64,000 nucleotides of DNA from Verrucomicrobiota bacterium (GTDB taxonomy: Bacteria; Verrucomicrobiota; Verrucomicrobiia; Limisphaerales; JADLHS01). Shown one piece after another: positions 1 to 64,000 of this stretch. Position 1 is the stretch's first letter. The number at the start of each line of letters is the position of its first letter. Both the position numbers and the translations under genes were made by a program. The notes beneath the pieces were generated by a model, which saw nothing but the letters and a program-made list of their open reading frames with translations, did no database searches and was not told where the DNA came from. Location: positions 62,001 through 126,000 of the forward strand of contig JAKQDQ010000028.1 of assembly GCA_029573725.1 (NCBI GenBank), in the 5' to 3' direction.

Positions 1-24
1 CAGCGAACGTGAGTTCGCTCCAAC
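1..24. repeat. partial palindromic repeat cut by the window edge
   Basis: The first bases read CAGCGAACGTGAGTTCGCTC. They closely match one arm of the inverted-repeat element inside aroA at 13371-13439 (GGCAGCGGACGTGAGTCGGC). This looks like a degenerate copy of the same dispersed family, here outside any gene. Only one arm is visible. Confidence 0.45.
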
Positions 25-95
25 TCCTCGAATGTTCAGCAGTGTCGGAGCGATGCCGTTGGTTTTGTGAGGGGAAAACAGTCGCCCCGGCTGTA

Positions 96-119
96 GTGCG
101 GTGCGCCCTTGCACCGCAC
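96..119. repeat. GC-rich hairpin, intergenic
   Basis: GTGCGGTGC and GCACCGCAC form perfect 9-bp arms around a 6-base loop. There is no T-run, so a terminator is not indicated. It lies upstream of the DUF1080 gene and resembles other short GC-rich palindromes scattered in the window, such as 9940-9959. Confidence 0.5.
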
Positions 120-219
120 CGCGCGCATGGGCTGACCCCAAACGGCGGAGGCGTTTCGTCCGTACGCGAATTTGCAGTTGCCCAAGTCGCGGCCGGCCGC
201 TACTTCTTCCGCACTTGAA

Positions 220-1002
220 ATGAAAATGTTCCTTTGTCCAACCAACGCGTTGACGCTGGCCCTGCTGCTCATCACCCCGGCGCTCACCGCCGCGGACAAC
301 CACGTCGGCGTGGGCGCCAAACCCGTTGCCGGCGCGGAGATGTTGCTCGATGGCTCGCGACAAATGCTCGATGCCAAGTGGACTTACTGGCAGGGCCCGC
401 GCTTCGCGTCGTCGCTGCCCATCAAATGGAAGATTGTGCCCGACCCGGTGGACGCGGGCACGGTCGTGATGACCGATGATCGCGCCGCCGATGGCGGCAA
501 CTACGGCGCGGCGGACATTGTCACCAAGAAGCCGTATCGCGACTTCCGATTGCACATCGAATTTCTCGTCACCGGGCCCAACGGCAACAGTGGCGTATAT
601 CTGCAGAACCGCTACGAGATTCAGATTCAGGAGGGCAACCAGACCAAGCACGGCATGGGGGCGCTCATCAACGAGAGCGATTCGCCCTACCAGTGTTTCG
701 CCGGCATCGGCAAATGGAACGCCTACGACGTCGTGTTCCGGGCCGCGCGTTTCCAGCACGGCAAACGGACGGAGAAGGCGCTCGTGACCATGTATTTCAA
801 CGGGACCAAGGTCCACACCAATTTTCCCATCAACCAGGTGTGGGGCGGACCGAACTCCGGTGTGGACGGCGGCAACGATGACGGCAAAGGCATCACCGAC
901 ACTCCGCAGGGATTGAAACTGCAGGCCGAGGGCCACGATGTCCGCTATCGCAACACCTGGATCAAAGAACTGGATTTGAAGGAGCCCGACACGGACTTCT
1001 AA
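220..1002 (+). CDS. secreted DUF1080 (3-keto-disaccharide hydrolase-like) protein
   Basis: About 260 residues. Starting at ATG 220 gives MKMFLCPTNALTLALLLI, a clean signal peptide ending near TAAD, so export is expected; an upstream in-frame start at 172 would bury it. The body carries the family pattern: YRDFRLHIEF, then GNSGVYLQNRYEIQIQ, a central FAGIGKWNAYDVVFR stretch, and the closing LQAEGHDVRYRNTWIKEL. This is the jelly-roll fold of PF06439, which expanded in Planctomycetes and Verrucomicrobia; some members hydrolyse 3-keto-glycosides. The substrate cannot be read from sequence. No operon partner is evident: the next locus is on the other strand. Confidence 0.88.
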   Translation: MKMFLCPTNALTLALLLITPALTAADNHVGVGAKPVAGAEMLLDGSRQMLDAKWTYWQGPRFASSLPIKWKIVPDPVDAGTVVMTDDRAADGGNYGAADIVTKKPYRDFRLHIEFLVTGPNGNSGVYLQNRYEIQIQEGNQTKHGMGALINESDSPYQCFAGIGKWNAYDVVFRAARFQHGKRTEKALVTMYFNGTKVHTNFPINQVWGGPNSGVDGGNDDGKGITDTPQGLKLQAEGHDVRYRNTWIKELDLKEPDTDF

Positions 1003-1159
1003 TCGGTCGCCTCCGATGTTCGCGCCCAGAGCGTTTTCCCGTTGGCGGATTGGGAAAATCGCGACACGGCAGACCGGGAAGTCGCAGCCGCGGATTCTGC
1101 TTCGGCGATTGAGGTAAAACGAGCCAGCCAACTGCAATCGCCTGCCACCCGCCACCGGC

Positions 1160-1468
1160 TCAGGCCGCGCCCGGCGCCGGAGACGGTTTCCGCCCGCCTT
1201 CCGTTGGTGGGAGCGTGGCCGGCGTGCTTTGCTGAAAACTCCGCCACAGATGCAATGGCAGCGCGCCCAGCAGCAGCAGCGTCACCTGGCTGGCATTGAA
1301 GAGCACCAGCCATTTGAACGCGGCGTCCATGAAACCGTAGCTGTGCAGGCCGATGCCCAGCATGTTCACGCCGAACCAGGACCACGCGGTGACCACGTTT
1401 CCAAAGATCGCCAGCAGCAGCAGCCCCCGATCCTTCACCAACCCGCCCCACCGCGCGGCATTCCTCCG
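1160..1468 (-). pseudogene. 3' relic of cytochrome c assembly gene ccsA/resC
   Basis: The minus-strand reading frame gives NAARWGGLVKDRGLLLLAIF, then NVVTAWSWFGVNMLGIGLHS and a further membrane helix. This is the conserved C-terminal end of the CcsA/ResC heme-handling protein (the WFGVNMLGxGLHSY block). The rest of the protein, including the WWD heme-binding motif and most helices, is missing. Upstream, the frame turns into Arg-rich noise and runs into the DUF456 gene after about 100 bp. No good start codon is present; only TTG 1441 and GTG 1438. The likely reading is a truncated remnant rather than a functional gene. Confidence 0.65.
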
Positions 1469-1573
1469 GCGTCCGCCGCAGTTCCGGGCCGGATCACGCC
1501 GGGTTGAAAATCGCGGTACCGGGAAGGGACCGCACCGCCGGCGGCTTGCCCCGCGGCACGGGCGGAAGACGCT

Positions 1574-2074
1574 TCACGGTGTGGACCGCGCCATGACGTT
1601 CACCGCAAACAGGATGATCATCACCACGCCGAGTGCCGATTTGCCGATCACCCCCAGCACCAACCCTATCACCGCCCCCAGTCCGGCTTTGGCCGCCGCC
1701 TTCAATTCCTTGTCCCCCACCAATTCGAACAGGGTCGCGCCGATGAACGGCCCCAGAATGATTCCCGGCAGATTAAAAAACAATCCCACAAGCCCCCCCA
1801 CAACGGCGCCGGTGATTCCGCGCCAGGTCGCTCCGAATTTCCGGGCGCCCAGTGCGCCGCCCAAAAAATCCAGGCCCACCGCCGCTACTGTCAATATCAC
1901 CAGCACAATCAGAACGACATTGCTGACACTCGCCGCCCCGAAATACAACCGGTGGCCGATGACGGCCACCAGCGCCAGGGGGGTGCCGGGAAGCCCTGGA
2001 ATCAGGTTGCCCACCAGGGCGAGCAGCATCACCAACAACGCCAGGGTCAATCCGATGATCTGTTCCCCATTCAC
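1574..2074 (-). CDS. DUF456 family membrane protein
   Basis: A 166-residue, strongly hydrophobic protein with about four or five membrane segments and Gly-rich loops. The pattern LVGNLIPGLPGTPLALVAVI near the N-terminus, LDFLGGALGARKFGATWRG in the middle, and LPGIILGPFIGATLFEL later fit DUF456 (PF04306). Length is normal. Molecular function is not established for the family. It ends about 100 bp from the ccsA relic and its start is followed upstream by the end of the glycosidase-like gene on the same strand, about 50 bp away, so the two could share a transcript. Confidence 0.8.
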   Translation of the reverse strand: MNGEQIIGLTLALLVMLLALVGNLIPGLPGTPLALVAVIGHRLYFGAASVSNVVLIVLVILTVAAVGLDFLGGALGARKFGATWRGITGAVVGGLVGLFFNLPGIILGPFIGATLFELVGDKELKAAAKAGLGAVIGLVLGVIGKSALGVVMIILFAVNVMARSTP

Positions 2075-2124
2075 CCTTCCATTCTAGCCGGGTTGGAGAA
2101 AAAGAAAATATTTCCCGCGCTCCA

Positions 2125-4293
2125 TTATTCGATGACCAGCCAGCTCATGCCCTGCGCGGCGACCTGCACCGGCAGCTCGATCGTATAGTCGCGGTTCAAT
2201 GTGAAGCGCCGGGTTGTTGCGTCCGAGGCGACAACCCGGGCTTCATCGGTCAGTCCCGTGTAATACAGGTTGACGCGCAGGGTTTTGGCCACCGGCGCAT
2301 TCAGCGGATTGAACACCACGAGCATGCCTTTTTCCTTCAACTGGGGATTCACGTGCAGCATCCAGTCCAGATCGCGTGCGTCGGCCCGACGGCCATGAAT
2401 CAAATCGCTTTCCAGAATGGCGCGGTGCGCCTTGAACCAGCCGACCCACTTTTTCAGCATGGTCCGGGTGCGTTCGGTGTCATACAGCCGGGGACCGCGA
2501 TAACACGCCTGCACACCCAACGCGAGATTGCTGTACAGCATCCGTTCATAATGCTCCAGATGCGTGTCGAGCGGCTCGATGGTTGCCGCCGCCCCGCCGC
2601 CGTGATATTCGGTGAGCGGAACAAACATCCAGCCCATGCTGGGCGTTTTTTCCCACGTTCCGTCATAGATGTTCTGCCGGGTGTGAATGACCTGTTGCTC
2701 GCGTTCGAGCGACCAGTTCGTCTCCCGATAGCCCATGCCGGTTTTGCTCGAGCCCGAGAGAAAGTAATGGTCCGGCACATTCAAATAAAATCCCTGCGCC
2801 CGGCACCATTTGTAAAAATCGGTGATCTCACGCCATTGATTCCATCGGGAATCGGCGAGGCCGCGGTGGCCCGGATGCTGATCGCTCTGGCAGACGTCAC
2901 CCGGATACGAGCCGTCGTGTTCCAGCAGGGTGAAACCGCTGGTCCGGGAAAATTCACGGAGCCGCCGGAAATAATTGGTCCCCCAGGTGCTGCCCAGGCA
3001 GGGCGAATGGCCAAACATCGGACTTTGTCCGGGCGGCATCACCACATCGTTGCCTCCGCCCACGCTGCGGGACGCCAGCAGGGAGTAGCTGCCGATCTCG
3101 ATGCCGTGGGTGCGGGCGAAGGCCGCATAACGCTGCGCCCGGGCGAGCGTTTCCGGACTTTCATTCTCCAGATCGAAGCCACTGCCGAAACTGAGGATCA
3201 CCATTTCAAATCCCACCTCGGCGCATTGCTGGATGGCGTTGGTCACCGTGCGCTCGTCCGCCGAACGCACGTGCATCATGAGCGGGTTTTCCGTCACCCA
3301 GGGCGCGATGACGCGATACATCCGGCGCAGCGCCAGGCCGGAACGCTCCCGGTCAAAATCCTCGAAGGGCAACACCCAGGCGCGGAACGACGTGAAGGTG
3401 CCGCCGGGCGCAATTTCCTGCGCCGGACCAAGATCGGGGCCGACTTCCAGCAGGCACGGCGTCTTCTTTTCGTAGTTCACCTGCGTGTGAAAATCCGGAT
3501 CAGGCAGCCAGCGATAGGAGTGCCGGTTGGCACCGGCGGCCATCATGCCGCCGAAGGCCATGTCCGTCTCCACGTGCAGGTTTGGTGTCTGCCGGCCCGT
3601 CGCCAGTTCATCCACCTCGGCCACCCGTTCGACCACGGCGAGAATTTCACTGGTGAACCGGTCCACGCGGACGGGACGGGCAGTGCCGTTGCTGAGGGTC
3701 AACCATTTGCTGAAACATGGCAGACCATCGTAAAGTTCGTAATGCACCGACACCCGGATGGCGCGCCCCGCTTCCCCGTTCGCATCGGCGGGCATGTCAT
3801 AATCCATTCGCAAATGCACTCCGGGCGGCGGCCACTTGGCATCCGGCGCATGATGCCGTACCGCCCTCCACGCAAACCGCTCCTGAATCGGCCCCACCGT
3901 GAACCCCGTCAACCGGAAGGCCGCCGGGTCATTCTGTAATTGCTCAAGCCATTCCGGGCGCAGGAACGCGTAATTCGGCTGACCTTTAAGCCCGCCGATT
4001 TCATGGCGCACCCCATCCAGTTCCACCACGGCCTCGGGCTTGACGCCGCGCAGCAACGCTTCGCCGGTGCGCAGGTTGTCCAGGGCGACCGTGGCGCCGT
4101 TTGGAGTGAGACGGAACGTGCGCGCCAGCAAACCATTGACCAGCCGGAGTTCACGGCCATTGTCGTTGGTTTCAACGCGAGCTTGGTACGGCGTCGGATC
4201 CAGCAACCAGTCAGAGGCCGCCGGCGCCGGCCTGGCGGCAACCAAACACGCCGCCATTACCAATAACCCGGCTTGAAAAAAATCTTGGCTCAC
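2125..4293 (-). CDS. putative secreted glycoside hydrolase (TIM-barrel, alpha-galactosidase-like)
   Basis: 722 residues with an N-terminal hydrophobic stretch (FFQAGLLVMAACLVAARPAP) that fits a signal peptide. A beta-rich N-terminal half (LVNGLLARTFRLTPNGATVA) is followed by a barrel-like region with FEMVILSFGSGFDLENESPE, FTLLEHDGSYPGDVC and TDFYKWCRAQGFYLNVPDHY. A C-terminal beta domain (GMLVVFNPLNAPVAKTL) closes it. Domain order and the LEHDGSYPGD segment recall clan GH-D alpha-galactosidases, where an Asp at that strand is the nucleophile, but I cannot place it in a CAZy family. The catalytic assignment is inference. Confidence 0.55.
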   Translation of the reverse strand: MSQDFFQAGLLVMAACLVAARPAPAASDWLLDPTPYQARVETNDNGRELRLVNGLLARTFRLTPNGATVALDNLRTGEALLRGVKPEAVVELDGVRHEIGGLKGQPNYAFLRPEWLEQLQNDPAAFRLTGFTVGPIQERFAWRAVRHHAPDAKWPPPGVHLRMDYDMPADANGEAGRAIRVSVHYELYDGLPCFSKWLTLSNGTARPVRVDRFTSEILAVVERVAEVDELATGRQTPNLHVETDMAFGGMMAAGANRHSYRWLPDPDFHTQVNYEKKTPCLLEVGPDLGPAQEIAPGGTFTSFRAWVLPFEDFDRERSGLALRRMYRVIAPWVTENPLMMHVRSADERTVTNAIQQCAEVGFEMVILSFGSGFDLENESPETLARAQRYAAFARTHGIEIGSYSLLASRSVGGGNDVVMPPGQSPMFGHSPCLGSTWGTNYFRRLREFSRTSGFTLLEHDGSYPGDVCQSDQHPGHRGLADSRWNQWREITDFYKWCRAQGFYLNVPDHYFLSGSSKTGMGYRETNWSLEREQQVIHTRQNIYDGTWEKTPSMGWMFVPLTEYHGGGAAATIEPLDTHLEHYERMLYSNLALGVQACYRGPRLYDTERTRTMLKKWVGWFKAHRAILESDLIHGRRADARDLDWMLHVNPQLKEKGMLVVFNPLNAPVAKTLRVNLYYTGLTDEARVVASDATTRRFTLNRDYTIELPVQVAAQGMSWLVIE

Positions 4294-4551
4294 GATGGGG
4301 AAGGAAGCCTGGATTTACCGCGGAAAGCAACTCCGGAATTCAGCCGGCCGGCGCGCGGCACCGTGAAGGAGGGGTATGAAGGCCGCCGGCGTTGCAGCAA
4401 TCGCCGGAGCAACGGAGAGACGGCCACAGGCAGCTTCCCGGGAGGGATGTCGCCACGCCGCATCCGGGAAATCAGAGTGATTGTTGGAGTCGGAACCGGC
4501 ATTTCTCCGTTTCCTTTCGGCACACTTCGTGTATTTGGTGGTCCGCCATTA

Positions 4552-5763
4552 TTGAACTCAAACCGCAAAAATTCGGAACTCGTCGCGCGTCTGCTCCACT
4601 GGTTCGCCGCCCATGCCCGCGACCTCCCGTGGCGGCGCACGCGGGATCCCTACGCCATCTGGGTGTCCGAGATCATGCTTCAGCAAACGCAGGTGAAAAC
4701 CGTCATCCCCTTTTGGGAACGGTGGATGCGCGCGTTGCCCGACATCGCAAGCCTCGCCAATGCAGACACCGACCAACTCCACAAGCTCTGGGAAGGTCTC
4801 GGCTATTACACACGGGTCCGCAACCTGCAGAAAGCTGCGCAGCAGATGGTCACCCTCTCCCCAGCAGATGGGAAGCGGAACGGGGTGGGGAGATTTCCCA
4901 CGGAGTTCGACGCGGTCCTGGCCTTGCCCGGCATCGGCCGTTACACCGCCGGCGCGATTTGCAGTATCGCCTTCAATCAACCCACCCCCATTCTCGATGG
5001 CAACGTCATCCGCGTGCTAACCCGCATCCACGGCATCAATACCGATCCGCGCGAAAAGGAGACCAACGCCCGGCTTTGGCGGCTTGCGGAGGAGTTGGTG
5101 ACTCACGCCCAGGCCGCGTGGGACGCGCGTCCTCGCGAGCCGCACTCCGGCAATTTCAGCCCCACTCGCCGGGAGCCCCACCCCACCAACGCCTGCTCGC
5201 ACCTCAATCAGTCCCTCATGGAACTCGGCGCGCTCATCTGCACGCCCCGTTCGCCAAATTGCGCCGCCTGCCCCGTCCAAAAACTTTGCGCCGCGCGAAA
5301 GCGCAATCTTCAGGATCACCTCCCCAACCTGGGCAAACGCGCGGCGGCCACGGCACGCCGCTTCCTCGCCTTCGTCGTTGAGCGCAATGGCAAATTCCTC
5401 GTCCGCCAGCGTCCGGACGGAGTGCTCAACGCCCACCTCTGGGAATTCCCGAACGTTGAAATCGGAGCGGAATGTGGCGATCCGCAACGCGCGGCCGCCG
5501 CCCTCGGCGTGCGAGTCACCTCAACCAGGCCTTTCCGCATTGTGAAACATTCCATCACGCGCTACCGCATCACGCTGGAAGCCTGGCGGGCCGGGCCGGC
5601 GCAAAAGGCGGCACTCGCCGGTCAATGGCGTTCGCGGAGGCAGCTGTCTCGCCTCGCCTTCACCAGCGCCCACCGAAAAATTCTGCAGGCCATTTCCATC
5701 TCCAAAATCCGCAAATGCGGAACGGTGTCACCCGGAGAGCCGGGAGGCCCGCTCAAGGAATGA
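4552..5763 (+). CDS. mutY: A/G-specific adenine glycosylase MutY
   Basis: Removes adenine mispaired with 8-oxoguanine. Conserved landmarks are seen in order: LPWRRTRDPYAIWVSEIMLQ, QTQVKTVIPFWERW, LWEGLGYYTRVRNLQKA, the helix-hairpin-helix LPGIGRYTAGAICSIAF, catalytic Asp in PILDGNVIRVLTRI, and the 4Fe-4S ligands C-x6-C-x2-C-x5-C from ICTPRSPNC onward. A NUDIX-like C-terminal domain follows. The frame is open upstream to 4273. I chose TTG 4552 (LNSNRKNSELV) because it matches the usual family start; ATG 4447 is the alternative, adding unconserved sequence. Compared with E. coli MutY there are two extra in-frame segments, near 4853-4890 and 5113-5193. Confidence 0.93.
   Translation: MNSNRKNSELVARLLHWFAAHARDLPWRRTRDPYAIWVSEIMLQQTQVKTVIPFWERWMRALPDIASLANADTDQLHKLWEGLGYYTRVRNLQKAAQQMVTLSPADGKRNGVGRFPTEFDAVLALPGIGRYTAGAICSIAFNQPTPILDGNVIRVLTRIHGINTDPREKETNARLWRLAEELVTHAQAAWDARPREPHSGNFSPTRREPHPTNACSHLNQSLMELGALICTPRSPNCAACPVQKLCAARKRNLQDHLPNLGKRAAATARRFLAFVVERNGKFLVRQRPDGVLNAHLWEFPNVEIGAECGDPQRAAAALGVRVTSTRPFRIVKHSITRYRITLEAWRAGPAQKAALAGQWRSRRQLSRLAFTSAHRKILQAISISKIRKCGTVSPGEPGGPLKE
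4853..4890. repeat. degenerate palindromic repeat inside mutY
   Basis: CCCTCTCCCCAGCAGATGGG followed by AAGCGGAACGGGGTGGGG resembles the intergenic CCCTCTCCCC...GGGGAGAGGG type of palindrome. It encodes SPADGKRNGVGR, which has no counterpart in E. coli MutY, where TLHGGKFPETF runs straight through. Reading frame is kept. Confidence 0.45.
5113..5193. repeat. second in-frame insertion in mutY
   Basis: About 25 codons (AWDARPREPH through RREPHPTN) lie between the helix ending VTHAQA and the conserved NQSLMELGALIC. The region contains two related GC-rich half-repeats (CGCGAGCCGCACTCC and CGGGAGCCCCACCCC). Its repeat nature is weaker than for the aroA and smc cases. Confidence 0.3.
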
Positions 5764-5856
5764 CGAGGTTGCGACCGGCGTGTTCCGGCGTGCCGGTGCT
5801 GCCGCGTACCGCGGAAAATCCTCGCCAGTCCGGCGTTCCGGCATATCCTACCGCTG

Positions 5857-6990
5857 ATGTTTTACTTTGACTACAACGCCACCGCGCCGGTCATGCGCGA
5901 GGCACGCGAAGCCTGGCTGGAAGCCACCGAGAAGGTTCATGGCAACCCCTCAAGCCCCCACGCGTTCGGCCGGGCGGCGAATCACGCCCTGGTGAACGCC
6001 CGCGAACAGCTGGCGCATCACCTCGGGTGTCACCCGGGCGACATCATCTGGACCAGTTGTGCCACAGAATCAAACAACCTGGCCATGCATCACTTCGCGC
6101 AGACGCTTCCGCGTGAGGCGGAAATCTGGCTCAGCCCCATTGAACACCCGTGCATTGACAATTCCGCACGGCACTATTTTGGCAAACGCGCGCGCTTCCT
6201 CCCGGTCAGCAAGGAAGGGGTGGTGGACCTGGAATGGTTCACCCAGGAAATGACCGACAAACGGCCCGGAGTGGTCACCGTCATGTGCGCGAACAATGAA
6301 ACCGGCGTGATCCAGCCGTGGCGGGAAATTCTTTCCATCTGCCAGGCCTATGAAGTGCCCTTCTTCACCGACGCGGTGCAATGGCTCGGCAAAATGCCCG
6401 CCAAGGATTTGGGACAATGCGATTACGTGACCGGGGCGGCGCACAAGTTCGGCGGCCCCCGCGGCGTGGGGTTTTTGAAAATCCCGCGCGGGGGCAAAAT
6501 TACGCCACTGCTGCTGGGCGGCAAGCAGGAACGCGGGCAGCGCGCCGGCACCGAGAATCTGCCCATCATCATGGCCCTGATGGCCGCATTGGAAGTGCGG
6601 GAACGTCAACTGGCCGAAAATCAGCACCAGACCCGGGCCGAATGGAAGGAGAAATTCGAGAAACTCCTGTTGCGGCAGGTGCCCGGGGCCACCATCGTCG
6701 GCGCAAAAGCTCCGCGCCTGTGGAACACCACCTCGGCGCTGATGCCCGAAGGCGGACAGCAACGCTGGGTCACGCGCCTGGACAAGGCCGGTTTCGCCGT
6801 CAGCACGGGGTCCGCCTGCACCACCGGCAAGGAGACGCCGTCACACGTGTTGAGTGCAATGGGATATCCAGCCGGGCAACTCACCCAGGTGTTGCGCTTC
6901 AGCAGCGGTTGGGAAACCACCGCCGCCGATTGGGAAGCCTTGGAAAAAGGCATCGTAAAAATTTTCGGCGAAGTGCATCATGGCAGGTGA
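5857..6990 (+). CDS. cysteine desulfurase (NifS/IscS family)
   Basis: 377 residues, the full length of a class V PLP aminotransferase. The start MFYFDYNATAPVMREAREAW is typical. The PLP-binding lysine is K197 in TGAAHKFGGPRGVGFL, preceded by the HPCIDNSA and CANNETGVIQPW motifs. The persulfide-carrying cysteine is C321 in STGSACTTGKETPSHVL, with the short downstream arrangement of group I/NifS-like enzymes. It supplies sulfur for Fe-S clusters or other thio-cofactors. It is about 90 bp downstream of mutY, itself an Fe-S protein, which may be coincidence. No iscU or sufB is nearby, so the physiological acceptor is unknown. Confidence 0.93.
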   Translation: MFYFDYNATAPVMREAREAWLEATEKVHGNPSSPHAFGRAANHALVNAREQLAHHLGCHPGDIIWTSCATESNNLAMHHFAQTLPREAEIWLSPIEHPCIDNSARHYFGKRARFLPVSKEGVVDLEWFTQEMTDKRPGVVTVMCANNETGVIQPWREILSICQAYEVPFFTDAVQWLGKMPAKDLGQCDYVTGAAHKFGGPRGVGFLKIPRGGKITPLLLGGKQERGQRAGTENLPIIMALMAALEVRERQLAENQHQTRAEWKEKFEKLLLRQVPGATIVGAKAPRLWNTTSALMPEGGQQRWVTRLDKAGFAVSTGSACTTGKETPSHVLSAMGYPAGQLTQVLRFSSGWETTAADWEALEKGIVKIFGEVHHGR

Positions 6991-7074
6991 CAGGGGGTAT
7001 TCTGGCGGGGGTGGCCTTGCGCGTTCGGGGCAAATAAGACTCGAATTTCTGCGAGTGCGTGTTTAACTAGCCGC

Positions 7075-7272
7075 ATGCAACCGGACGAATTGCCAATGAA
7101 AGCCGTGGGACGCAAGGGCAGGCCCAAGGTCAACGTGGAGACGGCCAGGGGATTTCTAAAACGGGTCGCCGCCGTCCGGGGCAATCGCCCGTGCAGGCCC
7201 AAAGGCGTCTGACGGTTCAAATCCTTCGAGGAGGCTGACGCGTGGAAACTCAAGATGATCACCCGCCGCTAG
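7075..7272 (+). pseudogene. small antitoxin-like partner gene with internal TGA
   Basis: From ATG 7075 the frame gives 45 residues (MQPDELPMKAVGRKGRPKVN onward) to RPKGV, then TGA at 7210-7212, and continues in the same frame as RFKSFEEADAWKLKMITRR to TAG at 7270. The pattern RPKGV-x-RFKSFEEADAW is what I would expect from the small proteins often encoded before nucleotidyltransferase genes, where a Tyr usually sits at the stop position. One changed codon therefore splits it. It directly precedes a decayed nucleotidyltransferase. Confidence 0.5.
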
Positions 7273-7630
7273 AGCCACGGCTCGCGAACACCGATGGCCT
7301 CACGTCGCTTTGCCGGTTTCGGGACGAGACCCGGGCGAAATACATCATCATCGGCCGCTTTGCCAGGATGCAAAGCGGCTTCGCCCACGCCACGAGGGAC
7401 AGAGACCTGCTGATTGACCCCCCGCCGGGAAACTTTGCCGAAGTCACGGCCGCCATGCCGAAGCTGCCCGATGACGCGGTGCGCGAGGTGACCCGCAAGC
7501 TTTTGACGCATGCCTTGTATTTGCCCACCCGCGACTTCTTCGGCGCACCGAACAAGCTCACCGCGAGAAAGACGCGCTCGACCGCACCTTCCTCGCAGAA
7601 CTGCTAAAACAGAAAGCAACAAAACCATGA
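7273..7630 (+). pseudogene. decayed nucleotidyltransferase-fold gene
   Basis: The frame reads AKYIIIGRFARMQSGFAHAT, then RDRDLLIDPPPGNFAEV and LPDDAVREVTRKLL, matching small nucleotidyltransferases (the IGGxAxxxxGxxRxTxDxDLLID pattern). After about 90 codons the middle of the protein is missing. The C-terminal tail [18 protein letters not shown] appears in a different frame (about 7549-7630), ending at TGA 7628-7630. The loop glycine and surrounding residues are also altered. Loss of the middle plus a frameshift point to a dead gene. It overlaps the next start codon by four bases. Confidence 0.6.
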
Positions 7631-8355
7631 TGACCCGACGTCAAGCCATCAAGACGACCGCCATGCTTGCGACCGCCTCCGCCGTTGTGCCGGGCGCGTT
7701 GGCCCAACCAACACCGGCAGCCGTCGCCTCCGCCAGTCCGTTCAAGCTGCCCCCCCTGCCCTACGCCTTCGACGCGCTCGAACCGCACCTTGACGCGCGG
7801 ACGATGGAGATTCACCACGACAAGCATCACCAGGCTTACGTGGACAACTTGAACAAAGCCTTCGCCCAGATGCCTTGGGGAGGTGCACTGCCAACCTTTT
7901 CCCATCTCGAAAACAATTGGCTGAAAAACCCGAAGTTCCTCTCCGAAAACCCAGCCGTCCGCAACAACGGCGGTGGACATTACAACCACTCGCTCTTCTG
8001 GCAAATGATGAAGAAGAACGGCGGCGGCGAGCCGAAGGCTGAACTCGCCAGGGCCATTGAGAAGCACTTCGGCAATTTCACCGACTTCAAGACAAAGTTC
8101 TCCGATGCCGCAATGAAGCAGTTCGGCAGCGGCTGGGCGTGGCTGGTCTCGCATGAAGGCAAACTCGCCATCGAATCCACGCCCAATCAGGACACGCCGC
8201 TGAGTACGGGCAAGCAGCCGTTGTTGGGCCTCGACGTCTGGGAACACGCCTACTACCTCAAATACCAGAACAAGCGCGCTGACTACATCACGGCGTGGTG
8301 GAACGTGGTGAACTGGGATTTCGTGGCCGAACGCCACGCGCGCCTGCAGGGCTGA
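7627..8355 (+). CDS. exported superoxide dismutase, Mn/Fe family
   Basis: 242 residues. The N-terminus [20 protein letters not shown] has a Tat-like twin-arginine pattern followed by a hydrophobic stretch, so periplasmic export in folded, metal-loaded form is likely. The mature part starts [20 protein letters not shown]. Metal ligands align with E. coli SodA: His in [12 protein letters not shown], His in GHYNHSLFW, and Asp and His in [13 protein letters not shown]. The NQDTPL segment favours the Mn-type glutamine position; metal choice cannot be settled by reading alone. The start overlaps the end of the decayed nucleotidyltransferase (ATGATGA). Confidence 0.92.
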
Positions 8356-8488
8356 CCGCCACCTCCATCGGCAGGCCGCGCGATCCGGCCGCCCGGAAGG
8401 GGCCCCGGGCCCGTGCGGAATCGTCCCGGCCGGTCCTGCTTTTTCCACTTTGTTTTCCGACCGCTTCGCTTAAGCTCCGAACGACAAA

Positions 8489-9913
8489 ATGGGTCTTAGG
8501 TTTTTTAACACATTGTCACGCTCCGTGCAGGCGTTCGTTCCGCTCGATGCATCTTCCAAAACCGTGGGAATGTATTGTTGCGGGCCAACGGTTTACGACT
8601 TTGCGCACATCGGCAACTGGCGCACCTTCGTCTTCGCCGATCTGGTGCGCCGCCATCTGACGTTTCACGGCTACGCGGTGAAACACGTCATGAACATCAC
8701 CGACGTGGAGGACAAGATCATCCGCCGCGTCCGCGAAACCCGGTCGTCCCTGCGCGAATTCACCGCCCAATACGAAGCGGCCTTTTTCAAGGACCTGCGG
8801 ACGCTGGGCTGTCTCGAACCGCATGCCAAACCCCGCGCCACCGAGCACATTGCGGACATCATCGCGTTGATCGAACAGCTGGTCGCCCGCGGCATTGCCT
8901 ACCAGGCCGGGGATGGCTCGGTTTATTTCAGCATCGAAAAATACCAGGGCTGCGGCCACCACTATGGCCGGCTGCAAAAGCTGGATTTCGCGGCCATGCG
9001 CACCACCGAACGCGTGGCGACGGACGAATACGACAAGGAAGCCGTCGCGGACTTCGCATTGTGGAAGGCGTACGTGCCGGACGACGGCACGGTCGCCTGG
9101 GACAGCCCCTGGGGAAAGGGCCGCCCCGGCTGGCACATCGAATGTTCGGCGATGAGCATGAAGATTCTCGGCGCGAGTTTCGATCTGCATCTCGGCGGCG
9201 AAGACTTGAAATTTCCACATCACGAGGATGAAATCGCCCAAAGTGAAGGTGCGACGGGGCGGCCCTTCGCCAAATACTGGCTGCATGGCGCCCATTTGCT
9301 GGTGGAAGGCCGCAAGATGAGCAAGTCCCTCGGCAATTTTTTCACACTGCCCGATCTGTTGGCCAGGGGATTCACGGGACGCGATGTCCGGTTCCTGCTG
9401 CTCTCGGCGCACTATCGCGAGACGTTCAACTTCACCCTGGAGGGTCTGGCCGGGGCGCGGACCTCACTGGCCCGCATTGACGAGTGCGTCGGCAAACTCC
9501 GTGACCTGGCGGACGGGGCGCCCGGTTGCGCGGCGCCCGACGTCACCGGAAGCGACGCATGGCTCGATGCCTTCACCGGAGCGCTGGACAACGATTTCAA
9601 TGTGGCGGCGGCCTGGGGTGAAATTTTCAAGTGGATCACCGTCACCAACAAGGCCATCGCCGAGCGTGCGCTGAGCGCCAGCCAGGCGGCAACGCAACTG
9701 GCCGCGTGGAAGCGGGCGAACTCCGTGTTGGGCATCGGAACCGCCATCACCACCGTGGCGCCGGCAGAGATCCAGGCTTTGCTCGCCGCCCGACAGGCGG
9801 CGCGCGCGGCGCGGGATTTCAAGCGCAGTGACGCAATCCGTGACGAGTTGAAAACCCGGGGTTGGATGATTGAGGATTCCCCCAAAGGCGCCAAATTGAA
9901 GAAAATCCCATGA
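8489..9913 (+). CDS. cysS: cysteinyl-tRNA synthetase
   Basis: 474 residues, normal family length. Class I signatures are present: the HIGH variant HIGN in CGPTVYDFAHIGNWRTF (residues about 31-47) and KMSKS at residues 276-280 (RKMSKSLGNFFTLPDLL). The zinc site is built from Cys31, the Cys of GWHIECSAMS and the His/Glu of HHEDEIAQSE. An anticodon-binding C-terminal domain ends in RDELKTRGWMIEDSPKGAK, typical of CysS. It charges tRNA-Cys in the cytoplasm. It is 85 bp upstream of tmk and probably co-transcribed. Confidence 0.97.
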   Translation: MGLRFFNTLSRSVQAFVPLDASSKTVGMYCCGPTVYDFAHIGNWRTFVFADLVRRHLTFHGYAVKHVMNITDVEDKIIRRVRETRSSLREFTAQYEAAFFKDLRTLGCLEPHAKPRATEHIADIIALIEQLVARGIAYQAGDGSVYFSIEKYQGCGHHYGRLQKLDFAAMRTTERVATDEYDKEAVADFALWKAYVPDDGTVAWDSPWGKGRPGWHIECSAMSMKILGASFDLHLGGEDLKFPHHEDEIAQSEGATGRPFAKYWLHGAHLLVEGRKMSKSLGNFFTLPDLLARGFTGRDVRFLLLSAHYRETFNFTLEGLAGARTSLARIDECVGKLRDLADGAPGCAAPDVTGSDAWLDAFTGALDNDFNVAAAWGEIFKWITVTNKAIAERALSASQAATQLAAWKRANSVLGIGTAITTVAPAEIQALLAARQAARAARDFKRSDAIRDELKTRGWMIEDSPKGAKLKKIP

Positions 9914-9939
9914 CCGGCGTGGATTCCAGTCATCCCGTG

Positions 9940-9959
9940 GCGCGGTGCCGGCACCGCGC
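9940..9959. repeat. perfect 20-bp palindrome between cysS and tmk
   Basis: GCGCGGTGCCGGCACCGCGC is its own reverse complement. It sits in the 85-bp gap between cysS and tmk with no T-run, so it looks like one of the dispersed palindromes rather than a strong terminator. Confidence 0.6.
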
Positions 9960-9998
9960 GGCGCCCCGGTGCCAACGGTCGCCCGGTTCGAGCTGCTC

Positions 9999-10649
9999 AT
10001 GAAAGGCCTCCTGATCACGTTTGAGGGCAACGAAGGCGCGGGCAAGAGCACGCAACTGTCCCTGCTGGTTGACCGCCTCAAGGAATGGGGACATACGGTG
10101 ACGGTTTTCCGCGAGCCGGGCGGCACACCGATTGGTGAGGAGATCCGCCACACGCTGAAACACAGTCATGCGAACGCCGCCATGACGCCGGAGGCGGAGT
10201 TGCTCCTGATGAATGCGAGCCGCGCGCAGCTGGTGCGGGAGGTGATCCGCCCGGCGCTGCAGCGGGGCGAAATCATTGTGTGCGATCGCTTTTATGATTC
10301 CACCACGGCGTACCAGGGCTATGGCCGGCAACTGGACTTGGACGTGGTGCAAAAAATTGTTGACCTGGCGGTGGGCCGGACGCATCCCGACCTCACGCTC
10401 TTCCTCAAGATTCCGCAGCACGTCAGCGAGGAACGCCTGCGTTCCCGCCAGGTGAACCTGCCGTTCATCCGGGATCGTTTGGAGGAGGGGGATCGGGCAT
10501 TCTTTGAACGCGTGGCGCGGGGCTACGACGATATTGCGGCCGCCCATCCGGACCGCATTAAAATCATCCACGCCGCAGGCACCGTCGCCGAAGTGCAGGC
10601 GGCCATCTGGCGGGTCGTCGCGCCGCTGGTGGCCACCCGGGGCGGTTAA
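9999..10649 (+). CDS. tmk: thymidylate kinase
   Basis: 216 residues from ATG 9999; the upstream extension to 9945 would precede the P-loop by unconserved residues. It phosphorylates dTMP to dTDP. MKGLLITFEGNEGAGKSTQL contains the P-loop (residues 10-18). The FREPGGTPIGEEIR motif and DRFYDSTTAYQGYGR (the DRY/DRF motif) are both conserved, as is the lid-like stretch ERLRSRQVNLPFIRDRLEEG. The next gene follows after about 60 bp. Confidence 0.95.
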   Translation: MKGLLITFEGNEGAGKSTQLSLLVDRLKEWGHTVTVFREPGGTPIGEEIRHTLKHSHANAAMTPEAELLLMNASRAQLVREVIRPALQRGEIIVCDRFYDSTTAYQGYGRQLDLDVVQKIVDLAVGRTHPDLTLFLKIPQHVSEERLRSRQVNLPFIRDRLEEGDRAFFERVARGYDDIAAAHPDRIKIIHAAGTVAEVQAAIWRVVAPLVATRGG

Positions 10650-10707
10650 TTTCTCCTGTTGCCGAAACGCCGATTGTGACTAGGTTTTCCCGGCGACGGA
10701 GGATTTT

Positions 10708-11040
10708 ATGATTGATGAAACCATCCAGCAGATCGAAGCGCTGATCCAGCAGGCGGATGCCCTTCCATCCCGGCGTCGGGCGGAGTTGCTCGCCCTGCTG
10801 GGCAAATTAAAGACGGAAGCCAACGACCTGGCTCAAACGCACCAGACGCAGGCGCAGGACATCGTCAGCTTTGCGCAGACCAGCGCCTACGCCGCCACGC
10901 AAGAGGGGCTCGACCCGGAGCGTCTTAAGACCTCCACCGACAGGCTGCGCCGATCCGTGGCTGTCTTTGAGAAATCGCATCCCCAACTGGCACAGGTCGT
11001 GAACACCATCAGCACCGTGCTCTCCAACAGCGGCATTTAA
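10708..11040 (+). CDS. DUF4404 family protein
   Basis: 110 residues, soluble, largely helical and acidic/Gln-rich (MIDETIQQIEALIQQADALP). The C-terminal FEKSHPQLAQVVNTISTVLS ending in GI is characteristic of DUF4404 (PF14357). Function is unknown in the family. A clear Shine-Dalgarno GGAGG at 10698-10702 sits 5 bases before the ATG. It is the last gene of the rightward mutY-to-tmk block and faces plsC. Confidence 0.8.
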   Translation: MIDETIQQIEALIQQADALPSRRRAELLALLGKLKTEANDLAQTHQTQAQDIVSFAQTSAYAATQEGLDPERLKTSTDRLRRSVAVFEKSHPQLAQVVNTISTVLSNSGI

Positions 11041-11107
11041 TTCGCCGCGACCGCTCCGGGATTTCAGCACCCAACATAATCGTCCGCCCCGGCGCCCGGC
11101 CCCGCGG

Positions 11108-11761
11108 CTAGGGGAAGCTGCTTTTGTCTTCGCACGGCTCCAACTTGGCAATCTCGGCCATGATCTGATTGGCCACCTCCTGATAAATTTCCTTCAACCG
11201 CGCTTTGGAACAGGTTCGCGCCTCGGCGCGCAGCTCGGTGAAATACATGGGGCGGCCGTATTTGGCGGCAATCTTGTAGGGCTTGGGAAACCGGGCGGTC
11301 TTTCCGTAGGCGGCAAAGGTTCCGAACACGCGCACCGGCACGACGGGCGCGGTGGATTTGATCACCGTCAGGCCAATGCCCGAACGGGCTGGCTGCAATT
11401 TGCCGTCCAGGGTGCGCGTGCCTTCCGGGAAGAGGATGATGCCCGCTCCGCCCAACAACCGGTCCAAAATGATCTTCAACCCTTTCGCCCCGCCGCCGTC
11501 CCGGTCCACCGGCACCGCATCCCAGTTGCGCAGCACCCAGCCCACTCCCGGAAAGCGGAAGAGTGATTCCCGCGCCAGATAGCTGATGCCGCGCTTCAGT
11601 CCGGTGCCGACCAGGGGCGGATCAATGATGCTCGCATGGTTCGCGGCCAGAATGAGCGGACCGGACTTCGGCACGCGCTCGGGGTTGAACCATTCCGCCC
11701 GGCAATACAGCCGGTAGGTGATCCGAAAAAAACACCAGCCCAGAAAGTAAACCGGATTCAT
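11108..11761 (-). CDS. plsC: 1-acyl-sn-glycerol-3-phosphate acyltransferase
   Basis: 217 residues. It adds the second acyl chain to lysophosphatidate at the inner membrane. The HX4D catalytic motif appears in LILAANHASIIDPPLVG, and the FPEGTR substrate motif in IILFPEGTRTLDGKL; PVVPVRVFGT is the fourth family block. A hydrophobic N-terminus (MNPVYFLGWCFFRITYRLYC) may associate with the membrane. The start overlaps the end of cmk by 4 bases (ATGA), so it is translationally coupled and last in its operon. A cmk-plsC pair is common in other bacteria. Confidence 0.93.
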   Translation of the reverse strand: MNPVYFLGWCFFRITYRLYCRAEWFNPERVPKSGPLILAANHASIIDPPLVGTGLKRGISYLARESLFRFPGVGWVLRNWDAVPVDRDGGGAKGLKIILDRLLGGAGIILFPEGTRTLDGKLQPARSGIGLTVIKSTAPVVPVRVFGTFAAYGKTARFPKPYKIAAKYGRPMYFTELRAEARTCSKARLKEIYQEVANQIMAEIAKLEPCEDKSSFP

Positions 11762-12417
11762 CGCCCGTCCGCCTTCAACCGCGCCTGGATGTCCTGGAGC
11801 AATCGCGCGCTCGTTTGCTCAAGGGTCAGCCCCGAGTTGTTGATGACCTTCGCGCCCAGCGCAATCATCAACGGCGCGGCCGCCCGTTGACTGTCCTGTT
11901 GATCCCGCGCCGCCAGATTCTCATGCACCCCTTCGGCCTGGCGGCGCCTGGTCCGCTCCTCGATTTGCGCGTCGAGATAGTATTTGTAGTCCGTCTCCGG
12001 AAAGACGTTGGTGCCGATGTCCCGCCCCTCCATCACCAGGTTGCCGAACTGGAGGCAGGCGCGCTGCGTCTGCTTCATCCATTGCCGCACCTTGGGCACG
12101 GTGGCCACCAGGGACACCACCATGCTGACATTGGATTGGCGGATTTCCTCCTCGGGATAGTAGCCGTCCACGGTCAGACGCACCTGGTTTTCCACACATT
12201 CCAGCCTGGTTTTCCACTTGCGGCACGCCGCGGCCACCGCCTTGGGATCCTGGTAGTCAATCTGATGTTGCAAACAATACCAGGCCAGCGTCCGATACAT
12301 CGCCCCGGTGTCCACGTACACGTAGCCCAACGCTCGGGCGACCCGGCGCGCGTTGCTGCTTTTGCCGCTCGCGCTGGTGCCATCAATGGCGATCACTACG
12401 GGATAGGTCTTGTCCAT
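11758..12417 (-). CDS. cmk: cytidylate kinase
   Basis: 219 residues. It phosphorylates CMP and dCMP. P-loop at the start: PVVIAIDGTSASGKSSNARR. YVYVDTGAMYRTLAWYCL is the NMP-binding signature. VMEGRDIGTNVFPETDYKYY and the following Arg-rich lid region (EERTRRRQAEG) complete the family pattern. It lies 17 bp after aroA and overlaps plsC, fitting the widespread aroA-cmk order. The rpsA gene often found next is not here. Confidence 0.95.
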   Translation of the reverse strand: MDKTYPVVIAIDGTSASGKSSNARRVARALGYVYVDTGAMYRTLAWYCLQHQIDYQDPKAVAAACRKWKTRLECVENQVRLTVDGYYPEEEIRQSNVSMVVSLVATVPKVRQWMKQTQRACLQFGNLVMEGRDIGTNVFPETDYKYYLDAQIEERTRRRQAEGVHENLAARDQQDSQRAAAPLMIALGAKVINNSGLTLEQTSARLLQDIQARLKADGR

Positions 12418-12434
12418 GTCAAATCTCCCCCCGT

Positions 12435-13943
12435 TCAGGTTGCCAGCAAATCTGCCCCGGCCAACGGTCGGACGCGAACATCATTGCGCACCTCCCAAAT
12501 TTGGGCGCCGCACCCGTGCGGCGGTGGGGCGGCCAGTTTCTGGAAAAAATTCGGGAAGGTTTTTTTCACGCAGGACGGATGCCGCAGCCGGATGCCCGGC
12601 ACTTTCAGCCCGAGCATGGCAAAACACAGGGCCATGCGGTGGTCGTCGTACGTTTCAATTTCGGCGCCATGCAACCTCCCCGGATAAATGGTCAGGGTGT
12701 CATCCCGCTCGGCCACAGTCGCGCCGCACCGGGTCAATTCCGTGCGGAGTGCGGCAACCCGTTCGCATTCCTGCACCCGCAACCGGCCCAGGTCCGTGAA
12801 CTGGATTTCCGGCGTGCGCTGCGGGAGCCCCCACCCGCCGGACTCATCGGCGGCAATCACCATGGCCGTCATGATGCTGTCGCCCAGCTGTCCCTCCCGC
12901 GAAACCCTGCCCGGCAACGGCAGGAACGCGGGAAACTCGGCATCAATTTGCCAGCCCGAGGTTGGCCAGTTGCGGACTTGCAGCGCCAGCAAGTCCCGGA
13001 AGCCGTCATCCGCCGCCGGAAGCGAACCGTGGCGGGCCCGGATGCAGAGCTGTTGAAAATGAGCGGCCTTGGTGGTGCTCCGGGGGGACTCCTCTGCCAC
13101 GGCATGCATCCAGCAGCCTGCCGAAATCAGCCAGTTGGCCCCCCAGAAATAACTGCCGCTGCTGGCGTCCGGTTCAATCTGGAATTTTCCCCCCTCCCAC
13201 GGAAACACTTCCACCAACTTTTCCGTCATCTGCACGTATGGCGCTTCCTCGGCATCGTTGCCTGCCACCTTCACGTCCCAACCGCCATGCCTGGCGGAAA
13301 GTTTCAACGCCGAAACGAATTGTGAACTCTCGAAAAGGCTCACCGTGCAGGAACGCCGCCCTTGATTTGTGGCAGCGGACGCGAGTCCGCTCTGACAAAT
13401 CTCCGCGCCTCCAGCTTGAGCCGACTCACGTCCGCTGCCGCCAAAAATCGTCACCGGCAACTTGTCATTTCCGCTTTCCGATTCAACGCGATACCCCAGC
13501 TCGCGCAGCGCCTGGAATAATTCCGCCTGGGGGCGTTCGTGCATCCGCGGCACCCCGTGCAGGCGGTAAACGCCCGACCCGAGGCACACCAGCGCCGCCA
13601 GAAACCGGGCCGCCGTGCCAGCGTTGCCCACAAACAACTCCAGCGGCCGGGCTGCCGTGCCCGCGTGAGGAATCTTTCCACCCCGCCCTTGCACCGTGAT
13701 GGTGCGATTGCCCGGCTCATCCGGATCATTTTCCACGCGCAGGTCGAAGCCCAGCGCGCGCAATGCCGCGGTCATCACCTGCGTGTCCTCGCTCCAAAGT
13801 GCGCCGTTGAGGGTCACCTCGCCCGCCGCCAGCGCCGCCAGGACGAGCGCGCGGTTCGTGATGCTCTTCGAGCCGGGCACGGTGATTCCCGCGCGCACCG
13901 GACCGGGCAGCGGCATCATTTCAATGAGGTCAGGAAGCGCCAT
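12435..13943 (-). CDS. aroA: 3-phosphoshikimate 1-carboxyvinyltransferase (EPSP synthase)
   Basis: 502 residues, longer than the usual 430-450. It joins shikimate-3-phosphate and PEP in the shikimate pathway. Landmarks: VPGSKSITNRALVLAALA, LFVGNAGTAARFLAALV, RMHERPQAELFQALRELG, FESSQFVSALKL, and the closing ETYDDHRMALCFAMLGLKV. Residues 169-191 are an insertion encoded by an inverted-repeat element (13371-13439), placed between IFGG and the SSQF block; it replaces nothing obvious, and both flanks are conserved. There is also a bulge after the DASSGSYFWGANW motif. Its position after tyrA supports the pathway assignment. Confidence 0.95.
   Translation of the reverse strand: MALPDLIEMMPLPGPVRAGITVPGSKSITNRALVLAALAAGEVTLNGALWSEDTQVMTAALRALGFDLRVENDPDEPGNRTITVQGRGGKIPHAGTAARPLELFVGNAGTAARFLAALVCLGSGVYRLHGVPRMHERPQAELFQALRELGYRVESESGNDKLPVTIFGGSGRESAQAGGAEICQSGLASAATNQGRRSCTVSLFESSQFVSALKLSARHGGWDVKVAGNDAEEAPYVQMTEKLVEVFPWEGGKFQIEPDASSGSYFWGANWLISAGCWMHAVAEESPRSTTKAAHFQQLCIRARHGSLPAADDGFRDLLALQVRNWPTSGWQIDAEFPAFLPLPGRVSREGQLGDSIMTAMVIAADESGGWGLPQRTPEIQFTDLGRLRVQECERVAALRTELTRCGATVAERDDTLTIYPGRLHGAEIETYDDHRMALCFAMLGLKVPGIRLRHPSCVKKTFPNFFQKLAAPPPHGCGAQIWEVRNDVRVRPLAGADLLAT
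13371..13439. repeat. 69-bp inverted-repeat element inserted in frame in aroA
   Basis: The left arm GGCAGCGGACGCGAGTCCGC (13371-13390, continuing TC) and the reverse complement of 13418-13439 (GGCAGCGGACGTGAGTCGGC, continuing TC) match at 20 of 22 positions around a 25-base spacer. The length is 23 codons, so the aroA frame is kept. A related arm occurs at the window start (1-24). The translated segment (about residues 169-191) is absent from E. coli AroA. Confidence 0.75.
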
Positions 13944-14046
13944 GTCTCAACTCAGGAAGGATGAACAAAAGCCGCAGGAGCATCGGAAACTCGTTCCTGC
14001 CTTCGGTTGTCTGCCCGGCTTCATCGGCAATCCTCCCCTTCCCGGC

Positions 14047-14937
14047 TTATTCCGTCGAGGCGGCTCCGCCGCCCGCACACCAGCCGTCGCGCCGGGCCTT
14101 TGCGGTTTGGAACAGCGTCAAAATCTTGTCCGCGTGCCGGCGTTTGTTTCGCAACCAACCCTGCACGGTTTGCAATTCCCGCACAAATTCGTCCAGGGTC
14201 GCCCGCAGTGATTTCTGGTTGGCCAGCACGATGTCCCGCCACATTTCGGGCGAACCGGACGCGATGCGGGTCGTATCGCGGAAACCGGTGGCGCAAAGCT
14301 TGGCCTGCTCCTTGGGCCGCCGGGGGTCCAGTACGAGGTTCGTCAGCGTCGCGGCCAGCAAATGCGGCAGGTGACTGGACCGGCTGACCAGGACATCATG
14401 AGCCTCGGGCGTCGTGCGCAACAACCGCGCGCCCATGTTTTTCCAGAGCGCTTCCACCTTGCGCTGGGCGGCCGGGTGCGTGGTTCGCGTCGGGGTCACG
14501 ACGCAGAGCGCGCCGGCAAACAAATCCGGGCGCGCCGCCCGCACGCCCTGTTTCTCACTTCCCGCCATTGGATGGCTGCCCACAAAATGGGCTCCGGCCC
14601 GCTGCACCAGCGCTTCCACGTCCTGCACCACCCGCGCCTTGACGCTGCCAACGTCAGTGACGGTGGCCCCGCGTTTCAGGGCCGGAAGCATGCGCCGCAC
14701 GAGCAACGGCATCTGCGCCAGTGGTGTGCACAGCACCACCAGCTCGGCTCCGGAAACCGCCGCCAGCAAATCGGTCGTGGCGTAATCGGTGGCGGCAGTC
14801 TCTTCGCAATCCACGATGCTCGCGGCGCGCCGCACATACCCCGCAATTTCCCGCGCGAGCCGGCGCCGGCGCAGGGCGAGCCCCATCGAGCCGCCCAGCA
14901 AACCGACGCCCACGATCGTTACCTTTCCCAATTGCAC
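14047..14937 (-). CDS. tyrA: prephenate dehydrogenase
   Basis: 296 residues. It converts prephenate to 4-hydroxyphenylpyruvate using NAD(P). The Rossmann start is KVTIVGVGLLGGSMGLALR. Other family blocks are VTDVGSVKARVVQDV, the substrate-binding FVGSHPMAGSEKQGV, and SRSSHLPHLLAATLTNLV with the catalytic-region His. I place the start at GTG 14937 (VQLGKVTIVG); the frame is open to 15204 but that part overlaps the upstream gene and is not conserved. It is 43 bp after the oxidoreductase and about 100 bp before aroA, so a shared transcript is likely. Confidence 0.92.
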   Translation of the reverse strand: MQLGKVTIVGVGLLGGSMGLALRRRRLAREIAGYVRRAASIVDCEETAATDYATTDLLAAVSGAELVVLCTPLAQMPLLVRRMLPALKRGATVTDVGSVKARVVQDVEALVQRAGAHFVGSHPMAGSEKQGVRAARPDLFAGALCVVTPTRTTHPAAQRKVEALWKNMGARLLRTTPEAHDVLVSRSSHLPHLLAATLTNLVLDPRRPKEQAKLCATGFRDTTRIASGSPEMWRDIVLANQKSLRATLDEFVRELQTVQGWLRNKRRHADKILTLFQTAKARRDGWCAGGGAASTE

Positions 14938-14980
14938 GATGGGAAGAGTAACGGGAAAGACGCGGAGAGTGAAAGCGGAT

Positions 14981-16075
14981 TCAACCCGTCCCGGCCGGCC
15001 CGCGCCGCGCCGCCGCCATGCAGGCGTCGGTGACCTGCTGGGTGAGCCAGGCGGCGCGAGGCCAGGTGTCGTTGAGCGTTCCGGACTGCACCTGCCGGCT
15101 GAAATTGCGGAACATGCAGGTTTCCTGCGCGGTTGCGGGATCGGTTTCGAGTTCCTGAAAGGCCACCGGCCGGGCGGTGTGTTCCAGTCGCCAGTCGCAC
15201 CCACTGATCCGGGCCTCGATCTGATTCACCTCAAAAGCGAGAGTGCTGTTGGTGAAAGGCAGAACGAAATCCGGAATCCGCAGGTACCCCTTGGTACCCG
15301 TGAGGGTGGCCCACTGGCTGTTCTCGGCAACGAAGGAACAGTAAAAGTCCGCCGAAACGCCGTGGGGAAAGACCAGTTCACCGGAAAATGCCGTGACCAC
15401 ATCGGCCCGGCCCGAAACATCCTTGATTTGCTCCAGAATCCGGCCGGAAACCGAAAGGGGCGGCTGCCAGTTCACCGCCCACAGCGCGAGCCGGATGCCA
15501 TACCAGCCCAGATCGCCCAGACAACCCAGAGGCTCGAGTGAACTGTCCATCTGAATGGCGTGGCGAAAAAAATCATCGTCTCCCAGAAAACTGAAGTGCG
15601 TCGTGATTCGGCGCAGGGCGCCGATCGAAGTGCCGTCATCCAACACCTGCCGCAATTGCTGCAGCCGATGATTGTGGGCAAACATCACCCCGTCCATGTA
15701 CTGCACGCCCCGCTGCCGGCAGACGGCCAGAATTTCCTCCAGGTCCGCGAGCCGGACCGCGCACGGCTTCTCGCTCAAAATGTGTTTACCCGCCCGTGCG
15801 GCGCGGAGGATCCACTCCTGCCGCCGTCCGGTTGGCAACGGAACGTAAACCGCATCCACCTCGGGCGAGGCGATCAACTGCTCGTAATCCTCGTAAATCA
15901 CCGGTGGCGGCATGAACGGCTCGGCACTCTGGCAGGCGGCGACAAACGCCCCTGCCCGTGCCCGGTCCCGGCTGGCCACGGCGGTCAAGGTGGCGTTCCC
16001 GCTGTGTCGAATGGCCCGCCAGTTCTTTCGCGCAATGTTGGCCGCCCCCAAAATGCCCCAACGTATTGGTTTCAT
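14981..16075 (-). CDS. Gfo/Idh/MocA family oxidoreductase
   Basis: 364 residues. N-terminal NAD(P)-binding fold MKPIRWGILGAANIARKNWR, with AVYVPLPTGRRQEWIL and the signature KHILSEKPCAV (EKP lysine) around residue 100. The C-terminal substrate domain includes GVQYMDGVMFAHNHRLQQLR and GCLGDLGWYGIRLALWAV. Members oxidise or dehydrate sugars and related compounds; the substrate here is not readable. Its start overlaps the end of cbiX by 4 bases (ATGA) and it runs into tyrA, an unusual neighbourhood for a sugar dehydrogenase. Confidence 0.9.
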   Translation of the reverse strand: MKPIRWGILGAANIARKNWRAIRHSGNATLTAVASRDRARAGAFVAACQSAEPFMPPPVIYEDYEQLIASPEVDAVYVPLPTGRRQEWILRAARAGKHILSEKPCAVRLADLEEILAVCRQRGVQYMDGVMFAHNHRLQQLRQVLDDGTSIGALRRITTHFSFLGDDDFFRHAIQMDSSLEPLGCLGDLGWYGIRLALWAVNWQPPLSVSGRILEQIKDVSGRADVVTAFSGELVFPHGVSADFYCSFVAENSQWATLTGTKGYLRIPDFVLPFTNSTLAFEVNQIEARISGCDWRLEHTARPVAFQELETDPATAQETCMFRNFSRQVQSGTLNDTWPRAAWLTQQVTDACMAAARRGPAGTG

Positions 16076-16908
16076 GCTTTGTCCGGGGTATCCGCTTCGC
16101 GCACCCGTTCGAGGATGATTTCGCTGAGTTCGGGTGCGGTGCCCACGGCCGGCGCATACCAGGTGAGTTTGCCGTGTTTCTCGGAAGGATTGCGCCAGGT
16201 CGGCTGGCCGGCGGCCAGACGCTCTTTCACCAGGCGCTCCGGTTCGCCCAGCAGCACCGGAATGTCTTCCACGACGTGCAAGCCATCGCTGATGAAAAAC
16301 GGGACCACCACCACCGCGCGCGTGGAAGCCGACTGCTGGCAGTCTTTGATGTACGGCGCTTCATCCAGGTAGACGTCACGCACCTCCGCATACCAGTTCA
16401 GCGCGCGAACCAGGTTCGCCTGGAACTCGACGGCGTGGCGGGATTGGGGGTGGCGTGGCGTGCCGTGTCCGGCAATGAACAACGTCAGGTTGTGGGGCTT
16501 CGGAGCATAAGGAAACGGAAAACGCGCCACGACTTCGGTTGCGCGGCTCACCAGCACCCGGGCCATCCTGGGGTGTGTGCCCACCGGATGACAATAATGT
16601 ACCAGCGTCCGGTCCATCTGACGGGTAGTCCGGCCCGCAAAACCGAGGGCTTGCGGGATGACTTGATTGGCAAAATACCCCTCGCTGGTCATCACCGGAA
16701 CCAGAAAGGCTCGCGGTGATTTGATGGTGGTGAGCACCGAATGAATCTGCGGCGTCTGTTTCCAAAACGCGGGGTGAACGGCGGCAAAAATCCCACGGCG
16801 TCGCAACTCCTCGGCGTGTTGCCAGACCGGGAGCTGCGAGCTTTCATTCAGCGTTGTGCCATGCCCCAAAAGGATCAGCGTCGCATCCAGAAATTGTCCC
16901 GCACTCAC
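16072..16908 (-). CDS. CbiX-family sirohydrochlorin chelatase, two-domain
   Basis: 278 residues made of two similar halves. The first has ATLILLGHGTTLNESS, the second LTLFIAGHGTPRHPQSRHAV and VVVPFFISDGLHVVEDIPVL. The GHG histidines and the VPFFISDGLHVxEDI block are features of CbiX/SirB chelatases that insert Co or Fe into sirohydrochlorin. No other cobalamin or siroheme gene is nearby, so the metal and pathway remain open. It is the first gene of the leftward operon and overlaps the oxidoreductase gene. Confidence 0.82.
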   Translation of the reverse strand: MSAGQFLDATLILLGHGTTLNESSQLPVWQHAEELRRRGIFAAVHPAFWKQTPQIHSVLTTIKSPRAFLVPVMTSEGYFANQVIPQALGFAGRTTRQMDRTLVHYCHPVGTHPRMARVLVSRATEVVARFPFPYAPKPHNLTLFIAGHGTPRHPQSRHAVEFQANLVRALNWYAEVRDVYLDEAPYIKDCQQSASTRAVVVVPFFISDGLHVVEDIPVLLGEPERLVKERLAAGQPTWRNPSEKHGKLTWYAPAVGTAPELSEIILERVREADTPDKA

Positions 16909-17416
16909 GAAGTAGGCTTATCCAAATTGCGTCCGGCCTGCAAGACACGCTTCACGGCGCCCGGCCCCGGGCGGCTCCCGTGTTCACGGTGCATGGTCCG
17001 GATCGGGGTCGCCGGTTCAAGCAAGCCACAATCACTCAACGGCCCGCGGAAGGCGTCAACTTTCGGGGAATTCCGGTTCACGGAATCAATATCCCGGAAA
17101 ATTTTCCACGGCACACCGCGACGGTCTGGAGCGGGGCTGCGGTTGGCACTGGGCTGGTGCTGGTGATCTCCTCCCCCACCCGGTTGCCGGCTGGAATCCG
17201 CCTCTCTCCAGGATGGCGCCCGCAACGCCGATCCGGAGACAATGCCGCCAGATTTGCAGGCGCCAAGGGTCGGTGGGCGGAGCGGCAGCCAACAACCCCG
17301 CAACCTTCGCTTCCGCCCGGGTTGATTTTTGTCCGGCGGAAAAATGCCGTGCCGGCCGAATTGCTTTGACAAGGACGCGCCCTTGCACTCCAATTTGCCC
17401 CCCATTGAGAACGATT
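16909..17416. other. intergenic region, divergent cbiX / cytochrome gene
   Basis: About 500 bp between oppositely directed starts, so it should hold promoters for both. I looked for a cobalamin riboswitch on the minus strand ahead of cbiX and for tRNA-like arms and found neither. The frames here are not gene-like. Several GC-rich dyads are present, for example near 16960-16975. Confidence 0.5.
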
Positions 17417-17857
17417 ATGAAAGCACGAAAACCGTTGACTGGAACCGCCATCCTGTTGGCCGGATTGGTGACGTTGTGGGCCGCAAACGTCGCCCGCTCC
17501 GAGGAGCGTCGGGTGGACGCCGCCAAACTGCCGCCGGCCTCCACAAAGGCGGATGTCACCTATGCCAAGGACATCAAACCCATCTTCGACAACTCCTGCA
17601 CGGGATGCCACGGGGAAAAGCGCGTCAAGGCCAAGTTGCGCCTGGACTCGCTCGAACACATCCGCGCCGGGTCAAAACACGGCGCGGTGGTGACGCCCGG
17701 CAAAATCGAGACGAGCGTGCTGCTGCGCAACATCGCCAATCTGCCCGGTGATGAGGACGATTGGATGCCGCCCAAGGACAACAAGGCAAAGATCGCTCCG
17801 CTGACGAAAGCCGAGGTGGGACTGGTGCGGGCCTGGATTGAACAAGGCGCGAAGTAG
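17417..17857 (+). CDS. exported c-type cytochrome, PSCyt1 type
   Basis: 146 residues from ATG 17417. MKARKPLTGTAILLAGLVTL is a signal peptide. The mature part has ADVTYAKDIKPIFDNSCTGC followed by HGEKRVKAKLRLDS, the CxxCH heme site of the planctomycete cytochrome c domain (PF07635), then WMPPKDNKAKIAPLTKAEVG with a Pro-Pro segment and the closing VRAWIEQGAK. In Planctomycetes and Verrucomicrobia this domain usually precedes DUF1549/DUF1553 regions in much larger proteins; here it stands alone. Role: probably periplasmic electron transfer; partner unknown. Confidence 0.87.
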   Translation: MKARKPLTGTAILLAGLVTLWAANVARSEERRVDAAKLPPASTKADVTYAKDIKPIFDNSCTGCHGEKRVKAKLRLDSLEHIRAGSKHGAVVTPGKIETSVLLRNIANLPGDEDDWMPPKDNKAKIAPLTKAEVGLVRAWIEQGAK

Positions 17858-17887
17858 CCGCGATCCGGGTGGGCGCGGGGCGAATCC

Positions 17888-19702
17888 TTACGCCAGCGGC
17901 CCAAGGGGTTGATTCTTGTACTGGCGCCATTGTTGCAGGTGACGCAGCCACTCCAGATTTTGCGTCTCGGTGATGCCCGGCTGGCTCAACTGACGCAGCA
18001 AAGTGGCGATCTGTTGATCGGCGAATTGATTGCGAATGCGCAACACCACGTCCGCCAGTTGCTGGTCGGGATTGGGAAGTTCCCGCTCGTCGGCCATCAC
18101 CTGCGTAATCAGGCTGGCAACCGCAGGGGAGTCGGTTTCGGCCAACAGCGCGCCCAGCCCACGCCAGGTCTGCTCCCGGTGCGCCTTCAGGCGCCGGGCC
18201 AGGATGTCCCGCGCATGAGGGTGCTGCACCCAGGCCGGATCGCAATGCGCCATCAGCCAGTCCAGCCCGGGTGCATGCTGCAAGGCCAGCTTCAGCAGCC
18301 ACGCTTCGATCATGGCCGGAGGCGGCAACGCTGATCCGGCGGCCGCGTCCGTTTCGGCAGCCGCAGCAGCCGCGTGGGTCTCCGCGGGAATGGTCCGCAC
18401 GCTGATTTTATTGAATTCCTGGCGCACCGCCTCGGGTGGCACTGCCAGCCGCAGCGCGGTCTTCTGCGCGTAATCCTCCAACCACACGCTGTTGGCCGTT
18501 TTGCGCACGGCCTCGCCCATGCTGCGGACGACGGTCCGCCGCCCGCGATCGGTGGTGACGTCGTTGACGCGGCAGAGGCGCTCCAGGTAAAAATCGAAGA
18601 AACTCGTGGCGCCGGCGATTAGTTGTTGAAAGGCGGCCGCACCGTTCGCCCTGATGAAGCTGTCGGGATCATGCGGTGCGGGCACGACCGCAACGCGAAT
18701 GGCCAGCCCCGAAGCCAGCAAATGATCCAGGGAACGCACGATCGCGTTCTGCCCGGCCCGGTCCGAATCGAAACACAACACCACTTCATCCGCGTAACGT
18801 TTGAGCAGGCGCGCGTGTTGCTCGGTGAAGGCAGTGCCCTGCGGGGCCACGACGTTTGGCACGCCGGCCAGGCAGCAGGCAATGGCGTCCAGCTGGCCTT
18901 CGCACACGACTGCGAATCCCGCATCCAGGATGCTGCGCTTGGATTTATCGAGGGCGTAAAACACCTTGCTTTTGGTGAAGATGGGCGTCTCGGGCGAGTT
19001 GACGTATTTCGCCACCTTGTCGTTCTCCGCTAAAATGCGGCCGCTGAAGCCAATGACCCGGCCCAGCTCGTCGCAGATCGGAAACATCAACCGGCCTCGG
19101 AACCGATCATAGTAGCGGCCCGTCTCCTCCTTCTTCAAAATCAGCCCGGCCTGCTCCAGCAACGCCAGATCCAGGTTTCGGCTCCGGGCCCAGTTCACGG
19201 TATCGTCCCAGGCTTCGGGCGCGGCCCCGAGCCGGAACTGCTGGACGGCGGCGGCGGAGATGCCCCGGTGCGCCAGATAATCGCGGGCGGGCTGACCGGC
19301 CGCTTCGCCGGCCAGACAGGCTTGCCAGCGCCGGGTGATTTGCTCGTGGATTTCCAGCAATTGATCCTTGAGGTGGCGCGTCTGTCGGAGCGCGGGATCG
19401 GCATCCAGCTCCAGCGGAATCCGGGCGCGATCCGCCAGCCGGCGCACTGCATCCAGGAAACCGATGTTTTCGTACTCCTTGACGAAGGTGAACACGTCCC
19501 CGCCCTTGTGGCAGCCAAAGCAATGGAAGATTTGCTTGTGCGGATTGACGTTGAAGCTGGGGGTTTTCTCCTTGTGAAACGGGCACAACGCCACGAAATT
19601 CGCGCCCGCGCGCTTCAGCGGCAGATAGCTGCCAATGACATCCACGATGTCACTGGCGGCGCGCACACGTTCCAGCGTGTTTTCGGAGATCAACCCGGCC
19701 AC
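17888..19702 (-). CDS. dnaG: DNA primase
   Basis: 604 residues. It makes RNA primers at the replication fork. N-terminal zinc-binding domain: ALCPFHKEKTPSFNVNPHKQ then IFHCFGCHKGGDVFTF. Toprim core: RGRLMFPICDELGRVIGFSG, FAVVCEGQLDAIACCLAG (Glu), and VVLCFDSDRAGQNAI (DxD). The C-terminal helicase-interaction part is variable, as is normal, and has an Ala-rich linker. It converges with the cytochrome gene (30 bp between stops) and is preceded by cvpA and a TPR gene on the same strand. The rpsU-dnaG-rpoD arrangement is not seen. Confidence 0.96.
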   Translation of the reverse strand: MAGLISENTLERVRAASDIVDVIGSYLPLKRAGANFVALCPFHKEKTPSFNVNPHKQIFHCFGCHKGGDVFTFVKEYENIGFLDAVRRLADRARIPLELDADPALRQTRHLKDQLLEIHEQITRRWQACLAGEAAGQPARDYLAHRGISAAAVQQFRLGAAPEAWDDTVNWARSRNLDLALLEQAGLILKKEETGRYYDRFRGRLMFPICDELGRVIGFSGRILAENDKVAKYVNSPETPIFTKSKVFYALDKSKRSILDAGFAVVCEGQLDAIACCLAGVPNVVAPQGTAFTEQHARLLKRYADEVVLCFDSDRAGQNAIVRSLDHLLASGLAIRVAVVPAPHDPDSFIRANGAAAFQQLIAGATSFFDFYLERLCRVNDVTTDRGRRTVVRSMGEAVRKTANSVWLEDYAQKTALRLAVPPEAVRQEFNKISVRTIPAETHAAAAAAETDAAAGSALPPPAMIEAWLLKLALQHAPGLDWLMAHCDPAWVQHPHARDILARRLKAHREQTWRGLGALLAETDSPAVASLITQVMADERELPNPDQQLADVVLRIRNQFADQQIATLLRQLSQPGITETQNLEWLRHLQQWRQYKNQPLGPLA

Positions 19703-19725
19703 GCGGCCAGTTTAGTCCGGCATCA

Positions 19726-20346
19726 TCACCAGGTAAACTCTTTGCGCGCGGTGGTGGTCGGCGGCCCGGCATGCGCCGGGGTCGGCTCGATCAACAGGAA
19801 ACCCAGATGTGTCTTCAGTTGTCTGCCCGTGAAAGAATGCAGGAACACATCGTCCTGCACCGAATAAAGCCGGGGGAAGAAGGTGCTGCCATAATTGTCC
19901 AGATCATACTTCCGCGAGGCTTTGACCTCGGCGGTGGGGTAATAACGCGCGTTCAGCAGCGCCGCCAACACCACCACGATGCACGCAAAGCGCAGCATGC
20001 CCGCCGGGATGGCCAGGTAAAACTCCGCCTTGCCGAAGGTGTCCGTGCCCTTCCACCGCGCGCCCAGGGTCCGATTGATCACCACAAACACCAGCAACAC
20101 CAGCAACGCCGTGCCCACGTAGGCCAGCAGGTACGCCCAGAGCTTGCCGAGGTGCAACACCGAGTCGAGCCACAGTCCCAGCGGCTGATAGGCAATCGCC
20201 GCAAGCAGCATCAACGCCACCCATTTCAACACGGTCAGAAACTCCTGCGACATGCCGCGTTTCTTGCCGCGGACATAACCGACCGCCAGCATGATCAGTA
20301 CGAAGAGATCGAACCAGTTGATCGGCAGACTTGAACTCGAGTCCAT
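19726..20346 (-). CDS. CvpA family membrane protein
   Basis: 206 residues from ATG 20346, giving MDSSSSLPINWFDLFVLIML; the frame is open to 20520 but that part overlaps the TPR gene. Four membrane segments follow in the CvpA pattern, with the conserved GYVRGKKRGMSQEFLTVLKW loop and LLAYVGTALLVLLVFVVI. The family (PF02674) was named for colicin V production; its exact function is unresolved. The C-terminal periplasmic or cytoplasmic tail (VFLHSFTGRQLKTHLGFL) is longer than in the minimal family. It ends 23 bp from dnaG. Confidence 0.78.
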   Translation of the reverse strand: MDSSSSLPINWFDLFVLIMLAVGYVRGKKRGMSQEFLTVLKWVALMLLAAIAYQPLGLWLDSVLHLGKLWAYLLAYVGTALLVLLVFVVINRTLGARWKGTDTFGKAEFYLAIPAGMLRFACIVVVLAALLNARYYPTAEVKASRKYDLDNYGSTFFPRLYSVQDDVFLHSFTGRQLKTHLGFLLIEPTPAHAGPPTTTARKEFTW

Positions 20347-20413
20347 AATGAACGGACGCCTCCCCGTTGTGGGTTCAGTCGTCCGGGTCAAATCAGCGAG
20401 AGTCGTGCCACGT

Positions 20414-21895
20414 TCAGCCGGGATGGGTGGCGAGCCAGGACCGGATGGCAGGCGCCTGGGAATTTTGCGGGTCCAACTGCAAAACCCGGTTGAAATGCAG
20501 GCGCGCCCTGGGCACATCAATAATCCGTTCCGAGTAAAGGATGCCCAACATCAGGTGTCCACGTGCCTCATCCGGATGCAATTTTACCAGCTGCTCCAGC
20601 TCGGTGATCGCCTGCGCATACTTTGCCTCCGCCCGCAAGGCGAGGGCGTAATTGTAGCGGGTATCGGCGGAATCCGCCCGCAGCCGCAAGGCCGTGGCCC
20701 AGGCCTGGGCGGCCGCACTAAAATCGCGCAGTTCGTAGGCCGCCAGCCCAAGGCAATAATGGGCCTCAAACATGTCGGGTGACAACGTGATCGCCCGACG
20801 GTAAGCCTGCACTGCCGCAGTCAACCGCCGGTCGCGTTGCGCCTGCTGCCCTTCCTGCAGCGCCAGCGCCGCCGCTGACGGGTTGGTTGGCGGCAACCCG
20901 GGTGTCGCCGGTCGGGACACCAATTTCGTCGCCCCACGCGCCGGCGCCGGGCTGGTGGAGGGCCGCGAATCCACTCCGCCTGCTCCGGACGGAGGCGGCC
21001 CGGACTTGATGACGTCCCCGGCGGGCGGTTGCAGGGCGGGTTGCGATTTTTTTGCAGTGGCTGCCACCGCGCGGGAAGACACGTTAGTGACAGGGGCGGC
21101 GTTGGTAGGGGGGCCGCGTTGTTCCGGCGGGGGGATCCGACCGGGCTCCGATGTCAGTGCCGCCACCACCGCGGTCACCGCCTCCCAATTGGCCGGGCGC
21201 GGGGTGGCGTCCAGGTAGCGGCGGTAAAGAGCCACCGCCGCGGCCTCGTTCCCCTGCTCTTGTTCGGCAACGGCCAAATTCAACAAGGCCGCGCGGGACT
21301 GGGGCGCGAGCTTTAAGGCAGTGCGGAAGGACTCGGTGGCGTTGCGCCAATGGCTGCGCTGGGCTTGCAGGAGCCCCAGCCCATTCCACGCTTGTGCGTT
21401 CGTGGCCTGCAAGCGGATTGCGGCTTGGAAACTTTTCTCGGCGGCGGCGGCTTCCCGCAACTGGTGCTGCGCCACTCCCAGTTTCGCCCAGCCCTCCCCG
21501 TCCTCGGCCCGATGTAACAGGTAGGCGGTCAATTCGGACTTCGCCTCCGGCCAGCGTTGCTGCTCGAGCCACAGGCAGCCCAGATTAAACCGCACGTCGA
21601 TCATGTCCCGGTCCAGGCGCAGGGCGCGGCCATAGGCATCGAGCGCATTGGTCCATTGGCCCGCCTGCTGATAAGCCACGCCAAGATAATTCCACGCGGC
21701 CGCATTGGTGGGGCTGGCCTGGGTCGCCCGTTGCAGGGCGATGATCGCCTGCTCATTCCTGCCGGCCTCCAGCAATTTTTTTCCGGCCAGCAGCGTGCCG
21801 GGGCCCGTCCGCGAACAGGCGGCCAGGCACAGCAACATCCCCAGCAAGGACAATCCAAGCGTCAGCCCCTGGTTCTGGTTTTTAGTGGCGAGCAT
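20414..21895 (-). CDS. TPR-repeat lipoprotein
   Basis: About 493 residues. The start MLATKNQNQGLTLGLSLLGM leads to a lipobox LAAC, so outer- or inner-membrane anchoring is predicted; ATG 21913 adds six residues. About five TPR units (for example NEQAIIALQRATQASPTNAA) are followed by a Pro/Thr-rich linker (roughly residues 240-325) and further TPRs (AVQAYRRAITLSPDMFEAHY). TPRs mediate protein contacts; the partner is unknown. The gene precedes cvpA and dnaG, 67 bp from cvpA, and starts only about 30 bp from the divergent DUF362 gene. Confidence 0.82.
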   Translation of the reverse strand: MLATKNQNQGLTLGLSLLGMLLCLAACSRTGPGTLLAGKKLLEAGRNEQAIIALQRATQASPTNAAAWNYLGVAYQQAGQWTNALDAYGRALRLDRDMIDVRFNLGCLWLEQQRWPEAKSELTAYLLHRAEDGEGWAKLGVAQHQLREAAAAEKSFQAAIRLQATNAQAWNGLGLLQAQRSHWRNATESFRTALKLAPQSRAALLNLAVAEQEQGNEAAAVALYRRYLDATPRPANWEAVTAVVAALTSEPGRIPPPEQRGPPTNAAPVTNVSSRAVAATAKKSQPALQPPAGDVIKSGPPPSGAGGVDSRPSTSPAPARGATKLVSRPATPGLPPTNPSAAALALQEGQQAQRDRRLTAAVQAYRRAITLSPDMFEAHYCLGLAAYELRDFSAAAQAWATALRLRADSADTRYNYALALRAEAKYAQAITELEQLVKLHPDEARGHLMLGILYSERIIDVPRARLHFNRVLQLDPQNSQAPAIRSWLATHPG

Positions 21896-21925
21896 CCCGC
21901 CTCGTGGTAGCATCCGCTTTCTGAC

Positions 21926-23002
21926 GTGTCAAGAAACGCACTCCAGTCCATCGGCGCCAGGCGGGTTCTGCTCCTGATGCCACTGCTGCTGCCGGGATTT
22001 TGGTTTCTGTGTCCCCTCCGCGTCGCGGCCCAGTTCGCCACCGCGGATGACGCAGCCCGAACCACCGCCGCCGTTGCCATCGTCACGGATGCGCAGGCGA
22101 CGGAAGCTTTTGAACCCCGGCCGGACCGCATTGCCGCCATGGTGCGGGAAGGCGTGCAACGATCGACTGGCGCGGCCACAGTTTCCGCCGCGTGGCTCAG
22201 TCTGCTCACCCGGCAGGACGTCGTCGGTTTGAAAGTGTATTCCAAACCCGGCGCGCTCAGCGGCACGCGTCCGGCCGTCGCTGCCGCAGTGGCCCAGGAA
22301 CTGATCGCCGCCGGGCTTGCCGCCAGCAACATTGTGATTTGGGATCGCGAGGAAGCCGATCTGCGCGACGCCGGTTTTTTCGCGCTTGCAAAGGCGCTGG
22401 GCGTGCGCGTGACCGGGGCTACGGCGGCGGGCTGGGACGAAACCAACAGTTATGACTCACCCATTATTGGCAGTCTGGTTTACGGCGATCTGGAATTCGG
22501 AAAACAGGGAGAGGGTGTTGGCCGCAAATCGTTCGTCTCGAAACTGGTTTCGCAGGAGCTGACCAAAATCATCAATATCACTCCGCTGCTGAACCACAAT
22601 GCAGCGGGGGTATGCGGCAACCTTTACAGCCTGGCCATGGGCAGCACGGACAACGTCCTGCGTTTTGAGGGTTCGCGCGCGCGTCTGGCGGTGGCGGTGC
22701 CGGAGATCTATGCGCTTCCGGCAATTGGCGACAAGGTCGTTTTCAATATTACCGACGCCTTGATTTGCCAGTACGAAGGTGGACAGCGCGGTCTGTTGCA
22801 CTATTCTGCGGTGCTGAACCAATTGCGGTTCAGTCGTGACCCGGTGGCGCTGGATGTGCTCTCGCTCCGGGAGCTGGACGCGCAACGGCGCAAGGCCAGA
22901 GCCCCCAACCTTCTCCTCCACCCGGAACTTTACCAGAACGCGGCGCTGCTGGAACTGGGTGTTGCGGACCCGGGTCGGATCAGGATCAGTTTCCTCAAAT
23001 AG
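21926..23002 (+). CDS. exported DUF362 family protein
   Basis: 358 residues from GTG 21926. MSRNALQSIGARRVLLLMPL starts a long signal peptide ending near RVAAQ; ATG 21977 would give a shorter one. The body matches DUF362 (PF04015): SLLTRQDVVGLKVYSKPGAL, SNIVIWDREEADLRDAGF, VSQELTKIINITPLLNHNAA, and VVFNITDALICQYEGG. No ferredoxin-type Cys cluster is present, unlike some DUF362 proteins. Biochemical role is unknown; in some genomes the family is linked to metal or Fe-S handling. Confidence 0.82.
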   Translation: MSRNALQSIGARRVLLLMPLLLPGFWFLCPLRVAAQFATADDAARTTAAVAIVTDAQATEAFEPRPDRIAAMVREGVQRSTGAATVSAAWLSLLTRQDVVGLKVYSKPGALSGTRPAVAAAVAQELIAAGLAASNIVIWDREEADLRDAGFFALAKALGVRVTGATAAGWDETNSYDSPIIGSLVYGDLEFGKQGEGVGRKSFVSKLVSQELTKIINITPLLNHNAAGVCGNLYSLAMGSTDNVLRFEGSRARLAVAVPEIYALPAIGDKVVFNITDALICQYEGGQRGLLHYSAVLNQLRFSRDPVALDVLSLRELDAQRRKARAPNLLLHPELYQNAALLELGVADPGRIRISFLK

Positions 23003-23100
23003 TCCCGGCGGGCACCTCGTGCCCCCCGGCGATTGCAGCGCAGTGCCGGCTGCTCCCCACCGCAGCAGGCGCGCGGCATGATGTCGTTTAATTGTGCGGG

Positions 23101-23454
23101 TTAATTTATCCGCGGCGGTGGTCTTGCCGGTGTTGTCCCCGGCGGGTCGGCCTCTTTCCGGCGCAACCCGATGACAGCCACCACGCACCCGGTCCAGGTG
23201 GGCAACAATCCCACGACGGGCACGAACTCAATGGCAAACGTCGGGAGCAGGAGCAGATGGAAGCCGATCAACAAGCTGGTCAGCAACATCGCCACCACAT
23301 CAATGATTTCGGGAAAGGGCGGCGCCTGCAGGGGGATCTGCAAACCATCCGCCGTCACCGCCACCAGCAACGCCAGTGCGATTCGCCAGCCGGACAATCG
23401 CGCCGGCCGCCACCAGCGATTCACCTGCCGCCACCAGTTTTTCATCAACGCCAT
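23101..23454 (-). CDS. small membrane protein of unknown function
   Basis: 117 residues. After a basic, Trp-rich N-terminus (MALMKNWWRQVNRWWRPARL) there are about three membrane helices (WRIALALLVAVTADGLQIPL, IIDVVAMLLTSLLIGFHLLL, FVPVVGLLPTWTGCVVAVIG) and a Pro-rich tail. I do not recognise a specific family. The start overlaps the last 10 bases of hrpB, so it is probably co-translated with it. Confidence 0.65.
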   Translation of the reverse strand: MALMKNWWRQVNRWWRPARLSGWRIALALLVAVTADGLQIPLQAPPFPEIIDVVAMLLTSLLIGFHLLLLPTFAIEFVPVVGLLPTWTGCVVAVIGLRRKEADPPGTTPARPPPRIN

Positions 23455-26051
23455 TCGTGCTTTGGATATCGCCGCTGCAATTCCGATTTGACTCGCGGGT
23501 ACTGTTCGCGCCAGAAATTTGCCAGATCCGAGGTTACTTGAACCGGCTTCATGCCCGGAGTCAAAATATGCACCGTCACCGGCACACGGCCCAGGGCGAT
23601 TTTCGGGGTCTGGGTCACGCCATACAGTTCCTGGATGCGCAACGCAACAAATGGGGCGCGACCGGCGGCGTAGGTGAGCCGGGGAGTGCGCCCATTGGAA
23701 AGTTCCAACCGCTCGGGCGCCTGCCGGTCCAGCAGCTCACGTTGCGCGGTGGACAACCAGGACATCACCACCGGCTGCACCGGACGATCCTTCACCTCTT
23801 TGTAGCTGACCGCGCCGTGACAAAGCTGTTCCACGATCGCCTGCCGGTCCGATTCCGTCAGCGGCGGCAACTGCAAATCCGGACAGTGTTCTGCAAGAAA
23901 TTTCAGGCGCAACAACCATTGTTCGACGTGATGGTCCCACCGGGGCAGGACCAGTCGCCCCGCCAGAATCTCCGCCGCCAGCAAGCGGGCCGCGGGGTCG
24001 GCTGGAGGCGGGTCCAGACGTTTGGCGCTCACGGCCAGATCGCGGAAGCGCACCCGTTCCGCCGCCTGCACCCGTCTGGCCTGCGCATCCCACTCCACGC
24101 ACACCTCGGTGGTGAAATCCCCTGGAAACAAGGCCTGCAGCCAGTCCCGTTCAATGGCCGTGGCCAGGGAAAGCACGGTGTTCACTTCTCCGTCGCCCTG
24201 CCCCACTTCGCGAACTTCGGCGGCGACCAGAAATTCGGCCTGGCTGACCACACTTTCGCGCGCCAACACCCCCCGCCGTCCATGCACCAGTTCGCAGCGC
24301 AGCGTGCCCTGATCCAATCGCCGCGCCACCCGGTCACTGAACCCAGTCAGAATACACTTCTGCAACGCTTCATCCGGCACTGTGCGCGGGGTCGTATCCA
24401 TGCCTTCGTCCTTCGCAATGCGCAGAAATTGCTCGAACAACGGGCCCACCTGACGGGCGGTGACCGCATGAATCCCAAGCCGCCGGCACGCCTCCACCCG
24501 GAATTGATTTCGCTGCGCATACTGCCACGCCCGCATCAGAATCCAAAAATCCGAGCCGGCTTTTTCCCCCAGCAAGGCATCGCGGTCCTGGCGCACCTCC
24601 CGTCCGCCGCCGCGCAGCAGCAGGTCGCGTCCCTGCGTCAATGCCGCGATCAAACACGCCTGCTGCACGCAGCCATGCTCTTGCGCTGCCAGCAACAGGC
24701 GCGCATAACGCGGGTGCATGGGAAACGCCAGCATCTTGCGCCCCAGCGCCGTGATGCGCAACGGCGTTCCGGATCCGGCCGCCGCCGGCGCCTCCTGCAA
24801 GGCGCCGAGATCGCGCAGCAGTTGCTCCGCGTGATGAAGCGCGATTTCATCCGGTTTCTCCAGCCAGCGGAACTCGCGCAGATCGCTCACGCCGGCGGCC
24901 TTGAGCGTGAGCACCACTTCGGACAAATCGAGCCGCCTGATCTCGGGCAATTCCTGCGGCGGACGTTCGTCATGCTCCGCCCGCGACCACAGCCGGATGC
25001 ATTTGCCCGGGGCCGTACGCCCCGCGCGTCCGCTGCGCTGCTCACAACTGGCCTGGGAAATTTTCTCGATCAGCAACGTGTTGATGCCCCGGTTGGCGTC
25101 ATAACGCGCCACCCGCGCCAGACCGGAATCAATCACCAGCCGCACCCCCTCAATAGTCACCGACGTTTCCGCCACGTTGGTGGAAACCACCACCTTGGGC
25201 CGTGCACCAGGCGTCACCGCCGCATCCTGATCCTGCGGGGCCAAATCCCCGTGCAGCGGCAGCACCCGGTAGTCGTGCGCCTCGGGCAGGTTGCGGATGG
25301 CCTGGAGGGTTTGGGTGATTTCATACGCGCCCGGCATGAATATCAGCACGTCCCCCTGCCCTCCGGCAGCAAGAAAGCTCCGCAACGCCTGCGCCGCCAG
25401 TTCCCACGGCGGCGGCGGATGCGCCCCGAGCCGGTGGGGGAGATAGGTCACCTCCACCGGGTAAGTCCGCCCTTCCGCACGCAACACCCCGCACCCGGCC
25501 GGGGCAGTCGTCGCGGACGTGCCACGGTCCGCCCGACGCGTGGACAGATAATTCTCCAACTCATCGGCATTCAAGGTGGCCGACATCACCAGGATCAGCA
25601 GGTCCGGCCGGTGCAGCTCCTGCAAGTCCAGCGCGCGCGCCAGCGTAATGTCCCCGTACAGATGCCGCTCATGAAATTCATCGAAAATAATGGCGGTCAC
25701 ACCGGGCAGCGTGGGATCCGCGATCATTTGCCGCAGCAACACACCCTCGGTCTCGAACTTGATGCGCGTTGCCGCACTGACCCGGCTTTCCAAGCGCACC
25801 TGGTAACCGACCTCCTGTCCGAGCGGCACGTTGAGCTCCGCCGCCACGCGGCGCGCCAGCATCCGTGCCGCAAGCCGGCGCGGCTGCAGGACCACGACCT
25901 GTCCCTGGCCCAGCAGACCATGCCGCAGCAGCATTTGCGGCACTTGCGTGGATTTCCCTGAGCCGGTCGGGGCCTGCAACACGACCCGCGACGTCGCACG
26001 CAAGGTCGCGACCAGTTCGGATTCGATTTCGTAAATGGGCAGCCGTTCCAC
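23445..26051 (-). CDS. hrpB: ATP-dependent helicase HrpB
   Basis: 868 residues from GTG 26051 (VERLPIYEIESELVA), preceded by AAGAAGAG at a suitable spacing; the frame is open to 26270 but upstream residues are not conserved. DEAH-family motifs in order: VVLQAPTGSGKSTQVPQMLL (I), VVLQPRRLAARMLARRVA (Ia), IIFDEFHERHLYGDITLAR (II), LILVMSATLNADELENYL (III), VVVSTNVAETSVTIEGVRLV, and EQRSGRAGRTAPGKCIRLWS (VI). The C-terminal HrpB domain follows (RFRDLAVSAKRLDPPPADPA). Helicase of uncertain physiological role. Confidence 0.92.
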   Translation of the reverse strand: MERLPIYEIESELVATLRATSRVVLQAPTGSGKSTQVPQMLLRHGLLGQGQVVVLQPRRLAARMLARRVAAELNVPLGQEVGYQVRLESRVSAATRIKFETEGVLLRQMIADPTLPGVTAIIFDEFHERHLYGDITLARALDLQELHRPDLLILVMSATLNADELENYLSTRRADRGTSATTAPAGCGVLRAEGRTYPVEVTYLPHRLGAHPPPPWELAAQALRSFLAAGGQGDVLIFMPGAYEITQTLQAIRNLPEAHDYRVLPLHGDLAPQDQDAAVTPGARPKVVVSTNVAETSVTIEGVRLVIDSGLARVARYDANRGINTLLIEKISQASCEQRSGRAGRTAPGKCIRLWSRAEHDERPPQELPEIRRLDLSEVVLTLKAAGVSDLREFRWLEKPDEIALHHAEQLLRDLGALQEAPAAAGSGTPLRITALGRKMLAFPMHPRYARLLLAAQEHGCVQQACLIAALTQGRDLLLRGGGREVRQDRDALLGEKAGSDFWILMRAWQYAQRNQFRVEACRRLGIHAVTARQVGPLFEQFLRIAKDEGMDTTPRTVPDEALQKCILTGFSDRVARRLDQGTLRCELVHGRRGVLARESVVSQAEFLVAAEVREVGQGDGEVNTVLSLATAIERDWLQALFPGDFTTEVCVEWDAQARRVQAAERVRFRDLAVSAKRLDPPPADPAARLLAAEILAGRLVLPRWDHHVEQWLLRLKFLAEHCPDLQLPPLTESDRQAIVEQLCHGAVSYKEVKDRPVQPVVMSWLSTAQRELLDRQAPERLELSNGRTPRLTYAAGRAPFVALRIQELYGVTQTPKIALGRVPVTVHILTPGMKPVQVTSDLANFWREQYPRVKSELQRRYPKHEWR

Positions 26052-26118
26052 CGCGCTCTTCTTGATACGAGAAGTGACTTCAAAAAGCGAAGGAAAAGCC
26101 AGAAGCGAAGTGGCGGAA

Positions 26119-26134
26119 CGGCAGAATTCTGCCG
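26119..26134. repeat. 16-bp palindrome between enolase and hrpB genes
   Basis: CGGCAGAATTCTGCCG is a perfect palindrome in the non-coding interval 26052-26332, on the 5' side of hrpB. GTGCCGGCAC, another short dyad, follows at 26152-26161. GGCAGAAT words recur near 56400-56460 ahead of a pseudopilin gene. Nothing else was recognised in this interval. Confidence 0.5.
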
Positions 26135-26332
26135 GGAAATCTGCCGCACGGGTGCCGGCACGGTGTCGGATCGCTCCCGGATTGCGCGGGGCGAGCGGAG
26201 CGGATGGTGCTGCGCCCACCACCGTGAAAACTACCGGCCTCCCGTGCCCGACCCACCGAACGGGAAACAATTGCCAGCCGGACGCGCCGCCGCTTTACTC
26301 CGGGCGTCTGGCTCACGAACGCGATCGCGAAA

Positions 26333-27634
<1,302 letters not shown>

Positions 27635-27827
27635 TCAATTCGGGATTCGGCGGCCGCCCCGGAGGCGGTCCTGGCCGCGGTCGTTTCGACCGGCGTGGAG
27701 GGCATGATAAAATCTGCTGCGCCCGGGTCAAGTTCTCCCCGCGATGCGCCCGATGAAATTTCTCGCCGCCGCACTTTTTCGGGAGCATTCTTCCCTCCGT
27801 GCCGTCTCATCCTCCAACGAAACAGCT

Positions 27828-29315
27828 ATGAACAAGTCAAAAGCAAATCCGGTGGCTGCGCTGATCGCCGCGGCCGTCCTGGTGGGACACGGGAGCGCGG
27901 CCGTCCTGGCGGGACACGGGAGCGCGGCCGTCCTGGCGGGGCCAGCACTCACAATTTACAACCAGAACTTCGCCGTGGTCCGGGATGACGTTCCGCTCGA
28001 ACTGCAGGCCGAACTCAACGACATCCACTTCTCCGGCGTCACGGCACAGGTGGAGCCGGATTCCGTAATCCTGCGGGATCCCACCGGTCAGCACGCCCTC
28101 CAGATCCTCGAGCAAAATTACCGCAACGACCCGGTCTCACAGGAATTGCTGCTGTCCTTGCACGAGGGCAAAACCCTGCCCTTCGTCCGGGAGCGAATGA
28201 AGGACAACACCCTGGCGCAGGAAATCATTCACGGCAAAATCATCCGCAGCGGCTATCTCCCGGGCGGGGCGGGCGAGCAACCCATCATCGAGGTGGACGG
28301 GCAGTTGCAATTTTCGTTGCCCGGCCAGCCACGGTTCCCGTCCCTGGGGGATGGCACGATCTTGAAGCCCACACTGAACTGGCTGCTGCGCACCGACAAA
28401 CCCGGGAAACTGGCCGCGGAGGTCAGCTACGTCACCGGTGGATTTTCCTGGGCGGCCGATTACAATCTCGTCGCGCCGGAAACCGGGGACACGGTGGATC
28501 TCATCGGCTGGATCACGATGCACAACTCGAGCGGCAAGACTTTTGAAAACGCCCGGATCAAGCTGCTGGCCGGCGATGTGAACAAAATTCTTCCCCCGCG
28601 CGCGCGGCTCGTGACGGCGGCGCCCGAGCTCAGGGCATACGCCGCCGCCCCGGCGCCCACGGTGACGGAGCAAACCTTCGACGAGTTTCATTTGTACACG
28701 GTGGCGCGGGCCACCACGCTCCGGGACCGGGAAACCAAGCAGGTGGAGTTTGTGCGCGCGGAATCGGTGCATGCCCCGGTTTTCTACGTTTATGACGGCG
28801 CCAATTCCCGGTTTTACGGCAGCCTGAACACCGATCAGGGTTACGGTTCCCAAGCCAGCACCAAGGTTTGGGTGATGCGGGAATTTGTGAATGCCGACAC
28901 GAACCAGCTGGGGGTGCCGCTGCCCAAGGGCAAGCTGCGCTTCTACCGGCGCGGCACGGACGGACAGCTGGAGTTCACCGGCGAGAATCAAATTGATCAC
29001 ACCCCGCGCAACGAAACCATCCGGGTGCGCACGGGCAACTCATTCGACCTGGTGGGGGAACGCCGGGTGACAGATTTCAAGACGGACCGCAGCGACAAGT
29101 GGCTCGATGAAACCTTTGAGATCAAACTGCGCAACCGCAAGGAGGACCCGGTGGAAATTCGGGTGGTCGAGCATCTCTATCGCTGGAGCAATTGGCGGAT
29201 CAAAGCCGGGTCGGACGCCTTTGAAAAGAAAGACGCCCAGACCATCGAGTTCCGCGTGACGGTGCCACCGGATGAGGAAAAGACCGTCACCTACACCGTG
29301 CATTATTCCTGGTGA
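27828..29315 (+). CDS. secreted DUF4139 protein
   Basis: 495 residues from ATG 27828. The signal sequence (MNKSKANPVAALIAAAVLVG) is extended by a 9-residue tandem repeat (AAVLAGHGS) before ALTIYNQNFAVVRDDVPLEL. The rest is a beta-rich DUF4139 (PF13598) protein: VTGGFSWAADYNLVAPETGD, LIGWITMHNSSGKTFENARI, LPKGKLRFYRRGTDG and VRTGNSFDLVGERRVTDF. The family is secreted or surface-bound; function unknown. An upstream ATG at 27744 would add unrelated residues before the signal peptide. Confidence 0.82.
   Translation: MNKSKANPVAALIAAAVLVGHGSAAVLAGHGSAAVLAGPALTIYNQNFAVVRDDVPLELQAELNDIHFSGVTAQVEPDSVILRDPTGQHALQILEQNYRNDPVSQELLLSLHEGKTLPFVRERMKDNTLAQEIIHGKIIRSGYLPGGAGEQPIIEVDGQLQFSLPGQPRFPSLGDGTILKPTLNWLLRTDKPGKLAAEVSYVTGGFSWAADYNLVAPETGDTVDLIGWITMHNSSGKTFENARIKLLAGDVNKILPPRARLVTAAPELRAYAAAPAPTVTEQTFDEFHLYTVARATTLRDRETKQVEFVRAESVHAPVFYVYDGANSRFYGSLNTDQGYGSQASTKVWVMREFVNADTNQLGVPLPKGKLRFYRRGTDGQLEFTGENQIDHTPRNETIRVRTGNSFDLVGERRVTDFKTDRSDKWLDETFEIKLRNRKEDPVEIRVVEHLYRWSNWRIKAGSDAFEKKDAQTIEFRVTVPPDEEKTVTYTVHYSW
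27870..27943. repeat. 27-bp tandem repeat, 2.7 copies, in a signal peptide
   Basis: Units start GCGGCCGTCCTGGTGGGACA at 27870, GCGGCCGTCCTGGCGGGACA at 27897 and a partial one at 27924. Units 1 and 2 differ by one base (T/C). Each unit encodes AAVLxGHGS, keeping frame and hydrophobic character, so the repeat lengthens the signal sequence of the DUF4139 protein. Confidence 0.85.
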
Positions 29316-29348
29316 ACGCCGGGCGCCGGCCGGTGACGCGGTCCAGGT

Positions 29349-32300
29349 CTAATTGGAGGCAAACGGCGCCGGCGCGGGAGCGGCCGGATCCGGCCGGGGC
29401 GCCGGGGCGGCTTCCGGGGCGGGCATCGAGGTGGTGCCGGTTTCCGTGGCCGGCGCATCCACGGTCTTGTGAAACTTCACGCTGACCAGTTTGCTGATCC
29501 CGTGTTCTTCCATCGTCACCCCATAAAGCACATCCGCCATCGCGATGGTGCGCTTGTTGTGGGTGATGATGATGAACTGGGAGTGGTGGATGAACCGCTG
29601 CAGCACACGAATGAAGCGGTTGATGTTGGACTCGTCCAACGGGGCATCCAGCTCGTCCAGCACACAGAACGGGCTCGGTTTCACCTGATAGATGGAAAAC
29701 AGCAGCGCCACTGCCGTCATGGTTTGCTCGCCACCGGAGAGCAACGAAATGGTCTGCAATTGCTTGCCGGGCGGCTTGGCCACAATGTCAATGCCTGACT
29801 CCAGCACGTCGTGCTCATCCATGAGCCGCAGGTCGGCGTGCCCGCCGCCAAACACCTCGGTGAACATCAAACGGAAATTATTCCGGATTTGCTGGAAGGT
29901 GGTGGTGAACATCTCCCGTGTCTGGGTGTTGATGCGGTCGAGGACCTCCAGCAACTGCGTCTTCGCCTGCGTCAGGTCGTCACATTGCCGGGTCAGGAAG
30001 GCGTGGCGCTGCTCGGTTTCCTCGTATTCCTCGATGGCCACCAGGTTGACCAAGCCCATCTCTTCAAGCTTCGTTTGCAACTCGCCCACGCGCCGGGCCA
30101 CCATCTCCCAGTCCACCCCGGCCCCGCTGGCCGCCATCTCCTCCGGCGACAACACCTCCACCTTGGCCGGACCTTCATCCGCATAGGTGATGGTGATGCA
30201 TTCGCTCCGGACGTCGTCGAGCTGCAGCTGGTACTTCTGATGGATCCGTTCCCGCAGGTTTTGCGCGGCCATGGTCTTCTGCGCCAGCTCGATCTCGACG
30301 GCGCCGCGTTGTTCCTGCAGTTGCGTCAAGCGCCGCCGCTGCTCCCGCAGGGTTTCATCACTGGCAGCCACCGCCTGTTCCTGCTGCTGCTTGTGAACCA
30401 GTAAATCCGCCGCTTGCGCGTTGACCTGCGCCCGCTCGTGGCCCAGACGCTCGATCTGCTGGCGCGCGCTGGCAATCTCCAATTCCGCCTGCGCCCGGCG
30501 GGCCGCGCACGCCGCCGTTTCGCCGTGCCGCTGCTCCAGCAATTGTTGGAGTTCCTGCATCCGTTGTTCCAACGCCTGGGTCTGTCGTTGCAATCCGGCA
30601 GCCACCTGCTCCTCGGCCGCCAGGGCCACCTTGCTTTCGGTCAGGGTCACGGTGGCGGCTTCGCGCTCCTGGCGGGCCGCCTCTTCTGCCGTGGAGCGGG
30701 CGGTGATTTCCTCCCGCGCGGCCTGCTCCCGGGTGTTCAACGCAGCCAGGGCGGCGTCAAGTTGCGCGCGCCGCACGGCGCCCTCCTGTTCTTGTGCCGA
30801 CAAATCCTGGCTTTCATAAGCCACCGTCTCCAATTTTTGCTCCAGAAGCCGCGTGGAATTTTGCAGCGCATTATACTCCCCTTCCCGGGTAGCAATTGCC
30901 ACCTCGCGCTGTTGCAGCTCCGTTTGTGCCGCCTGCAATCCCGCCTGCAGTTCGGTTTGCTCGCTCAGCAGCAATCCGCGCCGGCGGCTGGCCTCGGCCA
31001 CGCTCTCCTGCAGCTCCGTCACGGCGGCATGCAATTCGGCAATCTGGTTCTTGCGGCCCAAAATGGAGGAGGGCGCGCGGCCCTGGCTGTTTCCGTTGAG
31101 GTAGCCGCCCGTGTAAATTCCGTGGCGATTCAATAATTCCCCGCCCAGGGTGACAAAATCGCAGCCGGCGTGTCCGTTGCGAATCTGTGCCGTGGCGGTC
31201 GCGAGGTTCTCCGCGATGAAAGTACGGCCGAGCAGGGACTTGAGCAGGGTGGCGACCGAGGCGTCGCTCTGCACCACGCTCAAAGCTGGGATGATTTCGT
31301 CCGCGCCCAGCGTCCGGTCCGCCCAATCGCCATTTCCGGGCGACATGTCGCCCGGAAAACCCAGTTGACTATCATCCGCGCTGCCCATGGCCAGCGCCGC
31401 CACACTGGCGCGCCCCAGCTTGTTGCTTGCCAGTTCGGAGAGAATCTGCTGCGCCGATTCGGGCTGTTCCGTCAGCACCAGTTGGAGGTTGTGTCCCAGG
31501 GCGTTTTCAATGGCCAGCACGAACGGGTCGGGCACACGTATCCGGTCGGCCAGCGATCCGATCACCTCGCGGGACTGGCGCAGCGCGGCCGCTGCTCCGG
31601 CGCTGAATCCCTCGTGCGCGCCCTCCAGTTGTTTCAGCACGTCCAGCCGGGAACGTTTTGCCGCCTGACGTTGTAACAACTGGTCTTGCTCGGCGGAGGA
31701 CTGCTGCAATTGCGTGTGCAGTTCCTGCAAACGCGCCTGGCGTTGCTCCACCGTGCCGCGCGCCGTGGCCACGCCAAGCCGGTCCGTCTCCACATGGGCG
31801 GCGAAGGCTTGCAGCCGCGTTTCCAGACCGGCGCGCTCCTCCGCCAGCTGGATCTTTTCCGCCGCAAGTTTTTCCAGGCGCACCACATTGCCCTGCCTTT
31901 GCAGTTCCAGGGCGGTGATGTCATTGCGCACCCGGGCCGTCTCCTGGGCGATGGCGAACGCCTCCGCCTGCGCCTCCCGCAACCGCTCCTGACCGGCGCG
32001 CATGGTCGCCTCGATTTGTTGCACCTCCGCCTGGTGACGTTGAACAGCTTCCCGATGCCGGGACAAGGCGGCGGTTGAGGCGGTCAGCCGCTCCTGCACC
32101 AGGGTGAGTTCGCGGTCGGCCAAACCACGGCGTTCCTCCGCCGCGGCGATATCCGAGGCGGCCTGGGTATTTTGCACTCCCAGTTCAGTGATGCGCTGTT
32201 CATTGAATTGCGCGCGGCTTTCGTGGCGGTCCATCTCCCCCTTGAGCTCCAGACCACGTTGCTGCGTGGCACTCATCTGCTGTTCCAGTTCGGACAGCCG

Positions 32301-33140
32301 CTCGCGCAACCCCACCAGTTCATCCTCTCCGCGCAAGACCGCCGCCGCCTCGGTTTCCAAACTGTCGCGCAGCTGCCCGCTCCGGGTCTGGCACGCGCGA
32401 ATGTCTCCGAGCAGCACATCCAGTTGATGCCGCGCCAGCTGCGTGTCCAGATGTTGCAGCTCGGTCTGCAGCTGCTTATAGCGGCGCGCCTTGCCGGCCT
32501 GCCGTTGCAGCGATCCAATCTGGCGTTTCACCTCCCGGATCAGGTCCTGCACGCGCAATAAATTTTGCTCCGTGGCTTCCAGCTTGCGCAGGGCTTCGCG
32601 CTTTTGTGACTTGTATTTGGTGATGCCGGCCGCCTCCTCAAAGATCAGGCGCCGATCCTCGGGCTTGCTGGAAAGAATCTGGGTGATGTTGCCCTGGGCC
32701 ATGATCGAGTAGCTCGTCTTGCCCATGCCGGTGCCCATGAACAATTGCTGCACGTCCTTGAGCCGGCACGGCGTACGGTTGATGAAATACTCGCTGCCGC
32801 CATCCCGAAACACCCGCCGGGTCACCGTGACTTCATTGTAGGTCAACTCCACCCCTGCAGCCCGGAGCTGCTCTTCATCCACCCCGCCAATGGTCAGCGA
32901 CACCTCCGCCATGCCCAGCGGCTTGCGCCCATCGGTGCCGTTGAAAATCACATCGGCCATTTCGCCACCGCGCAGCGCCTTGGCCGATTGCTCCCCCAGC
33001 ACCCAGCGGATGGCGTCTGAAACGTTCGACTTGCCGCACCCATTCGGGCCGACGATGGCCGTGACGCCGGGTTGAAAATTTAACGCGGTCTTATCCGCAA
33101 AAGACTTAAAACCCAAAACGGTCAAGTTTTTCAGGTACAT
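29349..33140 (-). CDS. smc: chromosome segregation protein SMC
   Basis: About 1263 residues from ATG 33140 ([20 protein letters not shown]). Full SMC architecture: Walker [21 protein letters not shown], long coiled coil, hinge around residues 520-680, second coiled coil, signature [15 protein letters not shown] and Walker [22 protein letters not shown] Pro/Ala-rich tail (about 35 residues) follows. The hinge region carries an extra segment ([20 protein letters not shown]) encoded across a perfect 26-bp palindrome. With ScpA/ScpB, not present here, it would compact and segregate the chromosome. Confidence 0.96.
31333..31358. repeat. perfect 26-bp palindrome inside smc
   Basis: TTTCCGGGCGACATGTCGCC followed by CGGAAA is its own reverse complement, with centre at 31345/31346. 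It encodes roughly FPGDMSPG of the SMC hinge in frame. Similar GACATGTC-centred dyads occur outside genes, for example near 38635-38642. Confidence 0.85.
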
Positions 33141-33578
33141 GACAATTATTTGCTGAACGAAACCAAACCTCTGGCGCACTGTAAAGCCAAAACCACTACT
33201 AAATGTGGTCCGGCCGCCCGCTCGCACAACTAATTGGTGAGGAACCGAGATTAGCCGTCGTGCGAATGGGTCGCTTTTCTACGCCCCTGCATCCGTTGTT
33301 ACCAACGCGCTCTTTGTATGCCGTCCTCTGATTTATGGCAACAACTTTGTGCAGGATTTTTCCCCACGGTCCGCGCCTCGATTCCCCCTGAAGCATAAGT
33401 TTTGCGGCCAACAAAATCACTCCGGGCCTCGGACGTCGGAACGCATCCATTTTTCAATCCGCCTGCGCGTATCTTCCGGAACGTAATTTGTGGCATGGCG
33501 ACGCCAGGCGGCGCGGGCGTTCCAAAATCCTGGCGGCCAAGTTTTCAACTTCCATCATGCGCCGGCTCGCATCACCAT
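33141..33578. other. intergenic region between smc and plsY
   Basis: About 440 bp with no recognised gene. It separates divergent smc and plsY, so it should contain promoters for both. It is less GC-rich than coding DNA and has no tRNA-like cloverleaf that I can see. An in-frame ATG at 33495 could extend PlsY, but the added residues do not look conserved. Confidence 0.45.
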
Positions 33579-33586
33579 AAGGAGGT
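33579..33586 (+). promoter_or_regulatory. strong Shine-Dalgarno deciding an unusual plsY start
   Basis: AAGGAGGT lies 7 bases before ATT 33594 and 4 bases before ATT 33591. No ATG, GTG or TTG in the plsY frame sits at proper spacing; the in-frame GTG at 33585 lies inside the site itself. Confidence 0.55.
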
Positions 33587-33593
33587 GGCAATT

Positions 33594-34256
33594 ATTGGAT
33601 ATCTGCTCGTTGCGGCCGTTGGCTATTTGCTGGGATCCATTCCCACGGGATACTGGGTGGGACGCTGGCGTGGTGTGGACATCCGCACGGTGGGCAGCAA
33701 AAACATGGGGGCGACCAATGTCTTCCGCACACTTGGCAAGGGAGCGGGTCTTTTTGTCCTCGTGGCGGACGCGCTCAAGGGGTTCGTCGCCGTGAGTTTG
33801 GTGGTGTATTGCCATCCGGCCTGCACCGAAGCGCTGCCGCAATTATTTCCCGCCCCGGCAGCGGGATCATGGCCGGATCACTTCGACCCCGGCCTGGCCG
33901 CGGGCATTGGGGCCGTGTTGGGGCACAATTACACCTGCTGGTTAAGATTCAAGGGAGGGAAAGGCATCGCCACCACGGCCGGGGTTTTCCTCGCCCTCGC
34001 ACCGGCGGCCGTCGGGATTGCCGCCGGGTGCTGGCTGCTGGTGTTTCTGGCAACACGTTACGTTTCGGTGGCCTCCATTGTCGCCGCCATTGCCCTGCCA
34101 TGCGGGGTGTGGTTGACCCGGGAAAACCTGACCCTGCGGCTGATGGTGATCGGACTGGGCGTGCTGGCCATTTACAAACATCGCGCGAACATTGCCCGGC
34201 TCCGGGCCGGCACCGAAAACCGGTTCAACCTCAGGACTTCAAAATCATCCCGATGA
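33594..34256 (+). CDS. plsY: acyl-phosphate glycerol-3-phosphate acyltransferase PlsY
   Basis: About 220 residues. It transfers acyl groups from acyl phosphate to glycerol-3-phosphate in the membrane. Family motifs: YLLGSIPTGYWVGRWRGVDI, TVGSKNMGATNVFRTLGKGA, VLGHNYTCWLRFKGGKGIAT and YKHRANIARLRAGTENRF. The first helix GYLLVAAVGYLLGSIP matches the typical PlsY N-terminus if translation begins at ATT 33594 (or 33591). An ATG start at 33495 would add about 33 residues of low similarity. The stop overlaps the gpsA start (ATGA), coupling acceptor synthesis and acylation. Confidence 0.9.
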   Translation: MGYLLVAAVGYLLGSIPTGYWVGRWRGVDIRTVGSKNMGATNVFRTLGKGAGLFVLVADALKGFVAVSLVVYCHPACTEALPQLFPAPAAGSWPDHFDPGLAAGIGAVLGHNYTCWLRFKGGKGIATTAGVFLALAPAAVGIAAGCWLLVFLATRYVSVASIVAAIALPCGVWLTRENLTLRLMVIGLGVLAIYKHRANIARLRAGTENRFNLRTSKSSR

Positions 34257-35233
34257 AAATCACCGTGGTCGGAGCCGGAGCCTGGGGAACGGCGTTGGCA
34301 CTGCTGCTGCAGCGCCACGGGCAGCCGGTGACCTTGTGGGGACATGATGCGCCACGGCTGGAGGAGATGCGCCGCCGCGGTGAAAACCAGCAATACCTGC
34401 CGGGGATTCCGCTGCCCCGGGAATTGCAATTCGAGCCTGACCTCACCACGGCAGTGCGGCACGCGACCACGGTGATTCTCGCCATTCCCTCCACGGCCTT
34501 TCGCCCGCTCACGCAGGCGTTGCAGCATTTTTCCGGCACCGTGGTGACCGTCACCAAAGGGATCGAACATCAGACGGGGCTGACCATGGGAGGGATTCTG
34601 GCCGAGACCGCGCCCCAGGCAAAAATTGCGGCGCTCTCCGGTCCGTCCCTGGCCTTCGAAGTGGCCCGGGGCATTCCAACGGCCATCGTCGCCGCCAGTG
34701 CAGACCCCGCGGTGGCGCGCGAGGTTCAGACCTTGTTCCATCGGCCGGCATTTCGCGTTTACACCAGCATGGACCTGCTGGGGGTCGAACTGGGCGGGGC
34801 GCTGAAAAACGTGATCGCCATTGCGGCGGGGGTGGGGGATGGACTGGGCTTTGGCGACAATTCCAAGGCCGCGCTGATCACCCGGGGCATCACCGAAATG
34901 CAGCACCTGGGGGTGGCGCAGGGCGCGCGCACCGAAACCTTTGCCGGCTTGAGCGGCATCGGGGATTTGATGGCCACCTGTTTCTCCCGGTTGAGCCGCA
35001 ACCGCGGTTTTGGCGAACGGCTGGGACGCGGCGAGCTGGCCGACGCGATTCTGGCCAGCACCAGATCGGTGGTGGAAGGGGTGCCCACCGCACGTTCCGC
35101 TTTTGCCCTGGCCCGGAAGCTTCAAGTTTCCACGCCGATCATTGACGAGGTTTACGCGATGCTATACGAGGCCAAAAATGTCCGGAGCGCCGTTCAGGCT
35201 CTCACGGCCCGCGAATCAAGGGCGGAAGCCTGA
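34253..35233 (+). CDS. gpsA: glycerol-3-phosphate dehydrogenase [NAD(P)+]
   Basis: 326 residues. It reduces dihydroxyacetone phosphate to glycerol-3-phosphate. Dinucleotide-binding start MKITVVGAGAWGTALALLL; VVTVTKGIEHQTGLTMGGIL; LSGPSLAFEVARGIPTAIV; the catalytic-Lys region LGGALKNVIAIAAGVGDGLG; and LSGIGDLMATCFSRLSRNRG are all conserved. It overlaps plsY by 4 bases and provides its substrate. It faces the site-2 protease gene, 4 bp between the two stops. Confidence 0.96.
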   Translation: MKITVVGAGAWGTALALLLQRHGQPVTLWGHDAPRLEEMRRRGENQQYLPGIPLPRELQFEPDLTTAVRHATTVILAIPSTAFRPLTQALQHFSGTVVTVTKGIEHQTGLTMGGILAETAPQAKIAALSGPSLAFEVARGIPTAIVAASADPAVAREVQTLFHRPAFRVYTSMDLLGVELGGALKNVIAIAAGVGDGLGFGDNSKAALITRGITEMQHLGVAQGARTETFAGLSGIGDLMATCFSRLSRNRGFGERLGRGELADAILASTRSVVEGVPTARSAFALARKLQVSTPIIDEVYAMLYEAKNVRSAVQALTARESRAEA

Positions 35234-35237
35234 CCGC

Positions 35238-36149
35238 TCACAACCCGCGGGTTGCGGGCGCAATCCATTCGTGGAACGGCCGCAACGTTCCGCAATCCAG
35301 GCATTGCGTCATGTCGTAGTACGTTCCGCAGCGCGGACAGACCGCCTGCGTCACAAATGTATCAAACGCCTGGCCGCACCGCCCGCAATGCCAGAGCGCC
35401 CCTGCCGGCGGCTGCGCCTGACAGGAGGGACAGGCGTACCCCGCGCGGCGCGGAATTTTCGCGAGCTTTGCGAGGATCATCGCCTGCTGCAGTCCGCGCC
35501 AGCAGTTGAACACCAGGAACACCGCCATGATGGCGATCCAGACGGATTGAAAGGCGATGGCCAGAAACACAATGCCTGCGGCTCCGACCAGACCAATAAT
35601 GCTGGCCGCCTGCAGGCTGTGGGCCCGTCCCAGCACATACCAAAGCAACGACCGCAGGATCTGCCCACCGTCCAGGGGATAGATGGGCAACAAATTAAAG
35701 ATCAACAGCCCCACGTTGATGTACAAAATCACGTGCAGCAGCGTGTTGACATCCGGGAACGAGGTGTCCCAGCCCAGGCGGCGGCTGAGCAAAACCAGCC
35801 CGAGCAGAACCGGCGTCAGCGCCACGTTAACCAGGGGGCCGGCGGCGATGCTCCAGAGTTGCGCTCCGGGACGTTGAGGCGGCGAGACGTAGGCCACGCC
35901 TCCGAGGGGCCACAGGATGATGTCATGCGTCGTGCCGCCGACCTGCCGGCAGGCGAGCTGGTGACCGAACTCGTGCAGCAGGACCAATGAAAAAAGGGAG
36001 AGGTACTCCAGGCCGTTCCACCCCAGCGAACTGTATTCGTGTGTGCGATAGTAGATGCCGTAGAGCGCCACGAGAAACCACGACCAGTGCAGGTAAACCC
36101 CGATGCCCAGGAACGAAAATATCCGGATGGAACCGCGATGCGTCGGCAT
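35238..36149 (-). CDS. site-2-type M50 metalloprotease with two zinc ribbons
   Basis: 303 residues. Membrane helices carry HEFGH (residues about 60-64, LVLLHEFGHQLACRQVGG) and the second metal motif LLPIYPLDGGQILRSLL, the signature of S2P/M50 intramembrane proteases. The last 75 residues form two Cys-x2-Cys zinc-ribbon-like units: YACPSCQAQPP/LWHCGRCGQAF and AVCPRCGTYYDMTQCLDCGT. The ribbon fusion may bind substrate, but that is inference. It has the stand-alone topology without a PDZ domain. Translation starts on the last base of the thrH stop. Confidence 0.88.
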   Translation of the reverse strand: MPTHRGSIRIFSFLGIGVYLHWSWFLVALYGIYYRTHEYSSLGWNGLEYLSLFSLVLLHEFGHQLACRQVGGTTHDIILWPLGGVAYVSPPQRPGAQLWSIAAGPLVNVALTPVLLGLVLLSRRLGWDTSFPDVNTLLHVILYINVGLLIFNLLPIYPLDGGQILRSLLWYVLGRAHSLQAASIIGLVGAAGIVFLAIAFQSVWIAIMAVFLVFNCWRGLQQAMILAKLAKIPRRAGYACPSCQAQPPAGALWHCGRCGQAFDTFVTQAVCPRCGTYYDMTQCLDCGTLRPFHEWIAPATRGL

Positions 36150-36751
36150 TACAGCTCCAGCTTGATGCGTTGCAACAATTCCGCGTGGGACGTCACGGGG
36201 GGGAATTGCGGGAACTGCCGTTTCACGTTTTCCGGGGCGTGAATGAGAAACGCCACGTCGGCTGCGCCCAGCATGGCCGTGTCGTTGTAGGAATCGCCCG
36301 CGGCAATCACCCGGTAATTCAACGACTTGAGGGCCAGCACGGATTGTTGCTTTTGATTCGGCTGGCGTAATTGATAGCCCGTGATGCGGTCATTTTCCAC
36401 GAGGAGCCGGTGGCAAAACAACGTCGGCCAGTTAAGCTGGCGCATGAGCGGCTGGGCGAACTGCTCGAACGTATCCGACAGAATGATGACCTGCACAAGC
36501 GCGCGCAACGCATCGAGAAACTCCCTGCCGCCCGGCAAGGGCTGGAGTGTGCCGATGACGTTTTGGATGTCGGAGAGCTTGATGTTGTGCTGCTCCAGAA
36601 TGCCGAGCCGGTAATGCATCAGCTTGTCGTAATCCGGCTCGTCCCGGGTCGTGCGCCGCAGTTCGGGGAGCCCGGTTTTTTCAGCGACAGCGATCCAGAT
36701 TTCCGGCGTCAACACGCCTTCCATGTCCAAAGTGACAATAGTTTGTCTCAC
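36149..36751 (-). CDS. thrH: ThrH-type HAD phosphatase/phosphotransferase
   Basis: 200 residues from GTG 36751 (VRQTIVTLDMEGVLTPEIWI), the normal ThrH length; an open frame upstream to 36880 is not conserved. The HAD motif I is unusual for phosphoserine phosphatases, with DMEGVLTPE, as in ThrH. VQVIILSDTFEQFAQPLM is motif II, and RVIAAGDSYNDTAMLGAADV carries motif III/IV. ThrH of Pseudomonas moves phosphate from phosphoserine to homoserine. It is translationally linked to the protease (TAATG). Confidence 0.88.
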   Translation of the reverse strand: MRQTIVTLDMEGVLTPEIWIAVAEKTGLPELRRTTRDEPDYDKLMHYRLGILEQHNIKLSDIQNVIGTLQPLPGGREFLDALRALVQVIILSDTFEQFAQPLMRQLNWPTLFCHRLLVENDRITGYQLRQPNQKQQSVLALKSLNYRVIAAGDSYNDTAMLGAADVAFLIHAPENVKRQFPQFPPVTSHAELLQRIKLEL

Positions 36752-36966
36752 TTGGGCGCAGTCTTTCACAATGCCCCGCAAGAGTCCAGCATGGCGATGG
36801 GGGCGCGCTGGCAGGCGTCCGTTCCGCCGCCGCGCGCCGCGGTCCCTGTTGCGCCCAAACTGTGGGTGCCGGGCAGGCATGGAAGCGGTGCAACCGCAAA
36901 CGGCACCAATCGCCCTCCTGAAACTTTCCTCGCCTCCAGTGGTTTGGCCTTGCTACGGTCAAGCTC

Positions 36967-38073
36967 ATGGAAGTCGGCGAACCCATGCAGCCCGTGCGCC
37001 ACACGCATATTCGTTGCCGGGGAAACACCCTCTTGTACTTTGGCGGGTGCGATTACCATCGGCTAACCGGGCATCCGCGGATTCTGGCGGCCATCGCCAC
37101 CGGACTGCGGCGATACGGTTTAAGCATGGCCGCCTCCCGTTGCACCACGGGCAACCACAAAATTTATGGTCAGTTGGAAGCTCAACTCGCCAGGTTCTTC
37201 GCTGCGGAAACGGCCATCCTGACCAATTCCGGCTACGTCACCAACCTGATGCTGGCACAGGCGCTGCAGGGTGAATTTTCCCACGTGCTGCTCGACGAAC
37301 GGGCGCATGTCTCCCTGCTGGATGCCGCGGTCCTGTTGCAATGTCCGGTCTGGCGTTTTGCCCACCGCCACGTGGCGGGTCTCACGGCCGCCCTCCGGCG
37401 TTGTGGTCGCCGGGCGCGTCCGCTCGTGCTGACCGATGGCCTGTACGCCGGTGACGGTTCGATTGCGCCGTTGGCCGGATATTTGAAGCAATTGCCCCAA
37501 ACCGGACTACTGGTGGTGGACGACGCGCACGGGGCCGGCACCGTGGGCGCAACCGGACGTGGCAGCCTCGAAGCCGAGCGCGTCCCTCCTGACCGGATCG
37601 TGCAAACCATCACCCTGAGCAAGGCGTTTGGAGTTTACGGAGGCGCGATTCTCGCCCCACGCCGGGTGGCGGACAAGGTGCGCCAATCCCACCTGTTCGT
37701 TGGCAGCACGCCCCTGCCCCTGCCCCTGGCCCACGCGGCGATCACCGCGTTGCGCCTCCTGGCCAATGATCGGCGCCGCCTGCTCCGGCTTGCGGCCAAC
37801 ACCGAGCGCGTGAAAGCGCGGCTCCGCGCCAACGGCTTTCCGCATTGCGAATTTCCCGGCCCGGTCGTGCCGGTACAACTGCGGTCCCTGCAAGCCAATG
37901 CGCAACTGAAAGCGGCCCTGATCGCACGGAAAATTCTGCCGCCGTTCCTGAAATATCCCGGCTCGCCGGCGCGCGGCTATTTTCGCTTCGTGATTTCCAG
38001 CGCCCACACGAAGGGGCAGTTGGACCAGTTGACGGAGACGCTCATTCCCTTCTCTCCGCTGACCGTGCGCTAA
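36967..38073 (+). CDS. PLP-dependent alpha-oxoamine synthase-like enzyme (AONS/KBL fold)
   Basis: 368 residues. Fold-type I aminotransferase features: AASRCTTGNHKIYGQLEAQL, FFAAETAILTNSGYVTNLML, LLVVDDAHGAGTVGATGRGS (Asp-x-x-His for PLP) and TITLSKAFGVYGGAILAPRR with the Schiff-base lysine. This is the pattern of 8-amino-7-oxononanoate synthase and related acyl-CoA condensing enzymes. The usual GxGGSR motif is replaced by GLSMAASR. No biotin genes are adjacent, so biotin synthesis cannot be asserted; sphingolipid-type condensation or another role is possible. Confidence 0.85.
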   Translation: MEVGEPMQPVRHTHIRCRGNTLLYFGGCDYHRLTGHPRILAAIATGLRRYGLSMAASRCTTGNHKIYGQLEAQLARFFAAETAILTNSGYVTNLMLAQALQGEFSHVLLDERAHVSLLDAAVLLQCPVWRFAHRHVAGLTAALRRCGRRARPLVLTDGLYAGDGSIAPLAGYLKQLPQTGLLVVDDAHGAGTVGATGRGSLEAERVPPDRIVQTITLSKAFGVYGGAILAPRRVADKVRQSHLFVGSTPLPLPLAHAAITALRLLANDRRRLLRLAANTERVKARLRANGFPHCEFPGPVVPVQLRSLQANAQLKAALIARKILPPFLKYPGSPARGYFRFVISSAHTKGQLDQLTETLIPFSPLTVR

Positions 38074-38546
38074 AGCGCGGCCAACACCTCCGCAGCGTGC
38101 TCGGCGGGCTTGACCCGCGGCCAGATCTTCCGGATGCGTCCGTCGGCACCGATCAAAAAGGTGACCCGGTGTGTGCCGGCGTATTTGCGGCCCATGAACG
38201 TCTTGCTCCCCCAAACGCCGTACGCGCTGACAATGCGCCGATCCGCATCCGCCAGCAACGGGAATTGCAGGCCGTATTTGGCGGCGAATTTCTCATGCGC
38301 CGGCACGGGGTCCACGCTCACCCCCAATACCACGGCTCCCTTCCGTTGCAACGCCGCAAAGTGATCCCGAAAGCCGCAGGCTTCCCGGGTGCAGCCTGGT
38401 GTGTCGTCCTTGGGGTAAAAATAAAGAATAACGTTCCGCCCCTTGAAATCAGCCAGTGAAACGGTCTTCCCCTCGTTCGTCGTGGCGGAGAACTCCGGTG
38501 CGACATCTCCTTCCTTCAATTTGAGTTTCCATGCTCCTGCCATCAT
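38070..38546 (-). CDS. bcp: thiol peroxidase of the Bcp/PrxQ family
   Basis: 158 residues. Peroxidatic and resolving cysteines lie in DDTPGCTREACGFRDHFAAL (C-x4-C). LADFKGRNVILYFYPKDDTP and VSVDPVPAHEKFAAKYGLQF are family landmarks, followed by VTFLIGADGRIRKIWPRVKP. It reduces peroxides using thioredoxin. It overlaps the end of the convergent PLP-enzyme gene by 4 bases. Confidence 0.94.
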   Translation of the reverse strand: MMAGAWKLKLKEGDVAPEFSATTNEGKTVSLADFKGRNVILYFYPKDDTPGCTREACGFRDHFAALQRKGAVVLGVSVDPVPAHEKFAAKYGLQFPLLADADRRIVSAYGVWGSKTFMGRKYAGTHRVTFLIGADGRIRKIWPRVKPAEHAAEVLAAL

Positions 38547-38620
38547 TCGAGTGTGAACCAGGCAAACAAATCAGGCAAAACTTTTGCTCGCGCGCATTCC
38601 GGGGAATCGCTCCGTCGGGC

Positions 38621-38647
38621 GGAGCGACGACGGCGACATGTCGCTCC
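38621..38647. repeat. intergenic hairpin with GACATGTC core
   Basis: GGAGCGAC (38621-38628) pairs with GTCGCTCC (38640-38647). It overlaps a GCTCCG/CGGAGC dyad just upstream. It lies in the 283-bp gap between bcp and the lipoprotein gene. The core resembles the palindrome inside smc. Confidence 0.5.
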
Positions 38648-38829
38648 CCGCCCGGCCCGGCGCAACCGGGCGGTTCCTTCGTGCGCCTTGCCGCATCACA
38701 AATCGTCCGTGGTGGGTGAAGTATCTTTGCCGGGGATGCGGACCGGACGGCATCTTTGCCTGGTGGCGCGCCCGATTTTACCTCTCGCGGCGAACGGGGG
38801 CGATCATCGTTTCGCGCAGGAACAGGCCG

Positions 38830-39240
38830 CTACTGGGAGCGCGATTTTTCAATCGCTTTAAGCTGGGCAAGCGCCTGCGCGTCACCGCTTTCAGCACGCC
38901 GTTGCAAATCGGCGACCATGGCCTGTTTGGCGCGTTGCACGGCTTCCACCTGACTCGCCGTTATGCCGGGACGCGTCTGCACGTTCTGCAGTGTAATGAC
39001 GCCACGGGCATAGTCGTTGGCGCGCGCCGCTGCCACGGCACTTTGCACCAAGGCATCCACCTCTGCGGGCTGGGACGGGCTGGAGTTTACGACCGGCTGG
39101 TGTTCAATCGCCGCCGGCGCCGCCGGAAAGGCCTTTTCCAGGTCACTGACGCTGGATTCAGGGGTGGGTTCGCGATGACAACCGCAGCTCAGGAGCGTCA
39201 CAATCGCGGCAGCAGCAGGTGAGAGCCACGGAGTTCTCAT
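38830..39240 (-). CDS. small predicted lipoprotein, function unknown
   Basis: 136 residues from ATG 39240: MRTPWLSPAAAAIVTLLSCG then CHREPTP, an acceptable lipobox (LLSC or SCGC). The mature part is Ala/Gln-rich and helical, with an ALVQSAVAAARANDYARGVI segment that looks like a single TPR-like helix pair. I do not recognise a named family. It lies just downstream of a pseudopilin gene on the same strand (22 bp). Confidence 0.6.
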   Translation of the reverse strand: MRTPWLSPAAAAIVTLLSCGCHREPTPESSVSDLEKAFPAAPAAIEHQPVVNSSPSQPAEVDALVQSAVAAARANDYARGVITLQNVQTRPGITASQVEAVQRAKQAMVADLQRRAESGDAQALAQLKAIEKSRSQ

Positions 39241-39262
39241 AACATCAATTGCGATGGGGCGC

Positions 39263-40048
39263 TCAGCGGCCATTCACCGATCCAGGATAGCACCACAGGC
39301 TGTTTTTCTGCGGATCGGCGATCAACTGCGTCCACTTTTTCCATTTCACGTAGTCGGCGTGGCCATCGAAATAGGCGAACATGGCCCCGCTGGAATGTCG
39401 CTCCGTCAAACCTTCGCTCGGCTGGCTGGCCCCGTCGTTGAAATTGCCGCTGTCCTTTTCATCCGACTCCCAGAACAGCATGTCGGTGCCCTTGAAGGCG
39501 GAGTTCTGGTAGGTTTTGCCCACCACACCGGCGGACCAGTCAAAACTTCCGCGGCCGTTGATGACCGCGCCGTTCATGAGGTAACTGGTGAACTTGATTT
39601 CAGCCAGCCGCCACGCGAGCAGGTTTGTTCGATGGACCGGACACATGTAGAGCGACCAATTCTTGAGCATCGGATAGAAAAGTCCCTGGGTTGGGCCGTT
39701 GGTGGCGTTCGGGCCGGGAATGCCGGGGAGCGCCGCGCCGGGCTTGTAGAGCCAGCCCGCCGGATACCTCGGATCCCGCGCGCCGCCACCTCCGCCGCAG
39801 TTGGGCGGGGCAATTCGGTCGTTGGATTCGGAGATGTACAAATTGTGACTGAGCCCGATTTGTTTGAGGTTATTCAAACATCGGGTTTGTTGCGCCTTGC
39901 CCTTGGCGTTGGCCAGGGCCGGCAGCAGCATGGCGGCAAGAATGGCGATGATGGCAATGACCACCAGCAGCTCAATCAAGGTGAATGCCGCGACGCGCCC
40001 GTTCCCTCCGGCCGACGCGTACAAATTAGAAATTTGGCTTCGATTCAT
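39263..40048 (-). CDS. prepilin-type N-terminal cleavage/methylation protein
   Basis: 261 residues. The class III prepilin signal [20 protein letters not shown] is followed by [20 protein letters not shown], the typical Verrucomicrobia/Planctomycetes pseudopilin start, cleaved before the Phe. The C-terminus has the [18 protein letters not shown] block, equivalent to the H-x9-DG region of these proteins. Many paralogues per genome are usual; their function beyond being processed and membrane-inserted is unclear. No pilus assembly gene is nearby. Confidence 0.88.
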
Positions 40049-40456
40049 ACGGGTCGCGACGATTTCAGCACTTCAGCATTGCCCTCATCCGTGGTTGTCT
40101 GATTAGACTTTTGCCGATTTTCATCATTCGTCAACTCAAATCTCCCGATCCATCCGGCAACCTGTAAATTCCGGAGCACCCCAGGCGCTGCAGCCCGGCG
40201 ACATGGCGGTCCACACCGCGCCCCGGCGGGAAGCCGGTCAGGCGATCGCCAATGCGGTCATCTCCGCGCGGGCCGGGGCCTTGAACCTGTGGCCGCCGGT
40301 TCCGGGGCGGGTTGCTCGCGGAGTCTGGAATGGGTATGGCTCTTTCGTTTGACGCCGTTGACCGGACAGTTGCTGTCCACAGCGAAGTTCCGGCCGCCGG
40401 CGGGCGCGGGAAGCGGCTCGCGGGCAGGCCGGGAAGATGGCGCTGCCCAAATTCGT
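40049..40456. other. intergenic region with GC-rich dyads
   Basis: 408 bp between the pseudopilin start and the stop of the TPR gene. Open frames here are unlikely to be genes because they lack recognisable composition or motifs. It holds several C/G-rich imperfect dyads (around 40190-40300) but no T-run terminator that I can identify. Confidence 0.4.
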
Positions 40457-41332
40457 CTATTGCTGGCCGCGCTTTGCCCGAATTCGCTCGATCCAGGCCT
40501 GAATGGCTTTGGGGTTGGGGGAAACCTGTTTGGCCAGTTCCAGGTGTTGAATCGCCTGGGGGTAATGCCCATCCTCCTCCTCCAGTTCCCCCAGATTGCT
40601 CGCAATCCTGCTCAAGGCAAGTGCGGTATCCTCCCGGGCTTTATCGTCCTGGTTCTCCCAGCATTTCAACGCGGCCAGCCACAAATTCCGCGCCCGCTCA
40701 TGGTCGTGCTTGTTTTCCTTGTAGAGCTTGCCCATCTCAAACAGCAGTTCGTAATTCGTGGGATTGTTACGCAGGCCCTCGCGCAGCACGGCTTCCGCTT
40801 CCGCCGTTCGTCCGAGGTCCTTCCTCAGCCAATATGCCGCGGTGGTGTAGGTTTCAATGCTCTGCGGGTCCAACTCGATCGCCAGTTTCAACCAGGGCAG
40901 CATCTCGCGCTCGTTGCCGCCCGTCAGATGCGAATGTTTCGTGATTCGGAACCGATGGATGAACGCTTCCAGCCAATTCTCCGCCACCGGCGTCATCGCG
41001 GCGGCATGTTCGTCCTCGTGTTCCTCATGCTCATGTTCTTCATCGGCATGCGCGTCGTGCTCGTTCACGGCGGCCGTGACCGCCTTGGTGGCCGGCTGGT
41101 TGGCCCGGTCAAAAATGGAGGGGTACATCCCGCTGTGAAAATACACATCCGCCATTTCGACAAATTGTCCCGCAAATAAACGTCGGCCGTCGCCCAGCAA
41201 TTTCTTAAAAGCGCCTTCGTCGGCGGCCGTCACCGTCCCGCGCCCCACCGCACGGGAATACGTCACCGTGCCCAGGGTGTACGCCAGTGCGAGCCAGAAG
41301 AGAAACTGCAGTTTGGGCGAAACCGCCTTCAT
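40457..41332 (-). CDS. TPR protein with His/Glu-rich segment, in ABC operon
   Basis: 291 residues from ATG 41332. A hydrophobic N-terminus (KLQFLFWLALAYTLGTVTYS) acts as a signal anchor or signal peptide. Around residues 90-115 is an extreme His/Glu/Asp stretch (NEHDAHADEEHEHEEHEDEH), a possible divalent-metal-binding site. TPR helices follow (LPWLKLAIELDPQSIETYTT, AVLREGLRNNPTNYELLFEM). It overlaps the upstream permease gene by 4 bases, so it likely acts with the transporter. Family not recognised beyond TPR. Confidence 0.75.
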   Translation of the reverse strand: MKAVSPKLQFLFWLALAYTLGTVTYSRAVGRGTVTAADEGAFKKLLGDGRRLFAGQFVEMADVYFHSGMYPSIFDRANQPATKAVTAAVNEHDAHADEEHEHEEHEDEHAAAMTPVAENWLEAFIHRFRITKHSHLTGGNEREMLPWLKLAIELDPQSIETYTTAAYWLRKDLGRTAEAEAVLREGLRNNPTNYELLFEMGKLYKENKHDHERARNLWLAALKCWENQDDKAREDTALALSRIASNLGELEEEDGHYPQAIQHLELAKQVSPNPKAIQAWIERIRAKRGQQ

Positions 41333-42108
41333 GTGCTGAGGCTCCGGCGGCGGAAAAGCAACCAGGCGGCATAGAGCAACACTCCGGTGTAGGCGGCGGC
41401 GTACAGCGACGCCAGGCCACAATCCAGCCAGCCCGGCAGCGGCTGGTTGTTCACGACTTGGGCGCGCACATCAAAAAGCTCGAGGTGCGGCAGGCAGTAA
41501 AACAGCGTGTAGGTGATTGTCCGCACCGGCTCGGCCTGACGCACCGCAATTTTCGCCAGGTGTTCCCCCACCACCAAAATCCCGAAAATGGCGATCAGGC
41601 AAATGGTCACGTTCGCAGAAACCGCCGTAAAGATCACGGAGCCCAACAGGGTCAAACCAACCACCATGGCCAGCATCATCCAGTGCAGGAACATGGATTT
41701 AAGATACGCGCCCCACATCAAATGCGGCTCGCGCAAGCCCGTCACGGCGACGAAGAAAATATAAAACACCAGCAGTGCCAGCCCGCTGGCCAGCCAGCAG
41801 CCGAGGAATTTTCCGGCAATCACCTGCCCGCGCGATACCGGCTTGGCCAGCAGCGGGAAAATGGTCCGGTCCTCCTTCTCCGCCGGAATCTGCCGCGCGG
41901 TGGTGACGATGGCGATGATCAGCGTGGACAGCCAGATCAACAACAGGCAGATGTCCTTGACGTAGCGGATGATTTTCGGGTCATCGAAAAAATTGACCGA
42001 CAACGCGCCCAGCGTCAGCAGCGCCGTCAACACAAAGAGCACGTAGAAATCCTTGCGCCGATACAGCTCCTTGATGACCACCGTGGCCACGGCCCAGATG
42101 CGGCTCAT
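41329..42108 (-). CDS. ABC-2 type transporter permease
   Basis: 259 residues from ATG 42108 (MSRIWAVATVVIKELYRRKD). Six or so membrane segments with the ABC-2 exporter pattern; IPAEKEDRTIFPLLAKPVSR is the conserved cytoplasmic loop between helices two and three. It overlaps both neighbours by 4 bases: the ATPase upstream and the TPR protein downstream. A frame open to 42246 overlaps the ATPase gene and is not conserved. Substrate unknown. Confidence 0.87.
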   Translation of the reverse strand: MSRIWAVATVVIKELYRRKDFYVLFVLTALLTLGALSVNFFDDPKIIRYVKDICLLLIWLSTLIIAIVTTARQIPAEKEDRTIFPLLAKPVSRGQVIAGKFLGCWLASGLALLVFYIFFVAVTGLREPHLMWGAYLKSMFLHWMMLAMVVGLTLLGSVIFTAVSANVTICLIAIFGILVVGEHLAKIAVRQAEPVRTITYTLFYCLPHLELFDVRAQVVNNQPLPGWLDCGLASLYAAAYTGVLLYAAWLLFRRRSLST

Positions 42109-42863
42109 GCAACCTCCTGCGGTTGATAGCCCACAATCTTCAAGAAGACCTGCTCCAGATTGTCCGCCCGATACTGCGTCACCAGATCCGCCACCACGCC
42201 GGCGGCCTTGAGTTCGCCCTGATGCAAAATGGCGACATGGTCGCACACCGTCTCCACTTCACCCATCTCGTGCGAGGAGAAGAACACCGTCTTGCCCTCG
42301 TCTTTGAGCCGTTGAATGATCTCCCGCACTTTCATGCGGCCCAGCGGATCGAGCCCGCTGGTGGGTTCGTCCAGAATCAACAAATCGGGATTGTTGATCA
42401 GGGCCTGCGCCAGCCCCACACGTTGCCGCATGCCTTTCGAGTAGCTTTTGATCGGCCGGCTGGCCGCGTGCTCCAGTTCCACCAGCGCCATCAGTTTCTT
42501 GATCCGCAAATCCGTCTCGGCACGGCTCAAGCCAAACAATTTGGCGTAGAAACGGAGCAATTCTTCCGCGGTCAAAAACTTGTAGTAATAGGTCAGCTCG
42601 GGGAGATACCCGATCCGTTGCCGCGCAATCGGCTGCCGCACATCTATGCCAAACAATGCGGCGCTTCCCGAGGTTGGAGGAATAAACCCGAGCAACACGT
42701 TCATGGTGGTGGTTTTGCCCGCACCGTTCGGACCGAGGAAGCCGAACACCTCACCCTGGGTTACCTGGAGGTTCAAGCCGTGCAGCGCGATTTTGGCGGG
42801 TTGCCGCAACCGGCCGCCGGGATATTCCACCCGCAAATTCTCCACCTGCAAAATTTCATTCAT
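42105..42863 (-). CDS. ABC transporter ATP-binding protein
   Basis: 252 residues. Walker A GPNGAGKTTTMNVLLGFIPP, Q-loop region YLPELTYYYKFLTAEELLRF, signature YSKGMRQRVGLAQALINNPD, Walker B LLILDEPTSGLDPLGRMKV and the H-switch VFFSSHEMGEVETVCD are all intact. It belongs to the ABC-2 exporter ATPases (drug, lipid or polysaccharide type). It probably energises the permeases at 41329 and 43187. Confidence 0.94.
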   Translation of the reverse strand: MNEILQVENLRVEYPGGRLRQPAKIALHGLNLQVTQGEVFGFLGPNGAGKTTTMNVLLGFIPPTSGSAALFGIDVRQPIARQRIGYLPELTYYYKFLTAEELLRFYAKLFGLSRAETDLRIKKLMALVELEHAASRPIKSYSKGMRQRVGLAQALINNPDLLILDEPTSGLDPLGRMKVREIIQRLKDEGKTVFFSSHEMGEVETVCDHVAILHQGELKAAGVVADLVTQYRADNLEQVFLKIVGYQPQEVA

Positions 42864-43186
42864 ACCGCGAACTTCCGGAAGCGCACAACAGGGCGATTAC
42901 CGAATTATCCGTTCCGGGTCAACTGGAGAAGCATCCGCTACGCCAAGGGCGCTCGGGCCGGTCCGCCCGCCGGTTTGCCCAAGCGCAAGCGGGCGGGCGG
43001 ACGCCAAGCATGACGATGGCGCCCCGGCGCGGTACACCCGGCGCGAAGTGTGAGGGGCTGGCGTGGGCGTTCAATCCCTGTGGAGAATGCCCTGCCGGAG
43101 ACCGACGGAGGCGCCGGGCGTGCCCCGGCAACGATCGCCGCTACCAGCCCCGCGGCCCTGGAGCAGCTTGAAATTGGGCAAAGCGT
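42864..43186. other. intergenic region inside the ABC locus
   Basis: 323 bp separating the large permease from the ATPase gene on the same strand. It is very GC-rich, with repeated CCGCCCG and GGGCGG words near 42960-43010. No gene, RNA or clear terminator recognised; it may carry a promoter for the ATPase operon. Confidence 0.4.
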
Positions 43187-44803
43187 TCAGCGCGCCGGTC
43201 GCCGTTCCTCCAAGCACTGGACCGCAGCGGCGCGGAATTTTTCCTGCACGTTGCCCCGGGCATAACTGATCACGGACAGGTCAACAAACAGGCTCATGGT
43301 GAACCAAAGCACGACCGGCCAGACCGGGCCGGCAAACTCCGGCTGGAAACCCGGCGCCAGAAACAGCAGCAACAGCCAGGGCAGCGCCAGCACCACACTG
43401 GCCGACCGGCGAAAATCCCGCCGCGTCGTCGGCGTGGCAACGCTCTTCCATAGTCCCAGCCAGAAGAGGGCAATCAAATCCAGAATGAAAATCATCAAGA
43501 TGGCCCACTGCATGCCCAGCATCACGGCCGGACCGGATGACCCGGACTCGCGATACCACCAGCACGCACCGCACAGCAGGCTCGAGATGATCACCAGCCC
43601 CGGCAACGAGCGGCGGAATTTGCGCTGCAGCGCCAGGCGTTCGCCACTGATGATTTCCGCCACGGACAACGGGGTGGAAAGCAACAGTTCAATGGCGCCG
43701 CTCCTCCGTTCTTCCCACAGACGCCGCCCGACTTCATTGGCCACCGTCGCTTTGAAGGCGGCCAGCAAGGCCCAGAAGCTTAGCGTGAAGATGAAGGGAT
43801 TGAGCCAGTCCCGACGCATCAGGTGGAAACCCCAGATCCAGACTGCGCCCAGCAACCCGTACACCAGCGAAAGTGAGGTTGCCCCGACGCGCGATTGCAT
43901 GGCCAGCCAGCCATAGGCATTTTCATCCAATGCCGCCTGCGGTGCCGGCCTTCTCCGTTTGCGCCCGGGTGCGGATGCATTCCGCCTGCGGAAGATGAAG
44001 CGGAATTTTACGTCGCCCCCGGCCGCCATTCGCCACGAGCGTGACAACCAGCCCCCCGCCAGAAGCAGGAACAGCCAGCCGCACGCATGGATGACGGCCA
44101 GTGAGGGGTAAAACAAATTTCCGCCACTCTTCCCATACGCAGCCGCGGTCCCGGCCCAGTAGGTGAAGACCGGACACGACAATAAAAACGCGGGTTGATA
44201 GTCCCCATTGAAGCCGGTCAACCACAGTTGCAGCCAGCCCAGCGATGGTGGCAGCACGCCCACCAGCAGGATCAACCCCAGTCCCGCGGATCGCGCCGCG
44301 TCGGCGCGGTGACACCAGACCGAAGCCAGCATCCCGGCGCCCAATGAGAAAAACAGCGCATTCAGAAAGACCAGTGCCAACCGCACGAACTCGCCACCCG
44401 TCACCCCGCCCAGAAGCAATGAAATGGCCAGCAACGGCACGACGGACAGCAATGCGTAAAAAAGCACCACGGAATTGGCGAGGAATTTGCCCAACACCAC
44501 GTCATACCCGTGCAGGTCCGTCAAAAACAGCAACCCCAGTGTGCCCTCCCGTTTCTCGACGCTTAAGCAGTCCGCCGTCGCCTGGCAACCCGCGGCCAAC
44601 GCGAAGAGCGTCAACGCGGCGGTCGTCAGATAAAACAGGGTCGTCCCCACAACCTGTGGAGAAATCGTGGGTGCGGTGAGGCGCATCCAGGTCACCCCCA
44701 CTATCGCCAGAACGATCAGGGGGAACCAGAAGCGCACGCGATAAGTTCCCGCCCGTCGCGTCGCCACACGCAATTCACGCTCCACGATCGGGAAAATTTG
44801 CAC
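43187..44803 (-). CDS. large ABC-2 type permease, two-part
   Basis: 538 residues. About twelve membrane segments arranged in two halves, separated by a basic, Pro/Arg-rich loop (RRRNASAPGRKRRRPAPQAA). Both halves carry the ABC-2 cytoplasmic loop: LSVEKREGTLGLLFLTDLHG in the first and LWEERRSGAIELLLSTPLSV in the second, so the two domains are probably a tandem fusion. It begins MQIFPIVERELRVATRRAGT. It is presumed to work with the adjacent ATPase; the substrate is unknown. Confidence 0.84.
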   Translation of the reverse strand: MQIFPIVERELRVATRRAGTYRVRFWFPLIVLAIVGVTWMRLTAPTISPQVVGTTLFYLTTAALTLFALAAGCQATADCLSVEKREGTLGLLFLTDLHGYDVVLGKFLANSVVLFYALLSVVPLLAISLLLGGVTGGEFVRLALVFLNALFFSLGAGMLASVWCHRADAARSAGLGLILLVGVLPPSLGWLQLWLTGFNGDYQPAFLLSCPVFTYWAGTAAAYGKSGGNLFYPSLAVIHACGWLFLLLAGGWLSRSWRMAAGGDVKFRFIFRRRNASAPGRKRRRPAPQAALDENAYGWLAMQSRVGATSLSLVYGLLGAVWIWGFHLMRRDWLNPFIFTLSFWALLAAFKATVANEVGRRLWEERRSGAIELLLSTPLSVAEIISGERLALQRKFRRSLPGLVIISSLLCGACWWYRESGSSGPAVMLGMQWAILMIFILDLIALFWLGLWKSVATPTTRRDFRRSASVVLALPWLLLLFLAPGFQPEFAGPVWPVVLWFTMSLFVDLSVISYARGNVQEKFRAAAVQCLEERRPAR

Positions 44804-45141
44804 ACCGGTTAGTTAACCCGCCCCGTGAGGTTTGGCCAGTCCGAACCGGCCGGCGCGGATCTGTCCCTCCTTCGTCTCCCTGCCGCCCCCGGCATTCCTG
44901 AACGTCGTGCAGGCCGGCCCCTGTCACAAAGGGGGACCAAACCAATTGCGGTGCGGGCGCGGCGCCGAAAAAGCTTGTCGCCGCCCTTGTTCCGAATAGG
45001 ATGTGCTGTACTTCCATGCGTGAAGACGTATTGAGTTGCCCCAGGCATAAGAACCGGGATCGGTTCTTTCGACCAGAGCGAACTCGGACGACGCCCCATG
45101 GGCGTTCAACGAAATCAACACTTAGCAACACTTAGAGGACC
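44804..45141. other. divergent intergenic region with 10-bp tandem repeat
   Basis: 338 bp between the permease and LamG gene starts. Just ahead of the LamG ATG, CAACACTTAG occurs twice in tandem (45116-45135), the second copy leading into AGAGGA (45134-45139), the probable ribosome-binding site 2 bases before the ATG. No other feature was recognised. Confidence 0.5.
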
Positions 45142-47988
45142 ATGAAACCAACAGATTGTCATACAACCTCGTCCGCGGCGCATTCGACATTGTCCGGCAC
45201 CCGCCCCGCCCGAAACCGGGCCATCGTGCTCGTGCTGAGCGCCGCGGTGTCGCTGTCAGCCACCTCTGCCTGGGCGCTGCTCTCGGACTATCAGACTGCG
45301 GTGACCAATGAGCCCAGTCTCATTTCCTATTATACCTTCGATCAGTCGGACGCTTCGGACACCAAAATGCTTTATTGGGGCGAAGAAAAGGGAGTTCCGG
45401 TCGCCTACGTTCCCGGCGTGGATGGCGAAGGCATCGCGCTGAGCCTGAACGGTCAGAATTGGATCAATTTAAATTACGCTTCAGAACTCGCGTTTCCCGA
45501 TGGCGACGGCTCCATTGAGACCTGGTTTCGCGCGGGCACGCGCAATTACAACGCCAACTTGTTTGCGAACCGGGACGGCGCCACCCGGTACAGCATTAAC
45601 TTGAACACCGACAAACAAGGCATCGGCATGTGGAATGGCAACGCCTACTTCCCCACCGTGCCCATTCCGGACGCGGGAGCTTCCTGGCACCACCTGGTGG
45701 TGGTGTTTGAAACCAACGACTTCAAGGTCTATCTCGACGGAGCTTATGCCGGCTCGGTGAATCGTCCCTTTGGTGGAAACACCAGCCTGCCGACCCAACT
45801 GGGCTCCACCAGTCCATTTGCCGTGGACGAGGGGTGGGTGGGTGAACTGGATGAGGTCGCTTTCTACGCGGACCCGCTGCCATTGACGGCGGTCCAGGCA
45901 CATTATCAGGCATTTCTGACAGGCAAATTGCCGGTCATCGTGCAGCAGCCGCATGGCGGCACCTACCTGCCCGGAGTCACGCTGAACCTCAAAGTACAGG
46001 CCACCGGCCCAAATCTCACCTATCAGTGGTTCAAAAATAACGTCCCCCTCGCCGGCCAAACGGCCGCAGTACTCACCCTGCCCGGCCTGGGCGCAGGCGA
46101 CGCCGGCGCGTATTCAGTCAAGGTCAGCAACGTCGCTGGCGAGGTCACCAGTGACAGCGTTGCCGTGGCCTTGGAGCCCGCTTTGCCGGCAGCCCTGACC
46201 GCCTACCAAACCGCCATCTCGAACGAAACGAGTTTGCTTTCCTACTACACCTTCGATCACTTGCAGCCACAAGATGATTTCGGTGCGCACGACGGCAACC
46301 TGTCCGGCAGTGCCGACTGGGGCGCGGGACTCGGTGGGGGCGCGGCACAGGCCCTGGCGCTAAACGGCAAAGGTCACGTCCGGCTCGGGGCGGTGCCGGA
46401 TTTTGATTTCACCTCCGGCAGCGGCACGATTGAAGCATGGCTCCGGGCCGATTGGGGAGCGGGCGACACCGTTGCCGATTACCCCTGCCTCTTTGCCAAC
46501 CGCAACGGCGGCACCCGGTGGAGCGTCCACATGAGCAAAAACAAGTCTTCCCTGACTTTTTACAACGGCAGCAGCAGTTCGCTTTACGCCATTCCGGGAG
46601 GGGCCGGTACGAACTGGCATCATATTGCTGCCGTGATAGACGCGGGGAATGTCTCTTATTACTGGGACGGCACACTGCTGGCCACCCTGGCACGTCCATT
46701 GGGCAATGCCAATGTCACGGTACAGCTGGGCTCCTCCGCTGACAGCACGACCGCAGAGGGCTGGTTTGGCAGGTTGGATGAAGTGGCTTTCTACTCGGAA
46801 GCGCTCTCTGCCGCCGCAATCGAAGCCCATTACACCGCCTACGCCGGTAATTTTCCTCCGGAACTGACAGCGCAACCCACGGGAGGGTATTACCTGGCCA
46901 ATCAGCCGTGGCAAATCTCCGTTGGCGCCACCGGAGCGCAACTGAGTTATCAATGGTATCGCGACGGCGTGGCCATTCCGGGCGCCACCAGCGCCACCTA
47001 CGGGGCCGGAGCGGCCAGCCCGGCGCTGTCGGGCACCTACCACGTCGAAATCTCCAATCCCAATGGAACGGTCATCAGCGACGATGTGGCGGTGCATATC
47101 GGCAATAACATCGTCGATTACCAGGAGGCGGTCCAAAACGAGACCAGTCTCATCTCGCACTACACATTCGACCATGAAGACGCGGAGGACGCGCAGGGTC
47201 TCAATCCCGGCACCATCGTGGGCGCAGGTGAAACCAGCGTGACGTTTGCGCCGGGAGCGGGCGGAGTGCCCAACAAGGCGCTGGTGTTGGACGGCACGGG
47301 CCACATCCGGCTCGGTGAGGTGGAAGCGTTCAATTTCTACAGTGGCAGCGGGACCGTCGAAGCCTGGGTGCGCGCGAATTGGGAGAATCCCGCACCGTAC
47401 GACCCCACGATTTTTGCCGATCGTTGGGGAGGTAGTGTCTGGAGCATTCACATGGAACGCTGGAAAAATTTCATCGGCAACTGGAATGGCGAGCGCTTCT
47501 ACCAGCAGCCAGTGTCCGGAGCGACGCAATGGCATCATTACGCGGTGGTCTTTGAAGGCGGCCTCACCAAGATGTATTGGGACGGCCAGCCGGTGGGCAC
47601 GGCGATTCAAGCTCTGAACAACTTCCAGGGACGCACGACCCAGATCGGCTCCAGTGCCCCCGATGTAACGACCGAAGGCTGGATGGGCGACCTGGATGAA
47701 GTGGCCTTCTATTCCGAGGCCCTGGACGAAGCGACCCTCTGGAATCACTACGTGGCCATGACCGGATCCGCACTGCCGCTTCCACCGGCACTGACCATTA
47801 TCTTCAGCGGAAACCAAGTAACCGTGTCCTGGTCAACTGAAGTCTCCAACTTCGAGCTGGAAACCACCGACGACCTGCCGGGCGGCACCTGGACGCCCGT
47901 TCCGGGAGTGGTGAACAACAGCGTGACCCTGGAAGCCACGGGGGGCAGCCGCTTCTTCCGTTTGCGTAAAACCGAACCCGCCACCTGA
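45142..47988 (+). CDS. secreted protein with three LamG and two Ig-like domains
   Basis: 948 residues. Long signal region with a hydrophobic core (RAIVLVLSAAVSLSATSAWA). Three repeats begin with LSDYQTAVTNEPSLISYYTF, LTAYQTAISNETSLLSYYTF and IVDYQEAVQNETSLISHYTF (near residues 48, 352 and 655) and each ends in the LDEVAFYxxxL stretch: LamG/concanavalin-like jelly rolls. Between them lie Ig-like segments (GPNLTYQWFKNNVPLAGQTA; GAQLSYQWYRDGVAIPGATS). A C-terminal beta module (FELETTDDLPGGTWTPVPGV ending FFRLRK) is shared with the protein at the window end. Likely surface adhesion or carbohydrate binding; no catalytic domain seen. Confidence 0.88.
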   Translation: MKPTDCHTTSSAAHSTLSGTRPARNRAIVLVLSAAVSLSATSAWALLSDYQTAVTNEPSLISYYTFDQSDASDTKMLYWGEEKGVPVAYVPGVDGEGIALSLNGQNWINLNYASELAFPDGDGSIETWFRAGTRNYNANLFANRDGATRYSINLNTDKQGIGMWNGNAYFPTVPIPDAGASWHHLVVVFETNDFKVYLDGAYAGSVNRPFGGNTSLPTQLGSTSPFAVDEGWVGELDEVAFYADPLPLTAVQAHYQAFLTGKLPVIVQQPHGGTYLPGVTLNLKVQATGPNLTYQWFKNNVPLAGQTAAVLTLPGLGAGDAGAYSVKVSNVAGEVTSDSVAVALEPALPAALTAYQTAISNETSLLSYYTFDHLQPQDDFGAHDGNLSGSADWGAGLGGGAAQALALNGKGHVRLGAVPDFDFTSGSGTIEAWLRADWGAGDTVADYPCLFANRNGGTRWSVHMSKNKSSLTFYNGSSSSLYAIPGGAGTNWHHIAAVIDAGNVSYYWDGTLLATLARPLGNANVTVQLGSSADSTTAEGWFGRLDEVAFYSEALSAAAIEAHYTAYAGNFPPELTAQPTGGYYLANQPWQISVGATGAQLSYQWYRDGVAIPGATSATYGAGAASPALSGTYHVEISNPNGTVISDDVAVHIGNNIVDYQEAVQNETSLISHYTFDHEDAEDAQGLNPGTIVGAGETSVTFAPGAGGVPNKALVLDGTGHIRLGEVEAFNFYSGSGTVEAWVRANWENPAPYDPTIFADRWGGSVWSIHMERWKNFIGNWNGERFYQQPVSGATQWHHYAVVFEGGLTKMYWDGQPVGTAIQALNNFQGRTTQIGSSAPDVTTEGWMGDLDEVAFYSEALDEATLWNHYVAMTGSALPLPPALTIIFSGNQVTVSWSTEVSNFELETTDDLPGGTWTPVPGVVNNSVTLEATGGSRFFRLRKTEPAT

Positions 47989-48000
47989 GCGGCCTTCACC

Positions 48001-48031
48001 GGCATCCGGAAGCCCCGGGCTTCCGGATGCC
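48001..48031 (+). terminator. strong hairpin after the LamG gene
   Basis: GGCATCCGGAAGCCC and GGGCTTCCGGATGCC pair over 15 bases around a single C, 13 bases after the stop codon. There is no T-run, so it may act as a transcript-end stabiliser or as one of the dispersed palindromes rather than a classic terminator. Confidence 0.55.
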
Positions 48032-48392
48032 GTTGCCAGGCGACGCTTCTGCCTCCGGCCGGGGAGAACCCATCCCCCGCTTTCCCGGGGTGCGCCCGCC
48101 CCCATGCGGGTGGAGAGCAGTCGGGCGGCCAGTTGCCCGCACATGAGCACCCGCACTGATTGGGGAACGCACGCGCCTCGCGGGCGGCGGTGAACGCCCC
48201 GTCCGCTGCACCAACGCGCGCCAACGCGCCATGAGCCGGACAGAACAAGCGCGGCGACCATTACAAAGTGTCTGCGGATCGCAAGACAGCGATACGACGG
48301 GACGCGATCCTGCGCCACGTTCGCGTGGCGTGACTCGAACAAGCTTTGGCCTTGCCCCTGATCCCACTCGGACGCAACAATCCCTTTGAGCC
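48032..48392. other. intergenic region upstream of the ThuA gene
   Basis: About 360 bp without a gene. It contains a 7-bp-stem hairpin CGCCACG-TTCG-CGTGGCG (48313-48330), with a stable UUCG-type tetraloop, about 60 bases before the ThuA start. A leader RNA structure is possible but unproven. Confidence 0.45.
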
Positions 48393-49400
48393 ATGAAAAG
48401 CAAACTCCTCCACGCCGCACTCGGCCTCAGTGTCATGCTGTCGCTGGTCACGTCCACTCTCGCCAAGGACTGGGTCGTCTATGAAGTCACCAACGGCCCC
48501 GGCCGGGGCAAACACATCGTCTTCCTGACCGGCGACGAGGAGTATCGCTCCGAAGAGGGCCTGCCCATGCTGGCGAAACTGCTCGCCGTGCGGCACGGCT
48601 TCAAATGCACCGTGCTGTTCTCGATCAACCCCGCCGACGGCACCATCAATCCCAACATCCAGACCAATACTCCCGGGCTGGCCGCGCTCGATACCGCCGA
48701 TCTCTGCGTGATGCTTCTGCGCTTTCGTGAATGGCCGGATGCGGACATGAAACATTTTGTGGATTACCTGCACCGCGGCAAACCCATCATCGGCCTGCGC
48801 ACCGCCACCCATTCGTTCGCCTACACGCGCCACAAGCAAAGCCCCTATGCGCGATTCGACTGGCAAAACGCCGCCTAGCCCGGCGGTTTTGGCCGGCAGG
48901 TGCTCGGCGACACTTGGGTCAACCACCACGGTCATCACGGGCGGGAGAGCACGCGCGGCGTCATCAACGAAGCCTTCAAATCACATCCCATCCTGCGCGG
49001 CGTCACCGACATCTGGGGGTCGACTGACGTTTACGAAATCGCCCATCTGCCGGCCAATGCTTCGGTGCTCGTCTGGGGCGAGGTGCTCACCGGGATGAAA
49101 CCCACCGACCCGCCGCTGGCCGGCCCGAAGAATCATCCGATGATGCCGCTGGTCTGGACGCGCGAATACACCGGTGAGAACGGCCAGGTCTCGAAGATTG
49201 TGGCCACCACCATGGGCGCGAGCACCGACCTGGAAAGTGCCGGCCTGCGGCGGTTGCTGGTCAACGCCTGCTACTGGGCGACGGGGTTGACGGATCAAAT
49301 TCCGGCCAGCGCCAACGTGGATTACGTCGGCCCGTACCATCCCACTCCGTTCGGCTTCGACAAATATCAGCGCGGCGTCAAACCGGCGGATTTGGAGTAG
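48393..49400 (+). pseudogene. ThuA-domain protein gene interrupted by an amber codon
   Basis: From ATG 48393 the protein starts MKSKLLHAALGLSVMLSLVT (signal peptide) and carries ThuA-like features (HIVFLTGDEEYRSEEGLPML, RGKPIIGLRTATHSFAYTRH). After FDWQNAA a TAG stands at 48876-48878, and the same frame continues PGGFGRQVLGDTWVNHHGHH to the end (VDYVGPYHPTPFGFDKYQRG). In family members a Trp normally occupies the stop position before PGGFGRQ, so TGG to TAG is the simplest explanation. Length without the stop would be 335 residues. Frame and conservation after the stop are intact, indicating a recent change or a sequencing error. Confidence 0.75.
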
Positions 49401-50211
49401 GAGAGTCAGAACCTGCGAACTCGCGCCGCTTCCGCCCGGTAACCGTGAACAAAGTGGAATAGGTCAGCGTGTCTTCTCGCTGAAGATATTTCAGGAAGCG
49501 GTCTTTCAAACTTTCTGCCGCCTTGGCGCTGCCGAGGGCCTTGGTGGCCGCTGGCAGGGCGATGTCCAATTTTGTTTCCCACAGGCGCAAGTTGTGTTCA
49601 TCAATGCATCCGGCGTAGAGATGGTAACTTTCGGCCCGAACTTCGATGTCGCTCAGGCCCGAACTGCTCGCCAGGAAGAAGAGCTTTCGCCCCACGAAAG
49701 GGTCGAAACCCGTTTGCTCCAGGGCGGTCAGCACTTTTTTGAGGTCCGCCTGCAAAATCGGATCTTCTGGATGATGCCAAAGCAGTTGCCCATCGAGGTC
49801 CTGCAACAATACCGTGCCCTCGGAACGGCACACGCGAACCATCTCCCGGACTGCCTGCTCCTTGTCGGGCAAGTATTCCAGCAGGAACCGGCAGTAAACG
49901 AAATCAAATGTTTCGTTCGCGAACGGCAGCTTGGTGGCCTCACCCTGGCAGGTCTGAGCATTTTGCAAGTGTGCGAATGTGCTCCTGGCTTCAGCGAGCC
50001 GGGTTTCACTGGCATCCAATCCCGTGACAACGCAATGCGGAAAACGTTGCGCAAGGGCCGCGGCAAGCACTCCAGGCCCACAGCCAACGTCCAATACGCG
50101 TGTCGCGGACCGCGCATGCCGCGCATAGTGGGCTTGCACCCAAGCGGGCGCGTCCACCTTGCCCGCAAGCCTGCGGGCTTCACGCGGGTCTTCCATGAGG
50201 TATTTGCTCAT
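49378..50211 (-). CDS. class I SAM-dependent methyltransferase
   Basis: 277 residues. Motif I VLDVGCGPGVLAAALAQRFP, then VTGLDASETRLAEARSTF (motif II), LPFANETFDFVYCRFLLEYL (motif III region) and VRVCRSEGTVLLQDLDGQLL. The C-terminal half, including GCIDEHNLRLWETKLDIALP, likely sets substrate choice, which cannot be inferred. Its 3' end overlaps the ThuA reading frame by 23 bases on the opposite strand. It follows the desaturase-like gene by 78 bp on the same strand. Confidence 0.85.
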   Translation of the reverse strand: MSKYLMEDPREARRLAGKVDAPAWVQAHYARHARSATRVLDVGCGPGVLAAALAQRFPHCVVTGLDASETRLAEARSTFAHLQNAQTCQGEATKLPFANETFDFVYCRFLLEYLPDKEQAVREMVRVCRSEGTVLLQDLDGQLLWHHPEDPILQADLKKVLTALEQTGFDPFVGRKLFFLASSSGLSDIEVRAESYHLYAGCIDEHNLRLWETKLDIALPAATKALGSAKAAESLKDRFLKYLQREDTLTYSTLFTVTGRKRREFAGSDSPTPNPPV

Positions 50212-50289
50212 CTAGTAGGAGTGTGCGCCGAAGTATTCTTTCAGGGTTGCTGCAAAAGTTGTGTCATGAACTTGTCGAAGACCATTGTC

Positions 50290-51294
50290 CTAACCTTTCG
50301 TGATCCCGTCTACCGCTTCTTCCAGATTTGCCCTCAAGCATACGGAGGTGATTGTTCCTGTGTAATCTTGCCAACAGTGTCGTCTTGAATCATAGAGTTT
50401 ACACTTTTTGAATACATCAAGGATGCTGCTGAGTTTGAGGGGTAGTTCTACTACATCGTGCCGTCGAGCGAGTGCTGCTTGAGCGTGGGGAAGTTCATAC
50501 CAAGCGGTGCGCGCATTTTCATGATGAGCGGGGTGTTGCATAATATTCAAGTAGGCCACATCTAGAAATTTTGGAAATCTGACATGGACAGTCAGTTGTA
50601 CGCTTTTCTTGGCTCGCCATTCCGAATAGTCATCAAACCAAGGGACTTGAGGATTGGTGTGGTGCAAGTACGTTACAAATGACATCACATAGTTCCAAAT
50701 CAAGAATGGAATTCCGACTGAAAGTATCCATGCCAGCCATGGTGACTGACTGGAAATTGCGATCGCGATGGCTAGCTGGCCCAGCACAAATGTAAGGAGT
50801 GCTGCGATTTCCCAGCGCAAGCGTAGAACCTGCTTTTTCTTCATGTCTGCTCGAGAGAAGCCAAACTTCAACCACCCGTCCACAAAGTAGATGAAACCAA
50901 ATCCGATTATGCTGCGTTGGAACCGATAGAAGGCCCTACGAAACGGTCCCCAACTCAAATATTCTTCCAAAGTAGCCGGAGGATATCCTGGATCCTTGGG
51001 GCGGAAGCCAGCAAAGCCGTGGTGGAAGATATTGTGGCGGACTTGCCATGATGATACCGGTTGCAACGCTGGCAGAAAGCAAATCTGAGCAAGCAAATCA
51101 TTCTTCCAACGCTTTTTGAAAAGCGCGTGATGAGCTGCATCATGCCCAATCACAAACATCACGGAGAACGACAAAGTATTACCCAAGATGTAAATGCCGA
51201 CGAGAGGTGATAGTGGGAGGGCGGCTATCGCCCAAAAAGTTAAGCAGTATAGCACCCAGAGCAGTGCTGCAATCATCACTGTTAGTAACTTCAT
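50290..51294 (-). CDS. fatty-acid-desaturase-family membrane protein
   Basis: 334 residues from ATG 51294 (MKLLTVMIAALLWVLYCLTF), which overlaps the upstream stop by 4 bases. The three His boxes of diiron membrane desaturases/hydroxylases are present: FVIGHDAAHHALF (HX3HH), RHNIFHHGFAGF, and MQHPAHHENAR (HX2HH), with membrane helices in between. Length fits the family (PF00487). It could insert a double bond or hydroxyl into a lipid; which one is unclear. Base composition here is far more AT-rich than in the flanking genes, suggesting transfer. Confidence 0.83.
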   Translation of the reverse strand: MKLLTVMIAALLWVLYCLTFWAIAALPLSPLVGIYILGNTLSFSVMFVIGHDAAHHALFKKRWKNDLLAQICFLPALQPVSSWQVRHNIFHHGFAGFRPKDPGYPPATLEEYLSWGPFRRAFYRFQRSIIGFGFIYFVDGWLKFGFSRADMKKKQVLRLRWEIAALLTFVLGQLAIAIAISSQSPWLAWILSVGIPFLIWNYVMSFVTYLHHTNPQVPWFDDYSEWRAKKSVQLTVHVRFPKFLDVAYLNIMQHPAHHENARTAWYELPHAQAALARRHDVVELPLKLSSILDVFKKCKLYDSRRHCWQDYTGTITSVCLRANLEEAVDGITKG

Positions 51295-52421
51295 ACGGGC
51301 ATGATGGAGGTTTTGCAGTTTAGACCACCTAAACCGTGACGCTTGTTGGCGCGCAGCATACGCGCGTAGAATTTCTCGATATGACGATACCAACCAACGA
51401 ATCCCGGACGCAGCCAAATGCTCTGGCAATAGCGGCGGACGAATGTTGCGCCCGCTCTGTGCAATGCTTGGACCCCATGATCGTCGGCAATCAAAGGAAT
51501 GCTGCCTGGGTGAAAATCCTCGTAAGCCGCGGCAGCAGCATTGGCCAGCGCAGGCGCGATTTCACAAACTTGTTCCGACGTTAACGCGGGGGACAACAAC
51601 AGGTCACACCGATTCTCCAGAAAGCTGAAATTCAGTCCTAAAGGGCCGCGATATGCGAGAGCCGCCCCGACCGGCAGATCACGTCCTGGCAACCACGCCA
51701 GCCAAATACGACGATAACGCCGTAAACCCACGCGTGCATAGAGTTGGTCTACTGCGTCGAGCAATACATCATCGCTGGCAAGCTCTTCCGCGTGAGCATA
51801 GACCTGTCCGCGCGCGTTTGTGGCCAGCGAGTAAAGCTCTTTGCTATTGCCGTTGTGCATTTCAGTGATGTAAACCTCGGCGTTGGCTTTCGTGCCGCTA
51901 CGCAACGGCCAGCTAAATAGATTGAACGTGGCGACAGAGGAGTGATCCGTGCCAATGGTTTCGCCGAGCGTGCCGAACACACGCGCAGGAAAGCGATTTT
52001 CAGGACGAAACCAATTCTGCCCACTCGCATCATTGCAACCCTCTTGGAAGAACATGGCTTGCGTAGCGAGCAAGACAGCGCGCGAGCTTGTCGGTCCGCC
52101 GCCACTCACCAAATGCTGGGATTGAACACCGCTATTGGTGGTCCGCCATACTACGACCGCAGCCCAATCTCCTTCAGTTCGATTTTCGTGAGATACGATA
52201 TAGAGAATGAGTTCACCGCCGCGCAATGCCTTGCGCCAGTTCTCTTTTACCAAGGACAGAAACGGCGCGAGCCTTTGCTTCTTGGCTGGATATAGAAATC
52301 CGGCCTGTTCGTAACGCTGAAATAATTCTTCCGGAGAGATTGCGTTGACCTTGCAGCCGTAATCTTCATAGGAGGAGAGGATGTTGCCAGCAACTGGGTC
52401 ACCGTTAAGCGCATGATTCAT
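51291..52421 (-). CDS. unrecognised 376-residue protein coupled to a desaturase
   Basis: No family recognised. It begins MNHALNGDPVAGNILSSYED. Segments include WAAVVVWRTTNSGVQSQHLV, QNWFRPENRFPARVFGTLGE, LDAVDQLYARVGLRRYRRIW, GAALAYRGPLGLNFSFLENR and SIWLRPGFVGWYRHIEKFYA. The alternation of strands and helices, with a possible internal duplication, would fit a two-domain GNAT-type acyltransferase, but no acetyl-CoA motif is clear, so this is a guess. No signal peptide or membrane helix. The ATGA overlap with the desaturase gene implies a joint function. AT-richer than its surroundings. Confidence 0.6.
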   Translation of the reverse strand: MNHALNGDPVAGNILSSYEDYGCKVNAISPEELFQRYEQAGFLYPAKKQRLAPFLSLVKENWRKALRGGELILYIVSHENRTEGDWAAVVVWRTTNSGVQSQHLVSGGGPTSSRAVLLATQAMFFQEGCNDASGQNWFRPENRFPARVFGTLGETIGTDHSSVATFNLFSWPLRSGTKANAEVYITEMHNGNSKELYSLATNARGQVYAHAEELASDDVLLDAVDQLYARVGLRRYRRIWLAWLPGRDLPVGAALAYRGPLGLNFSFLENRCDLLLSPALTSEQVCEIAPALANAAAAAYEDFHPGSIPLIADDHGVQALHRAGATFVRRYCQSIWLRPGFVGWYRHIEKFYARMLRANKRHGLGGLNCKTSIMPV

Positions 52422-52648
52422 GGTGTTTTCGGATAGGCTGGTTGTGTTTGTTCGGGCCGCCCAGCGCTGCTGAGCGGAAAACTTTTTTACGGAAAGGTTG
52501 CATTCGTCGGGCGGGCTAATGCCCCAGTGCGGACGAATCCGCGATTTGAAGCGTCGTGCTCCCCGTGACCCGGATCCGCAACTGCTGCAATCACGCGTTG
52601 CCGGCTACCCGAACTGCTCCAAAGAACGAGCATAAATCTTACGAATCG

Positions 52649-53302
52649 TTAGTTCCCACCCGACGCCAACTGGGCGACGTAAGTTTCGTCCACGCACATC
52701 CATTCACTCCCCAGCGAATGCAGCGGCGGCAGCCGGTTCGCCAGGGCCCGTTCCAGGTTGTCGAATTGAGAACGCTCCACGGAATAAATCTCCTCGCCCG
52801 TTCCGGTCGTGAGGGCGAAGGCCAGCATCTCTTCGCTGGAATTCTCCGTCGCCAGGCCCATGAACCATAATTCGCCCGCCAGCGGACGGGCCTGCCGCAC
52901 CGCCGCGTCCCGGCGTCCTTGGAATTTCAACAATTCCTCAACGCGATCATCCAGTTTGCACTCGAAGATATGGATCTTTTCCACCATTTGCTTCCAACTA
53001 GTGACGAAGCGGAAGTGGTAATTCCGTGTGAACGGCCCGCGCAGCAGGGATTTGGCCGTCGTATAGGACGGGTCGAGCACCAGCCAGATCATGGTCGGCA
53101 CGTGCGGATCATGGTAGAGTATGGGATAAAGCACCTCGTCCTCCGCACCGCAGTGGGCGCAGCGGAAGCGATGCAACGAGCCGTCCAACAGGGCCGCCTT
53201 GGCCTCCGGGTTCAGCGAAGCGTTCAGGGTCTGCCAAAACGTCAGCGATTGTTTGTTGCCGCAACTGCGGCAAGTCACCTCGATTTGACAGGGCAAACTC
53301 AT
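52649..53302 (-). CDS. CpXC domain protein
   Basis: 217 residues. Zinc-ribbon-like N-terminal domain with the CpXC motifs: IEVTCRSCGNKQSLTFWQTL, LNPEAKAALLDGSLHRFRC and AHCGAEDEVLYPILYHDPHV (PF14353). The C-terminal part (KIHIFECKLDDRVEELLKFQ, TGEEIYSVERSQFDNLERAL) is alpha/beta and uncharacterised. The function of CpXC proteins is unknown. Preceding 52422-52648 holds no gene that I can support. Confidence 0.85.
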   Translation of the reverse strand: MSLPCQIEVTCRSCGNKQSLTFWQTLNASLNPEAKAALLDGSLHRFRCAHCGAEDEVLYPILYHDPHVPTMIWLVLDPSYTTAKSLLRGPFTRNYHFRFVTSWKQMVEKIHIFECKLDDRVEELLKFQGRRDAAVRQARPLAGELWFMGLATENSSEEMLAFALTTGTGEEIYSVERSQFDNLERALANRLPPLHSLGSEWMCVDETYVAQLASGGN

Positions 53303-53849
53303 GTTTTGAATTCTCCACAGGTTTGATCAACGCCACGCGGCGCGGGAAACCTCCGCTTCGCCGACCATGCGATTAGTCGGGTCGCCGCCCCGGAGCGATT
53401 TTCCACGCCGTCCGCCACCGGCGGGCAAACGCGGTAACCGGTTGTAACACAACCTTCACCGGAGGTTGGCTGTTGACAGTTCATCCCGTTTGCCCCTTCA
53501 ACAGGAGTTGTGGAGAATTGTTACAGGAAATTTTGAAAATTCTTTGGCCACCCCTCCCTGCACGGCCCTCCGCTCGAATCGCTCGTTTTGTCGAAAATGC
53601 TGCCGGCCCGCGGAGGCTCAACAGCCTCAAAGGCAAAGTCCTTGTGCATCTTGTGCCTTTTTGTGGCAGTTCTGAACGGCTTGGTTGCGGCTTCGCCGCG
53701 CTGTGGCCTTTGGGATTGCAGCAGCAGAGCGTCCGCGGCGAAGCCGCTTTGGAGTGCGCGGACTTGTCCGCGTTCGGCGCGCCTCGCGCCGAACGACAGC
53801 CGGGGCAGCTGTGCTCCCCGGAGCGGTTTCCCTGCCGGGGTCGAGCTGG
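53303..53849. other. 547-bp non-coding stretch with palindromic repeat cluster
   Basis: Lies between the CpXC gene start and the kinase stop. The open frames over 53466-53850 have no conserved motif, and their composition follows the repeats, so I do not call them. The part 53687-53790 is a dense set of inverted repeats. Confidence 0.5.
53687..53791. repeat. compound palindromic repeat (three dyads)
   Basis: GCGGCTTCGCCGCG (53687-53700) is the exact reverse complement of CGCGGCGAAGCCGC (53734-53747). Next come CGCGGAC-TT-GTCCGCG (53757-53772) and TTCGGCGCG with CGCGCCGAA (about 53773-53793). The layout is that of a dispersed palindromic element of the kind common in this lineage. Confidence 0.65.
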
Positions 53850-55481
53850 CTAATAGCGCTCCTGGCCTTCCAGATGTCCGCTCGGTTGGTAGGGATCGCG
53901 GTCGCCAGGCCGGCCGAGGAGGATGATCTGAACTGCCGCCTCACGGGCTTGCGCCAGGATGTTGCTCGACCAGAAATTTTCCGCGGTCAGATAAAACGCC
54001 TTCTCGATCGTGCTGCTCTCCTCAATGAGAAACACCTGGCCATTGGTGAGCACCGGAGTCTTGGGGCGGTCGTCCAAGGCCGGGATGTCCGCGTAGATGC
54101 GAACGCCGAGCTGGCTGGCGAGATCGGAAGGGAGATTGACAAATTCAATTCGGGCAAACCGGCCGCGCGGACCACGCTTCAGCCAGAACGGAGTTTTCCA
54201 AAAGTTGTAGGTGCAACGCCGGTTGATTTCAGCGATCAACCGCAGGTGGTACACTCCCGTTTCATCCGGCGCAACAGTAAGGTGTTCATCGTTGAACTTG
54301 TTCATCAGCCAGTAATACATGTGATAGCTGCCGTAGGCGTAGGTCAGGAACAACAGTACGGCCAGCGCCCCAAGGCCAACCAATCCCGTGCGCACCGGAT
54401 GACGGCGGACTTGATGAGCCACACGGTCCAAGCGCGACGGCGGTCGTGCCGAAACTGGTTCGTGCCGCAGCCAGCATTCAAAATCATCGGCGAGCGCCGC
54501 TGCGGAGGAGTAGCGCCGGGCCGGTGCTTTGGCCAGGCACTTGAGGCAGATGGTTTCGAGGTCCCGGTCCACCATTTTTCGAAGCGCCCGGGGCGACGGC
54601 GGGTTTTCGTCGGTGGTTTTGCGCAGGATGGCCAGCGGCGTTTCCCCCTGGAACGGAGGCCGGCCGGTAAGCAGTTCATACAAAATGGCTCCGAGGCTGA
54701 AGAGGTCTGCCGCGGTGGTGACGTGTTTGGAATCGCCCAAGGCCTGCTCCGGCGCCATGTAACCGGGCGTGCCCAAGGTCGCACCGCTGACGGTCAGACG
54801 CGCGTCGGCGGCCAGAGGTTTGGCCAGACCGAAGTCGGTCACGTGCGGCACACCGAGGTCATCGAGAAGAATGTTGGACGGCTTAAGGTCGCGATGCAGG
54901 ATGCCACGTTGATGGGCGTGATGCACCGCGCGGGCCACGCTGGCCAGCAGGGTGATGGCCGCGCGGGGATCGTCCAGCAACCGGGGAATTTGCGCGGCGA
55001 GATTACCGCCGGCAAAATAGGGCATGGTGAAATACGGTCGGCCTTCGACCTCACCTACCTCGTAGATGGGGACAATGTTGGGGTGATCCAACGCGGCGGC
55101 GGCTTCGGTTTCCTGGCGGAAGCGATCAAGTTCCGCTTGTCCGGCAAATCGCCCGAGGGAAAGGACTTTCAGCGCCACCACCCGGGCGGGTTTGGACTGT
55201 CGGGCACGATAGACGATCCCCATTCCGCCGCGCGCCACTTCCTCGAGAACTTGATAGCTTCCAAAGGTGCGAATGACTGGCGGGTCGGCGGCATCGGTCA
55301 GCGTAGCCTGCTGCCCGCGGACCAGCTCTCCGCAGCCCAACCACAGCAGGCAGTTATAGCATTCTCCCCCGGGTGGAAGCACTGCGCCGCACTTCATGCA
55401 TTTGGAAAAAACAGGCATTGGGATTCCGAACGTCTGCAACAACGGAAATTCCAGGAATTGTTGGAGGGAATTTTTGACCAT
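53850..55481 (-). CDS. Ser/Thr protein kinase with extracytoplasmic C-terminal domain
   Basis: About 543 residues from ATG 55481; ATG 55418 ([17 protein letters not shown]) is the alternative. The N-terminus has a Cys-x2-Cys zinc-ribbon-like start ([20 protein letters not shown]). Kinase domain: [20 protein letters not shown] (Gly loop), [11 protein letters not shown] (Lys), [18 protein letters not shown] (HRD), [11 protein letters not shown] (DFG), [15 protein letters not shown] (APE). One helix ([20 protein letters not shown]) precedes about 170 residues outside or at the membrane with no family I recognise (FKDEH-like start [20 protein letters not shown]). It follows the sigma factor gene by 70 bp and probably acts on it. 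Confidence 0.88.
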
Positions 55482-55551
55482 CCCGCCAACCGGATTCAAG
55501 CACGAACGCAAAAGGCGTCGCCAACGGAGATAAATCGCCACCGGAGGCGGA

Positions 55552-56340
55552 TCAACCCCACGCGCGGAACAAGGACCGGATTTCCTGGTCCACTTGGGAC
55601 GGATCGGCCAGCGTCTCGGCCACGGTCTCGCGTAACAATTCCCCAAAACGCTGGCGAAGCCGGTGCAAGGCCACGCGCACGGCACCTTCGGTCTGGCCCA
55701 AGCTCTGAGCCATTTTGGCAAGTTCGCCCCGCTCGGCGCGATCCGTCAGGTGCGGTTCAAGCAACCGATAGAGCGGTCCCTTGCCATCTGCATTCCATTC
55801 GGCCGCCAGCCGCGTTTTGGTGTGACCAATCAGCTCCGCCACCCAGCGACGCTCGAAAAGCCGGTCAGGAGTGGCTCTGTCCACAGCTTCTCCAGCGTAG
55901 CGAGCCTCCGCTTCGGCGGCATCCAGAGAAACAAGCCGGGCGTGTGGACAACGGGTTGGCCCCAGTTTTCGCTCCGTGTCGTTGATCACATACCGGGTCA
56001 GGCAGCGCAACAGATAGGTTCGGAAGCGGCCTTTCTCAGGATCAACACTGCGCAGCCACGGACGCTGAAGCAGGTACCCAAAAAATCCTTGAGTCAGATC
56101 CTGGGCTTCCGGCTGTGGATGTCCCTTACGGCGGAGAAAAGCGTAAATGGGATACCAATAAAGTTCACAAAGCTGGGCCAGAGCGGCCTCAGCTTTGGGG
56201 ACGTCGGAATCCCGGGCGGTCAGCACCACGCTCCATCGCGTGGCGGGAAATTGCGTCCGTGTGCCGCTGCGGACGCCGCGCTCTGAGGTAGAGGAAATCA
56301 TGATGGACTGCCATCCATTCTGTCGTTTTTGTCTCATCAT
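55552..56340 (-). CDS. ECF-type RNA polymerase sigma factor
   Basis: 262 residues (ATG 56301 would shorten it by 13). Region 2 appears as [20 protein letters not shown] and [40 protein letters not shown]; region 4 as [35 protein letters not shown]. This is the long planctomycete/verrucomicrobial ECF type, often linked to Ser/Thr kinases. It lies directly upstream of a kinase gene on the same strand, without an anti-sigma factor gene nearby, so phosphorylation may replace anti-sigma control. Confidence 0.9.
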
Positions 56341-56478
56341 TCAACCAAATTGATGCTCTCATCGGTAGTGGCAAGCTGCTCCCACGCGGCCGGAAGGAAG
56401 ACGGCAGAATCCAGCGGCAGAATCCATCTTGCCTAAAGCCCTTGTTGCAGGCAGAATTAGAGCGGAACAATACACGTT

Positions 56479-57438
56479 ATGGGAAATCATCCTGGCAAAA
56501 ATCCCGATTCACCAAAACCAGTTCAGGCCGTGAATTCACGACAGCGCCCGCTCGGGAATTCCTCCCGTGACGGCTTTACTCTGATCGAGCTGCTGGTGGT
56601 CATTGCCATCATTGCCATTCTCGCCGCCATGCTGCTGCCCGCGCTGGCCAAGGCCAAAACCAAGGCGCAGGGCATTTCCTGTCTGAACAACACCAAGCAG
56701 CTGACGCTCGCCTGGCATCTCTATGCCGGCGACAATGGCGATCGCGTCGCCAACAACTATGGCGTCACGGAAACCATCGCCGCCATCGGCAATGGCAAGC
56801 TGGACAACTGGGTGAACAATGTCATGACCTGGGGGGCCAGCGGCTCCGTCGAAGACCGCAGCAATACCAACCTGCACTGGGTGGCGACGGGGGTTCTGGG
56901 CAAATACACCGCCGCCTCGCTGGGAGTTTACAAATGTCCCGCGGATGTGTTTCTGAGTCCGGCGCAACGCAGCGCCGGATGGCGACAACGCAACCGCAGC
57001 CTTTCAATGAATTCCATCTTCGGCCGCTTCAACAGCACCACGGCGGGCGACCCGACTGCCCAGGGCCGGAATTGGGGATTTCAGGAATACCGGCAGTATT
57101 TGAAAATCACCGAGGTCCCGCGCCCAGTGCGCACCTGGCTGTTTGTGGATGAACACCCGGATTCCATCAATGACGGTTACTTCATCAACAACCCGAGTGC
57201 GGCCAACTGGCAGGACATTCCCGCCTCCTACCACAACGGCGCGTGCGGATTCTCCTTTGCTGACGGACACTCAGAAATCAAAAAATGGCAGAGCCGCACC
57301 TCGAAATACCCGGTCCAGTACCGCTATCCGGGGACGATGATGGCCTTCGATGGCGCGGGCCGGAACGACTTTTACTGGTACCGGCAGCATACGGGTTACA
57401 TCCGCTTCGCCAACGGCCAGGCCATGTTCGGTTACTGA
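56479..57438 (+). CDS. prepilin-type N-terminal cleavage/methylation protein
   Basis: 319 residues. A 32-residue basic leader precedes [20 protein letters not shown], then [20 protein letters not shown]. The C-terminal [20 protein letters not shown] contains the H-x9-DG-like block. Same family as the protein at 39263 but with a different middle. The region just upstream (56395-56460) contains three GGCAGAAT words. Confidence 0.9.
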
Positions 57439-57673
57439 CCAGCGGACATCTCCCGGTCGCCGTTGCATCGTTTCCCAACCGCCCGGACCGGGCGGGACCT
57501 GGAAAGCATTCCGTTCAGCGATTGCGCAATCGCGCCGGACAGAGCAGCGGCGCCGACGGAAGCCGGAATGGCAAATCGGGGGCCAGACCACTCCGGCGAC
57601 GGCGATGACCGGCGCGGCGGCGCGGACGGATTCCCCCTTGCTGAATCAGTCCGGAGACGTTTATCGTCCGCGC

Positions 57674-60493
57674 ATGAAGGAATTGTTCACACCAACGCCG
57701 CTGGTCCTTCGCCTGGCAATTTCCATCAGTCTGGGAGTCCTTGCCGGGTCGGCGGCGGGCGCAAAGGCTTCATTGCAGGTCACTGAATTGCGCACGGAAG
57801 GCCGGTTGAATCCGCTGGGCATCGACCGGCCGGAGCCGCGTTTGAGCTGGAAGTTGACTTCCGCACAGCGCGGCCAGAAGCAAACGGCCTATCAGGTGCG
57901 GGTCGGCACCGATGCCACGAAGCTGGCGCGGAACGCGGGGATTTGGTGGGACAGCGGGCGGGTCGCTTCGAGCGAATCGGTGAATGTAATTTACAACGGA
58001 CCCGGTTTGCAGCCGGCCCAGCGTGTCTGGTGGACGGTGCGGGTGTGGGACAAGGACGGTCGGGCTTCAGCATGGAGTCAGCCGGCCTGGTGGGAAATGG
58101 GGCTGCTCGCGCCCGCTGACTGGCAGGCCACCTGGATCACCCGTGACCGCAGACCGCATCCGGGCGAGGCGGAATTTTTTCAGGACGCTCCCGCCCCGCT
58201 CTTTCGCAAGGAGTTTCGTTGCGATCAAAAGGTACGCCGCGCCCGCGTGTATGTGAGCGGTCTGGGTTATTATGAACTGACGCTCAACGGTCGGCGCGTG
58301 GGAGACCAGGTTCTGGACCCGGGCTGGACAAGTTATGCCCACCGGATCCTCTATTCCACCTACGACGTCACCGAACAGCTGCAGCGTGGCGCCAATGTGC
58401 TGGGGATCATGCTGGGCAATGGATGGTTCAACCCTGCCCCCCTGCGGCTCTGGGGCAAAATCAATTTACGCGAGCATCTCACAACCGGCGCGCCGCAATT
58501 CATTCTGCAACTCCGGGTGGAATTTGAGGATGGCAGCACGCAGACCATCGTCTCGGATGAAACCTGGCAGGTGGCCGACGGCCCGGTGCGCCGCAACAAC
58601 CTTTATCTGGGGGAAGTTTACGACGCGCGGCAGGAGCAGCCGGGGTGGAACCAACCGGACTTTGCCGCCGGACACTGGGCGTCCGCCGTCCGCGCGGAGT
58701 CGCCACAACGGGGAGCGTTGCGCGCGCAATCCGCCCCCCCCATCCGCATCACGCGCACCCTCAAACCGGTCCGTCTGACCGAACCCCGGCCCGGCGTTTT
58801 CATTTTCGATTTGGGACAAAATTTTGCGGGCTGGGCCCGGCTGCATGTGAACGGCCCGGCGGGCACACGCGTGCGGCTGCGCTACGGCGAGTTGCTTTAT
58901 CCCGACGGCACCCTCAACGGCATGACGGCCGTGTGCGGTCAGATCAAGAGCGGTGGCCCGGATTATCGCTACGACGGCGACGGGCCGCCCAGGACCGCGT
59001 TTCAGCAGGACGAGTACATTTTGCGGGGCGCGGGCCGGGAAACCTTTACGCCGCGATTTACGTTTCACGGTTTCCGTTACGTCGAGGTCACGGGATTTCC
59101 CGGCCGGCCGGATCTGGCCACGCTCGAGGGACTGCGTCTGAACAGCGATGTTGAATCCGCCGGCACGTTTGCCTGTTCAAATGAGCAGTTCAATCGCATC
59201 CAGGAAATGGTGTTGTGGACCGAGTTGAGCAACCTGTTCAGCGTGCAATCGGATTGTCCGCATCGGGAAAAATTCGGCTACGGCGGGGACATCGTGGCTT
59301 CAAGTGAAATGGCGCTGCTGAATTTCAACATGCACAATTTTTACGCCAAAGCGGTGGAGGATCTGGCGGACGCCGTCCGGCCCAATGGAGGCTTTACGGA
59401 AACCGCGCCCTTTGTCGGCATCAGCGACGAGGGCCTGGGGGACCAGGCCGGACCGGTCGGCTGGGGCACGGCCCATCCGTTGCTGTTGACTCAACTCCAT
59501 CAGTATTACGGCGACCGTCGTCTGCTCGAAGAACAGTATGCCTGGGTCCGGAACTGGCTGCAGCTCCTGCGGACGCAGGCACGAGAGGGCATTCTGGACA
59601 ACGGCATCAGTGACCACGAAAGCCTCGCGCCGAAACCCCGTGCTCTCACCGGTACCGCCTTTTACTACTTCAATGCGCAGCTGTTGGCACACATCGCCCG
59701 CACGCTGGGGCGCACCACGGACGCGGCGGAAGCGGAGGTGCTGGCGGAACAGATCAAGGCGGCCTTCAACCGGAAATTCCTCCAGGCCGGTACCGGCCGA
59801 TACGACACCGGAACGCAAGCCTGCCAGGCATTCGCGCTCTACTTTGGACTCGTGCCCGGTGCGGAACAAACTGCCGCGCTGCACACACTAATCCGCGATA
59901 TTGAACAGGCGCACCAAGGCCATTTAAGCACCGGCATCTTCGGCACCAAATACCTGTTGCACACCCTGGCAGATCACGACCGGGCGGAGGTGGCATACCG
60001 CGTGGTGGATCAGCGGACTTTTCCCGGCTGGGGTTTCATGCTGGCGAACGGCGCGACCACGCTCTGGGAGCACTGGGAATTCAGCGACAACACCTACTCG
60101 CACAACCATCCAATGTTTGGGTCGGTGAGCGAATGGTTTTACAAGGTGCTGGCGGGAATCCAGCCCGCCCGCGAAGCGGTTGGGTTCGATCGGATCCTCA
60201 TCAAACCACAACCGGTTGGCGACCTGCAATGGGTCAAGGCGAGCTATGATTCGGTGCGTGGCCACGTCACCAGCGACTGGCAGAAACGGGATCACGAGTT
60301 TCAGCTGCGCATTTCAATCCCGGTGGGGGCCAGCGCCACTGTCTTCGTGCCGGCGCGCGACGTCTCGAGTCTGCGGGAAGGCGGCCGGCCGCTGACCAAA
60401 ACCACCGGCGTCCGGCTCGTCCGCATGGCGGCAGGCACTGCCGAACTGGCGGTGGAGTCTGGGGATTATCGCTTCACCGCCTCAGCCGAGTAG
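57674..60493 (+). CDS. alpha-L-rhamnosidase, GH78
   Basis: 939 residues from ATG 57674 (MKELFTPTPLVLRLAISISL, signal peptide ending near AAGA). GH78 domain order: fibronectin-type beta start (VTELRTEGRLNPLGIDRPEP, WTVRVWDKDGRASAWSQPAW), N-terminal sandwich (YVSGLGYYELTLNGRRVGDQ, YSTYDVTEQLQRGANVLGIM), concanavalin-like part (GVFIFDLGQNFAGWARLHVN) and (alpha/alpha)6 barrel with SVQSDCPHREKFGYGGDIVA and ALTGTAFYYFNAQLLAHIAR. C-terminal beta domain ends YDSVRGHVTSDW and so on. It removes terminal rhamnose from plant or bacterial glycans outside the cytoplasm. Confidence 0.94.
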   Translation: MKELFTPTPLVLRLAISISLGVLAGSAAGAKASLQVTELRTEGRLNPLGIDRPEPRLSWKLTSAQRGQKQTAYQVRVGTDATKLARNAGIWWDSGRVASSESVNVIYNGPGLQPAQRVWWTVRVWDKDGRASAWSQPAWWEMGLLAPADWQATWITRDRRPHPGEAEFFQDAPAPLFRKEFRCDQKVRRARVYVSGLGYYELTLNGRRVGDQVLDPGWTSYAHRILYSTYDVTEQLQRGANVLGIMLGNGWFNPAPLRLWGKINLREHLTTGAPQFILQLRVEFEDGSTQTIVSDETWQVADGPVRRNNLYLGEVYDARQEQPGWNQPDFAAGHWASAVRAESPQRGALRAQSAPPIRITRTLKPVRLTEPRPGVFIFDLGQNFAGWARLHVNGPAGTRVRLRYGELLYPDGTLNGMTAVCGQIKSGGPDYRYDGDGPPRTAFQQDEYILRGAGRETFTPRFTFHGFRYVEVTGFPGRPDLATLEGLRLNSDVESAGTFACSNEQFNRIQEMVLWTELSNLFSVQSDCPHREKFGYGGDIVASSEMALLNFNMHNFYAKAVEDLADAVRPNGGFTETAPFVGISDEGLGDQAGPVGWGTAHPLLLTQLHQYYGDRRLLEEQYAWVRNWLQLLRTQAREGILDNGISDHESLAPKPRALTGTAFYYFNAQLLAHIARTLGRTTDAAEAEVLAEQIKAAFNRKFLQAGTGRYDTGTQACQAFALYFGLVPGAEQTAALHTLIRDIEQAHQGHLSTGIFGTKYLLHTLADHDRAEVAYRVVDQRTFPGWGFMLANGATTLWEHWEFSDNTYSHNHPMFGSVSEWFYKVLAGIQPAREAVGFDRILIKPQPVGDLQWVKASYDSVRGHVTSDWQKRDHEFQLRISIPVGASATVFVPARDVSSLREGGRPLTKTTGVRLVRMAAGTAELAVESGDYRFTASAE

Positions 60494-60546
60494 CCCTGCG
60501 GCCGCTGGGATTCGCTCCAAGACTCCAGGACGGATCGGTGACGGCT

Positions 60547-61962
60547 TCAGCGCGCGGAGGACGGGCCCAGCACATCGGTTGCCATGGTGCGGAGCAATTC
60601 GTCGAAGTAATCCGGCACGTTGGGACCAAAGAAAGACATCAAGCGCGGTTCGTAACCGTTCAAATGATAGTACCGCGCAGGCACCACATAACCAATGTAG
60701 CCACCGTTAAAGCTGGTGATGACACCACGGTGACCGCGGGCGCGCAGATGGTCCTTGATCCCGAGCGCCAGCTCGGCGCTGAAATCACACGGCGTGGACA
60801 TCCAGAGCGTGTCATTGATTCGAAAGACCTGAAGGAAACTCCGCGGCCGGACCGGCAAGAGTTTCCGGGCGAGCCAGGGGCGGAGACGGATTCCATCACT
60901 GACGCGCACGTTCAGCGGCGGCAAGGACACTTCCAGGCCCAGGAAATCAAAGGTCGCCCGGTTCGTCAGCGCCGCGTGGGTCAGTTCCGCCAGCGTTTGG
61001 CGGGCGAGGGCATGACCCATTTGTTCCGCACGATCGAAACCGTCGTCGCCTTTCGCGACGGGAGATTGACTGCCCACGGCCCCGGCCAAAAATATGGCGG
61101 CGTCACCGGTGGCCGCCTCGACCGCCCGCTGCCAACCGCCGGGATAATCCGCGCTGAACAACATTGAGTTGCCGGAAAGCACGGTGGCGTGGGCGCTGTA
61201 GCTGCCCAGTACAATGCCGCGGCCTCCCGACCGCCTGAGCCACAACCAGCTAAACTCCGGATCCACCTTGCCCAGGTCGCCCACCAGCCGATTTCGAATT
61301 AACTCCGGCGCGTCGAAGCAACCCTGTGCGAGGAGGGCAGGCTGGAGATCGGCGACCGCCGCGCCAATGGCGGCCACGATCTGCTCTGCCAACCAAACAC
61401 GCGCCCCGGGCTGGAAGGGGCCGGCGAAGGCTTCGGCCACCAGGCCTTCCCCCCAGCCACCGAAACCGGAATGGGTGTGGGTGGCGCTAAGATACACCTG
61501 CTCGCGGCGCAAATCGGTCTCCGTTTCCAGCCGCTGCATTACCAAATCCGTGACTTCAGCAGGAATGATCAGGGCATCCACGCCCACCATCACCCCCAGC
61601 CGATCCTCCACCTGCAGAGCCACGGCCTTCACATACAGATCGTCGTGCACCCCGGTGGCCGGCCGGCCCTGGCGGCTGCCATAACCGGCCAAGGGCAGGG
61701 AGCGAAACTGACCTTGCCCGGGCACGTCTTGAGTGGCATGGACCGTGGGTGTCAGGCGGGTGATGCCAAGTCCCGCCTGCACTTCTCCGTGCGCCGCATG
61801 GATTACCGCCCGCTGGCGCCAACGCGCCAGGGTGTGTTGATAATACTCGGTGTGGAAGTACGGTTGGTAATCCACCGTGTCCAGGCTCAGGATGAGCCCG
61901 AACCCAAGAAGCCCTCCTGCGCCCAGTCCACACCAGCGCATCCATTTAAAGAACCTCTTCAC
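60547..61962 (-). CDS. membrane-anchored neutral ceramidase-like protein
   Basis: 471 residues. A hydrophobic N-terminus (MKRFFKWMRWCGLGAGGLLG) acts as an anchor or signal. Ceramidase_alk-like blocks: EVQAGLGITRLTPTVHATQD, LYVKAVALQVEDRLGVMVGV, VYLSATHTHSGFGGWGEGLV (metal His), ILGSYSAHATVLSGNSMLFS and VITSFNGGYIGYVVPARYYH. It is shorter than classic neutral ceramidases (about 640+), lacking the C-terminal domain. Many such short bacterial proteins are annotated as neutral/alkaline non-lysosomal ceramidase; substrate not certain. Converges with the GH78 gene. Confidence 0.85.
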   Translation of the reverse strand: MKRFFKWMRWCGLGAGGLLGFGLILSLDTVDYQPYFHTEYYQHTLARWRQRAVIHAAHGEVQAGLGITRLTPTVHATQDVPGQGQFRSLPLAGYGSRQGRPATGVHDDLYVKAVALQVEDRLGVMVGVDALIIPAEVTDLVMQRLETETDLRREQVYLSATHTHSGFGGWGEGLVAEAFAGPFQPGARVWLAEQIVAAIGAAVADLQPALLAQGCFDAPELIRNRLVGDLGKVDPEFSWLWLRRSGGRGIVLGSYSAHATVLSGNSMLFSADYPGGWQRAVEAATGDAAIFLAGAVGSQSPVAKGDDGFDRAEQMGHALARQTLAELTHAALTNRATFDFLGLEVSLPPLNVRVSDGIRLRPWLARKLLPVRPRSFLQVFRINDTLWMSTPCDFSAELALGIKDHLRARGHRGVITSFNGGYIGYVVPARYYHLNGYEPRLMSFFGPNVPDYFDELLRTMATDVLGPSSAR

Positions 61963-61984
61963 AGCGCCAGAACGCCCTAAACGA

Positions 61985-62014
61985 CGCAGCCTGACTCCGA
62001 AGAGTCAGGCTGCG
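61985..62014 (-). terminator. hairpin between the window-end gene and the ceramidase-like gene
   Basis: CGCAGCCTGACTC and GAGTCAGGCTGCG form a perfect 13-bp stem with tetraloop CGAA (UUCG-type when read on the minus strand). It lies 22 bases past the stop of the minus-strand gene at 62037. A run of T's is not evident, but the position and stable loop suit transcript termination. Confidence 0.7.
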
Positions 62015-62036
62015 GTGCAAACCAATGATGCAGCGG

Positions 62037-64000
62037 TTACGGATAAACCAGCCGGAAGAACTGCGATCCCGTTGCTGGCACGGTGTACTCGTAGGTCCCG
62101 CCATCCGAGGTGATTCCGGTATTGATCTCCGTCCAGACCGGCGTGGTGAGGCTTGGACTGCTCTCCAGGCGATACGGAATGAACGGCCACGTAAGCGTAA
62201 CCGAATTGCCGGACTGCGTCAGATTGAGGCGCGGTTCGGCCGTGGTTACCAAGAAGTTATCAAAGATGGCATCTCCCGGCACCAAGTTGGCGCCGTCGTT
62301 ACCGGCGACAATCAATCCCACCAGACCGCTGGAGTAATTGGCGCCCGGGTCGTTGGCATAGACGGTCTTGATGGGAGTGGACAAGTCGGGGAATTCATAA
62401 ATTCTTCCCTCGAAATTGCTCCCCTGGCCAATAAAGACGAACCGATAATGCTGACCCCGTTCCAAGTGCAGAGCACTGTTATTCGTTTCCAGCTGGCCCA
62501 TAGGCGCCTCGGCCTGCAACCAGGAAATATCCAAGTCGCCATTCTCCGTGCCGGGCAGCGGATCTCCGCCGGGTTCCCAACTGAAGAGATACCCTCCGGT
62601 TGTGCCAAAACCCGGGGTGTTGATGCGGGCAGCAATACCAAAGGCCTGCCGCACGGTATCGTCGAAGTCCAACAGGTCCACCGAAGCGTAAAAGTCGGAA
62701 TAAATGTTGCCCGCCAGGAAGCTGCCTGCTCGCGACGGACCGTAGTAATCGAAGGGCTGCGCCGGCGTGTAGATATGATACACCCCGCCGGTGGTGATAA
62801 AGCTGGAAGCCAGGTACGGATCCCCCGCTGTCGGGAAGATCGGATCATAATGCTGCCAGGCCGGAGCGCTGTCGTTGCCGTCGTTGAAGTTGTCAAACAC
62901 CGTGGGCGGCAGCACCGGGTACACGATCGTTGGACTGTCGCTCGTCGGCACCAGCAACAGGTAGTCCAGGTCAATCAGCCGCTCGTCCTTGACGGCGGTC
63001 CCGCCGATGGTCAGCCGCAGCGTTTTGAGTCCGGAAAGGTTCAGCACGGCCGGCACGCTGCCCGCCATCAAGGGAACATACTTGTAATTGAGCCGCATCA
63101 TGTGATTCCCAATGTCGAAGCTGCCATAACGCACCGTGGATTGCCCGGGTTGGGTCGGGTCGCTGGTGACTTGATCCAGGTAAACTGTGGTTGCGCCAAA
63201 ACTGCTGCAGCGCAAATACACATGGTAATTCGTCGGGGTAAAGCTGCGCGTGTAATTCATCCAGTCACCCGGCGAGGTCAACTTCACCTGGTACTCCCAG
63301 ACTTGCGCTGCGGTATATTTCGACCGCTGCGTACTGTGAATGCGTTGGGGGGGAGTATTGGAATAATTATCGGTGATGTCGCCCGCTTCATCGCGGCTGA
63401 GGGTCGTGGTAGATCCTTGAGTGATCATGACCCGATCCTGCGAACGATATTCCGCAAAAATGGCATTCATAAATCCGCCGGGCTTTGAGTAATCCACGCC
63501 TTCAAGACCTTGAGTGCCGTAATACCCGCTGCCACTGCCCCCGACGACCACTTCATTGTAATCCAGTCCGGAAACCGGAATGGGATCCGCTTGATACTGC
63601 CCGCCGGACACCAGGTCGGTGGAGTAATTGTAATCCTCGGCTTCAATCGTCTTCTGGGCCGCCACATAGGCGTCGGAGAAGGTGTCGAACCAGAAGGTGT
63701 TGGTGGATTTCAGGTTGCCGGATGTATCTTCCAGTTCAATGCGGGCACTATAAAGCGTATTGGCCTGCAACGTGCCGGCAGCAGTGCTGAAGCTGACCGT
63801 GCTGGCATTGGCGGGCAACGGGGCCAGGGCCGCGGAAGCGTCCACCCCGTTCAAGTATAATTTTGTGGCGCTGGCGTTGATCAAATCCGCCGTGAGCGTC
63901 TGGGCGGTGAAACTAATGCCGGCCGCCGGGTCGTGGAAATTCGCCCACCGATCTCCGGGGACCCGAGCGGTCACGATCGGGGTCCCGGCAACGGGATGGG
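62037..64000 (-). CDS. large secreted protein, 5' end beyond the window
   Basis: At least 654 residues visible; the frame is open to the edge (HPVAGTPIVTARVPG is read there), so the start is missing. An Ig-like stretch (LINASATKLYLNGVDASAAL) is followed by IEAEDYNYSTDLVSGGQYQA, reminiscent of CBM6-type AED starts, a beta-sandwich part (NYTRSFTPTNYHVYLRCSSF), and a second jelly-roll-like region (FDNFNDGNDSAPAWQHYDPI). The C-terminal module ends SGNSVTLTWPFIPYRLESSP, TPVWTEINTGIT and FFRLVYP, like the LamG protein at 45142. Probable role: carbohydrate or cell-surface binding; no catalytic motif seen. Confidence 0.8.
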   Translation of the reverse strand, partial: HPVAGTPIVTARVPGDRWANFHDPAAGISFTAQTLTADLINASATKLYLNGVDASAALAPLPANASTVSFSTAAGTLQANTLYSARIELEDTSGNLKSTNTFWFDTFSDAYVAAQKTIEAEDYNYSTDLVSGGQYQADPIPVSGLDYNEVVVGGSGSGYYGTQGLEGVDYSKPGGFMNAIFAEYRSQDRVMITQGSTTTLSRDEAGDITDNYSNTPPQRIHSTQRSKYTAAQVWEYQVKLTSPGDWMNYTRSFTPTNYHVYLRCSSFGATTVYLDQVTSDPTQPGQSTVRYGSFDIGNHMMRLNYKYVPLMAGSVPAVLNLSGLKTLRLTIGGTAVKDERLIDLDYLLLVPTSDSPTIVYPVLPPTVFDNFNDGNDSAPAWQHYDPIFPTAGDPYLASSFITTGGVYHIYTPAQPFDYYGPSRAGSFLAGNIYSDFYASVDLLDFDDTVRQAFGIAARINTPGFGTTGGYLFSWEPGGDPLPGTENGDLDISWLQAEAPMGQLETNNSALHLERGQHYRFVFIGQGSNFEGRIYEFPDLSTPIKTVYANDPGANYSSGLVGLIVAGNDGANLVPGDAIFDNFLVTTAEPRLNLTQSGNSVTLTWPFIPYRLESSPSLTTPVWTEINTGITSDGGTYEYTVPATGSQFFRLVYP

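Follow-up and report, generated by a model that had tools for sequence, protein, structure and literature searches.

A degenerate REPIN in frame within aroA of a Limisphaerales bacterium, and an AroA loop occupied by several unrelated palindrome families

Palindromic repeats inside bacterial genes

REPs are named for their extragenic position. In P. fluorescens SBW25, 14 of 1,067 REP 16-mers overlap genes, and the REPINs described there are dispersed copies of an inverted REP doublet with a spacer, with REPs also flanking a RAYT gene (PMC3116915, Bertels and Rainey 2011). The TnpA-REP proteins of E. coli, Stenotrophomonas and Marinomonas recognise as substrate a GTAG-tagged hairpin that lies near the transposase gene (PMC8266576). 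In-frame GTAG REPs within genes were described in 2013, with the verrucomicrobium Opitutus terrae as the richest genome in the main text of Di Nocera et al. (PMC3733652). According to that main text, GTAG REP dimers within genes encode 20-30 residues, the host genes include uvrA and DNA ligase, and different REPs occur at about the same site in a single case, Xanthomonas recB; aroA is not mentioned there. A literature search on in-frame palindromes in Verrucomicrobia found nothing relevant besides this paper. Rickettsia palindromic elements (RPE), ~150 bp as first reported, also lie in frame in protein genes, where the encoded peptide is tolerated (PMC10969869).

A degenerate REPIN in aroA

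The window, the whole 64,000-nucleotide stretch analysed (C30:62001-126000), belongs to a 4.28-Mb draft genome of 187 contigs (G000), whose relatives are MAGs of Limisphaerales / Verrucomicrobia subdivision 3. The initial annotation had described inverted arms with a 25-nt spacer in frame within aroA, and a related arm outside genes at the very start of the window. Both are present (Table 1): the first is an inverted repeat of 22/25/22 nt that leaves the frame unbroken, and the second is the end of a REP at C30:61995-62025 (GTAGCAGCGAACGTGAGTTCGCTCC) that lies between genes and is 90% identical to one arm of a copy in a PNKP gene (see below). A repeat finder lengthens the aroA arms to 13366-13392 / 13418-13444 (27 nt, 85% complementary). 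Since every arm is itself a small hairpin, a feature that the initial annotation had missed, the element resolves into two inverted REPs with a short spacer between them, the build of a REPIN. The outer GTAG tags are degenerate in this copy; the other doublets of the genome have them intact, as do most aroA copies of types 1 and 2 in relatives. The window element is read as a degenerate REPIN made of two inverted GTAG-type REPs.

Looser matches to the arm motif are as frequent in the window as in shuffles, as would suit a chance hairpin arising from GC-rich coding sequence. The single-stranded element, however, folds at -24.4 kcal/mol against -12.7 +/- 2.5 in shuffles (z -4.6; 0 of 200 equal it), copies of the same family occur elsewhere in the genome, and the nearest relatives lack the insert. 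A chance origin was rejected on the fold and the further copies, and merits next to no credence.

The aroA ORF matches Pfam PF00275 at 1.1e-63 and TIGR01356 at 4e-72, the latter with 243 bits, under the cut-off of 287. The gene nevertheless looks intact as judged from its sequence, because the residues invariant across 46 relatives (including K26, S27, R31, R137, S206-Q208, D355, E392, R395, R436 and K461) take in those that we would expect at the active site. The AlphaFold model has a mean pLDDT of 87.9, and the one stretch under 50 sits between strands 164-167 and 197-202. For this reason the insert is predicted to form a flexible, disordered bulge from a beta-hairpin that closely precedes the substrate-binding SSQ motif, which we presume by homology to have the S3P-binding role of its E. 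coli AroA counterpart. Foldseek superpositions onto solved EPSP synthases gave an rmsd of ~4 A and more, so the loop was placed using the model itself together with a sequence alignment.

Table 1. Features of the window, same-family REPs elsewhere in its genome, and palindrome types in the AroA loop of the order. Positions are those of the window unless a contig is named.
Feature	Position or carriers	Strand	Remarks
aroA (EPSP synthase), host gene	12435..13943	-	502 aa ORF; Pfam PF00275, TIGR01356
REPIN (REP doublet)	13371..13439	-	69 nt; in-frame AroA residues 169-191
REP arm, gene's 3' side	13371..13392	-	hairpin GCGGAC-N4-GTCCGC; outer GTAG tag degenerate
Spacer between the two REPs	13393..13417	-	25 nt; like G009 and G006 aroA-copy spacers (..GTCAGAGC)
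Second REP arm, inverted, gene's 5' side	13418..13439	-	hairpin GCGGAC-N4-GTCCGC
AroA residues 174-193	13365..13424	-	sole segment of AlphaFold model with pLDDT <50
SSQ motif, residues 206-208	13320..13328	-	13-15 residues past the disordered segment
Single same-family REP, intergenic	1..24	+	GTAG tag just outside window (C30:61995-62025)
Family REP	C30:61995		arm at window 1-24
Family REP	C71:529964		
Family REP	C87:40864		
Family REP, full doublet	C149:100929		in frame within PNKP ORF
Family REPs either side of RAYT-like gene	C73:390806-391417		
Type 1 REPINs in AroA loop	window, G006, G009, G011, G020, G036, G193		
Type 2 in AroA loop	G008, G014, L155		GTAGGGACGCGTTCCACCGCGTCCC
Type 3 in AroA loop	two genes of G002, G005, L157		GAGCGCGGCTCTGTGAGCCGCAGCG
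Type 4 in AroA loop	G010		one
Type 5 in AroA loop	G102, G111, G183		GTAG-tagged pair, two different hairpins, one resembling type 2

Family copies and a RAYT-like gene

The initial annotation had proposed a search of the complete genome for the arms, and they do occur elsewhere in it. With BLAST (best 40 scored candidates), at least about nine further REPs of the family, GTAGCAGC-nGACGTnAGTCn-GCT and variants, were found among the matches listed; relatives have from 3 (G003) to 79 family matches, both strands counted, again among the matches listed. The element therefore shares with known REPINs both dispersed copies and, at C73, REPs of the same kind flanking a RAYT-like gene, the assignment of which lies below cut-off. 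The only NCBIfam match of the encoded protein is to the REP-associated tyrosine transposase NF047646 (45.1 bits vs 80, E 9e-12), and Pfam Y1_Tnp is matched at 17.3 vs a cut-off of 23. It contains PDHIHLVW, an HUH-like motif, and YIMDNARKEGLV, which we take to fit a RAYT. Because of the score below the NCBIfam cut-off it is called RAYT-like only, and its activity is uncertain; the arrangement resembles TnpA-REP in having a GTAG-tagged hairpin near a putative transposase gene. Three near copies of the gene (85-88% identity) occur in G011, each with matching REPs nearby, and RAYT-like genes in several other relatives also have REP variants close by. At 1e-8 no match to the gene was found in the copy-rich relatives G006, G007 and G009, which perhaps are served by other RAYTs or are partial assemblies.

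The initial annotation had likened the element to the palindromes of Rickettsia. In-frame insertion into protein genes, the hallmark of RPE (PMC10969869 and the main text of PMC3733652), is indeed common to both, and to that extent the comparison stands; the GTAG tags, the doublet build and the REPs around a RAYT-like gene, on the other hand, make GTAG-tagged REPs and REPINs with their RAYT gene the better fit. As described, RPE also differ in length and in having no tie to a REP-flanked RAYT. Membership in RPE, or a parallel system that inserts in frame with no REP/RAYT machinery, is very improbable.

Two observations concern individual copies. In the region C73:389500-392500 (L041), two diverged copies of the 3' end of a UbiD-like decarboxylase gene (ADVLDHAT.EIAIGSKLGIDATKKLPGEGFKR.WPPL) enclose the RAYT-like gene. 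The layout looks as though the REP-flanked unit had come in with a partial duplication or had caused it. The PNKP genes of G000 (C149; L042 820-3000) and G062 (L309, L315) are 86-94% identical and have a REPIN at a common site, while PNKP was found in only 11 of 78 genomes. With G000 and G062 assigned to different families (f1 and f52), the gene seems to have been transferred between members of the order; two separate insertions were rejected in favour of gene transfer or common descent.

REPINs inside other genes

Sixty REPINs were sampled in three relatives (G036, G193 and G011), all from the top BLAST matches of a single aroA copy, a choice that may bias the sample toward open spacers. An ORF spanning the REPIN with >=70 aa on either side was found for 41 of the 60, against 0.64-0.70 of control positions in the same loci. 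This departs from the 14 of 1,067 16-mers overlapping genes in SBW25, and the aroA and PNKP copies of the window's own genome are likewise intragenic. Since extragenic placement describes the known REPINs and not their mechanism, the window element is filed as a variant REPIN and not as a plain member. The so-called extragenic repeats of this order live largely inside protein genes.

One reading frame is strongly preferred by the ORF-internal REPINs of these relatives. The 3' arm is read as LTSAAT in 36 of 41 (p 7e-13 vs one third) and the 5' arm as an SSRRES-like peptide in 30 (p 0.002 vs one half). Lengths of 1 mod 3 were found for 28 of the 41 elements inside ORFs and for 7 of the 19 outside (one-sided Fisher 0.022). 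For some loci near contig ends (e.g. L258, L291, L299, L302) the computed centre fell off the element, which was read in translation instead. Pfam matches were obtained for 38 of 40 REPIN-bearing ORFs scanned. They include GatB, class I tRNA synthetase, MnmA, GcvT, MutS, LigA and UvrA domains and PurL (AIRS), as well as FeoB, AcrB, Hen1, restriction-modification proteins, kinases and others. Together with the disorder predicted for the AroA insert, these hosts bear out the earlier proposal that a dispersed palindromic family enters essential enzymes of this lineage in frame, with the insert accommodated in a loop. The rate at which REPINs enter conserved genes (aroA, mutS, purL, ligA, uvrA, gatB, class I tRNA synthetase) is about that of control positions in ORFs, and one frame is preferred; users of alignments or annotations of such proteins should be aware that these include repeat-derived segments.

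In four genomes the MutS stretch ERFVPND...QIALITGPN has 23-24 aa; in the remaining genomes listed it has 37-77 aa. Its palindromes differ between G001, G008/G010, G036/G062, G006 and G011, with type 1 in G009/G193. Inverted-repeat scores of the MutS loops of G009, G193, G120, G004 and G053 were not clearly above shuffles, and type 1 or 5 was assigned there by sequence similarity. Like the AroA loop (below), this one MutS loop appears to have been invaded repeatedly by unrelated palindromes. Common insertion sites also occur in PurL (G036, G193) and in a radical SAM protein (G001, G009, G014), where descent from one insertion may be the explanation.

The GTAG tag of the intact copies, the gene-internal dimers and the uvrA and DNA ligase hosts are all shared with the intragenic REPs in the main text of PMC3733652. 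In contrast to what is described there, several unrelated families fill one AroA and one MutS loop across the order, and a frame preference has been measured; relative to the literature found, and to that main text, these two points and the occurrence of REPINs within genes as often as controls appear to be new.

Empty sites and the occupied AroA loop

Residues 169-191 had been read as an insertion that other AroA orthologues should lack, and the two nearest relatives, G003 and G004, lack them. A 43-row AroA tree joins the window to G003 (97/91) and then to G004 (98/91). Since the window groups with these empty genes, the simplest reading is a gain, probably recent, in its own lineage. In a quick 130-row tree a long branch had separated the window's AroA from its family; the more careful 43-row tree supersedes that placement. 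Likewise, G036 (insert) is sister to G087 (none; 100/94) and G193 (insert) to L133 (none; 99/82). Empty and filled sites differ beyond the element, with substitutions and small length changes in the flanks that blur the exact insertion joints.

The loop lies between LPxxI(F/H)G and CxVSIxESSQF and usually measures 54-55 aa in the order (RMHERP to SSQFAS), with no insert. In a set of ~130 AroA genes from the order, it is occupied by at least four palindrome families that are unrelated in sequence and were gained repeatedly (Table 1). The fewest changes on the 130-row tree are 20 (seven for type 1 and three each for types 2, 3 and 5), counts that do not separate gain from loss and are compatible with a single ancestral insertion, followed in many lineages by divergence or loss and perhaps by exchange through recombination between repeats. 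The ..GTCAGAGC common to the spacers of the window, G009 and G006 also speaks for such an ancestor. Against it, types 1 to 5 are unlike in sequence, most of the order has the uninterrupted loop, and the empty sisters of filled genes at three well-supported places would each demand a clean loss; a single ancestral event is unlikely, and repeated gain is preferred.

An inverted-repeat scan of the 130 aroA genes found 14 with a repeat in the loop and ~3 with one elsewhere inside the gene (L085, L096, L242), the remaining repeats being at or past the stop codon. A binomial test of 14 of 17, with ~9% as the share of the loop, gives 1e-12; this is a guide only, since the relatedness of the genes is ignored and the loop had been noticed beforehand. 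A second variable stretch of AroA (residues ~275-320), considered as another palindrome site, varies in length but was set aside with almost no inverted repeats in the scan.

Survival or aim

Taken together, the insert is very probably a REPIN, a non-autonomous mobile element moved most likely by a RAYT-like gene, that entered aroA in the window's lineage and is translated as ~23 disordered residues. The gene at C73, with the same REP on both sides, would drive the movement, and insertion would be near-random with little sequence preference. Entry into aroA would have been in a stop-free frame, the length of the element leaving the gene's frame intact. Insertions that disrupt the protein would be lost, and the survivors, read in frames with no stops and giving a small polar peptide, would gather in tolerant loops. 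Random insertion followed by such survival would account for hotspots common to unrelated families, and by it the AroA hotspot would reflect selection removing insertions elsewhere in aroA, not the aim of a transposase. Transposition itself, the role of the RAYT as mover, and continued activity of the enzyme with its insert are all inferred.

Alternatively, a transposase or the structure of the host DNA may direct the elements to the loop. The intact 5' GTAG tags of the aroA copies are always in the same codon phase and come after a short similar stretch (ATTTTCGG, ATCTTTGG, ATTCACGG), and in the flanks of REPINs T at -2 and C or G at -1 are weakly favoured. This preference, however, amounts to only ~0.6 bit at -2, and no strong target consensus was found at the insertion flanks; furthermore, types 3 and 4, which have no GTAG tag, occupy the same loop, and the elements are scattered over many genes genome-wide. 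Targeted insertion is unlikely beside random insertion and survival. Similarly unlikely is the idea that core enzymes of Limisphaerales keep dedicated "landing loops" that take up unrelated palindrome families time and again (AroA before SSQ, MutS before TGPN, perhaps PurL, PNKP and radical SAM), through aim or because the disordered inserts are useful; if it were true, mobile palindromes would regularly supply proteins with new segments. These genes offer natural, replicated insertion experiments on which loops of essential enzymes take 20-40 foreign residues, how often, and whether by survival or aim.

Further observations on AroA

Two aroA genes (L069, L077) occur in the single bin G002, and their type 3 inserts sit at the same position; the pair is due either to contamination (7%) or to duplication. 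The aroA match at G077 C98:8067-9314 has an internal TGA and TAG and may be a pseudogene, an assembly error or part of a recoded genome. Three public MAGs titled Akkermansia muciniphila (L130, L143, L159) have an AroA that falls among Limisphaerales, and the records are probably misnamed. The moderately long loops of L236, L242, L163, L093, L119, L235 and L238 form a non-palindromic class that resembles translated tandem repeats (NPESRIQNPES, KAESEKRKAK). Finally, L167, L170, L175-L177, L180, L183, L184, L186-L188 and L190 (mostly Chloroflexi) have a variable AroA stretch ahead of the (C/S)PPxKI strand, with residues like translated simple repeats (e.g. ITDHWPLITDYSK, DDGRQTTDHRPSSIVHRQ); this may be a second landing loop, in a different phylum.

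Follow-up and report, generated by a model that had tools for sequence, protein, structure and literature searches.

A ThuA-like gene (48393-49400) in the window, the 64,000-nucleotide stretch of DNA that was analysed, is interrupted by a single in-frame amber codon. We read this, with a probability of roughly 0.63, as a recent nonsense mutation; the genome has two sister ThuA-like copies, of which this is one, and the nonsense allele is possibly polymorphic still. Codon 162, which is Trp in close relatives, would have been converted to TAG by a recent substitution, translation would halt in mid-domain to leave a 161-residue fragment, and an intact sister copy on another contig would probably render the loss tolerable. 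A fresh nonsense mutation was one of three options raised by the first-pass annotation, beside an assembly error and stop-codon readthrough, and is favoured here by the TGG of the close relatives, the intact sister copy and the absence of recoding signals. As a kind of event the interruption resembles a commonplace, newly arisen inactivation of a gene, or else a miscalled base, with no new reading of the code.

The amber codon lies exactly where it had been claimed, between FDWQNAA and PGGFGRQVLG, and the claimed absence of a frameshift was borne out (Table 1). The gene follows a single frame from the ATG at 48393 to the TAG at 48876 and is then open up to its own terminator, also a TAG. The read-through protein spans 335 codons, with 161 before the stop and 173 after it; both parts match one family with no change of frame, and tblastn alignments to relatives pass straight over the stop. 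A chance pair of open reading frames is ruled out since the halves of one domain stay in register over a single codon. By inspection, the N-terminal half opens with a hydrophobic stretch resembling a signal peptide. A scan of 48000-49700 returned no promoter-like sites and one terminator-like site, which was on the opposite strand and did not exceed shuffled sequences. Upstream, at 45142-47988, is a 948-aa protein with three Laminin_G_3 stretches and immunoglobulin-like domains.

Table 1. Features at the interrupted ThuA-like gene (window positions)
Feature	Coordinates	Strand	Basis
ThuA-like N-terminal half, 161 codons	48393..48875	+	reading frame; relatives align across
Amber codon TAG, codon 162	48876..48878	+	stop at this column in 0/90 relatives
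ThuA-like C-terminal half, 173 codons, with terminator TAG 49398-49400	48879..49400	+	reading frame; Pfam
Earliest in-frame start candidate after the stop, GTG	48900..48902	+	reading frame
GC-rich inverted repeat with the TAG within its 6-base loop	48870..48887	+	repeat scan

The read-through protein shares the ThuA family Pfam PF06283, scoring 38.9 bits and thus above the gathering cut-off of 33.4, while the C-terminal half alone scored 28.9 bits, below that cut-off, and the N-terminal half alone reached no Pfam family at an E-value of 0.001. NCBIfam models gave no matches to the protein at the same threshold. The closest PDB entry by both sequence (E 1.1e-4) and fold was 4e5v, a putative ThuA-like protein of Parabacteroides merdae, which is a distant match (Foldseek E 2.2e-8, 14% identity, TM-score 0.48). 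Seven PF06283 matches were found in the genome, and the window copy and its sister are both absent from that set; for this reason ThuA is a loose label for these proteins. An AlphaFold2 model from 41 rows (40 relatives drawn from the 90 loci, plus the window protein) predicted one confident domain (mean pLDDT 92.3, pTM 0.89) with an alpha/beta fold of five strands ahead of residue 162 and five behind it. In the same rows, 26 invariant columns were N-terminal to the stop and 19 C-terminal. With the predicted fold and the conserved columns lying on either side of the stop, the 161-residue fragment, which would be deprived of the second half of the fold, is most likely inactive.

The relatives were drawn from 80 loci kept of 114 found, nine matches in genus-mates and one further copy in the genome itself, 90 in total; the genus was sampled as six genomes, one per species, comprising this genome and five genus-mates. 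None of the 90 relatives carried a stop codon at the amber column, so that the stop is premature where functional relatives have a sense codon. The residues at this column were F in 38 loci, W in 35, a gap in eight, P and K in three each, M in two and Y in one, where the two most distant loci (L089 at 31% and L090 at 27% identity) have unreliable residues. Among 14 close relatives compared codon by codon, all 14 had TGG at codon 162. The Trp expected at this position by the first-pass annotation was therefore upheld among the close relatives, whereas across the 90 loci W (35) is no more frequent than F (38). Codons 160 and 161, just ahead of the stop, were also private to the window copy, the stop being the third changed codon in a row.

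The genome holds an intact sister copy (L002, contig C71) with 76% identity to the window copy. The two were sisters in an 85-row tree (UFBoot/SH-aLRT 100/93), with end branches of 0.25 for the window copy and 0.26 for L002, and their clade also takes in copies from four genus-mates. L018 (too short), L044, L050 and L051 (a stop within the aligned stretch) and L089 and L090 (less than 45% identity) were left out of the tree. No other version of the window locus was present in the assembly, as a search with the N-terminal half returned only the window locus and the C71 copy. Relative to L002, the N-terminal half had a dN of 0.152 and a dS of 1.78 and the C-terminal half a dN of 0.154 and a dS of 1.26, where dS is near saturation and the contrast of dN with dS alone is meaningful. 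The low dN/dS is a pattern of purifying selection and, as it is still present in both halves, suggests that the amber stop is young.

Conservation of the two halves, which had been described as full, held for the strictest columns and not for the next tier. All 54 columns conserved in at least 97% of loci were retained in the window copy, while it departed at four of the 93 columns conserved in at least 90%, compared with zero to two departures in seven close relatives (88 of the 90 loci, those with at least 45% identity, were counted). Private residues numbered 37 in the window copy, the stop included, and 41 in L002. These alignment counts are at most a hint of relaxation in the window copy, and one that does not single out the C-terminal half. 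With so little relaxation, and none peculiar to the post-stop part, the stop would be recent or else an error. The window copy resembles the nonsense alleles surveyed by Belinky et al. 2021 (PMC7918605) in having one in-frame stop in a conserved gene with a signal of purifying selection remaining, and it is also like the short-lived young pseudogenes of that study, although here a single genome is considered and not a survey.

A base-calling or consensus error, with a sense codon as the true base call and an intact gene, is the main rival, unlikely but to be taken seriously. The remainder of the gene looks intact, without a frameshift and with the strictly conserved columns kept, and beyond the stop and the mild excess of departures no decay is visible, which is the picture that one miscalled base would give. 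In addition, the private codons 160-162 are sited at the GC-rich inverted repeat, and some sequencing platforms make errors at such repeats. Against this, none of the tests gave a sign of an error as such. The cluster of changed codons is not extreme: depending on the relative, of some 310 three-codon windows between 2 and 28 differed at least as much, and a 100-kb part of the contig has about 4.3 hairpins of a comparable kind per kb. The gene has two such hairpins, and the inverted repeat at the TAG is probably there by chance; a local mutation cluster associated with the hairpin was considered a weak candidate. The contig, C30, is also 355 kb in length, and the assembly has a stated completeness of 96.05% and contamination of 1.76%. 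Moreover, MFS_1 proteins of the same genome had no internal stop among the 24 matches listed of 28, which also indicates that broken genes are not common throughout this genome. As for an origin in a methylation hot-spot, CCAGG and CCTGG occurred on contig C30 near expectation (observed/expected 0.91 and 0.94); six matches to the cytosine methylase family PF00145 were found in the genome.

A useful readthrough, in which some ribosomes would pass the TAG to make a little full-length protein and the stop would lower expression, is improbable. Both halves look selected by dN/dS, and Belinky et al. 2021 (PMC7918605) argue that in-frame stops are widespread in the genes of bacteria and that many are not pseudogenes. 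The same article has most such stops lasting only briefly, however, and the low dN/dS measured against distant copies would largely reflect the period that preceded the stop. The stop is shared by none of the 90 relatives, and RNA structure around it was ordinary, with z-scores of 0.00, 1.31 and 0.00 that were no better than shuffles; the 80 nt of 48840-48919, which contain the inverted repeat, had a folding z-score of 0.00. An amber suppressor tRNA had been proposed as a check, and a CUA anticodon was found in 0 of the 48 tRNAs of the genome (all 48 tRNA matches were run through ARAGORN); there were no tRNA genes within the 64,000-nt window. Release factor RF1 is present (478.6 bits, cut-off 423.25). 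Neither a conserved stop, nor a suppressor tRNA, nor a recoding signal was thus seen at this locus, and the suggestion of readthrough gained no support. A more specific form, in which the amber codon is a real and selected dimmer, near-cognate readthrough leaving a trace of full-length protein while the sister copy does the main work, is very unlikely. It is scarcely credible that the gene has been split to yield two peptides that then assemble. The second would begin at the in-frame GTG eight codons past the stop, but no ribosome-binding site was seen by eye ahead of it, the resulting piece would be without two strictly conserved residues, G165 and G167, a single confidently predicted domain would be cut in two, and none of the 90 relatives is split. 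Recoding of amber as an amino acid in the lineage can be regarded as effectively excluded. Its lead was a sulfatase of genus-mate G004 (L186:1146-2720) that has two in-frame TAGs besides its own terminal TAG, and whose genome also has an intact paralogue. In five relatives, the first in-frame TAG faces W in four and F in one, and the second faces H, R, F, V and V, so the two fit no single meaning. TAG as Trp in the genus was rejected on the second and because 164 kb sampled from G004 gave no TAG junction that survived filtering. TAG is a usual terminator, ending 22 of 172 long ORFs on contig C30, 20 of 85 in the G004 sample and the ThuA-like gene itself. For pyrrolysine, the best PylS score was 26.8 bits against a family cut-off of 178.15, and a control was above the cut-off in one of 14 genomes.

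A recent nonsense mutation consequently remains the preferred reading, and the locus is best annotated as an interrupted gene copy whose sister is intact, neither as two genes nor as evidence of recoding. The relevance beyond annotation is small, with the caution that lone stops in single-genome assemblies should not be read as readthrough without the sequencing reads.

Other interrupted genes were encountered in the genome and the genus. An internal stop was carried by two of 10 sulfatase (PF00884) matches in this genome versus one of 131 in the five genus-mates. The sulfatase at C30:205564-207159, outside the window, has a single in-frame TGA (C30:206290-206292; L160:6290-6292) where Gly was present in all eight relatives reaching the site of the nine compared, and its C-terminal half finds intact relatives in genus-mates G001 and G002. 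With the G004 sulfatase, these cases show that single-stop copies alongside intact relatives are an ordinary sight in the genus. A survey of contig C30 for same-frame junctions flagged 11, two of which were the broken ThuA-like and TGA-bearing sulfatase genes; sorted by eye, three others were taken to be ordinary neighbouring genes and six were presumed to be probable antisense shadows. The second interrupted sulfatase of this genome (C30:288878-289339) survives as a C-terminal remnant that bears one TAA and lacks a clean frame upstream; a tRNA-Met gene, at 288437, is about 370 bases away.
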